From NCBI GenBank assembly GCA_025054835.1, contig JANWZQ010000145.1, positions 1 through 33,958 of the forward strand: a stretch of DNA of 33,958 nucleotides, written 5' to 3'. The position numbers were made by a program, and so were the translations under genes. Under the pieces are notes generated by a model. That model saw nothing but the letters and a program-made list of their open reading frames with translations. It was not told the DNA's origin and searched no databases. Within the stretch, counting starts at the first letter, position 1, and each line of letters starts with the position of its first letter. The DNA comes from Chthonomonadaceae bacterium. GTDB taxonomy: Bacteria; Armatimonadota; Chthonomonadetes; Chthonomonadales; Chthonomonadaceae. Below are positions 1 through 33,958 of this stretch, piece after piece.

Positions 1-267
1 GACAAGTCGCACCCTGTCGGCAAGAAGGCTCCCAACGCCTGGGGCCTGCACGATATGCTGGGCAATGTCGCGGAGTGGTGCGTTGGTATCGATGGGAAGC
101 CCTGTGTCCGTGGTGGCTCGTGGAACTCGAAAGAGAAGGACGTGAGCTGCACCGCGCGCGAGACCCCGAAGCCCGAGTGGAGTCAGCGAGATCCGCAGTT
201 GCCCAAGAGCAGCTGGTGGCACTCTGATGCGCCTCATGTCGGGTTCCGCGTTGTGCGTGAGGAGTAA
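1..267 (+). CDS. Formylglycine-generating enzyme (SUMF1/FGE-sulfatase) family protein, C-terminal fragment
   Basis: The open frame enters from the left edge, so only the last 88 residues are visible and the start lies outside the window. The fragment carries the typical end of the FGE-sulfatase fold: a WGLHDMLGNVAEWC stretch at residues about 15-28, an RGGSWN motif about 20 residues later, and a closing GFRVV strand before the TAA at 265-267. In this family the fold either oxidises a cysteine of sulfatases to formylglycine or serves as a general C-type-lectin-like domain. The catalytic cysteines of true FGE would lie mostly in the missing part, so the activity cannot be decided. No sulfatase gene is visible in the window. 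The next gene, an oxidoreductase, starts 94 bases later on the same strand. Confidence 0.85.
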   Translation, partial: DKSHPVGKKAPNAWGLHDMLGNVAEWCVGIDGKPCVRGGSWNSKEKDVSCTARETPKPEWSQRDPQLPKSSWWHSDAPHVGFRVVREE

Positions 268-361
268 TCTGGAACTGCCTTCGGCAACGGTGTCCGGGTG
301 CAGTGCCGGGGCATGTTGTTCTAATCCCTGTTTTTTGGAGATCTATCAAGGAGCATTCCCA

Positions 362-1639
362 ATGTCGGACAGCCAGAATGCGAGCCGGCGCTCGCTGTAC
401 ACAACACGTCGGGATTTCCTCAAAACCACTTCTTCGATGACCGCGCTCATGGCTACAGGGAATTACGCGTTTGCGCGGGGAAGCGACCGGATCCGGGTAG
501 GTCTGATCGGATGTGGTGGTCGCGGCACAGGAGCCGCGGTGGATTGTGCCTCTGCAGCCGAAGGAGTAGAGGTCGTAGCGCTCGGTGACGTGTTCAAAGA
601 CCGTGCGGAAGGGTGCCGCAACGCCCTGAAGGAACAGTTGAAAGAGCGCTGTAAGGTCACGGACGACCATGTGTTTGTGGGGCTGGACGCCTACAAAAAA
701 GTGATCCAGAGCGACGTGAATCTGGTCATTCTGGCTACGCCCCCGGGCTTCCGTCCTCTCCACTTCCGGGCAGCGGTAGAGGCAGGCAAACACGTCTTTA
801 TGGAGAAACCGATAGCTGTAGACGCTCCCGGGGTACGCTCGGTGCTGGAATCCGGCGAGATCGCAACGAGGAAAGGCCTGGGCGTGGTCGCGGGCACGCA
901 ACGACGCCATCAGTTCGAGTATGTGGAGACCATCAAGCGCATTCATGACGGAGCAATTGGCGAGATTGTGGCTGCGCAGGCCTACTGGAACCAGGGACCT
1001 CTGTGGGCCTACGAACGGCAACCCGGGCAGTCGGACGTCGAGTGGCAGCTGCGTAACTGGCCCTATTTCACCTGGCTCAGCGGTGACCATTATGTAGAGC
1101 AGCACATCCACAATCTCGATGTGATCAACTGGGTAATGCAGACCCACCCCGTCAGGGCCTATGGCACAGGCGGGCGCCAGGTGCGCGTGGAGCCCCTCTA
1201 CGGTCACATCTACGACCACTTCGCCGTGGAGTTCGAGTATCCCAACGGAGTGCTCACGTGGAGCATGGCGCGCCAGCAGGATAATACCGATGCGCGTGTC
1301 TCCGAGCGCGTTGTTGGTACGAAGGGAGTGGCCAATCCGGGTGGCTCTATCTCAGGGCCGAACCGGTATCGCTATGACGGCCCGCGCCCCAATCCCTACG
1401 TGCAGGAGCATACGGACCTGATCGCTTCGATCCGGGCCGGCAAGCCCCTGAACGAGACAAAGCAGGTTGCCGAGAGCACGCTGACGGCAATCATGGGGCG
1501 GATGTCGGCCTACACGGGCAAGATTGTCACCTGGGAAGAGGCGTTCAACTCCAGAGAGAAGCTGATGCCGGATGAGCTCTCTTTCGGGCCCATGCCTGTC
1601 CCGCCGGTCGCCATGCCGGGCAGGACCAGACTGGTCTGA
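362..1639 (+). CDS. Gfo/Idh/MocA family NAD(P)-dependent oxidoreductase with Tat signal
   Basis: The product has 425 residues. I place the start at ATG 362 because AAGGAG (348-353) sits 8 bases upstream; the open frame extends further up but that extension overlaps the preceding gene. The N-terminus has a twin-arginine motif (TRRDFLK) before a short hydrophobic segment ending in AFA, so export through the Tat pathway is likely. A Rossmann motif GLIGCGGRG follows, then the family EKP signature (Glu148-Lys149-Pro150), whose lysine takes part in catalysis, and a His-rich active-site helix containing HIHNLDV. Such enzymes oxidise or epimerise sugars, inositols or sugar acids; the substrate cannot be read from the sequence. 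The next gene is also a Tat-signal sugar enzyme, and the two probably act on the same compound. A hairpin at 1656-1687 separates them. Confidence 0.92.
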   Translation: MSDSQNASRRSLYTTRRDFLKTTSSMTALMATGNYAFARGSDRIRVGLIGCGGRGTGAAVDCASAAEGVEVVALGDVFKDRAEGCRNALKEQLKERCKVTDDHVFVGLDAYKKVIQSDVNLVILATPPGFRPLHFRAAVEAGKHVFMEKPIAVDAPGVRSVLESGEIATRKGLGVVAGTQRRHQFEYVETIKRIHDGAIGEIVAAQAYWNQGPLWAYERQPGQSDVEWQLRNWPYFTWLSGDHYVEQHIHNLDVINWVMQTHPVRAYGTGGRQVRVEPLYGHIYDHFAVEFEYPNGVLTWSMARQQDNTDARVSERVVGTKGVANPGGSISGPNRYRYDGPRPNPYVQEHTDLIASIRAGKPLNETKQVAESTLTAIMGRMSAYTGKIVTWEEAFNSREKLMPDELSFGPMPVPPVAMPGRTRLV

Positions 1640-1655
1640 GGTTCGTGTGCTGATA

Positions 1656-1687
1656 GCAGAGAGGTTATGCTGGCCATGCCTCTCTGC
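1656..1687 (+). terminator. Hairpin with T-run between the two Tat-signal sugar genes (terminator or attenuator)
   Basis: GCAGAGAGG at 1656-1664 pairs perfectly with CCTCTCTGC at 1679-1687 (9 bp, 14-base loop), and GCG then TTTT follow. It lies entirely in the 71-base gap, just before the AAGGAG of the next gene. It could partly stop transcription or stabilise the upstream message. The T-run is short, so termination may be incomplete. Confidence 0.5.
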
Positions 1688-1710
1688 GCGTTTTCGGGAA
1701 GGAGCGGATT

Positions 1711-2631
1711 ATGAACCGGAGAGATTTTCTGCAAACCGGGGCCGCCACGCTAGCCACTACCGCCATCACCGCAACTCCCTCTGCTTCCACGCAGGCCGCA
1801 CAGAAGCCGGGCAAATTCCGCCTGAAGTACGCCCCGCACTTCGGTATGTTCCGTCATCACGCGCCAGGTGGCCCGATCGATGAGTTGAAGTTTGCCGCCG
1901 ATCAGGGCTTCACTGCCTGGGAAGATAACGGGATGAAAGGGCGTTCTCAGGAAGAGCAGGAGAAGATCGCCCGGGAAATGCAACGCCTCGGAATGACTAT
2001 GGGGGTTTTTGTGGCCAACTTCGGGACGGCATTCGGCAACCCGGGGCTGGCGCAGGGCAAGGCGTCGGAGGTCGAGCGTTTCCTCAACGAAATCCGGGAG
2101 TCCACCGAGGTGGCCAAGCGGGTCAATGCCCGCTGGGTCACGGTGGTGCCCGGCGAGCGCACACCGGAGTTAAAACTGGACTATCAGACGGCCAATGTGA
2201 TCGACGCACTCAAGCGTGCTGCCGAGATCTGCGAGAAGACAGGTCTGATCATGGTGCTGGAGCCCCTGAACCACTGGCGGGATCATCCAAACCTCTTTCT
2301 GGCTGATGTGGCACAGGGCTACATGATCTGTCGGGCCGTGGGAAGCCCTTCTTGCAAAGTGCTGTTCGACATGTACCACGAGCAGATCCAGAGCGGCAAC
2401 ATCATCGCTACCATCGATCGGACGTGGGACGAAGTCGCCTACTTCCAGATTGGTGACAACCCGGGCCGGAACGAGCCCACTACCGGCGAGATGAACTATC
2501 GGAATATCTTCCGTCACATCCATAACAAAGGCTATACCGGTGTGCTCGGCATGGAGCATGGGATCTCCAGAGGAGGTAAAGAGGGCGAACTCGCGTTGAT
2601 CAAGGCCTATCGAGAGTGCGACAGTTTCTGA
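1711..2631 (+). CDS. Hydroxypyruvate isomerase-like sugar phosphate isomerase/epimerase (TIM barrel) with Tat signal
   Basis: The product has 306 residues. It starts at ATG 1711 with AAGGAG at 1699-1704. The first residues, MNRRDFLQTG, followed by an Ala/Thr-rich segment, look like a Tat signal. The rest is an AP-endonuclease-2-type TIM barrel. The four expected metal ligands are present at Glu184 (in VLEPLN), Asp220 (in LFDMYH), Gln246 (in YFQIGD) and Glu282 (in GMEHG). Their spacing is close to that of Hyi-type hydroxypyruvate isomerases, and the PGRNEPTTGEMNY segment is also Hyi-like. Hyi interconverts hydroxypyruvate and tartronate semialdehyde; related enzymes epimerise ketoses. An exported version together with the upstream oxidoreductase suggests sugar or sugar-acid processing outside the cytoplasm. 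The exact substrate is unknown. Confidence 0.9.
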   Translation: MNRRDFLQTGAATLATTAITATPSASTQAAQKPGKFRLKYAPHFGMFRHHAPGGPIDELKFAADQGFTAWEDNGMKGRSQEEQEKIAREMQRLGMTMGVFVANFGTAFGNPGLAQGKASEVERFLNEIRESTEVAKRVNARWVTVVPGERTPELKLDYQTANVIDALKRAAEICEKTGLIMVLEPLNHWRDHPNLFLADVAQGYMICRAVGSPSCKVLFDMYHEQIQSGNIIATIDRTWDEVAYFQIGDNPGRNEPTTGEMNYRNIFRHIHNKGYTGVLGMEHGISRGGKEGELALIKAYRECDSF

Positions 2632-2660
2632 GGCTCCCGGAAAGAGCATTGACTGGAACA

Positions 2661-2708
2661 CCCCATGCGTTGTACGGGGACTGCAGAAGTCCCCGGCAAT
2701 GCATGGGG
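2661..2708. terminator. Long bipartite hairpin between convergent genes, probable bidirectional terminator
   Basis: An outer stem pairs CCCCATGCGTTG (2661-2672) with CAATGCATGGGG (2697-2708), 12 pairs with one G-T. An inner stem pairs GGGGACT (2676-2682) with AGTCCCC (2688-2694) around a 5-base loop. It fills the gap between the isomerase-like gene (plus) and the sigma factor gene (minus). There is no T-run on either side. Confidence 0.6.
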
Positions 2709-2716
2709 CGTATGTG

Positions 2717-4069
2717 TCATGCGGCTCGTTGCATCAATTCCGGTTCTGTGTCGGACTGCAGGCGCTGCTCGGCGAGCGCAGTCAGTTCTGCGGAGTGTTG
2801 CGCCTCGCCCGGGTAAAGCGCCCATCCTGCGTTGATTTTCAGGGGAGCGCGCCCGGCATGCCATCCGCGTTCCTCGAGCCACCCGCTCAGGGTCCGGTGT
2901 ACCCTGCAGGCAACCACACGCACATTCTGGCCGGTATGGGGCAGAATGAGCGCAAAGGTCTCATCCGAAAAACGGGTCACGATGTCCACCCGGCGCACGG
3001 TGCGCTGCAACAACCCGGCGATCCCCCCGACAGCCTCGTCGTACTTGAGCGTTCCATAGGTACGCAGGAACACGGGAAGGCCGTGCAGACCGATCAGTAA
3101 TACCGAGAGCTCAACGCCGAGACGACTGGCCCGGCAGATCTCTTCTTCCAGGCGGGTTTCATAGTAACGGCGATTGTACAGGCGGGTCTGCGGATCCACA
3201 ACGGTATGCTGTTCAATGAAAGCCTGTTGCTCTTCCATACGCCGGCGCATCTGTGCCATTTTCATCTGTGCGTCGCGCAACTCATCCGTGGCTAGAATCT
3301 TCTTGAGCTTCTTCGTGGAGTTGCGCAGAATGTGCGACACGTAATTGCAGGAAATTCCCAGCTGCCGGGCGATCTCCGTCTGGTTGCGGTCCTTGAAGTA
3401 GAACTCCCAGATGACGGTCTGCTCCAGTTCCTTCAGCTTCTGCATGGCGGTTTCCAGCACAATCCGCTCTTCCACCGGTAGCTGGAACGAGACCGCGACG
3501 TCCACCCCCTTTTGCCGCTCCATGTCCACCGCGCCACCGTTGTCTTCATCACTGTCGCCGCCACCATGGATGGAAGTGACCTTGAAGACCTCGCGGGTCA
3601 TCATGATCTCGGAGACGGTCTCCTCTGACATCCCGGTCGTTTGCGCGATTTCCTGGTTGGTGGGTTGCCGCCCGAGTTGCTGGGTGAGCGCCTCGATCGC
3701 ACGCGTTAACCGCTGATTCAGCTCCTGCAACCACGCCGGCTCCTTGATAATCTTGCCGCGATCGCGTAGAAAGTGCTTGATCTGTCCAATGATGAAGTGC
3801 GTGGCGTACGTCGAGAACTTGACGTTCTTGGTCGGGTCATACAGATCGATGGCAGTGATCAGGCCGATGTAGCCTTCCTGTATCAGATCCTCCACAGGCT
3901 CGGCAGAGCCAGAGAATCGCCGGGCCACGCTCTCGACCAGGTTGGTGTACTGCATCACAATGCGGTCGCGTAACTCGGTCTTGCGCGTCTGGCGATAGTC
4001 ACTCAGCAGTTGCAGGACTTCTTCTTCCGCCCGTTTGCGAGATGTGGTGACGGATGCTTCCGTAGACAC
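2717..4069 (-). CDS. SigB/SigF-like RNA polymerase sigma factor fused to a degenerate GGDEF domain
   Basis: The product has 450 residues and a GTG start at 4069, with AGGGA about 8 bases upstream. Residues about 20-105 are sigma-70 region 2, including the DLIQEGYIGL core-binding helix and the FSTYATHFIIGQIKHFLRD promoter-melting segment. Residues about 110-165 are region 3, and about 205-262 are region 4 with a helix-turn-helix (NQTEIARQLGISCNYVSHIL). The style is the group 3 SigB/SigF class. A charged, probably coiled-coil linker (about 263-288) leads to a GGDEF-type domain (about 292-440) that begins with DPQTRLYNRRYYE. The catalytic signature reads SDETF (368-372) instead of GGDEF/GGEEF, and the metal- and substrate-binding segments are changed, so cyclase activity is unlikely. 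An RxxD (Arg359-Asp362) stands exactly where the c-di-GMP I-site is in active cyclases. I infer c-di-GMP-gated transcription. No anti-sigma factor lies nearby. Confidence 0.92.
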   Translation of the reverse strand: MSTEASVTTSRKRAEEEVLQLLSDYRQTRKTELRDRIVMQYTNLVESVARRFSGSAEPVEDLIQEGYIGLITAIDLYDPTKNVKFSTYATHFIIGQIKHFLRDRGKIIKEPAWLQELNQRLTRAIEALTQQLGRQPTNQEIAQTTGMSEETVSEIMMTREVFKVTSIHGGGDSDEDNGGAVDMERQKGVDVAVSFQLPVEERIVLETAMQKLKELEQTVIWEFYFKDRNQTEIARQLGISCNYVSHILRNSTKKLKKILATDELRDAQMKMAQMRRRMEEQQAFIEQHTVVDPQTRLYNRRYYETRLEEEICRASRLGVELSVLLIGLHGLPVFLRTYGTLKYDEAVGGIAGLLQRTVRRVDIVTRFSDETFALILPHTGQNVRVVACRVHRTLSGWLEERGWHAGRAPLKINAGWALYPGEAQHSAELTALAEQRLQSDTEPELMQRAA

Positions 4070-4419
4070 GACCGGATCCCTGTAAACCTTTCCTTGAGAC
4101 GCCTCGCACGGGCGCAGACCTGACGGCCTGTACCATCGGTGCGACGGCGCTCAATGAGATACATTGCGCTATGACCTCTCGTAGCCTGTCCGATGGGGCA
4201 GCAACACGTGTCCGTTCAGAACATGAGAGATACAGAACGCTCGCGCTCCCGGAAGGGGAGCCGCCTCTATTATTGCCAGCAACGAGGGTGACGCTTAGAT
4301 TAGCGAGGCAATGGGCGGCAGATTTTGTGCTTTCCGCCTACTGTGCGTTGAGGAGAACGAGAATAGAAAGCGGAGAAACGCCTCGTGGCCTCTGTGCGCG
4401 TGTGAGGCAATGGTATCGT
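4070..4419. other. 350-base intergenic region upstream of the sigma factor gene
   Basis: This gap lies between the 3' end of the beta-helix gene and the start of the sigma factor gene, both on the minus strand, so it should hold the sigma gene promoter. I see no convincing -35/-10 pair. The least GC-rich stretch (about 4266-4305) reads AATAAT on the minus strand at about 4269-4275, without a good -35. No RNA gene or repeat was recognised. Confidence 0.5.
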
Positions 4420-6519
4420 TCACGGGCGAGGCGGGAATGCGCGTGGAAATGTATGCTCCTTCCGGGCACGCCACTCGGGCGCGCCCACTCCTTTCAGATC
4501 CAGAGGTCGAAAACCGATCTTCCCGGCCGGCGACCCGGGGCGCAGGCGGAAGTCAGCTGCTTCCGGGTTGACAAACCCGGGGTCCGCGATCAAGGAGTGC
4601 CGATCCTGCCCCCGGGCCTGCCATTGCTCAAAAGTCCATTCGAGGAACCGCACAGGCTGGCCATCGACCGGCCAGTACAGATTGTAGTCCAGCAGGAACT
4701 GATCGTCCTGCCATTGACCTCCCAGAAGCGGAGCGTCCTTTTTCCAGAGGACGATGTTGCGCTCAAAGGTGAACGAGCGGTGCGCCTCCGCCCGGGAACG
4801 TTTGATCTGCGCCTCCTTGCCGAAGGCAAAAATGTTGTTCACAACGCGGTTCTCTTTGCCGTAGTGCTGATGGAAGCCACTGTCTTTGGTGCGGTAGACC
4901 AGGTTGTACTCTGCCAGAGCGCCTGTGGTGCCCTCGTCGAAGTAGATTCCCCAGCCTCCGTAGTCAAACGCTTCCACATCGTGAATGATGTTGCCGCGCA
5001 GTACCATGCCGGGCGACACCCCCAGCGTGTAGATTCCTCCCATATCGGAAAGCACGCCCTGCCCGATCTGATAGATGTGGTTGCGTTCGATGAGATTGTG
5101 ATGAGAGTGGCTTTTGTCATAACCCCAGGACCAACCAACGGACACCCCGGTGTAGTAAAAGTCGTGGATCTCGTTATGCACGATCTGATTGTAGGGCGCG
5201 TGCCCGATCCACACGCCAATACCCGCAGAGTGGATTCGGCCACCATGTGCAATCCGGCAACGCTCCACACGGTTGTGACTGGCTACGGCCTCTGGATCTT
5301 CCCGGTAGGTCATTTCGCCAATGCGAATGCCGCCCGCGCCCAGGTCTGTCAGCTCACAGCGAACGATCTGGCATCGCTTGCAGCCGATCCCCAGCTCTAT
5401 CCCGTATCCGCCGACCTGTGTGATACGGCACTTCTCAAACACACAATCCCGCGCGCCCTGCGCCGTGATCGCAGCCGACAGGTTCGCCTCCGCCTGGGGG
5501 AAGCTCTGTCCCTGCGGGGGCGTTACCCAGCCGGCGTGTGCAAAGGTCAGTCCGTGAAACTGCAGGTATTGCACCCACTGCTGGCTTTCCACATTCCCTT
5601 CGAGACGCACGAGCGTCTCCAGTACCGGTGCGATGACCTCCACCCTGCCGGGATCCTCTCCGGGACGAGGAAGGTAGGTCAGCTCTCCGGTACGGGTGTC
5701 CAGATACCATTCTCCTGGTTCCGTCAGGGCCTCACGCACGTTCTCTACCAGATAGCGATGGCCGGCCGGGATCCGGGTCCAGAAATGGGTGCCCGGGGTA
5801 TGCCCGGTGAACCGCACAAGGCGCTCATTCGGGTCCACATGGGCGATCCGGAAGCGCGACATGGTCCAGATATGTACCGGGAGTACTTCGACATCCTGCA
5901 GGTTGTACCAGTCGGAGCGAATGTCACCGGCCCGGAAGCGAAAGCCATCGTATCCTTTTTCTCTGTTCGTTTCCGAGGGAGGGACTTCTGCTTCCACGAA
6001 GAACCACCCGGACTTCGGCAGTCGAGGACGCCAGCGCCGTTCCCCGTTCACGTACAGCTGACCGAATCGCCACGTGCCCGCAGCGACTTCGGGCAGTGTG
6101 ACGCGCCATCGCCCCGGGGTTACTTCCGTCCATCCGATGATCCGGCGGCCTCCGGTGAGCACCGGGGTAGCGCCGGGAGCGGCCCGATAGATAGTCGGCG
6201 CGCGTGCGGTACCCGAGTCCTCTGGAGTGAACACCAGAGGTTCCCGCAGCGCGTAGGTACCGCCAGCAATCTGCACCACAACGGGTCGGGTGCGCCCGGG
6301 CTCCCGGCGGCGTAGATCACGTACGGCCTGCTGCGCGCGTTGTACTGTGGCAAACGGGCCGGAGCGGCCGCGCACCACGGGAGATCGGCCATCCAGAGCG
6401 TCATTGCCTGCAGGCGCAACAAAGAAGTCCGCCGGGTAGCGAGCTGGCGCAGCCGATGGGGCCTCAAGGATCCCGAAGATCCATCCTGCGCTCAGAATCA
6501 ACCAGGTTGATACGCGCAT
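4420..6519 (-). CDS. Secreted right-handed parallel beta-helix protein, GH141-like carbohydrate-active enzyme
   Basis: The product has 699 residues. I start it at ATG 6519, preceded by GGAGAGG, because this gives a clean signal peptide (MRVSTWLILSAGWIFGIL, cleavage near APSAAPA). The longer open frame would run into the upstream VOC gene. After the signal come FFVAPAGNDALDG and PFATVQRAQQAVRDL, the usual opening of beta-helix enzymes of the GH141/pectate-lyase-like type. Many helix coils follow with Asn/His ladders such as HNRVERCRI, YNQIVHNEIHDF, HNLIERNHIY and NRVVNNIFAF (about residues 330-570). The C-terminus has DPGFVNPEAADFRLRPGSPA, common in these proteins. It probably degrades a polysaccharide side chain outside the cytoplasm; fucosidase, xylanase or lyase activity cannot be told apart from sequence alone. 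It may be co-transcribed with the VOC gene 67 bases upstream. Confidence 0.88.
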   Translation of the reverse strand: MRVSTWLILSAGWIFGILEAPSAAPARYPADFFVAPAGNDALDGRSPVVRGRSGPFATVQRAQQAVRDLRRREPGRTRPVVVQIAGGTYALREPLVFTPEDSGTARAPTIYRAAPGATPVLTGGRRIIGWTEVTPGRWRVTLPEVAAGTWRFGQLYVNGERRWRPRLPKSGWFFVEAEVPPSETNREKGYDGFRFRAGDIRSDWYNLQDVEVLPVHIWTMSRFRIAHVDPNERLVRFTGHTPGTHFWTRIPAGHRYLVENVREALTEPGEWYLDTRTGELTYLPRPGEDPGRVEVIAPVLETLVRLEGNVESQQWVQYLQFHGLTFAHAGWVTPPQGQSFPQAEANLSAAITAQGARDCVFEKCRITQVGGYGIELGIGCKRCQIVRCELTDLGAGGIRIGEMTYREDPEAVASHNRVERCRIAHGGRIHSAGIGVWIGHAPYNQIVHNEIHDFYYTGVSVGWSWGYDKSHSHHNLIERNHIYQIGQGVLSDMGGIYTLGVSPGMVLRGNIIHDVEAFDYGGWGIYFDEGTTGALAEYNLVYRTKDSGFHQHYGKENRVVNNIFAFGKEAQIKRSRAEAHRSFTFERNIVLWKKDAPLLGGQWQDDQFLLDYNLYWPVDGQPVRFLEWTFEQWQARGQDRHSLIADPGFVNPEAADFRLRPGSPAGKIGFRPLDLKGVGAPEWRARKEHTFPRAFPPRP

Positions 6520-6586
6520 CGTTGCCTCTCCATCGTGAAAGCGCTCTGAGCGGCACCGGGTAGAGACCGGAGAAAGTGACGCAGGA

Positions 6587-6931
6587 TCAGGCCTGCACCA
6601 TGCGGAGGATGTTGTTCTCCGTGTCGCGGAAGGTAGCAAACCAGCGCCCGCTCTCCTCGGTCGGGGCCTGAAAGAAAGCGACTCCCTTCTGCGTCAACTC
6701 TTTGAAAGCCGCATGCACATCGTCCACGATCAGAGTGATCATCACGGCGTTCAGATTGATGTTAACCTCTGGCAGGGGCTCGGGCGTCAAGTAGAGGGCG
6801 ATTCCTTCCTGAAACACCACCCAGTCTTCCTGCTCATCCTGTACGGTGAAACCCAGTATGTCCCGGTAGAAGCGCAGAGCGCGCTCGATGTTCTGCACCA
6901 GGACGACTGCCATGACCGCATGCACTTTCAC
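6587..6931 (-). CDS. VOC (glyoxalase/bleomycin-resistance/dioxygenase) superfamily protein
   Basis: The product is a small, 114-residue, single-domain protein with the paired beta-alpha-beta-beta-beta pattern of the VOC fold. It opens with VMAVVLVQNIERALRFYRDILGF, where the RALRFYRDILGF helix is a family hallmark; the second half has LIVDDVHAAFKELTQKGVAF and ends with FRDTENNILRMVQ. The Glu in DTENN is where many members place a metal ligand. Members include glyoxalase I, ring-cleaving dioxygenases and antibiotic-binding proteins. The substrate is not evident here. It lies 33 bases downstream of the phosphohexomutase gene on the same strand and is probably read from the same transcript, with no obvious pathway link. 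Confidence 0.88.
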   Translation of the reverse strand: MKVHAVMAVVLVQNIERALRFYRDILGFTVQDEQEDWVVFQEGIALYLTPEPLPEVNINLNAVMITLIVDDVHAAFKELTQKGVAFFQAPTEESGRWFATFRDTENNILRMVQA

Positions 6932-6964
6932 GGTTTCTGCTCCCTGCCAGGTGGTGTCACATCC

Positions 6965-8707
6965 TCATTTTACCTCGCATCCGGGGCGCAGTCCCAGCAG
7001 GGCTCCTACCCGATGCAGACACGCCTGCAACAGTGCCTGCGCCTGCCCGGCAGTGTCCGCTACCGTGTAGATACGGAACTCATCCGCATTTCCAGAGGGC
7101 CTCAGGTGTACAATCTGTCCGCGGGCGTCTGTGGCGCGAACGCCGTCTGTGTAGTTGATATGCACAATGTCATCCAGTAGCAAAACACCGGCAAGTGCCC
7201 GGCTCAACCCTGCTCTACAGGTCTCCAGGTCTGCGGCAAGAGCTGGCGTGATGGGCATACGGGCACTTCTGGCGTCGTACGCCCGGATACCTTCTGGAGC
7301 GCGCTCCACCTGCACGACAGCGGGATCCGGGGGCAGAAACCGCGCGACAAAGGCCTGACCGGTCGCCATCGGCACGTTCCGCAGAAGACCCGTGGCCCCG
7401 AAGCGCTTCGGCAGCTGATCGAAGCGTTGTACCAGAGATAGCCCGCGCTCTCTTGCGTCCAGAAGAACGCTGAGTATGGGCAGGACGGCGTCCCGCGTGG
7501 GCAGAGCTGTCAGAGTCCGGTTGCCCCGGATCAGGTGAGAGCCCAGCAGGAAGCCCCCATTGGCCTCCCAACCACAAACGACCTGTCGGCCTCTGGCACG
7601 TGCCTGTTCCATGCCCGCAATCACGTAGGGGGAGCCGATCCGCGTTTTCGGCTCCAGGCGGTCGCGCAGAGCGCTTCGATCAATAGCATCATTACAGCTG
7701 ATCGGAACCACAACGGCGTCCGCGCCCAGATACTCTGCTGTGATCATCCCGACCAGATCCCCCGGAAAGAACTGCACACCACCTTCCGAAGTCACCCCGA
7801 GCACCAACGGGCGGTCGCTGTCACCATCGGTGGAGACGACCCCATCGATGGGGCCGGAGACAGACGTCGCGTCGTCCAGCAGGGACTGAATGGTTGCCAG
7901 CCTCTCTGCGTCCATGTTCTCCGTATCGATGGGCACGAATGTCTCGGAACGACCCGCTGGTATTGCTTCAGCACCCAGCCCGGCAAGGATCTCTGCCAGC
8001 AGGTCGCGGCCGACAGCGGAGTGCTGGTACACCAGGAGGCGCAGGCCCTTCAGAGGTTTCTGACCATCACCACCAAAGAAGTGCAGGTACCGGTCCCGGT
8101 AGGCCACGCGTCCTGTGTCCGCAACCGCAGGCAGATCGCGATGCCCGGACCGGAACATACCACGCGCATCGAAGGCAGAGTCCCGGTACGGCTGTCGGTA
8201 CAGGCGCTCCCGGATCTCCGCCACGCGCTGCGCAACAGGGCCCTCGTCCGACTTGAGCAGCTCGCGTGTTGCCGTGCTGGTCTTGAAGCCATTGCGGTCG
8301 AAGGGGATGTGGCTACCCGTTATCATGATGCTGCCACACCGGGCCTGCAACGCAACGTACATGAGAGCCGGTGTAGGAATAGCGCCCAGGTTCACCGGGC
8401 GCAGGCCGGCATCGGTAATCGCCTGCACTACCGCCTGCGCGATCTCTCCGCGCCCGCTCTGCTCCGGCACGAACCGGGTGGAACTGGGTCGCAGATCATA
8501 CGCGACGTAGAAGGGGTCGCCGGGGCGAACTCCTCCCTCCGACAAAGGCAGCGACTTCAGGTACTCGATATCGGCAAGCGCATTGATGTAGATCTCGAGT
8601 TGCGTCAGATGCAGAACCTCGCCCCGTCTCCCGCTGGTACCGAAGCGGAGCGGTCGGGGTTCATGATCGAGATGTGCACGCAGGGAGTCCTCTGGATAGT
8701 GGCTCAT
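6965..8707 (-). CDS. Phosphohexomutase (phosphoglucomutase/phosphomannomutase family)
   Basis: The product has 580 residues. I choose ATG 8707 (MSHYPEDS) because the family's N-terminal LRFGTSGRRG motif follows within 25 residues. The 106-residue extension of the open frame has no family similarity and reads through the intergenic region. All four signature loops are visible: the phosphoserine loop TGSHIPFDRNG with Ser132, the Mg-binding loop DGDSD at 294-298, the sugar-binding loop GWEANGG at about 378, and the phosphate-binding loop RPSGNADEF at about 536. The enzyme interconverts the 1- and 6-phosphates of a hexose, feeding nucleotide-sugar and glycogen synthesis. Whether glucose or mannose is preferred is not decided by these motifs. 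The ribosome-binding site is weak. Confidence 0.92.
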   Translation of the reverse strand: MSHYPEDSLRAHLDHEPRPLRFGTSGRRGEVLHLTQLEIYINALADIEYLKSLPLSEGGVRPGDPFYVAYDLRPSSTRFVPEQSGRGEIAQAVVQAITDAGLRPVNLGAIPTPALMYVALQARCGSIMITGSHIPFDRNGFKTSTATRELLKSDEGPVAQRVAEIRERLYRQPYRDSAFDARGMFRSGHRDLPAVADTGRVAYRDRYLHFFGGDGQKPLKGLRLLVYQHSAVGRDLLAEILAGLGAEAIPAGRSETFVPIDTENMDAERLATIQSLLDDATSVSGPIDGVVSTDGDSDRPLVLGVTSEGGVQFFPGDLVGMITAEYLGADAVVVPISCNDAIDRSALRDRLEPKTRIGSPYVIAGMEQARARGRQVVCGWEANGGFLLGSHLIRGNRTLTALPTRDAVLPILSVLLDARERGLSLVQRFDQLPKRFGATGLLRNVPMATGQAFVARFLPPDPAVVQVERAPEGIRAYDARSARMPITPALAADLETCRAGLSRALAGVLLLDDIVHINYTDGVRATDARGQIVHLRPSGNADEFRIYTVADTAGQAQALLQACLHRVGALLGLRPGCEVK

Positions 8708-9078
8708 ACTTCTCGCTCTGACGACTGTGCGGGGCCAGTGAAGCTGTGCTGTGATCCGCGAACCGGACGCAGTAAAAGATTGTACCTGATCCCCGTATAC
8801 CCTGATTTTCTCGCATGGGCCATTATCGGCACACGTGCACCAGTATCCGCGTGATGTGCGAAGGACATACCGTTGACAGGCATTCGGCGCCCGGTAGCAG
8901 TATACCGGTAGAAGTGCGGTTTTTGGCGCAGCGAGCACCGCAACATTACTGGAAATTGGGTGCAGTGCGGAGTGATGGCACGCAGGGTGCATGGAATGGC
9001 AGCGATGCTCCTGCGGGAGCTTCAAACTCTAGAAAGATCGAAAATACTTTTTGTCTGAGGCAAGGAGCAAAACTGACA
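8708..9078. other. 371-base divergent intergenic region between phosphohexomutase and PEP-CTERM genes
   Basis: This region should hold promoters for both flanking genes. A perfect TTGACA stands at 8873-8878 on the plus strand, but no good -10 sits 16-19 bases downstream. On the minus strand a TATACT is present at 8899-8904 without a recognisable -35. A heptamer CCGGTAG occurs twice in direct orientation (8891-8897 and 8905-8911, 14-base period) around that box and could bind a regulator. No RNA gene was seen. Confidence 0.45.
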
Positions 9079-9798
9079 ATGCGCACCAACATGACACGCT
9101 GGCTGGCTCTTAGCAGTCTGATGCTGATGACGTTGCACGCACAGGTGAACGCCACGACTGTCTATGACACCACGGGTTCCTGGAATGGAATAACTTTCAT
9201 CCATCCATGGGGCTACCCCGATACCGCGACCTACGGGCAGACCTTCTTTGCCCCGGCGGTGGATAACATCCTGGAAGACTTCACCTTTTACATCTATCTG
9301 GACCAGGGGTTCCAGATCCAGTACAAGGCGCACGTCTTTGCGTGGAGCGGTTCCATGTTCGGAGGCGGTGGCGGGCAGGCAACGGGTCTGCCACTCTACT
9401 CCAGCTCCAGCCTGGTACTCAATGGTACCGGTACATTCCAGGCTGTCACTATCAACACGGGGGGAGTTCCGCTCGTGTCCGGCAGTCCCTACGTGGCCCT
9501 GTTCACGATCTCCGATCCGGTCGACTACGCCAACTCTAATGGTTCGTCCCGCTGGGGCTGTCCGCTTACGCACGTCAGCAACGACGGGGGCGGCGGGTTC
9601 GTGTTCTACAACAACGGGAACAACTTCGCGTTGCTGAACTCTTCCATGTGGGATAACTTCGCTGACTTCGGTGATCTGGCCTGGCGGGCTACCTTCCGTT
9701 CCGGGAGTGGTGGTGCGGTTCCCGAGCCCGGCAGCGTCGCGTTGCTGCTGGGGATGGGCGCCTGCGGTCTGGTAGCCATGCGCCGTCGCAAGAAGTAG
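9079..9798 (+). CDS. PEP-CTERM sorting domain protein
   Basis: The product has 239 residues. ATG 9079 is preceded by AAGGAG at 9062-9067; an alternative start is ATG 9091. An N-terminal signal peptide (LALSSLMLMTLHAQVNA) is followed by a Gly/Ser/Thr-rich, all-beta-looking body with many aromatic residues. The C-terminus is a textbook PEP-CTERM tripartite tail: VPEPGSVALL, a hydrophobic helix (LLLGMGACGLVAM) and the basic end RRRKK. Such proteins are exported, then recognised and cleaved by an exosortase, and are usually linked to exopolysaccharide or the cell surface. I recognise no enzymatic motif in the body. A strong hairpin follows at 9845-9875. No exosortase gene is in the window. Confidence 0.9.
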   Translation: MRTNMTRWLALSSLMLMTLHAQVNATTVYDTTGSWNGITFIHPWGYPDTATYGQTFFAPAVDNILEDFTFYIYLDQGFQIQYKAHVFAWSGSMFGGGGGQATGLPLYSSSSLVLNGTGTFQAVTINTGGVPLVSGSPYVALFTISDPVDYANSNGSSRWGCPLTHVSNDGGGGFVFYNNGNNFALLNSSMWDNFADFGDLAWRATFRSGSGGAVPEPGSVALLLGMGACGLVAMRRRKK

Positions 9799-9844
9799 TT
9801 CCAGACGTTCCCGGTAGAGAGTCCGAGTCTCTGTCGGGCGTAAT

Positions 9845-9875
9845 ACAGGGGTCGGAGGACACCTCCGACCCCTGT
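9845..9875 (+). terminator. Perfect 14-bp hairpin after the PEP-CTERM gene
   Basis: ACAGGGGTCGGAGG (9845-9858) pairs perfectly with CCTCCGACCCCTGT (9862-9875) around a 3-base ACA loop, 47 bases after the stop codon. The sequence after it (GCTGCGTGTTGC) is only mildly T-rich. A transcription terminator or 3'-end stabiliser is the best reading. Confidence 0.7.
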
Positions 9876-9973
9876 GCTGCGTGTTGCTTACGCGTACGGC
9901 GCAGAATGAAGCCTGTGCCCTCTCGATGCCGTCAACAGAATACCATCTGGATCCAGCGGATCCGTCGGACCTA

Positions 9974-10003
9974 TGGACCGGGCCCGCCACTTGCTGGTAC
10001 AAT
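9974..10003 (+). promoter_or_regulatory. Putative sigma-70 promoter of the endonuclease III family gene
   Basis: The extended -10 TGGTACAAT (9995-10003) lies 18 bases after TGGACC (9974-9979). It is 21 bases upstream of ATG 10025, which supports that start over the earlier in-frame ATG at 9881. The same GGTACAAT box recurs at other genes in the window. Confidence 0.5.
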
Positions 10004-10024
10004 GAAAGCCACGGGATCGGCACC

Positions 10025-10699
10025 ATGGATACTGTTGCTACAGACAGCACCGAGTACATCACCACCGTTCTTGCGCGCCTGGAAGAGTGCTACGGAGTGG
10101 CGCAGTGGCATCCCCGGCTGGGGCCACTGGACGAGCTGATCGCCTGCATTCTCTCGCAGCATACCTCGGATGTCAACTCCGGTCGCGCCTTCGAGCGTTT
10201 GAAACGGCGGTATGCATCCTGGCATGAGGTAGCCACTGCCCCCACGCAGGAACTGATTGAGACCATCCGCTGCGCGGGCATGGCGGAGACCAAAGGGCCG
10301 CGCATCCAGAACGTTCTGCAGTTGATCCGGGAGCAGCAGGGCGATTACACCCTCGACTTTCTGCGTGATCTCCCGGACGAGGAGGCCCGTGCGTATCTGA
10401 TGTCGTTGCCGGGGGTAGGGCCCAAGACCGCTGCGATCGTGCTCAGTTTTGCCCTTGGTCGGCCTGTGATGCCGGTCGATACACACATCTTCCGGGTTTC
10501 CTGGCGGCTTGGCCTGATCGAAAAGAAAATTGGGGAGGCGAAAGCCCACGATGTGTTACAGGCCCGGATCCCACCGGAATTGATCTACCGCTTTCATGTC
10601 GCGCTCATCACACACGGGCGACAGGTCTGCCGTGCCCCGGTGCCCCGCTGTGATGCGTGCGTGCTGACTGATCTGTGCCGCCACTTCAACAGCACCTGA
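10025..10699 (+). CDS. Endonuclease III family DNA glycosylase/AP lyase
   Basis: The product has 224 residues. ATG 10025 is preferred because it lies just downstream of a TACAAT promoter box and gives the normal family length; the open frame could begin at 9881. The helix-hairpin-helix LPGVGPKTA carries the catalytic Lys134, and the catalytic Asp152 is in VDTHIFRVS, as in E. coli Nth. The C-terminus has a Cys-X6-Cys-X2-Cys-X5-Cys set (Cys202, 209, 212, 218) that binds a 4Fe-4S cluster. The enzyme removes oxidised pyrimidines and nicks abasic sites in base-excision repair. Sequence differences from Nth in the N-terminal half (SQHTSDVNSGRAF) leave room for a specialised subfamily. The gene stands alone, and a hairpin overlaps its stop codon. 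Confidence 0.92.
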   Translation: MDTVATDSTEYITTVLARLEECYGVAQWHPRLGPLDELIACILSQHTSDVNSGRAFERLKRRYASWHEVATAPTQELIETIRCAGMAETKGPRIQNVLQLIREQQGDYTLDFLRDLPDEEARAYLMSLPGVGPKTAAIVLSFALGRPVMPVDTHIFRVSWRLGLIEKKIGEAKAHDVLQARIPPELIYRFHVALITHGRQVCRAPVPRCDACVLTDLCRHFNST

Positions 10700-10712
10700 G
10701 CACAGGCTCAGG
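10695..10712. terminator. Short hairpin over the stop of the endonuclease III family gene
   Basis: CCTGAGC (10695-10701) pairs with GCTCAGG (10706-10712) around a 4-base loop. The stem includes the TGA stop and lies between two convergent genes. No T-run follows, so it is only a candidate terminator. Confidence 0.4.
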
Positions 10713-10795
10713 GAGTGCGCACAGCAGGCGCTTTCGGGGTATTCCTCTGTACGCATTCCAGATGGAGCGCTGGCCCTGTGCGCCTGACGGCCTTC

Positions 10796-11566
10796 CTACT
10801 GTGCCGTCCATCCCCCGTCTACCACCAGCAGGGTACCGGTCATGAAGGCCGAGGCGTCCGAGCAGAGAAATACGGCAATGGCCCCGAGCTCTTCGGGCTG
10901 GCCCCACCGCCCCATCGGGATCCGGGATAGAAACGCCTGATACGCTGCCGGGTCGTTCATCAACGCGCGATTCATCGGCGTCTCGAACGGGCCCGGGCAG
11001 AGGCAGTTCACAGTGACCCCGTGGGGCGCTCCTTCCAGAGCCAGCGTGCGCGTCAGACCCAGCAGGGCCGACTTGGCCGTTGCGTACGCCGCCCGGCCCG
11101 GGATCGACACCAGCGACAGGATCGAGCCCAGCATCACGATTCGCCCCCACCGTCGCTCGATCATTCCCGGCAGGAACGCCTGCGAGCACAGGAACGAGCC
11201 CTTGGCGCTGATGTCCACCACCGCATCCCAGTCTGCTTCCGTCAGTTCTGCGGTCGGCTTGCGGATGTTGATGCCCGCGTTGTTAATCAGAATGTCGACC
11301 GGACCGAGGGCGGAGGCAAGGACCTGTGGCATCTGCGCGACCTGCTGCTGGTTCGTTACATCCGTTGCGAACCCGAAAGCGCGCCGTCCGGTTCCCTCCG
11401 CAATCTGTTCTGCTGCGGCCTCGGCCTCCTCGGCATGGCGGCTGCAGACCGCCACGTCCGCGCCAGCCTCCGCCAGTGCAAACGCCATCGCGTACCCCAG
11501 TCCCTTGCTGCCACCCGTTACCAGAGCCACACGGCCCTCCAGACGGTAGGCATCCATCACTCCCAT
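10796..11566 (-). CDS. SDR family NAD(P)-dependent oxidoreductase
   Basis: The product has 256 residues, normal for a classical short-chain dehydrogenase. ATG 11566 has AGGGAG 9 bases upstream; ATG 11557 is a second possibility. The cofactor motif TGGSKGLG is at 17-24, NNAG at 95-98, and the catalytic Ser148, Tyr161 and Lys165 are in [14 protein letters not shown]. Asp37 and the residues after it do not clearly fix NAD or NADP preference. The C-terminal part has [13 protein letters not shown], typical of the 3-oxoacyl-ACP reductase, glucose and gluconate dehydrogenase type of SDR. The substrate is unknown. It is divergent from pyruvate carboxylase with a 162-base shared upstream region rich in GCAGGT dyads. 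Confidence 0.92.
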
Positions 11567-11625
11567 GTATCCGGCTCCCTCAGAGATCGTTTTCCTCGCT
11601 AGGTACGGCCCGGGCCTTCCAGAAT

Positions 11626-11683
11626 CCTGCAGGTACTTCCCGGGCGGGCACCTGCCGGATCAGTAGGGATGCAGGTCGCCTGC
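11626..11683. promoter_or_regulatory. Cluster of GCAGGT/ACCTGC dyads between SDR and pyruvate carboxylase genes
   Basis: A CCTGCAGG palindrome (11626-11633) overlaps GCAGGT (11629-11634). That pairs with ACCTGC at 11650-11655, and a compact GCAGG-TCG-CCTGC inverted repeat follows at 11671-11683. The elements lie between two divergent starts, where an operator or leader structure would be expected. No clear -35/-10 pair was found here. Confidence 0.35.
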
Positions 11684-11728
11684 GAAGAAAATAGACCTGT
11701 CATCGCTGTGTGCCGAGAGGAATAATCC

Positions 11729-14700
11729 ATGCCTTCGCGTGCGTTCCAGAGAGTGCTGATTGCCAATCGCGGTGAGATTGCTGTTCGCATTGCCCGGGCC
11801 TGCTCTGAGCTGGGCATCCGGTCCATTGCCGTTTACTCCAGAGAAGATCAGGACGCATTGCATCGCTACTGTACAGATGAGAGTTACCCTCTGCCTGAAA
11901 ATCGCGACCCACTCGGCGTTTATCTGGACGTCGCGGCAATATGTGACATCGCGCGCCAGCACAGGATCGATGCGATCCATCCTGGCTACGGGTTTCTCTC
12001 GGAGAGTGCCGCACTGGCCCGTGCCTGTGAGGACATCGGGGTAGTCTTTATCGGCCCTCCTCCGCACGTGCTGGATGTGCTGGGGGATAAGACCGCGGCG
12101 CGCCGGCTCGCACAGGAACTGGGGGTGCCGGTGATCCCGGGAACCGGGCAACCGGTGACCAGCGCGGAGGCCGCCGCGTCCTGTGCCGCGCAGTTCGGCT
12201 ATCCGGTGATCCTGAAAGCCGCCTTCGGTGGGGGAGGCCGGGGCATGCGTGTAGTCAGCGATGAGCGCGAGTTGAACCTGCAGTTCCCGGTCGCTGCACG
12301 CGAGGCCGAAGCTGCTTTCGGGCGGAGCGACCTGTTCGTCGAGAAGTACCTGCCGGAGCCAAAGCATGTCGAGGTGCAGATCCTTGCGGATGCACAGGGC
12401 AACGTGCTGCACCTGTTCGAACGCGATTGCTCGGTGCAGCGCCGGCATCAGAAAGTTGTTGAGTTCGCTCCGGCAATCGCCATCCCGGAAGACACGCGGA
12501 CACGTGTTCTGGAAGACGCAGTGCGTCTGGCGCGTGCGGCCGGCTATGTCAACGCGGGAACCGTGGAATTCCTGATCACTCCTGACGGGCAGCACTACTT
12601 CATCGAGGTGAACCCGCGCGTGCAGGTGGAACATACGGTCACAGAGTGGATTACCGGGGTGGATATCGTGAAAGCCCAGATCCGGATTGCAGAGGGGCAG
12701 TCACTGCCGGAGATCGGTCTTCCAGACCAGCATGCAGTACAACTGCGGGGGTGCGCCATCCAGTGCCGTGTCACTACGGAGGATCCTGCCAATCACTTTA
12801 TTCCCGACTATGGCCGTATCACGCACTGTCGGATGCCGGACGGGCCCGGTGTCCGGATCGACACCGGTATCGCCGGCCCTGGCGCTGTGGTCGCGCCCTT
12901 CTACGACTCCCTGATCGTCAAGGTCTCCACTTACGGGCTTGATCTGAATGATGCCTGCGATAGAATGACGCGTGCGTTGCGCGAACTGCAGATCTACGGG
13001 GTCAAGACCAATCTCTCTTTCCTGGAAAACGTGGTACGGCATCCGTTGTTCCGGGCCGGGCAGTGCACCACACACTTCATCGAGAGCACTCCGGATCTTC
13101 TGCGGGCGTCGCATCGCGTCGATCGAGGTGAGCGGATCCTGCAGTTCATCAGCGAGATCATCGTCAATGGCAACCCGGACGTGCCCGCACACGCCAGACC
13201 GGCGAAGCTCCGCACGCCGGTGCCACCGCGCCCTTTTGAGCCGGCAGATACGCCCCCGCCGGAAGGTACCCGTGATCTGTTGCGCCGCATGGGGCCGGAA
13301 AAGTTCGCGGAGTGGGTGCGTGCCCAGAAGCGTCTGCTGGTTACAGACACCACGCTACGCGATGCACACCAGTCCCTGCTGGCCACCCGCATGCGCACGT
13401 ACGATATGTTACCGGCTGCCGCTGCCATCGCCCGGGACCTGCCCGGCCTCTTCTCGCTGGAGATGTGGGGAGGCGCAACTTTCGACACTGCCATGCGTTT
13501 CCTGCACGAGGACCCGTGGGAACGGCTGACCGCGTTGCGCCAGTGTGTCCCCAACATCCTCTTTCAGATGTTGCTGCGTGGCGCCAACGCTGTCGGGTAC
13601 ACCAACTATCCGGATAACGTGGTGCGAGAGTTCGTGCGGGTCGCTGTACGCAATGGGATCGATCTGTTCCGGATTTTCGACTCGCTCAACAACGTGGAGG
13701 CCATGCGTCCGGCCATCGATGCAGTACGGGAGCACGGGGCAATCGCGGAGGGGGCGATTTGCTACTCCGGGGACCTCTTTGACCCGGATCGGCCGCGCTT
13801 CCATCTGGACTACTATGTGCGCATGGCCCGGGCGCTCGAGAAGGCCGGGGCAACCATGCTCGGCATCAAAGATATGGCCGGACTGTGCCGTCCCTATGCC
13901 GCTCGCAGGTTGATACAGGTCCTGCGTGAAGAAGTCGGGATCCCGATCCACTTCCACACACATGACACCCCCGGGGGGCAGGTCGCCTCGTTGCTGTTTG
14001 CCGCCGAGGCCGGGGTCGACGTGGTGGATACCGCAATCAGCGCGCTCTCCGGGATCACCAGCCAGCCGAGTATGGAGGCGCTTGTTGCGGCCCTGCAACG
14101 GCAGGAACGTGACACCGGGCTCGACCTGGAGGCCATGTACCGTCATGCCGATTACTGGCGGACCGTGCGCGAGTACTACGCGCCATTTGAAAGTGACCTC
14201 CGATCCAGTGCCGGAGACGTCTATGTGCATGAAATTCCCGGGGGGCAGTACAGCAATCTGCGCCCGCAGGCTGAGGCCATGGGGGTTGGCGACCGGTTGC
14301 CAGAACTGAAGCGGATGTATGCGGTGGTCAATCAGATGCTGGGTGACATTGTGAAGGTGACCCCGTCCAGCAAGGTGGTAGGCGATCTGGCTCTGTTCAT
14401 GCTGACCCACAATCTCACGCCAGAGACCCTCCTGCAGCGCGCCCCGGAGTTACAGTTCCCGGACTCCGTCGTGGGCATGTTTGCCGGTGAAATCGGCTTT
14501 CCAGAAGGGGGATTCCCGCCGGAGCTCCAGCAGGCCGTTCTCAAAGGGCGCAAGCCGCTCGAGGGACGTCCGGGCGCCCTGCTGCCTCCAGTGGACTTCG
14601 AGGCGACCCGTACCGAGTTACGGGAGAGGATCCAGCGAGAGCCCTCCGAGGAGGATGTTCTCTCGTACCTGATGTATCCCCGGGTGTTTCTGGCATTTGA

Positions 14701-15175
14701 TGCGCATCGCCGGCGCTACACCGATGTCAGCCGAGTACCCACCAACGTGTTTTTCTACGGGATGCAACCCGGTGAGGAGGTGGAGGTAGCTCTGGAGGAT
14801 GGCAGAACTCTTGCCATCCGGTTTGTCGCACGCACAGAGCCCGACGCGCAGGGCCGGATCACTCTGTTCTACGAGCTGGATGGATACCCGTGTCAGGTGC
14901 AGGTGCAGGAAAAGTCGGCTGCAGCAGTGCCACAGGGCCGCCCCAAGGCTGAGCCCGACAATCCGTGCCATATCGGGGCACCAATGCCCGGCACCGTGGT
15001 GGAGGTGGCGGCCCATCCGGGGCAGGAGGTGCAGAAGGACAGCTTCCTGATGGCGATCGAGGCCATGAAAGTGCAGGTCGCGATCAACAGCCCACGCAGG
15101 GCCCGCGTTCGAGAGGTGCCTGTGAAGCCCGGGGATCGCCTGGAAATGGGCGATTTGCTGGTCGTGCTGGATTAG
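11729..15175 (+). CDS. pyc: Pyruvate carboxylase
   Basis: The product has 1148 residues, the full length of single-chain pyruvate carboxylase. GAGAGGAA lies just upstream of ATG 11729. The biotin carboxylase part (about 1-455) has the ATP-grasp loop FGGGGRGM and EVNPRVQVEHTVTE. The carboxyltransferase part starts around residue 530 with DTTLRDAHQSLLATR and also has NYPDNVV and HFHTHDTPGG. The C-terminal biotinyl domain has EAMKVQ with the biotin-accepting Lys1114, 34 residues from the end. It converts pyruvate, bicarbonate and ATP to oxaloacetate in the cytoplasm, replenishing the citric acid cycle and feeding gluconeogenesis. The residue after the biotinyl lysine is Val where Met is usual. 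A cupin and a hydrolase follow closely and may share the transcript. Confidence 0.97.
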   Translation: MPSRAFQRVLIANRGEIAVRIARACSELGIRSIAVYSREDQDALHRYCTDESYPLPENRDPLGVYLDVAAICDIARQHRIDAIHPGYGFLSESAALARACEDIGVVFIGPPPHVLDVLGDKTAARRLAQELGVPVIPGTGQPVTSAEAAASCAAQFGYPVILKAAFGGGGRGMRVVSDERELNLQFPVAAREAEAAFGRSDLFVEKYLPEPKHVEVQILADAQGNVLHLFERDCSVQRRHQKVVEFAPAIAIPEDTRTRVLEDAVRLARAAGYVNAGTVEFLITPDGQHYFIEVNPRVQVEHTVTEWITGVDIVKAQIRIAEGQSLPEIGLPDQHAVQLRGCAIQCRVTTEDPANHFIPDYGRITHCRMPDGPGVRIDTGIAGPGAVVAPFYDSLIVKVSTYGLDLNDACDRMTRALRELQIYGVKTNLSFLENVVRHPLFRAGQCTTHFIESTPDLLRASHRVDRGERILQFISEIIVNGNPDVPAHARPAKLRTPVPPRPFEPADTPPPEGTRDLLRRMGPEKFAEWVRAQKRLLVTDTTLRDAHQSLLATRMRTYDMLPAAAAIARDLPGLFSLEMWGGATFDTAMRFLHEDPWERLTALRQCVPNILFQMLLRGANAVGYTNYPDNVVREFVRVAVRNGIDLFRIFDSLNNVEAMRPAIDAVREHGAIAEGAICYSGDLFDPDRPRFHLDYYVRMARALEKAGATMLGIKDMAGLCRPYAARRLIQVLREEVGIPIHFHTHDTPGGQVASLLFAAEAGVDVVDTAISALSGITSQPSMEALVAALQRQERDTGLDLEAMYRHADYWRTVREYYAPFESDLRSSAGDVYVHEIPGGQYSNLRPQAEAMGVGDRLPELKRMYAVVNQMLGDIVKVTPSSKVVGDLALFMLTHNLTPETLLQRAPELQFPDSVVGMFAGEIGFPEGGFPPELQQAVLKGRKPLEGRPGALLPPVDFEATRTELRERIQREPSEEDVLSYLMYPRVFLAFDAHRRRYTDVSRVPTNVFFYGMQPGEEVEVALEDGRTLAIRFVARTEPDAQGRITLFYELDGYPCQVQVQEKSAAAVPQGRPKAEPDNPCHIGAPMPGTVVEVAAHPGQEVQKDSFLMAIEAMKVQVAINSPRRARVREVPVKPGDRLEMGDLLVVLD

Positions 15176-15193
15176 TTACACCGAGGTAAAAAG

Positions 15194-15607
15194 ATGGAGA
15201 TCCGAAGAAACGGAACACGATCGTTCAACAGAGGGCCGGAAGCGTGGTTCACCGGTTCTGTGCGCATCGAGCCTCTCTCCGAAGCGGAGGGAGAGGTGCT
15301 GGTCAATGTTGCGAGCGTTACTTTCGAGCCGGGGGCACGCACGGCCTGGCATACGCATCCTCGAGGGCAAACGTTGATCGTGATATCGGGGTTGGGGCGG
15401 GTACAGTGTGAAGGGGGCACCGTCGAGGAGGTCCAGCCGGGCGACGTCGTACGCATTGCGCCGGGTGAGAAGCACTGGCATGGCGCGTCTCCTACAACAG
15501 CCATGACCCATATCGCCATTCAGGAGCATCGCAACGGTCAATTCGTGGAGTGGATGGAACCTGTTTCAGACGCGCAGTATCACGGCACAACGTCTGCCGA
15601 CCGGTGA
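15194..15607 (+). CDS. Cupin domain protein
   Basis: The product is a 137-residue single-domain cupin. Motif 1 is visible as [19 protein letters not shown], with two histidines, and motif 2 as [16 protein letters not shown], with further histidines that could bind a metal. The size and the WHTHP and PGEKHWHGA wording resemble the small cupins related to carboxymuconolactone decarboxylase partners and bacterial (R)-mandelonitrile lyases. The sequence does not decide between enzyme and sugar- or metal-binding roles. GAGGT at 15182-15186 is the ribosome-binding site. The gene starts 18 bases after pyruvate carboxylase and 31 bases before an alpha/beta hydrolase, so co-transcription is likely. 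Confidence 0.9.
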
Positions 15608-15638
15608 ACCCGGGTTCGTTTCCGGGGAGAATGTAACG

Positions 15639-16559
15639 ATGCCAGCACAGCACCTTCCCGACTACATCAGGCATCCTCCGGATGCGGCAGGCGTCTATGC
15701 CATCTGGCCCGGCTCCGGAGTACCGGACAGCTCTGCAACATGGACATGGCATGAACAGACGATGCGTGTCCCCCTTGCTGGAGGGGCTATACAGGCAACC
15801 ATGGTGCGCAACGTCGTCATCCCTACAGTGACCATGTTCCAGCCGGATCCCGGTACTGCAAATGGCACATCGCTCATCATTGCGCCGGGAGGGTCCTTCT
15901 TGTTTCTCATGATGGATCACGAGGGCTACGACGTGGCGCGCTGGGTGACCTCGCTCGGTGTGACCGCGTTCGTGCTTCGCTATCGGCTGGCGCACATGCC
16001 CGAAGACGATGATGACATGCTTGCATTCATGGGAACGCTGGGCAGTGTGCTGCCGATCCAGGACCGCTTCGAAGAGAGGCCTCCTGTGGGAAATGAAAAA
16101 GTGGAGGAGGCGCGTTGCTGGGGTGAGGAGGACGGCCATCAGGCGATCCGATTTGTGCGGGAACATGCGCTGGAATGGGGCCTTGACCCGCAGAAGATCG
16201 GAATTGCGGGTTTTTCAGCAGGAGGAGGCGTTGCTATCGCTGCGGCCATGGAATATGATGCACACAGCCGCCCCGATTTTGTTGCCGGGATCTACCCGGG
16301 ATACAGGACGGCGACGCTGGTGCCTCCGGACGCGCCCCCTCTCTTTCTGGCTACAGCAGACGATGATGTTCTTGTGGCGCCTCTGTCCACTGTCAGGCTC
16401 TACGAGGCATGGCGTAGAGCGCACAGGCCGGTAGAACTGCACGTCTTCTCAGGGGGGCAACACGGATTTGGTATGCGCAGGCAACATCTCCCCTCTGATG
16501 CGTGGACCGCTGTTTTCCAGCACTGGTTGGATGTTCAGGGTTATCTCACCACACGTTGA
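15639..16559 (+). CDS. Alpha/beta hydrolase (esterase/acetylxylan esterase-like)
   Basis: The product has 306 residues, and GGGGAG precedes ATG 15639. It has no signal peptide. An oxyanion-hole type segment IIAPGGSFLFL is at about 85-95, the nucleophile elbow GFSAGG contains Ser193, an acidic cluster ADDDVLV at 240-246 supplies the catalytic Asp, and GGQHGFG supplies His275. This order and length match the dienelactone-hydrolase/BD-FAE and acetylxylan-esterase group that removes acyl groups from sugars, but small-ester hydrolysis in general is possible. It follows the cupin gene by 31 bases. Together with the beta-helix protein elsewhere in the window it may belong to plant-polysaccharide use; that link is inference. 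Confidence 0.9.
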   Translation: MPAQHLPDYIRHPPDAAGVYAIWPGSGVPDSSATWTWHEQTMRVPLAGGAIQATMVRNVVIPTVTMFQPDPGTANGTSLIIAPGGSFLFLMMDHEGYDVARWVTSLGVTAFVLRYRLAHMPEDDDDMLAFMGTLGSVLPIQDRFEERPPVGNEKVEEARCWGEEDGHQAIRFVREHALEWGLDPQKIGIAGFSAGGGVAIAAAMEYDAHSRPDFVAGIYPGYRTATLVPPDAPPLFLATADDDVLVAPLSTVRLYEAWRRAHRPVELHVFSGGQHGFGMRRQHLPSDAWTAVFQHWLDVQGYLTTR

Positions 16560-16660
16560 GAACAGTGTGCAGCATGGCCCGTCAGAATCCATCCACGCCC
16601 CGGGAAGCCATGCTACAGCACACGGTCGCGCAGGGTAGGGCGGAAGCCGGTCGCGGGTGT

Positions 16661-18235
16661 TCAGAGCCGGTGCGCGACACCCGGCCCTATCTCGACGCCC
16701 GAAATCTCCACCGGACTGTCTTCTGAAGGGGCTCCATTGCTCTGCGGTGCGGCTGGTTCGGCGGGAGCTTCTGGTTCTGCCGGAGGCTCTAGGGGTGCGC
16801 GAACCAGCCGCACCTTTGTGATGCGTTTACCGTCCGTCGCCTCGACGATGAAGGTAACGTCACCCCAGACGACGCTCTCGCCTTCCTGTGCCTGATGCCC
16901 CAGCAGGCCAAACACGAACCCTCCGATGGTGTCCGCTTCTTCCTCCGGGATCTCCAGCCCCATGCGCTCGTTCACATCACCCAGAGGCATCTTGCCGTCC
17001 AGAATGGTGGTCGTTTCGTCGATCACCTGGACCATGGGCTCCTCAACGTCATACTCGTCCTGAATATCGCCGACGATTTCCTCTACCAGGTCCTCGATGG
17101 TTACCAGTCCGGAAGTAGTGCCGTACTCGTCGCGCACAACCGCCAGCTGTTGTTTGCTACGACGCAATTCTCCCAGCAGGTCATCGACCCGCTTGGTCTC
17201 CGGAATGAAGTAGGGGGCACGCATCACGTCCCGGATCGAGATCTCTTCGCGCTTCTCACTGGCGAGCAGGGGCAGCAGGTCTTTGGCATGCACGATCCCG
17301 ACGATGTTGTCCAGATCACCCTCGTAGATCAGAATCCGTGAATGTCCCGACTCGTGGATCGTCTGTACCAGCTCCGAGAGCGGTGCAGTCACTGGCAGAG
17401 CGGTCAGATCGATCCGGGGCGTCATCACCTTGCGTACCACAGTACCGGTGAATTCCAGCACCGAGTGGATCATCTCGGTCTCTTCTGCCTCCAGAACCCC
17501 CTGTTCCTCGCTGGCCTCTACCATCAGCTTCAGCTCTTCTTCATTCACCGCAGGGGTTGTAAAGCAGACAGTGCCTCCGAAGGGGCGGAGGATCAGGTTG
17601 GCCAGAAGTGACACCAGCCCTACTGCAGGAGCCAGCAATTGCTGGAGCAGGCGCAGAGGGCGTACCGTCGCCAGAGCGATCCGCTCGGAACGGGGTGCAA
17701 CCACGCTGCGGGGCATAATTTCGCCAACAATCAGGGCCAGTGTGGCGAGAGGTAGCAGTACCAGCACCAGCGCAATCGCGTAAGCGATCGCAGGCGACAG
17801 GGGTGCCCAGTCGCGCAGGCGGCTTGCCAGTGCGGGGGCTACGCCAATGGCTCCCAGTGCGGAGGAGGCTGCCACGCTCAGCATGGTTCCCACCTGCGTT
17901 GTGGCCATCAGACGCACCGGCTGCTCCAGCATACGTGCCACCAGCAGCGCACGCGGATTCCCTTCTTCCACTAGCTGGCGTAAGCGTGGCTTGCGCACCG
18001 TGATTAGGGCCAGCTCTGCCACACTCAGGAACGTGTGCAGCGCCAGGAGCGCAGCCATGAGCGCCAGAGCAACGTTCAGGGGCAGCATGGTGAGCGGGTA
18101 CATGTCTGTTGCGCCAGCAGGTAGATTGTCCGGGGCGGATCGGGCGATCCGGGGGGTGTAGACTGACAGAAGTAGCAGGGCGGTCAGCAACGTGACCGTT
18201 GCCGGGAAGACCGGTCTGTGCGATAACAGAGGCAT
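16661..18235 (-). CDS. CorC/HlyC-type membrane protein (CNNM, CBS pair, transporter-associated domain)
   Basis: The product has 524 residues from ATG 18235, which has AGAGGG immediately upstream; the open frame extends to 18382 but overlaps the next gene upstream. A leading hydrophobic segment (residues about 9-25) is followed by a CNNM/DUF21 membrane domain of about four helices (about 45-240). Next come two CBS domains (about 255-380), opened by VRKVMTPRIDLTALP, and a C-terminal CorC_HlyC domain with DGKMPLGDVNERMGL. The last 40 residues are a Pro/Ala/Glu-rich tail. Relatives export or exchange magnesium and cobalt, and adenosine nucleotides bind the CBS pair. Lying last in the pgpH-ybeY-dgkA cluster, it mirrors ybeX (corC) beside ybeY in E. 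coli. Confidence 0.92.
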   Translation of the reverse strand: MPLLSHRPVFPATVTLLTALLLLSVYTPRIARSAPDNLPAGATDMYPLTMLPLNVALALMAALLALHTFLSVAELALITVRKPRLRQLVEEGNPRALLVARMLEQPVRLMATTQVGTMLSVAASSALGAIGVAPALASRLRDWAPLSPAIAYAIALVLVLLPLATLALIVGEIMPRSVVAPRSERIALATVRPLRLLQQLLAPAVGLVSLLANLILRPFGGTVCFTTPAVNEEELKLMVEASEEQGVLEAEETEMIHSVLEFTGTVVRKVMTPRIDLTALPVTAPLSELVQTIHESGHSRILIYEGDLDNIVGIVHAKDLLPLLASEKREEISIRDVMRAPYFIPETKRVDDLLGELRRSKQQLAVVRDEYGTTSGLVTIEDLVEEIVGDIQDEYDVEEPMVQVIDETTTILDGKMPLGDVNERMGLEIPEEEADTIGGFVFGLLGHQAQEGESVVWGDVTFIVEATDGKRITKVRLVRAPLEPPAEPEAPAEPAAPQSNGAPSEDSPVEISGVEIGPGVAHRL

Positions 18236-18359
18236 ACTCCCTCTGGTTAAGCCATCACTGGAACGCGCATGGACTTTCCAGACGTGGCGCGGGCGTTGTG
18301 AAAAACCATCGGATGCCGAATACTTCCCGGGAGCGTGGCGCGCCACCGTGTGGGACGAA

Positions 18360-19211
18360 CTATTGCGTTGGTGAGGTTGCAAGACGTGAAACTCCCTCGA
18401 TGCGCACCGACGTGGAGGTTTTCCCCCCTGTTCCGGAGGGGAACTGCATGGGGCGGTGAACCTGCGGTCCCGGGTGGCGCCACAGCATACGAACTCGGGG
18501 CATCACCCAGTAGACCAGAGAAGTTAGCAGAATGGCCAGCACGGCGCCCAGGACAACTTCCTGCAGGCTATGTACCCCTGCCTCCACGCGGCTTTGCGCA
18601 ACGAGAATGGCAAGCAGGATCGCCAGAAAGGCGATCACCGGGTTCCTGGATGTAAAGAAGATCGTCATGGCCAGCAAGAATCCGATGGCGCTATGGCCAC
18701 TGATGATCCCGCCGTGCCATGGCGATCCGGTGTTGCTGAGCAGCTTCGAAATGATCACGATCAACGCCAGCGAGACGATCCCGACGACGACGACCTTGGT
18801 CACATCCGGGGGCAGGTTCTCTTCCATCCGGTTCTGGATTTCCATCAACTTCTTCTGACCGAAGAAGATCAGAATGCCGGCAATGATCGCGTTCATTGCT
18901 GCCAGCAGAACTGCCCCGGCTGCCACGTCTTTGGCCAGTTTGGCGATGGGGTTGTAATTCTCCGTGATCAGATCGACCACCGCTTCCACGGCCGTATTGA
19001 ACATCTCCGCTACAATCACCAGCGTTACGGCGAAGACCAGAACGAGCATATCCCGGTTGTCCAGGTTGAGTAACAACCCGGACAGCAACACGGCGACCAT
19101 GATGTAGAAGTGGTAGCGCATGTGGGCCTGTGTGCGAAAGCAATACAGAATGCCCTCCTGCGCGTGCTTGAAGCCAGAAATTCCCTTCCCGGGGCGTTGA
19201 CGTGCTGCCAC
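18360..19211 (-). CDS. Fused diacylglycerol/undecaprenol kinase and PAP2 phosphatase membrane protein
   Basis: From GTG 19211, with AGGG 9 bases upstream, the product has 283 residues; a GTG at 19271 is an alternative without a good ribosome site. The N-terminal half is the Gram-positive-type DgkA fold: GFKHAQEGILYCFRTQAHMRYH, then membrane helices and the signature EMFNTAVEAVVD. The C-terminal half, after a short charged linker, is a PAP2 phosphatase-like domain with HGGIISGHSAIGF and SRVEAGVHSLQEVVLGA. It keeps the two histidines, but the usual final Asp of the PAP2 triad is Glu. It probably phosphorylates and dephosphorylates undecaprenol or diacylglycerol in the cell membrane, recycling the lipid carrier. 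It follows ybeY by about 70 bases. Confidence 0.9.
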   Translation of the reverse strand: MAARQRPGKGISGFKHAQEGILYCFRTQAHMRYHFYIMVAVLLSGLLLNLDNRDMLVLVFAVTLVIVAEMFNTAVEAVVDLITENYNPIAKLAKDVAAGAVLLAAMNAIIAGILIFFGQKKLMEIQNRMEENLPPDVTKVVVVGIVSLALIVIISKLLSNTGSPWHGGIISGHSAIGFLLAMTIFFTSRNPVIAFLAILLAILVAQSRVEAGVHSLQEVVLGAVLAILLTSLVYWVMPRVRMLWRHPGPQVHRPMQFPSGTGGKTSTSVRIEGVSRLATSPTQ

Positions 19212-19283
19212 CGTGTTGTACCCTGACAGGCGGTTTCTTTTACTGTGGGTGCATGCGCTGTGCTGCGCCACGCCGCCCGCATG

Positions 19284-19733
19284 TTAACTCAGAAAAAAGC
19301 CCAGTATCTCCTGCTCACGCGCACGCATCTGCCGGGCACCCGCTTCCGTCTCGTCCTCATAGCCGAGCAGATGCAGAATGCCATGCACTGCCAGCAGGGC
19401 TAACTCCTGTTCCAGCGTGACGCCATGCCGTTCGGCCTGTCGTGCCGCGGTCTCCACAGAAATGACCACATCCCCCAGCAGTTCCGGGTGCCCGGGGAGT
19501 GCGGGCAGCACCATGTCTCCCTCCGGGGCGTTCTGTGCGAACGACAGTACATCAGTCGGGCTATCGTAGCCCCGGTAAGTGCAGTTCAGCTCCCGGATCC
19601 GGGCATCGTCCGTTAACAGAATGCTAACCTCGGCGCGGGGTTTCCCTGCCTCCTGCAGCAGGCGACGCGCTGCCTGACGCATCGGGGTTGTCCGTATCGG
19701 ACGTGACTGGGAGTTCTGAACGATCAGGGCCAT
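19284..19733 (-). CDS. ybeY: YbeY endoribonuclease / rRNA maturation factor
   Basis: The product has 149 residues from ATG 19733, with GAGG 6 bases upstream; ATG 19745 is a second option. The family core is present: LNCTYRGYDSPTDVLSFA, GDVVISVETA and the metal site HGILHLLGYEDE. In most YbeY proteins this site reads HGxLHLxGYDHE with three histidine zinc ligands; here the third position is Asp127, while His117 and His121 are kept. YbeY trims the 3' end of 16S rRNA and helps ribosome quality control. The first 110 bases overlap the 3' end of the pgpH-like gene in another frame. The neighbours pgpH and dgkA are the usual ones for this gene. Confidence 0.93.
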   Translation of the reverse strand: MALIVQNSQSRPIRTTPMRQAARRLLQEAGKPRAEVSILLTDDARIRELNCTYRGYDSPTDVLSFAQNAPEGDMVLPALPGHPELLGDVVISVETAARQAERHGVTLEQELALLAVHGILHLLGYEDETEAGARQMRAREQEILGFFLS

Positions 19734-22242
19734 GCAGTGCCTCATTCTCTGTAAACGGAACGAATGCCGCTACCTGTTCCTCGCGCAGATCCAGCCGGCT
19801 CAGCGACAGGGCCGGGAAGCCCTCTGGTTCGTCGAAAGGATACGCGGTCTCGCTCCGGGGTTGTGAACCCGGGCCGGTATCCGCAATGTGCTCCATGTCG
19901 GTATCTGGCTCGCTCACCACTCCGGTTTCTGCCATGCGGCGTTCCTCCTCCGGTGAGAGCGTCATGGCGCGCGCCGTACTGGCAGGTACCTTTTCCGGAC
20001 GCAGATCCGGGCGGACTACCTCCATCGGCATTCCTGTGGCCGTACGGGGTTCTCGTTGCGGATAATCGATGCGTCCGTGCATCATCGCGGTGAGGAAATG
20101 GAGGAACGCGTGAGAGATGTCCCGCACGTCACGGAACGTCAGTCCACACTCATCCAGCTGGCCATCCTCGATCTTGTCGCGCACAATCGAGTGGATCAGG
20201 GCCTCCAACCGTTCCGGGTCTGGCTTGTCCAGGCAGCGCGCAGCTGCCTCCACCGAGTCAGCCAGCATCACGATGGCGTTCTCGCGTGTCTGCGGTTTCG
20301 GGCCGGGGTAGCGGAATCGCTCCTCCAGCCCCGGTGGGATTTCCTCATTGCCCTCGTTGTCCGCCAGGGCCTGATGGTAGAAGTAGCGGATCAGGGTGGT
20401 CCCGTGGTGCTGTGCGATGATGTCACGGATCTCTACGGGCAGGCGATGTTCGCGAGCCATCTCAATACCGTCCCGCACATGCGCCGTGATAATCAGAGCC
20501 GACAGCGAGGGACTGAGGCGCAGGTGCACATTCTCGCGTCGCTGGTTCTCCACGAAAAAGTCGGGGCGTTTCATCTTGCCGATGTCGTGGTAGTAGCCGC
20601 CTACCCGGCAGAGCAGGGCGTCTGCCCCGATCGCCTGTGCTGCCGCCTCAGCCAGCGCGCCCACCATCATGCTGTGTGCGTAAGTCCCCGGTGCTACCGC
20701 GCACAGCTGCTTTAACAGAGGCCGATCGGTTGCCCCCAGTTCCAGCAGGGTCGCATGCGTCAGAATACCGAAGGGGCGTTCCAGCATCAGCACGCCAAAC
20801 CAGAACAGGAAGATGGCGAACACACCGGCGCACATGGCCCAGAGCGCACCCATCCAGATTTCCTGACGCGTCTGCCCCAGCAACATGCCCAGCAGGAGTG
20901 CCAGCGCAGTATTGGTTGCCGCCAGCGCAGCCGTGGTACCCAGCAGGTTGATGCGTGAGCGCACGCAGCCGACTGTGGTGATCCCCACTAGACTGCTCAT
21001 CAGCGTCATGACCGTGAACCGGATCTCATGGTTCATGATCAGGCCGGATTGCACCGCCAACAACGCTACAATCAGCACCGCCAGATGCCGGTCGATCAAC
21101 ACCGAGACCAGCATACCGGCCGCCGCCACGCTCATCATTCCCAGGTAGCCCAGTTGCCCGTTGGAGAAGGAGAGGCCGAGCATGGTCGCGCCGATTTTCA
21201 GGCCGAAGACACCCAGCAGGCTGATCACGGCCAGCAGCCACAGTCGGCGTGTATCTCTGTAGAGGGACGGCATGGAGCGGGAGATGTAGTACGCAACAAA
21301 CATCACCATGGCGGCAGCGAGCATACACACTGCCGCCCCTGTGGTCAGCTCCAGGCGCGGGTTCTGCAGGCCCAGTGCGGTGAATTTGTCGATATGCTCA
21401 CGCGTGACAAGCTCCCCTTCCGCGATGATGCGTTCTCCCGGAACGATCGACTCCAGGACCGGGGGCACATCGTTTGCCGCGCGCTGGCGTTCACGCTCGG
21501 TAGCCACCCGGTTCAGGATCCGGTTGGGGCGCAGGGCCTGATCCGCAATGATGCGAACGATCGCAGCGTCCTCCCCATGTGGCAGGGCGTTCAGCGCAGC
21601 TCCCGCAACCGACTGACGCGTCTGGTTCAGATCCTCGGCAGGGCGGCCGATATCTGCCTGATCCCGGATCTCGCGTTCCATCGCTTCCGTGATCAGACGC
21701 AATGTCACCTGACGCAGGGCATCGAGCGCAGGCTGGGGCATGGTGAGCAAACGTTGCAACTGATCCCGGGTGAAGCGGGCGCGCGTGTTGTCCTGCAGGT
21801 GCGTGATACGGGCCGTCAGGGCAGAATGGCGTGGAGAAGCGGGGAGAGATTTGCGCTCCGTCGCGATCTGATGGAAAATCTCGTCGACGGTGTTACGGGC
21901 CTGCCCGGCTGCTGTGAGGTCGACATCGTAGACAGGACGTGTGCCCTCCATAGCAGCCTTCTGCAATTGCGCCGTCTTAACAGAGTTCACATAGATCACG
22001 CTGCGTGTAGCCCGGATCTCGCGGGGGCTGCGTTCGCCTTCCCGAAGAGAGATCCGATCCGGTGTCAGGTGGATTGACATCAGTGCAGAGAGTGCGGCAA
22101 TCGTGAAGACCACCAGACCCGGTTTGGCCCAGTGAAGAGGGGCAGGCGTCACGGAACGCGGAATGCGAGGGCCGGGGAGGGGACCACGGGATTGCTCACG
22201 CCTTTTCGCAGGTCGCAGCAGCGTTTTCAGGAGTCTCATCAT
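19624..22242 (-). CDS. PgpH-like 7TM-HD domain phosphohydrolase (cyclic-di-AMP phosphodiesterase type)
   Basis: The product has 872 residues; two adjacent ATG codons (22242, 22239) open it and the ribosome site is weak. A first membrane helix (about 38-60) precedes an extracytoplasmic 7TMR-HDED region (about 70-300). A block of about seven helices (about 305-490) and a cytoplasmic HD domain follow. The HD pair is His552-Asp553 in GGYYHDIGKMKRPDFF, with further metal-site histidines in ITAHVRDG and IAQHHGT and an Asp in MLADSVEAA. In Listeria and Bacillus this architecture hydrolyses cyclic di-AMP. A long acidic tail of about 140 residues lacks recognisable domains, and its last part overlaps ybeY. 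A perfect consensus promoter lies at 22428-22456. Confidence 0.93.
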   Translation of the reverse strand: MMRLLKTLLRPAKRREQSRGPLPGPRIPRSVTPAPLHWAKPGLVVFTIAALSALMSIHLTPDRISLREGERSPREIRATRSVIYVNSVKTAQLQKAAMEGTRPVYDVDLTAAGQARNTVDEIFHQIATERKSLPASPRHSALTARITHLQDNTRARFTRDQLQRLLTMPQPALDALRQVTLRLITEAMEREIRDQADIGRPAEDLNQTRQSVAGAALNALPHGEDAAIVRIIADQALRPNRILNRVATERERQRAANDVPPVLESIVPGERIIAEGELVTREHIDKFTALGLQNPRLELTTGAAVCMLAAAMVMFVAYYISRSMPSLYRDTRRLWLLAVISLLGVFGLKIGATMLGLSFSNGQLGYLGMMSVAAAGMLVSVLIDRHLAVLIVALLAVQSGLIMNHEIRFTVMTLMSSLVGITTVGCVRSRINLLGTTAALAATNTALALLLGMLLGQTRQEIWMGALWAMCAGVFAIFLFWFGVLMLERPFGILTHATLLELGATDRPLLKQLCAVAPGTYAHSMMVGALAEAAAQAIGADALLCRVGGYYHDIGKMKRPDFFVENQRRENVHLRLSPSLSALIITAHVRDGIEMAREHRLPVEIRDIIAQHHGTTLIRYFYHQALADNEGNEEIPPGLEERFRYPGPKPQTRENAIVMLADSVEAAARCLDKPDPERLEALIHSIVRDKIEDGQLDECGLTFRDVRDISHAFLHFLTAMMHGRIDYPQREPRTATGMPMEVVRPDLRPEKVPASTARAMTLSPEEERRMAETGVVSEPDTDMEHIADTGPGSQPRSETAYPFDEPEGFPALSLSRLDLREEQVAAFVPFTENEALHGPDRSELPVTSDTDNPDASGSASPAAGGRETPRRG

Positions 22243-22427
22243 GGGCGTCGCGCCACGGGGCCGACACAGAACCAGCAGGCACGCTGTCCTTTCACACGCA
22301 CATTATCGGGGTGAGCGCGCCACAACTGCAGGAACCAGCAGGAAATTCTATATCAGAATGCACTTGCGCCGGAAGCATAGCATACTCCGAGGTCCGGAAC
22401 GACTTATCGCGTGCACCAATGCGTTAC

Positions 22428-22456
22428 ATTATAATAGACACGCGCCCTGCTGTCAA
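22428..22456 (-). promoter_or_regulatory. Perfect consensus sigma-70 promoter for the pgpH-ybeY-dgkA-corC run
   Basis: Reading the minus strand, TTGACA (22456-22451) and TATAAT (22433-22428) are separated by exactly 17 bases, a full match to the housekeeping consensus. Transcription would start near 22421. Confidence 0.85.
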
Positions 22457-22493
22457 GAACGCGCCGCATGGCCGGAACGGTTCGAGATCGGAG

Positions 22494-22502
22494 TGCTATA
22501 AT
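22494..22502 (+). promoter_or_regulatory. Extended -10 promoter for the HEAT-repeat gene
   Basis: TGCTATAAT matches the extended -10 consensus (TGnTATAAT) perfectly. No good -35 is seen 17 bases upstream, as is common for extended -10 promoters. It lies 45 bases before ATG 22548 and supports that start. Confidence 0.6.
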
Positions 22503-22547
22503 GTGGCATGGCGCAGGTACCTCCGGGGCTCAGGGCATGAACGAGAG

Positions 22548-24560
22548 ATGGTCGTGAACTTTTTACAAGCCGTTCGAGCGCAATGGCGCATCTGGCAGGC
22601 AGCCGCATCGCTGGGCTCTCCAGACGATGCCGAGCGCGCGCAGGCCATGCAGGTGCTGGAGTGCGCCGGCCACCAGAGCATCCCGCATCTGCGACATGCG
22701 GTCAGATCATCGTTCCCACGCACGCAGTTCGCCGCCGCGGTGGTGTTGCATCGCCTCGGCGATCCGGAAGGCATGGCCATTCTGTCGGAAGCTCTGCAGT
22801 ACCGCCTCCCTCTCAACCCGAACTTGGCTCCGGAACTGGAAAGCACCTTCGTCGCTGTCGGCGCGCCCGATGCCGTGACGCTGCTGCTGAAGGTCTGGGG
22901 GCAGTTACCGGAATGGACAGAGAACCAGCAAGCGCTCCATCTGATCTGCCGGGTCTGGGCCCGATTGCGGGATCCCCGTGCTCTGGATGCCCTGTGCTTG
23001 CGGGCGCAGCGCATACCCGACCTGTTTCTTGAGACGATACCGGCTTTTGGTACCGCGGCCCTGCCTCATCTGAGCCGTATGGCAGCAGAGCGTGACCCTC
23101 AGCGACGCATGCTGGCTGCCAGAGCGCTGGCCAGTATCCCCGGTGAGGAAAGTCTGGAGATCTTTCACCGGTTGCTGCGCGACGAGGACCCGGATGTGCG
23201 GGCCGCGGTGCCGGAAGCACTGCTGATCGCGTGCGGGACCCAGAAGACCGGCGCCATGTTGCTCGCGGCTCTGCAAGAGCATTACAGCACTGCGCAGCTG
23301 GTAGAGATGCTGGCGCGGCTCGGCGATGTACCTGTTGAGCCGCTGCTGGATCTCGTCAGTCGCTGGGATCCACAGACGCGCACGCCTGCAGGCGACACAG
23401 GCGGATCTGTCAAGGCAGCTCTGGTCCTGTTGCAGCGTGTTTCATGCCCGAACAGTCAGCTGATACCTGTGCTCTGCGCGCTCCTGCAACGCAAACCGGA
23501 CGCCGATCTGACCACGGAGATCGCACACCTGATCGGCGTGCGTGGCAGATCCGGAGGGACGCTGGATCGTGAGGTGCGAGAGACCCTGCTGCCGCTTCTG
23601 GCGCACACCGATGCGCGCGTGCGCGAGGCGGCGGCGCGGGCGTTGAACCGGCTGGGGGATGCGGTAGGCCAGAGAATGCTGCAGTTGTTAGCGGAATGCC
23701 GTTTACAGGGCAATCTGTTGAGCCGCCTCGAAGCCCTGATCCGCGGTGGACCGGAGGCCACTGCCATTGCGGCACAGACTATGCAACAGGTTTCGCAGTG
23801 GGTTTCTCGCCTCTCCCGGGAGAAAGGAGAGCGCATTGATCACTCACGATCTGCCGGGCAAATGCATCGGATGGGCTCACGTGACCCGCGTCTGATCGGG
23901 TTACTGCGCCGACTGCTCGACAACACCCTGACGTTGCTGCCGCGCCTCTCAGCGTTCAATGAGGTCAATGAAACGTTAATGCTGGCAGCATCGGCCATAC
24001 GAGCCCTCGCTCGCCTTGGCCGCCCGGCAGCTGCAGAGGCACATGCCGAACTGCGCCGCGCGTTACGGTGCGTTCGACGTAGCCTGATCCATGAGGAGCA
24101 CACTGGAGGAGCGCCCCGCCGCTCCGAAGTACGCGAAGTGGGTACCGTGGTGCGCACCACTGCGGCCGAGGCGTTGATCGAACTCTACGGCCCGGACAGC
24201 TTTCCCTTCTTTCTGGAAGCGCTCTATGCGCCCCATCCGGAATGCGCTGAGACTGCAATTCTGGTGCTGGGGCGACTGGGCGACGCACGCGCCCTGCCGC
24301 ACCTGCAACGGTTCGTGACGCCTGCGGAAACAACACGTACGGACAGTAAAAGCTCTACAACACTCTCTGCAGCGGCTGTTCAGGCAATCGCCGCAATCCG
24401 ACGCACGAATCCAGATGTGATGACCCTTCTGCGCGCCTCGACTGTCGTGGATTCCCGGCCGGATACGCTGCTCCGCCCGGCCGCCGGATACGCGCAGGAG
24501 ACTGCGTCCGAAGCGCTCCTGCGTCCCGCCACTCCAGAGGCCGATAACGACCGTGAGTAG
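22548..24560 (+). CDS. HEAT-repeat protein
   Basis: The product has 670 residues from ATG 22548, which has GAGAG just upstream and sits 45 bases after an extended -10 promoter. The open frame continues up to 22311, but that extension reads through the promoter and is not conserved-looking. The protein is almost all helical, with repeated units of about 30-35 residues. Examples are ARALASIPGEESLEIFHRLL, REAAARALNRLGDAVGQRML and AILVLGRLGDARALPHLQRF, with the LGD turn typical of HEAT/PBS-lyase-like repeats. No signal peptide, membrane segment or catalytic motif was seen. The last 60 residues are low in repeat character. It is probably a cytoplasmic scaffold; partner and role are unknown. It ends 59 bases from a convergent nuclease gene. 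Confidence 0.85.
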   Translation: MVVNFLQAVRAQWRIWQAAASLGSPDDAERAQAMQVLECAGHQSIPHLRHAVRSSFPRTQFAAAVVLHRLGDPEGMAILSEALQYRLPLNPNLAPELESTFVAVGAPDAVTLLLKVWGQLPEWTENQQALHLICRVWARLRDPRALDALCLRAQRIPDLFLETIPAFGTAALPHLSRMAAERDPQRRMLAARALASIPGEESLEIFHRLLRDEDPDVRAAVPEALLIACGTQKTGAMLLAALQEHYSTAQLVEMLARLGDVPVEPLLDLVSRWDPQTRTPAGDTGGSVKAALVLLQRVSCPNSQLIPVLCALLQRKPDADLTTEIAHLIGVRGRSGGTLDREVRETLLPLLAHTDARVREAAARALNRLGDAVGQRMLQLLAECRLQGNLLSRLEALIRGGPEATAIAAQTMQQVSQWVSRLSREKGERIDHSRSAGQMHRMGSRDPRLIGLLRRLLDNTLTLLPRLSAFNEVNETLMLAASAIRALARLGRPAAAEAHAELRRALRCVRRSLIHEEHTGGAPRRSEVREVGTVVRTTAAEALIELYGPDSFPFFLEALYAPHPECAETAILVLGRLGDARALPHLQRFVTPAETTRTDSKSSTTLSAAAVQAIAAIRRTNPDVMTLLRASTVVDSRPDTLLRPAAGYAQETASEALLRPATPEADNDRE

Positions 24561-24581
24561 AGCAGTTGCGACCATGCCACG

Positions 24582-24603
24582 CGACGCGATATGCGATGCG
24601 TCG
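24582..24603. terminator. Weak hairpin between HEAT-repeat and nuclease genes
   Basis: CGACGC (24582-24587) pairs with GCGTCG (24598-24603) around a 10-base loop in the 59-base gap between two convergent genes. No T-run is present, so it is only a position-based candidate for a shared terminator. Confidence 0.25.
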
Positions 24604-24619
24604 GGACAGGTTGATGGGC

Positions 24620-25525
24620 CTACTGGGTATCTACTCGCTGCACCAGGACCTCGCGGATCCCAGCCGGGATGGTAGTGAGGAAGCGGTACCCGGTCTCTTC
24701 TTCGATCTGCCGGGGACTTACCCGGAAATTACGCCAGTCCCTGTTGCGCACCCGGTTGTTGTTGGGAATGCGTACGGCGATCACGCGGGTCGCTTCGGAA
24801 ACTCCTTCCGGGGCCTGCTGGTTACCCGGCAGTACCACGATGATCTTCCACATGACAGCCGGAACCTTGATCTTGCCTCGCGCGATGGAACGTTTAGAGC
24901 CAGCTCCGCCGGCAATGATGTACAGGTTCAGACCGGTACGCGCCATCTCCCGGGACTCGTCTTCCAGTTGTTTCCACGGTCCCTGATTGTTGCCCGGGGC
25001 CTGCGGGATGATGTTGGTCATCAGGAAGGTTGCGTCGTTGTCCTCGACAGTGGCGGTGCGGTCTCCGGAGGGGCAGAGGTGCCCGCGATCATAGCCGCTC
25101 CCGGTGTAGTCGCGGGGTGTGACGATGGTGAAGCCTCCGGGCAGGGAGAAGTCCGGTGCGAACTGCCCGCGTTCCACAACGCCCAGATCGTCTTCACGCA
25201 GGTTCCAGCTGACCCAGTTGGCGTGCCCGGCGTCATCATTGTACGAGAGGGCGTACTGCTTCCGAACAATCAGATAGTTGTCCGGGTCGTTCTCGTTGGC
25301 GCCACTGGGGTTGCCCAGAGCGAGGTGCCGGCTCAACCGGTATGACAGGTCGGCAGGACGGGCGTCGGACCCGGTAACACCATCGCGTGGCGTACTGGCG
25401 GGTGGGGCAGTAACCGGGGCGTTTGTTCTGGGGCCGCACGCCAGAAATGTCAGGGCAATGCAGGCAAGAGCGAGAACGAGACCGGGTGTTCGAGACCCCT
25501 GTTTGTAGAAGCGAAAGAACATCAT
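24620..25525 (-). CDS. DNA/RNA non-specific endonuclease (NucA/NUC1 family), exported
   Basis: The product has 301 residues from tandem ATG codons at 25525. A signal segment (LVLALACIALTFLACGP) with Cys21 and Cys30 suggests either a lipoprotein or a cleaved secretion signal; neither cysteine has an ideal lipobox. After a Pro/Thr-rich spacer comes the beta-beta-alpha-metal nuclease fold. The catalytic motif is YDRGHLCPSGDRT with His149, and the metal-binding Asn180 and Glu188 lie in PGNNQGPWKQLE. The family cuts single- and double-stranded DNA and RNA, usually outside the cytoplasm for feeding or defence. A candidate promoter is at 25575-25605. A NuiA-like inhibitor gene lies at 30195-30605. 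Confidence 0.93.
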   Translation of the reverse strand: MMFFRFYKQGSRTPGLVLALACIALTFLACGPRTNAPVTAPPASTPRDGVTGSDARPADLSYRLSRHLALGNPSGANENDPDNYLIVRKQYALSYNDDAGHANWVSWNLREDDLGVVERGQFAPDFSLPGGFTIVTPRDYTGSGYDRGHLCPSGDRTATVEDNDATFLMTNIIPQAPGNNQGPWKQLEDESREMARTGLNLYIIAGGAGSKRSIARGKIKVPAVMWKIIVVLPGNQQAPEGVSEATRVIAVRIPNNNRVRNRDWRNFRVSPRQIEEETGYRFLTTIPAGIREVLVQRVDTQ

Positions 25526-25574
25526 CCGGGGGTTGCCTGTTCGTGTGAAGTTGTAGCGGCATCGACCACCCCTA

Positions 25575-25605
25575 TTGTACCCCCCGATGACCGCATGCTG
25601 TCCTG
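25575..25605 (-). promoter_or_regulatory. Putative promoter of the nuclease gene
   Basis: On the minus strand GGGTACAAT ends at 25575, with -10 TACAAT at 25580-25575. AGGACA (25605-25600) lies 19 bases upstream. The box is 50 bases before the start codon and matches the GGTACAAT element seen at three other starts. Confidence 0.4.
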
Positions 25606-25704
25606 CCGGGAGCCGGCTGGTTACTGTTGCACATCACCGGCGTGCCATCGAGCTGGCAACACGTGTGAGGGACGGCGGAGATCCTGACGGGAGCGGTGCA
25701 GGCG

Positions 25705-26286
25705 TTATGGGGGCGAAACACGGGGGACGCGCAGGTGATCGTAATTCAGGCCCCGGCGGGCGGCCATCTCACGACCGATAGCCTCCATCTCCGAGGCGCT
25801 CAGAAGCCGGGTGGCCAGAGGGAAAATGGCATGGTCCTCGATGGCGATATGTTGCCGGTAGTGCGTGCGCATCTCGTTCAGCAGGGATTGCAGGCGGGTT
25901 GTCTCCTCCCGGTTGAGCCATCCTTCCTGTTGCCACTGCCGGCCAAGTCGTTCCAGTTCAGCGTGCCACTCCATTACCTGCCTGTGATCGTCCTCGAGAG
26001 CATGCATGGTGTCCAGCAGCGCAGCGCCTTCCGGGCCGGCAACGCGCATTCTGGGAAACAGGGAGACCTCTTCATCACAGGTGTGGACGGACGCATTGTC
26101 CGCGAAGTAGCTCAGGGCAGCTTCCAGAGTGTCGCGTTGCAGGGGAGCCAGGGCACCTCCGCGCGCCTGAGCCACGATCGCGCTCAGCTCATCAAGGTAC
26201 CATTCAATGCGCCTGTGGCATTCACGCATCAGGCCAATGGGGTTATCGAAACGATTCTCAGGCGGAGCATCCTCACGTAGCGGCAT
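25705..26286 (-). CDS. Hemerythrin-like (HHE) domain protein
   Basis: The product has 193 residues from ATG 26286, with GAGGGG 5 bases upstream; an adjacent GTG (26289) is also in frame. The protein is a four-helix hemerythrin-like bundle. Candidate diiron ligands are His24 (ECHRRIE), His68 and Glu72/73 (SVHTCDEEVSLFPRM), His101 (LEDDHRQVMEW), and His146 and Glu150 (HIAIEDHAIFPLA). Members bind oxygen or nitric oxide, or repair iron-sulfur clusters. The LEDDHR and AIEDHAIFP forms are common in stand-alone bacterial HHE proteins. It is on the same strand as the flanking genes but well separated (179 bases downstream, 269 upstream), so it may have its own promoter. Confidence 0.9.
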   Translation of the reverse strand: MPLREDAPPENRFDNPIGLMRECHRRIEWYLDELSAIVAQARGGALAPLQRDTLEAALSYFADNASVHTCDEEVSLFPRMRVAGPEGAALLDTMHALEDDHRQVMEWHAELERLGRQWQQEGWLNREETTRLQSLLNEMRTHYRQHIAIEDHAIFPLATRLLSASEMEAIGREMAARRGLNYDHLRVPRVSPP

Positions 26287-26555
26287 CACTTCCCCTCACT
26301 TTTCTTGCCAGTCTCTCATGGCACCATCTTCGATGGATCCTGGCACAATCATGCGTGCCAGTGCTGAGCCCGGGCGGGCAACATGCAACGGTATGCCTGC
26401 CTGTTTCTTCTGTGACGAGAGAATTATATCGAGACCCCTCGCGAAGTGCATCCGCTTTCCGGCGGATTGTGGGGATGAAACGCAAAAACACGCGGGCGGG
26501 GATCATGCGTCCCGGCTCGCGCGTTTCTGAGCCCGTCGCAGGGGCACGGGGTACT

Positions 26556-27386
26556 CTATCGGCGTCGTACTCGTAGCAGGCAGGCCAGAGTAGCTGCTCC
26601 GGCCAGTAATGCCCATGGACCCGGCTCGGGGACCTGAGTCGGCAGCGGGCGCGCCGAAAAGAGAGTGAAGTCGATACTGGGATTGAAGGCCTCGTCTGTG
26701 TAGGGTGCGGCTACGGCAACGAATCGGGTGGTGTTCGTGAACGGATCGTAGGTGAAGAAATCGAGGATCTGCCACGCCGGGTTTATACCGTCGAAGCGCA
26801 GTTGCCCCGGATCCGTACCCAGTGAAGACCAGTCGCCTTCAATGAAGACCTCGGTGAGGTATCTGGTGTCGGGATCGAAGGGGATCAAGCCACGTCCTTC
26901 GCCCAGGAAGCGTAGCGCCTGATTGCCCGACCCGCCATCGGTCAAACGGATGAAGCTGTTTCCGAAACCCGAAGTATCGAACACGGGCACTGTCGGCGTT
27001 CTGTACCCGAACTCGTAGAAGCCCGCCAGATTGTTCGGATCGAAGGCTTCGAATACCACGTCATACAGAGTCGGTGTGGACCAGACATCGCTGATGACCC
27101 GGATCCCCCCAACAGTGTTCAGGAAGAAATCGTAATACAGTTGCTTGACGCTGATCAGGACATTGAACGTATCTCCTACGGCATCCGCTCGGCCGAAGAC
27201 CTGCACATAGTACGAGGCAACTGCCCCGGTAAAGTCAGTCAGTGCGCCGCTGTAACCGCCGGGGAACGTGATATCGTAGCGCGTGTAGCGATCGATGAAC
27301 CGCAGCTCTGCACGGACAGAAGGCGTCCACGCGAGCAGGATGAGCCCTGTGAGCAAAAGTAACCGCAGACGTACACCGGGTCGCAT
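26556..27386 (-). CDS. PEP-CTERM sorting domain protein
   Basis: The product has 276 residues. ATG 27386 has AAGGAG at 27395-27400, 8 bases away. A signal peptide (RLRLLLLTGLILLAWTPSVRA) is followed by a beta-rich body with many aromatic and Asp/Gly residues and no recognised catalytic motif. The tail VPEPGPWALL, a short hydrophobic helix (LAGAATLACLL) and RVRRR form a PEP-CTERM signal for exosortase processing. It has no evident sequence relation to the other PEP-CTERM protein at 9079-9798 outside the tail. It is downstream of folC on the same strand but 180 bases away, so independent expression is likely. Confidence 0.9.
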   Translation of the reverse strand: MRPGVRLRLLLLTGLILLAWTPSVRAELRFIDRYTRYDITFPGGYSGALTDFTGAVASYYVQVFGRADAVGDTFNVLISVKQLYYDFFLNTVGGIRVISDVWSTPTLYDVVFEAFDPNNLAGFYEFGYRTPTVPVFDTSGFGNSFIRLTDGGSGNQALRFLGEGRGLIPFDPDTRYLTEVFIEGDWSSLGTDPGQLRFDGINPAWQILDFFTYDPFTNTTRFVAVAAPYTDEAFNPSIDFTLFSARPLPTQVPEPGPWALLAGAATLACLLRVRRR

Positions 27387-27566
27387 TGTTGTTGCTCCTT
27401 GCCTTCACGGGTAGATGGGTTGGAACACTCCTTGCATGTGGAGGGATCGCTGGACGGGCGTATGTTGTGCGCTCCGCGCAAGCGAGCGTGCAAAATGCGT
27501 GCCAGCAGATACCCGATAAAAATACGGGGTTTTCGAGGAGGACACAAGCCCGTGTTCCCCGCTACG

Positions 27567-28937
27567 TCACGGTGTTGTGCTACCGGCCAGTGTGAACATG
27601 GATGGTGGGACTTCACCAACTGTGTAGAAGGAACCGGTGATAAGAAGCATGTCTTCCGGAGTGCTCAGGGCCAGCGCGGCGCGCACCGCCTCCAGGACGT
27701 CCGGAACACACTTCACTCGGCGCGTGAAGCGTCGGGCCACACGGGCCAGCTCTTCCGCGGGAAGCGCGCGCTTCCACCGGGGTTGACAGACAAATATGTG
27801 TTCTGCGTGCGGGGCCAGTGCTGCCAGCACGCCCTCCGGGTCATGCCCGCCGAGCATGCCGATCACCAGAAGGATCCGACGGATCTGATGCTGTTGCCGC
27901 AGGGCCTGCACGGGCTCGGAAAGCGCCTGTGCGGCCATCTCGTTGTGTGCGCCGTCCAGCACAATCAGAGGCCCATCGGGCATGCGCAGGACCGTGAGAC
28001 GGCCGGGCAGGGCCGTATGTGCCAGCGCAGTACGAACAGCTTCCTCCGGGAGGGAGCGCCCCTCCTGTGCCAGCGCTTCCTCCACGGCGGCGACCGCGCA
28101 GGCCGCATTGGCACGCTGGTAGATGCCGCCCATGCGCATGGGCAGGTCACGGTATACAGCACGAGGTGTAGCGATGGTCACGGTGCCTGTATGCGGCGCG
28201 TTACCGGGAACGCTCCACCGCACTCTCTGGCAGGCTTCCGGGGCATTCAAGGGGGTGTCCGGGTCTGCGGGCACCACACGCGTCAACGGAGCCTGACGCT
28301 CCGCTGCAACGCGCGTGATCACTTCCAGGGCGTCCGGGTGGCCTGTAGCAGTAAAACAGGGAATGCCGGGTTTGATGATACCGGCCTTCTCCGCGGCAAT
28401 CAGGGCATGGGTATCACCCAGTTGCTCCATGTGGTCCAGACCGATGTTGGTGATGACGGTTACATCTGGGCGCACCACGTTGGTTGCATCCAATCGTCCC
28501 CCCAGACCGACTTCCACGCAGGCGTAATCGACGTTCTGCTCGGCAAAGTAGAGGAAGCCGATCAGGGTCTTGAGCTCGAATTCGGTGGTCTGGCCCAGTT
28601 CGGTCTGCGCCAGCGCCTCGATGTGCGGGCGGGCCTCGGTGACGAGGCGAGCAAACGCTTCCCGGGGGATGGGCTCCCCATTGACCTGTACGCGCTCGCA
28701 CACGTCGTAAACATAAGGGGAGAAGTAGCCACCGACCCGGTAGCCGCAGGCATGCAGAATAGCGGCGGCCAGTGCCGTGGTAGAGCCTTTGCCCTTGGTG
28801 CCAGCAACATGCAGGATCCGATAACGGTCCTGAGGGCGGCCCATACGGGCGCACAGGGCTTCGAAACGGTCATTGCCCAGCTTCCATCCGAGGCGGAGCA
28901 GGCCACTCATGTACTGGAGTGCTTCTTCGAAGTTCAT
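27567..28937 (-). CDS. folC: Folylpolyglutamate synthase / dihydrofolate synthase
   Basis: The product has 456 residues, normal for the family, with an ATG start at 28937 and little ribosome site upstream. The P-loop HVAGTKGKGS is at about 43-52. FSPYVYDVCERVQVNGEPI is the usual folate-binding loop, VEVGLGGRLDATN carries the Mg-binding segment, and NIGLDHMEQLGDT and IAAEKAGIIKPG are family signatures of Mur-ligase-like enzymes. The C-terminal half has LDGAHNEMAA. It adds glutamate to dihydropteroate and/or tetrahydrofolate in the cytoplasm. Several bacteria have one bifunctional FolC; I cannot tell whether both activities are present. It is divergent from the M42 peptidase gene with a 159-base gap. 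Confidence 0.95.
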   Translation of the reverse strand: MNFEEALQYMSGLLRLGWKLGNDRFEALCARMGRPQDRYRILHVAGTKGKGSTTALAAAILHACGYRVGGYFSPYVYDVCERVQVNGEPIPREAFARLVTEARPHIEALAQTELGQTTEFELKTLIGFLYFAEQNVDYACVEVGLGGRLDATNVVRPDVTVITNIGLDHMEQLGDTHALIAAEKAGIIKPGIPCFTATGHPDALEVITRVAAERQAPLTRVVPADPDTPLNAPEACQRVRWSVPGNAPHTGTVTIATPRAVYRDLPMRMGGIYQRANAACAVAAVEEALAQEGRSLPEEAVRTALAHTALPGRLTVLRMPDGPLIVLDGAHNEMAAQALSEPVQALRQQHQIRRILLVIGMLGGHDPEGVLAALAPHAEHIFVCQPRWKRALPAEELARVARRFTRRVKCVPDVLEAVRAALALSTPEDMLLITGSFYTVGEVPPSMFTLAGSTTP

Positions 28938-29009
28938 GTTGCTTTTGTTTCTGTGGTATTGTGAGGTATTTTTTGCCGGGTGTTGGCTATATTCTACCCA
29001 TAAGGCTCG

Positions 29010-29040
29010 TTGATCTATTCGATGGAGTGGAGGCTATAGA
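29010..29040 (+). promoter_or_regulatory. Weak candidate promoter of the M42 peptidase gene
   Basis: TTGATC (29010-29015) and TATAGA (29035-29040) are 19 bases apart and lie 56 bases before the ATG. The spacing is longer than ideal, so this is a low-confidence call. A TATATT at 28988-28993 is an alternative box. Confidence 0.3.
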
Positions 29041-29096
29041 GGAGGCAGGATTCCAGATATGCAATCGTGGATACACTGGAAAACAGAAGGGAACGT

Positions 29097-30191
29097 ATGG
29101 CAGTGAGTGAGTTCAACTTCGAGCTATTGAAACGCCTGTGCGAGACTCCGGGAGTACCGGGGCATGAGGAGAGAATGCGCGCGCTGGTGGCCAGAGAGAT
29201 GCGGCCACTGGTTGACACCGTGGAGGCCGATGCGATGGGAAACGTAATCGGCTTCCGTAAGGGAGCCGACGACGGACCCAGAGTGATGATCGCAGCGCAC
29301 ATGGATGAGATCGGATTTCTGGTGCGTCACATTGACGATAAGGGGTTCCTGCGTCTGCTTCCAGTAGGCGGATGGGACCCGCGAACCATGGTGGCGCAGC
29401 GCGTGCTGGTGCACGGCTTTTCTGGAGAAACGTTGCGTGGTGTGCTGATGCCCGGAGCCAGACCTATTCACCTGCTAACGCCGGAAGAGCTGAACAAACC
29501 CCCGAAAATCGAGGAGTTCTTCGTGGATCTGGGCCTGCCCGCAGAGAAGGTAAAGTCGCTGGTGGAGCCCGGCGATATGGTGACAATGGATCGCACCTGC
29601 GAGCGGATCGGCGACAACGTGACCAGCAAGACACTGGACAATCGCCTGAGCGTGTTCGTGATGCTGGAGACGTTACGCCGGCTCCGCGAAACGTCATTGC
29701 AGGCGAACGTTCTGGCAGTTGCGACAGCACAGGAGGAGGTAGGACTGCGGGGCGCGATCACAGCGGCCTACGCGTTGCAACCGGACATTGGTATCGCGCT
29801 GGACGTCACACTGGCCAACGATTTCCCAGGCTCTCCCGAGGCCGAGCAGGTAACGCGTCTGGGCGCAGGAGTGGCGATCAAGATTGTAGATAGCTCGTTA
29901 ATCTGTCATCCCAGACTGGTGCGTCATTTCCGGGACGTTGCCGAAGCGCATCGAATCCCATACCAGCTGGAGATACTGCCACGCGGGGGTACGGACGCCG
30001 GAGGGATCCAGCGCAGTCGTGCCGGGGTGCCCTCTTTTACCCTGTCAGTGCCCACTCGCTACGTGCACACCGTCAATGAGACCGCCTGTATTGCGGACAT
30101 TCAGGCGGCGATTGATCTGTTATCGGCGTACCTGCCGGAGGCGCACACCCGCCAGTACGGCTATGCCGGGGATATTCCCGCACAGGAGTGA
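29097..30191 (+). CDS. M42 family metallopeptidase (aminopeptidase/endoglucanase M type)
   Basis: The product has 364 residues. ATG 29097 is chosen over the earlier in-frame GTG at 29067 because AAGGGA lies just upstream. The co-catalytic dizinc site is complete: His68 and Asp70 (AAHMDEIGF), Asp181 (LDNRLS), catalytic Glu213 and Glu214 (AQEEVGLRGA), Asp236 (IALDVT) and His324 (RYVHTVNE). The positions nearly coincide with those of TET aminopeptidases. GGTDAGGIQRSRAGVPS is also family-typical. These enzymes form large tetrahedral shells that trim peptides in the cytoplasm. The stop codon is followed after 3 bases by the start of a NuiA-like gene whose ribosome site lies inside this gene's last codons. 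Confidence 0.95.
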   Translation: MAVSEFNFELLKRLCETPGVPGHEERMRALVAREMRPLVDTVEADAMGNVIGFRKGADDGPRVMIAAHMDEIGFLVRHIDDKGFLRLLPVGGWDPRTMVAQRVLVHGFSGETLRGVLMPGARPIHLLTPEELNKPPKIEEFFVDLGLPAEKVKSLVEPGDMVTMDRTCERIGDNVTSKTLDNRLSVFVMLETLRRLRETSLQANVLAVATAQEEVGLRGAITAAYALQPDIGIALDVTLANDFPGSPEAEQVTRLGAGVAIKIVDSSLICHPRLVRHFRDVAEAHRIPYQLEILPRGGTDAGGIQRSRAGVPSFTLSVPTRYVHTVNETACIADIQAAIDLLSAYLPEAHTRQYGYAGDIPAQE

Positions 30192-30194
30192 GCT

Positions 30195-30605
30195 ATGACA
30201 GGCGAGGAACTACTGAAGCTTCTACACTCAGACACGAGCGGGTTGATGTACATGAGCGAGGCGGAATTTCCGCTCTCCCCGTTCCTCTGGGAGCAGCAGC
30301 AGGTCGGAGCGCCATCCATCACCCCGGAAGTACTGCGCGAATGGCGAAAGATCCCGGACAGCGAAACAGTACAGGAAGTTCCGTTCGCGGATTTCTTTGC
30401 TCCTGCAGTCACCGAGCAGGAGTGGTTTGAACCGGAAGACCACAGGTTGGCGGAACGTTTCCGGCAACTGATGCAGGTGTTGCAGACGCACCTCACAGAT
30501 CTGAAAGTCTTCAAGGTAGGAAGAGTCCGCAAAGTGGTATACGTGGTGGGGCGCACCACCGATGGCCACTTTGCCGGTTTCTCTACACTGGTCGTGGAGA
30601 CCTGA
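30195..30605 (+). CDS. NuiA-like nuclease A inhibitor family protein
   Basis: The product has 136 residues from ATG 30195; AGGAG (30184-30188) overlaps the end of the M42 gene, so translation is probably coupled. There is no signal peptide. LMYMSEAEFPLSPFLWE near the N-terminus and a DFF segment in the middle resemble the NuiA family, whose founder in Anabaena binds and blocks the NucA nuclease. As I recall the NucA-NuiA structure, an acidic residue at position 24 and the C-terminal threonine of the 135-residue inhibitor reach the nuclease metal. Here Glu24 and a C-terminal Thr136 are present. Many family members have no known nuclease partner, so a different role is possible. A NucA-type nuclease is encoded at 24620-25525. 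Confidence 0.75.
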   Translation: MTGEELLKLLHSDTSGLMYMSEAEFPLSPFLWEQQQVGAPSITPEVLREWRKIPDSETVQEVPFADFFAPAVTEQEWFEPEDHRLAERFRQLMQVLQTHLTDLKVFKVGRVRKVVYVVGRTTDGHFAGFSTLVVET

Positions 30606-30837
30606 AGTGTTCCCGGAGGGAGTGGCATGCTGCATCGTGTCGTATGCACCTGTAGTGGATTGGTATTGACCGGGGTTGTCGGGTGTCGGGTACAATCAGG
30701 TAGCCGCCATGAAAGGGCAGAGATGGCCCTTGCCCCACATATCATTTGCCCTCTGATCCTCGTTGCATCTTTTGAGGGTGGTCTGTGCCGGTTCAACTGA
30801 GCGCCGCCGAAGAGTGCTTTACGAAGGAGGCGTCTCA
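30606..30837 (+). other. Intergenic leader region of the pseudopilin gene
   Basis: It contains the promoter at 30666-30696 and then about 135 bases of untranslated leader. A small hairpin is present (AAGGGC 30713-30718 with GCCCTT 30726-30731). No known riboswitch was recognised. Confidence 0.45.
30666..30696 (+). promoter_or_regulatory. Putative promoter of the DUF1559 pseudopilin gene
   Basis: TTGACC (30666-30671) and TACAAT (30691-30696, preceded by GGG) are separated by 19 bases. The start codon is 141 bases downstream, giving a long leader. Confidence 0.5.
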
Positions 30838-31695
30838 ATGCATCGTCGACATTCTGTTCGGAATGCGGGTTTCACTCTGGTTGAACTGCTGGTAGTAATC
30901 GCCATTATTGCCATTCTGGCGGCCATCCTCTTTCCTGTGTTCGCGCAGGCACGCGAGAAGGCCCGGCAGACTTCCTGTCTATCAAACATGAAGCAGATCG
31001 GTCTGGCGCTGTACATGTACGTGCAGGATCATGATGAGACCATGCCGTATGCATTTGCACAGATCCCACCGATCAACAACGGAACGACCCGGAACATCCC
31101 TTACGACATGCAGATATTGCCCTATGTGAAGAACGACCACGTGTTCACCTGCAACAGCGACTCAGTCGGGCGGGGCACGCAGAGCTTCTGGGACGGCCGG
31201 TACGCGCCGTTGCGGATCCCACGATCTTACGGGTATGTGGGGCACCTGCACACAGAGGAAGGAGTAGCGCGTGGGGAGCAACCGGATCAGAACACCGGGA
31301 TGTCTCCCTGGGGCACGCACCCGCCCGTACTTCCGGCCATCACTCTGGCCGGGATCGATCGCCCTGCAGAGACTCTGGCGATCGTTGAGAGCTGGGCACC
31401 GGCAGGTACCCTTTCCGACAGTCTGGTTGGAGCGTATGACGGCTCGTTCTTCACCAACTGCGATCATGCCAAACTGGCTGGCCGCGTGTATGGAGCGCGG
31501 GACCCGATGAACCTGCCACGCATTCGCGCCTGTGGAATTACCTATTTCAGCTGGCGCCCCATGCGTGGCCATATGGATCAGGGCAACTATATATTTGCCG
31601 ACGGGCACGCCAAGGTGCTTCGGTGGGCGCAGGTCCGCGGAAATGATTTCTTTCTTTTCAAACGCATGAAGCCTGCCGTTGTGTTTACACCCTAG
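30838..31695 (+). CDS. DUF1559-type pseudopilin with prepilin cleavage signal and H-X9-DG motif
   Basis: The product has 285 residues. ATG 30838 has GAAGGAGG (30823-30830) 7 bases upstream, the strongest ribosome site in the window. The N-terminus has a short basic leader, then the type IV prepilin motif [20 protein letters not shown], cleaved before Phe. The next segment ([33 protein letters not shown]) is the form common in Armatimonadota. The C-terminus has [19 protein letters not shown] with the H-X9-DG motif. It is presumably processed by a prepilin peptidase and held in the membrane or assembled into a type II secretion or pilus-like fibre. Such proteins occur in large paralogous sets; individual functions are unknown. 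A terminator follows at once. Confidence 0.93.
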
Positions 31696-31714
31696 GCAAC
31701 AGGCAGTACAGATG

Positions 31715-31747
31715 GGGCCGCTCGCAAACCGGTGAGCGGCCCTTTGC
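31715..31747 (+). terminator. Rho-independent terminator after the pseudopilin gene
   Basis: GGGCCGCTC (31715-31723) pairs with GAGCGGCCC (31734-31742), a perfect 9-bp GC-rich stem with a 10-base loop. TTTGCGTT follows. It begins 20 bases after the stop codon. Confidence 0.7.
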
Positions 31748-31856
31748 GTTGCGGGGACAGGAGAGGAACGGCTGGCAGGTCAGGAACGTGCCTGCGCAGA
31801 ATGTGAGAGGGCGTTTGCAGGCTTTTCTGGAGGGCAATGGACGGTTGGGAAATACA

Positions 31857-33242
31857 GTGCGAACAGTTCTGATTGCGTGTGCGGTTGCTCTGATGACCGG
31901 CCATCCCGTGGTGCGAGCGCAAACACGGGAAGAGAGGCACACATTGCAGTACGCGCCCGCACCGGTAGACAACCCGCTCAAAGGACTGGTGCCGTATGCC
32001 GGGGACGTGCGCGATCGCTTCCCGCATAGCATGGAGTTCGACTATCTGCCTCTCTCCGCACTGGTGACCGGGCCGGACACTTACAACTGGAAGCCACTGG
32101 AGGACTTGCTCAATGCGGTGGCCCGTCGAGGGCACCAGACGGTATTTCGAGTCTATCTGGAATACCCCGGAAAGCCCGGCGGAATCCCGAAGCACCTGCT
32201 GCGGAGAGGCCTGAAAGTGCACCGCTATCTACAATCCGAGGATCCACCGAAGTACATCGAGACACCGGACTACAGCAATCCCGAACTCCGCCGCACATTG
32301 CGCGCGTTCATCCGGGCGCTGGGACAGCGTTACGACGGGGACCCGCGGATCGGGTTCATTACAGCAGGACTGCTCGGTGCGTGGGGTGAGTGGCATAACT
32401 ATCCCCGGGATGATCTGTTTGCCAGCAAGGAAGTACAGAAAGAGGTGATGGACGCCTATGAGGCTGCGTTCCGGGTCACGCCGGTGTTGTTGCGCTACCC
32501 CGCCGGGGAGAACCATCCGGACTACGTGCCCAATCACCGCAGGCCCTTCGGGTATCACGACGACTCATTTGCCTGGGCCACGTTACATACGGGCAGGCCG
32601 GATGACTTCTGGTTCTTCATGACGGCCCTGCGTGCTGCAGGGAAGGACGCGCTGGAGAAGTGGAAACGCTACCCGATCGGCGGAGAGATCCGCCCGGAGG
32701 CCTGGGGGCGCGTGTTTGATCCGGACCCCGGTCACCCGGACATACAGAATTTCCGCCAGTGTGTGGATGAAACCCACGTCACCTGGTTGATGGATAGCGG
32801 TATGTTTGGCGAGAACGTCCCGGCAGACCGGAAACGGCGCGCGGAGGAAGAGGTGCGCCGGATGGGCTACGTGTTTCACGTGCCGGAGGTGCGTCTGGCA
32901 TACCTGCCTGATCGGAAAGTACGTGTGCGGGTGCAGGTGGTTAATCGGGGAGTTGCGCCTTTCTACTACGAGTGGCCACAGCAGTACGCCCTGATGGATG
33001 CCCGGGGCAGGGTCGTGCGTCAGTTTACCGCGCGGGGCAGGTTGCGCGGATTGTTGCCCGGGGACCCGCCTCGTGTCTGGGAGAAGGTGCTGGATGTGCG
33101 CGGCCTGCCTGCGGGAACATATCGCGTGCTGCTGCGCATACCAAATCCACTGCCAGACGGGCATCCGTTGCGCTTTGCCAACGCCGAGCAGGATCGGGAT
33201 CGACCGGGATGGTTGACACTGGCTTCCTGCCAGATGCCCTGA
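31857..33242 (+). CDS. Secreted DUF4832/DUF4874 domain protein (glycoside-hydrolase-like)
   Basis: From GTG 31857 the product has 461 residues and a clean signal peptide (VRTVLIACAVALMTGHPVVRAQ). GGGA lies 6 bases upstream. TTG 31845 with GGAGGG at 31829-31834 is an alternative, and the open frame runs up to 31749. The mature part starts with DNPLKGLVPYAGDV, the DUF4874 hallmark. It continues as a probable TIM barrel with AGLLGAWGEWHNYP, where the Glu in GEWH is the likely acid/base residue. A C-terminal beta domain (about 355-461, VRVRVQVVNRGVAPFYYEWP) is DUF4832-like. These proteins are predicted extracellular glycosidases of unknown specificity. It lies between a terminator and the glyS promoter, so it is probably a single-gene unit. 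Confidence 0.85.
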   Translation: MRTVLIACAVALMTGHPVVRAQTREERHTLQYAPAPVDNPLKGLVPYAGDVRDRFPHSMEFDYLPLSALVTGPDTYNWKPLEDLLNAVARRGHQTVFRVYLEYPGKPGGIPKHLLRRGLKVHRYLQSEDPPKYIETPDYSNPELRRTLRAFIRALGQRYDGDPRIGFITAGLLGAWGEWHNYPRDDLFASKEVQKEVMDAYEAAFRVTPVLLRYPAGENHPDYVPNHRRPFGYHDDSFAWATLHTGRPDDFWFFMTALRAAGKDALEKWKRYPIGGEIRPEAWGRVFDPDPGHPDIQNFRQCVDETHVTWLMDSGMFGENVPADRKRRAEEEVRRMGYVFHVPEVRLAYLPDRKVRVRVQVVNRGVAPFYYEWPQQYALMDARGRVVRQFTARGRLRGLLPGDPPRVWEKVLDVRGLPAGTYRVLLRIPNPLPDGHPLRFANAEQDRDRPGWLTLASCQMP

Positions 33243-33260
33243 AAGGCAACGCCCTGATCG

Positions 33261-33288
33261 TTGCACTGGCAGAGCAGGAGGGTACAAT
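33261..33288 (+). promoter_or_regulatory. Putative promoter of the glycyl-tRNA synthetase gene
   Basis: TTGCAC (33261-33266) and TACAAT (33283-33288, preceded by AGGG) are 16 bases apart. The box lies 80 bases before the start codon, immediately after the previous gene ends. Confidence 0.6.
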
Positions 33289-33368
33289 AGAGCGAGCTGG
33301 CGTCAATCTCGTGCCATCTGGCCGGAACGTTCCCGGGATTTCTCTACAAAAAGGAGTGGTTTGCCCGC

Positions 33369-33958
33369 ATGCCTGCAACCAGTCTGGATCAGATTGTCTC
33401 GCTCTGCAAACGCCGTGGTTTCATCTTCCCTAGCTGTGACATCTACGGTGGCCTGCAGGGAACTTACGATTACGGCCCACTGGGCGTGGAGTTGAAGAAC
33501 AACCTGAAACGCCTGTGGTGGCAGCACAATGTGTATGAGCGGGATGACATGGAAGGAATTGAAACTGCGATCCTGACCCACCGCTACGTGTTGCGCTACT
33601 CCGGCCATGAGAAAGAGTTTGTAGATCCGCTGGTGGATTGTAAGACCTGCAAGCTCCGCTTTCGTGCAGATCGAGCACAGGATGTGCAGTGCCTGAAAGA
33701 GCCCCGAAAGCACCCCGGGGAGTGTTCCGGTGCGTTCACGGAGCCACGCGCGTTCAACATGATGTTCAGAACGCAGGTAGGGCCCATCCCGGATGAGGAG
33801 TCGTTTGCCTATTTGCGCCCGGAGACCGCGCAGGGGATGTTCGTCAACTTCAAAAATGTGCTGGACTCCACCAACCGCAAGCTGCCCTTCGGGATCGCGC
33901 AGATCGGCAAGTCCTTTCGCAACGAGATCACCCCGCGAAACTTCATCTTCCGGGTGCG
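33369..33958 (+). CDS. glyS: Glycyl-tRNA synthetase, alpha2 (eukaryote/archaeal-like single chain) type, 5' part
   Basis: ATG 33369 is preceded by AAGGAG at 33351-33356. The frame stays open to the right edge, giving 196 residues of the N-terminal part. It begins with [20 protein letters not shown] and [20 protein letters not shown], the signature of the single-chain class II enzyme, unlike the alpha2-beta2 GlyQ/GlyS pair. A Cys-X2-Cys pair ([13 protein letters not shown]) and a following Cys begin the typical insertion. Then come [24 protein letters not shown] and [20 protein letters not shown], covering class II motif 2. The enzyme charges tRNA-Gly with glycine in the cytoplasm. The C-terminal anticodon-binding domain is outside the window. 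Confidence 0.95.

Follow-up and report, generated by a model that had tools for sequence, protein, structure and literature searches.

The minus strand of the window (the whole stretch of DNA that was analysed, 33,958 nucleotides) carries, at 2717..4069, a gene for an alternative sigma-70 factor with a GGDEF domain attached by a helix, and the sequence of that domain makes the protein a strong candidate for a direct c-di-GMP receptor. It seems likely, from the residues retained, that the fusion is a one-component sigma factor responsive to c-di-GMP at its I-site. We also lean towards regarding it as one member of a class of one-component sigma factors spread across the phylum, in which promoter selection would be switched by c-di-GMP cross-linking the pseudo-GGDEF domains, with no partner protein. 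The components of such a system, sigma-70 factors and degenerate-GGDEF receptors, are known; their combination appears to be new. Neither a sigma-GGDEF fusion nor a sigma factor binding c-di-GMP directly was found in the literature searched (open-licence papers, which makes this weak evidence), and a paper on the Fimbriimonas genome counts the sigma factors and does not mention the fusion. Control of sigma factors by c-di-GMP has so far been known to go through separate proteins such as RsiG. If true, the arrangement proposed here would be the shortest path from a second messenger to a changed RNA polymerase specificity, in a phylum, the Armatimonadota, on whose c-di-GMP signalling the literature searched has next to nothing, and it could become a portable c-di-GMP-controlled sigma switch.

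The gene is an open reading frame of 450 aa with a GTG start, supported by its Pfam domains and its homologues (all features of the protein lie on the minus strand). The first-pass annotation of this DNA had placed sigma-70 regions 2, 3 and 4 and a GGDEF-fold domain in one polypeptide, and Pfam finds all four, each well over its cut-off: region 2 at residues 38-106 (3752..3958; PF04542 Sigma70_r2, E 1.4e-19, with many invariant columns), region 3 at residues 116-176 (3542..3724; PF04539 Sigma70_r3, E 1.5e-13), region 4 at residues 208-257 (3299..3448; PF04545 Sigma70_r4, E 9.9e-14) and a catalytically dead GGDEF domain at residues 290-439 (2753..3202; PF00990, E 4.1e-21). The protein belongs to the sigma-70 family, scoring 102.6 bits against the TIGR02937 cut-off of 42.9. 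By profile its closest subfamily is SigB/SigF/SigG (TIGR02980, 190.8 bits), of which it is not a member, the curated cut-off being 234.35 bits. A scan of 50 loci for a regulon promoter of SigB-like consensus gave scattered sites and no pattern.

In an AlphaFold2 model the last helix of sigma region 4 continues as a single unbroken helix (residues 241-288, 3206..3349) that forms the linker and leads into a GGDEF domain predicted with a pLDDT of about 97; at a pTM of 0.47, the placement of the sigma part relative to the GGDEF domain in this model is not reliable. The linker had earlier been described as coiled-coil-like. One helix is indeed what the model gives, but a rigid coiled-coil signal is unlikely, since homologues have linkers of anything from 8 to 48 residues. 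The sigma part of the model matches Staphylococcus aureus SigB, other sigma factors of initiation complexes, and WhiG in its complex with RsiG. The structure prediction suggested in the first-pass annotation gave a GGDEF model whose best structural matches are diguanylate cyclases, including PleD bound to c-di-GMP (Z 20.8; about 152 residues aligned at rmsd 1.9-2.4), residues 285-444 of the fusion superposing on PleD 286-445. When the C-terminal part of the fusion was compared by sequence with the PDB, GGDEF proteins alone came back with strong E-values. A second model, of a Fimbriimonadales homologue, has the identical order of helices and strands, and the GGDEF fold is thus kept in a distant relative.

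Full-length fusions are present in relatives from the same family, the same order and the same phylum. Among 50 named Armatimonadota loci, from Chthonomonadales to Fimbriimonadales plus Armatimonadaceae, 49 hold the full fusion and the fiftieth ends at a contig end; in a search with a family profile (fusion threshold E 1e-86), 140 of the 194 good-quality genomes of the phylum (at least 90% complete, at most 5% contaminated) carry it. The same two-domain architecture, for which a phylum-wide search had been proposed, is therefore widespread, and its recurrence in so many loci and genomes means that it is not a chance feature of one open reading frame. Genomes under the threshold have best matches of 1e-30 to 1e-79, and the two inspected (L131 and L138) are sigma factors without the fusion. 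L131 (genome G053, which has two GGDEF matches) is a homologous sigma factor in a frame from about 2810 that has no GGDEF domain; it is possibly an unfused ancestor or a secondary loss. On plasmids and viral contigs only sigma matches were seen and not the two-domain fusion, the viral scan having used sigma-region patterns by which divergent fusions would be missed. A scan of all GTDB species used patterns from this single sequence and reached close relatives only.

To follow the GGDEF domain through the family, parsimony changes were scored for each of its columns on a phylogeny built from the sigma sequence alone (69 tips: 64 non-redundant homologues and five divergent members; 19.5 substitutions per site). 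The signature of the domain is the degenerate SDETF (residues 368-372, 2954..2968) in place of GG[D/E]EF, exactly where it had been placed before and aligning gap-free to the GGEEF of PleD. In the alignment G327 (3089..3091) stands where the catalytic metal aspartate D327 would be, a position that is D in 40/40 canonical GGDEF domains of the phylum and E, D, K, R or others in the fusion family. The canonical domains likewise keep K332, N335, D344 and E371 in 40/40 each. The set D327/N335/D344/E371 is intact in 0/69 homologues, which agrees with the earlier statement that metal and substrate residues are altered, and GG[D/E]EF occurs in 0/69, so the homologues with an intact GGDEF that would have spoken against a sensor are absent from this set. 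Active-site columns change 14-39 times on the tree (median of all columns, 26). Judged by these residues, the catalytic site has been lost from the GGDEF domain of the fusion family.

The I-site presents the reverse picture. The first-pass annotation had noted an Arg359-x-x-Asp362 at the spacing of the inhibitory site of PleD-type cyclases; this primary RxxD, R359-R-V-D362 (2984..2995), is at the exact position, aligns gap-free to PleD R359xxD362 and is kept in 68/69 homologues (R359 in 68/69, D362 in 69/69). Two I-site residues missed at that stage are also present: the secondary arginine R313 (3131..3133; PleD R313), found in 69/69 homologues with no change on the tree, and the third primary residue, R389 (2903..2905; PleD R390), with one change. 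Together the four residues correspond to the I-site of PleD, in which R313 acts from the partner domain (PMC7288161), and all four occur in 67/69 homologues. In the 64 non-redundant homologues the only invariant GGDEF columns are R306, R313, R359 and D362, with R389 in 63. Tree changes at R313/R359/D362/R389 are 0/1/0/1, ranking these columns 1, 5, 2 and 6 of 147; the chance that four given columns all fall within the best six is 8e-7 if columns are exchangeable, which they are not, because canonical domains also conserve some I-site residues. The 40 canonical domains have R313 in 18/40, R359 in 37/40, D362 in 35/40 and R389 in 25/40. As they keep the active site in 40/40 and R313 and R389 poorly, the fusion family inverts the usual constraint, and its full four-residue I-site is under strong purifying selection. 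R359 and D362 are common in canonical domains too, so that part of their conservation could be structural. The domain shares the GGDEF fold, the inactive A-site and the intact I-site with degenerate-GGDEF c-di-GMP receptors of the PopA/PelD kind, for which it is a candidate.

Departures from the full I-site are few: homologue L133 has R359Q within an eroded GGDEF domain, and two reduced genomes (G152 and G153) have lost R389. The GGDEF part is eroded in both L133 and L134 (genomes G034 and G048), though both genomes are GGDEF-rich, and L134 keeps all four I-site residues despite this erosion. Other columns are also restricted in the fusion family (columns 306, 309 and 360, in the 2990-3154 region of the window): R306 and E309 are nearly invariant, E309 being present in only 8/40 canonical domains, and 62/64 homologues have K or R at position 360. 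None of them is a known I-site contact; perhaps they add to the ligand site, or to a contact with sigma, in a way peculiar to this family.

The distribution of the fusion follows that of other GGDEF proteins. When GGDEF matches besides the fusion itself are counted in the 194 good genomes, the fusion is found in 136 of the 158 with three or more and in 4 of the 36 with fewer (Fisher p 6e-18, inflated by counting related genomes as independent). Joint absences recur inside families f1, f3, f8, f14, f15 and f19, and in genus g31 three near-complete genomes without GGDEF proteins are also without the fusion, which ten relatives with 8-12 others carry. There are counter-examples, as five g31 genomes with 4-11 GGDEF proteins and two g23 genomes with 8-9 lack the fusion; 22 good genomes lack it despite three or more other GGDEF proteins, though some of these absences may be assembly gaps. 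Presence of type IV pili was ruled out as a confounder, pilT being found in 194/194 good genomes. The co-occurrence is independent support for c-di-GMP sensing and, with the RxxD kept in nearly all homologues and an intact GG[D/E]EF in none, it favours the earlier suggestion that the sensor is built into the sigma factor. The two reduced genomes, of 1.5 Mb, each have a single canonical GGEEF protein and a single sigma-GGDEF, the latter keeping R313, R359 and D362, and this pair may be most of what remains of their c-di-GMP circuit. The window's own genome has 11 canonical GGDEF and 4 EAL domains. It also encodes a CBS-CBS-GGDEF-like protein (L100, G000:C79:19338-19802), with CBS domains assigned by eye and a weak domain score though the motif reads GGDEF.

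The genetic context of the fusion gene points to type IV pili. At 24 of the 45 loci having an upstream gene, the immediate upstream neighbour is a co-oriented pilC (PF00482), as a rule no more than 100 bases away, and tblastn places pilC next to the sigma-GGDEF gene in further families. In many lineages the fusion gene closes a pilQ-pilB-pilT-pilC type IV pilus cluster; the order is pilT-pilC-sigma in Fimbriimonadales, and in Armatimonadaceae the pil genes are upstream on the opposite strand. The fullest cluster (L087) comprises a secretin, PilB with an MshEN domain, PilT, PilC and the sigma-GGDEF; its PilB-type ATPase with MshEN (L087:1787-3514) is encoded in the ancestral cluster beside the fusion gene. 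MshEN is the c-di-GMP-binding N-terminal domain of MshE (PMC7288161), so that one cluster encodes two candidate c-di-GMP receptors. The gene in the window is not adjacent to pilus genes, the link having been lost here and in most Chthonomonadales; genome disorganisation has been reported for Chthonomonas (PMC4959169). The ancestral position at the end of the pilus cluster suggests that pili and surface life are bound up with the regulon of the sigma factor or with the expression of the sigma gene itself; c-di-GMP would then be connected with type IV pilus genes through transcription. Elsewhere in the window, 19624-22242 (minus strand) encodes a 7TMR-HDED plus 7TM-HD protein, the architecture of the c-di-AMP phosphodiesterase PgpH, and 8815-9798 (plus strand) a secreted-type protein with a PEP-CTERM sorting motif at its C-terminus.

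At high c-di-GMP, an intercalated c-di-GMP dimer would bind one GGDEF domain through RxxD and R389 and another through R313, and two sigma chains would become cross-linked as in product-inhibited PleD or DgcR. In DgcR a c-di-GMP dimer cross-links two domains, with the R390 equivalent too far away to contribute (PMC8041772). Cross-linking could reposition or occlude the sigma domains, thereby switching RNA polymerase entry or promoter binding. The earlier idea that dimerisation of the GGDEF domain gates promoter binding fits the kept R313, the residue that cross-links from the partner domain. By analogy we mildly favour a polarity in which c-di-GMP would hold the sigma factor inactive, with release at low c-di-GMP. 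Three considerations point this way: a sigma factor works on RNA polymerase as a single chain, cyclases are inhibited when cross-linked, and RsiG carrying c-di-GMP sequesters WhiG (PMC13232838). An intramolecular contact between GGDEF and sigma domains is also plausible, given that the inactive GGDEF domain of RmdB contacts a related sigma factor (PMC13232838). The reverse polarity, a version of the same explanation in which c-di-GMP binding would activate sigma (for example by relief of GGDEF autoinhibition or by placing two sigma chains on the promoter), strikes us as less likely. It would agree with the clustering with pilus genes, including the MshEN PilB, if activation occurs at high c-di-GMP, and in some ECF sigma factors a C-terminal extension has both inhibiting and activating roles. 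Against it, cross-linked GGDEF dimers are the inhibited state of diguanylate cyclases (PMC8041772), and the sole sigma factor known to be controlled by c-di-GMP is held inactive (PMC13232838).

Conservation by itself does not name the ligand, and the I-site could have been kept because another nucleotide, or a partner protein touching that face, uses it; the sigma factor would then answer to this ligand or partner instead of c-di-GMP. The titles of solved PleD structures include complexes with (p)ppGpp plus c-di-GMP, and the GGDEF domain of RmdB binds sigma WhiG directly as a protein surface (PMC13232838). We find this improbable, as all four kept residues are c-di-GMP contacts in PleD, including the one from the partner domain, and as the fusion gene is lost along with GGDEF proteins in several families. 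That the domain serves merely for dimerisation or stability, or is a decayed remnant with no ligand, might be argued from the decayed catalytic site, from a continuous helix that could form a coiled coil and from family member L131, which lacks any GGDEF domain; such a scaffold or remnant would not keep four charged surface residues near-invariant amid divergence, nor does it sit well with a fold kept in a distant homologue, and we hold it to be quite improbable. The GGDEF fold itself would allow a transcription-linked diguanylate cyclase that is active by itself or in a heterodimer. With SDETF as signature, and with 0/69 homologues retaining the complete set of metal, GTP and guanine residues, an active cyclase is rejected on sequence and this strongly disfavoured reading is scarcely credible.

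The sigma factor responsive to c-di-GMP that we propose resembles several known systems in part. As in the RsiG-sigma WhiG pair of Streptomyces, a c-di-GMP dimer would control an alternative sigma factor belonging to the FliA/SigF side of the family, WhiG being held inactive by c-di-GMP-bound RsiG (PMC13232838). There, however, the ligand lies between sigma and a separate coiled-coil anti-sigma factor, whereas the candidate sensor here is a GGDEF I-site within the sigma polypeptide itself. The RsiG motif ExxxSxxRxxxQxxxD (PMC7288161) is present in 0/69 fusion proteins, and RsiG-type binding in the linker is accordingly rejected. RmdB, a GGDEF-EAL protein, also has a catalytically inactive GGDEF domain that contacts sigma WhiG (PMC13232838), but it is a separate protein that displaces RsiG, is not fused and has no known I-site action. 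The SigB/SigF/SigG sigma factors with RsbW-like anti-sigma factors are nearest by profile; the fusion differs in scoring under the family cut-off, in its C-terminal GGDEF domain and in having weak RsbW-like matches in its genome. A standard RsbW is not evident in that genome, where only weak HATPase matches (frames of 337-809 aa) were found, which fits, without proving, self-contained control of the sigma factor. PleD, WspR and DgcR share the same I-site residues and the same fold (Z about 20); they are active cyclases, whereas the fusion keeps the regulatory site only and couples it to sigma. PopA and PelD likewise combine a dead active site with a preserved I-site and act as c-di-GMP receptors (PMC12564702); they work in proteolysis targeting and in polysaccharide export, and neither is a sigma factor.
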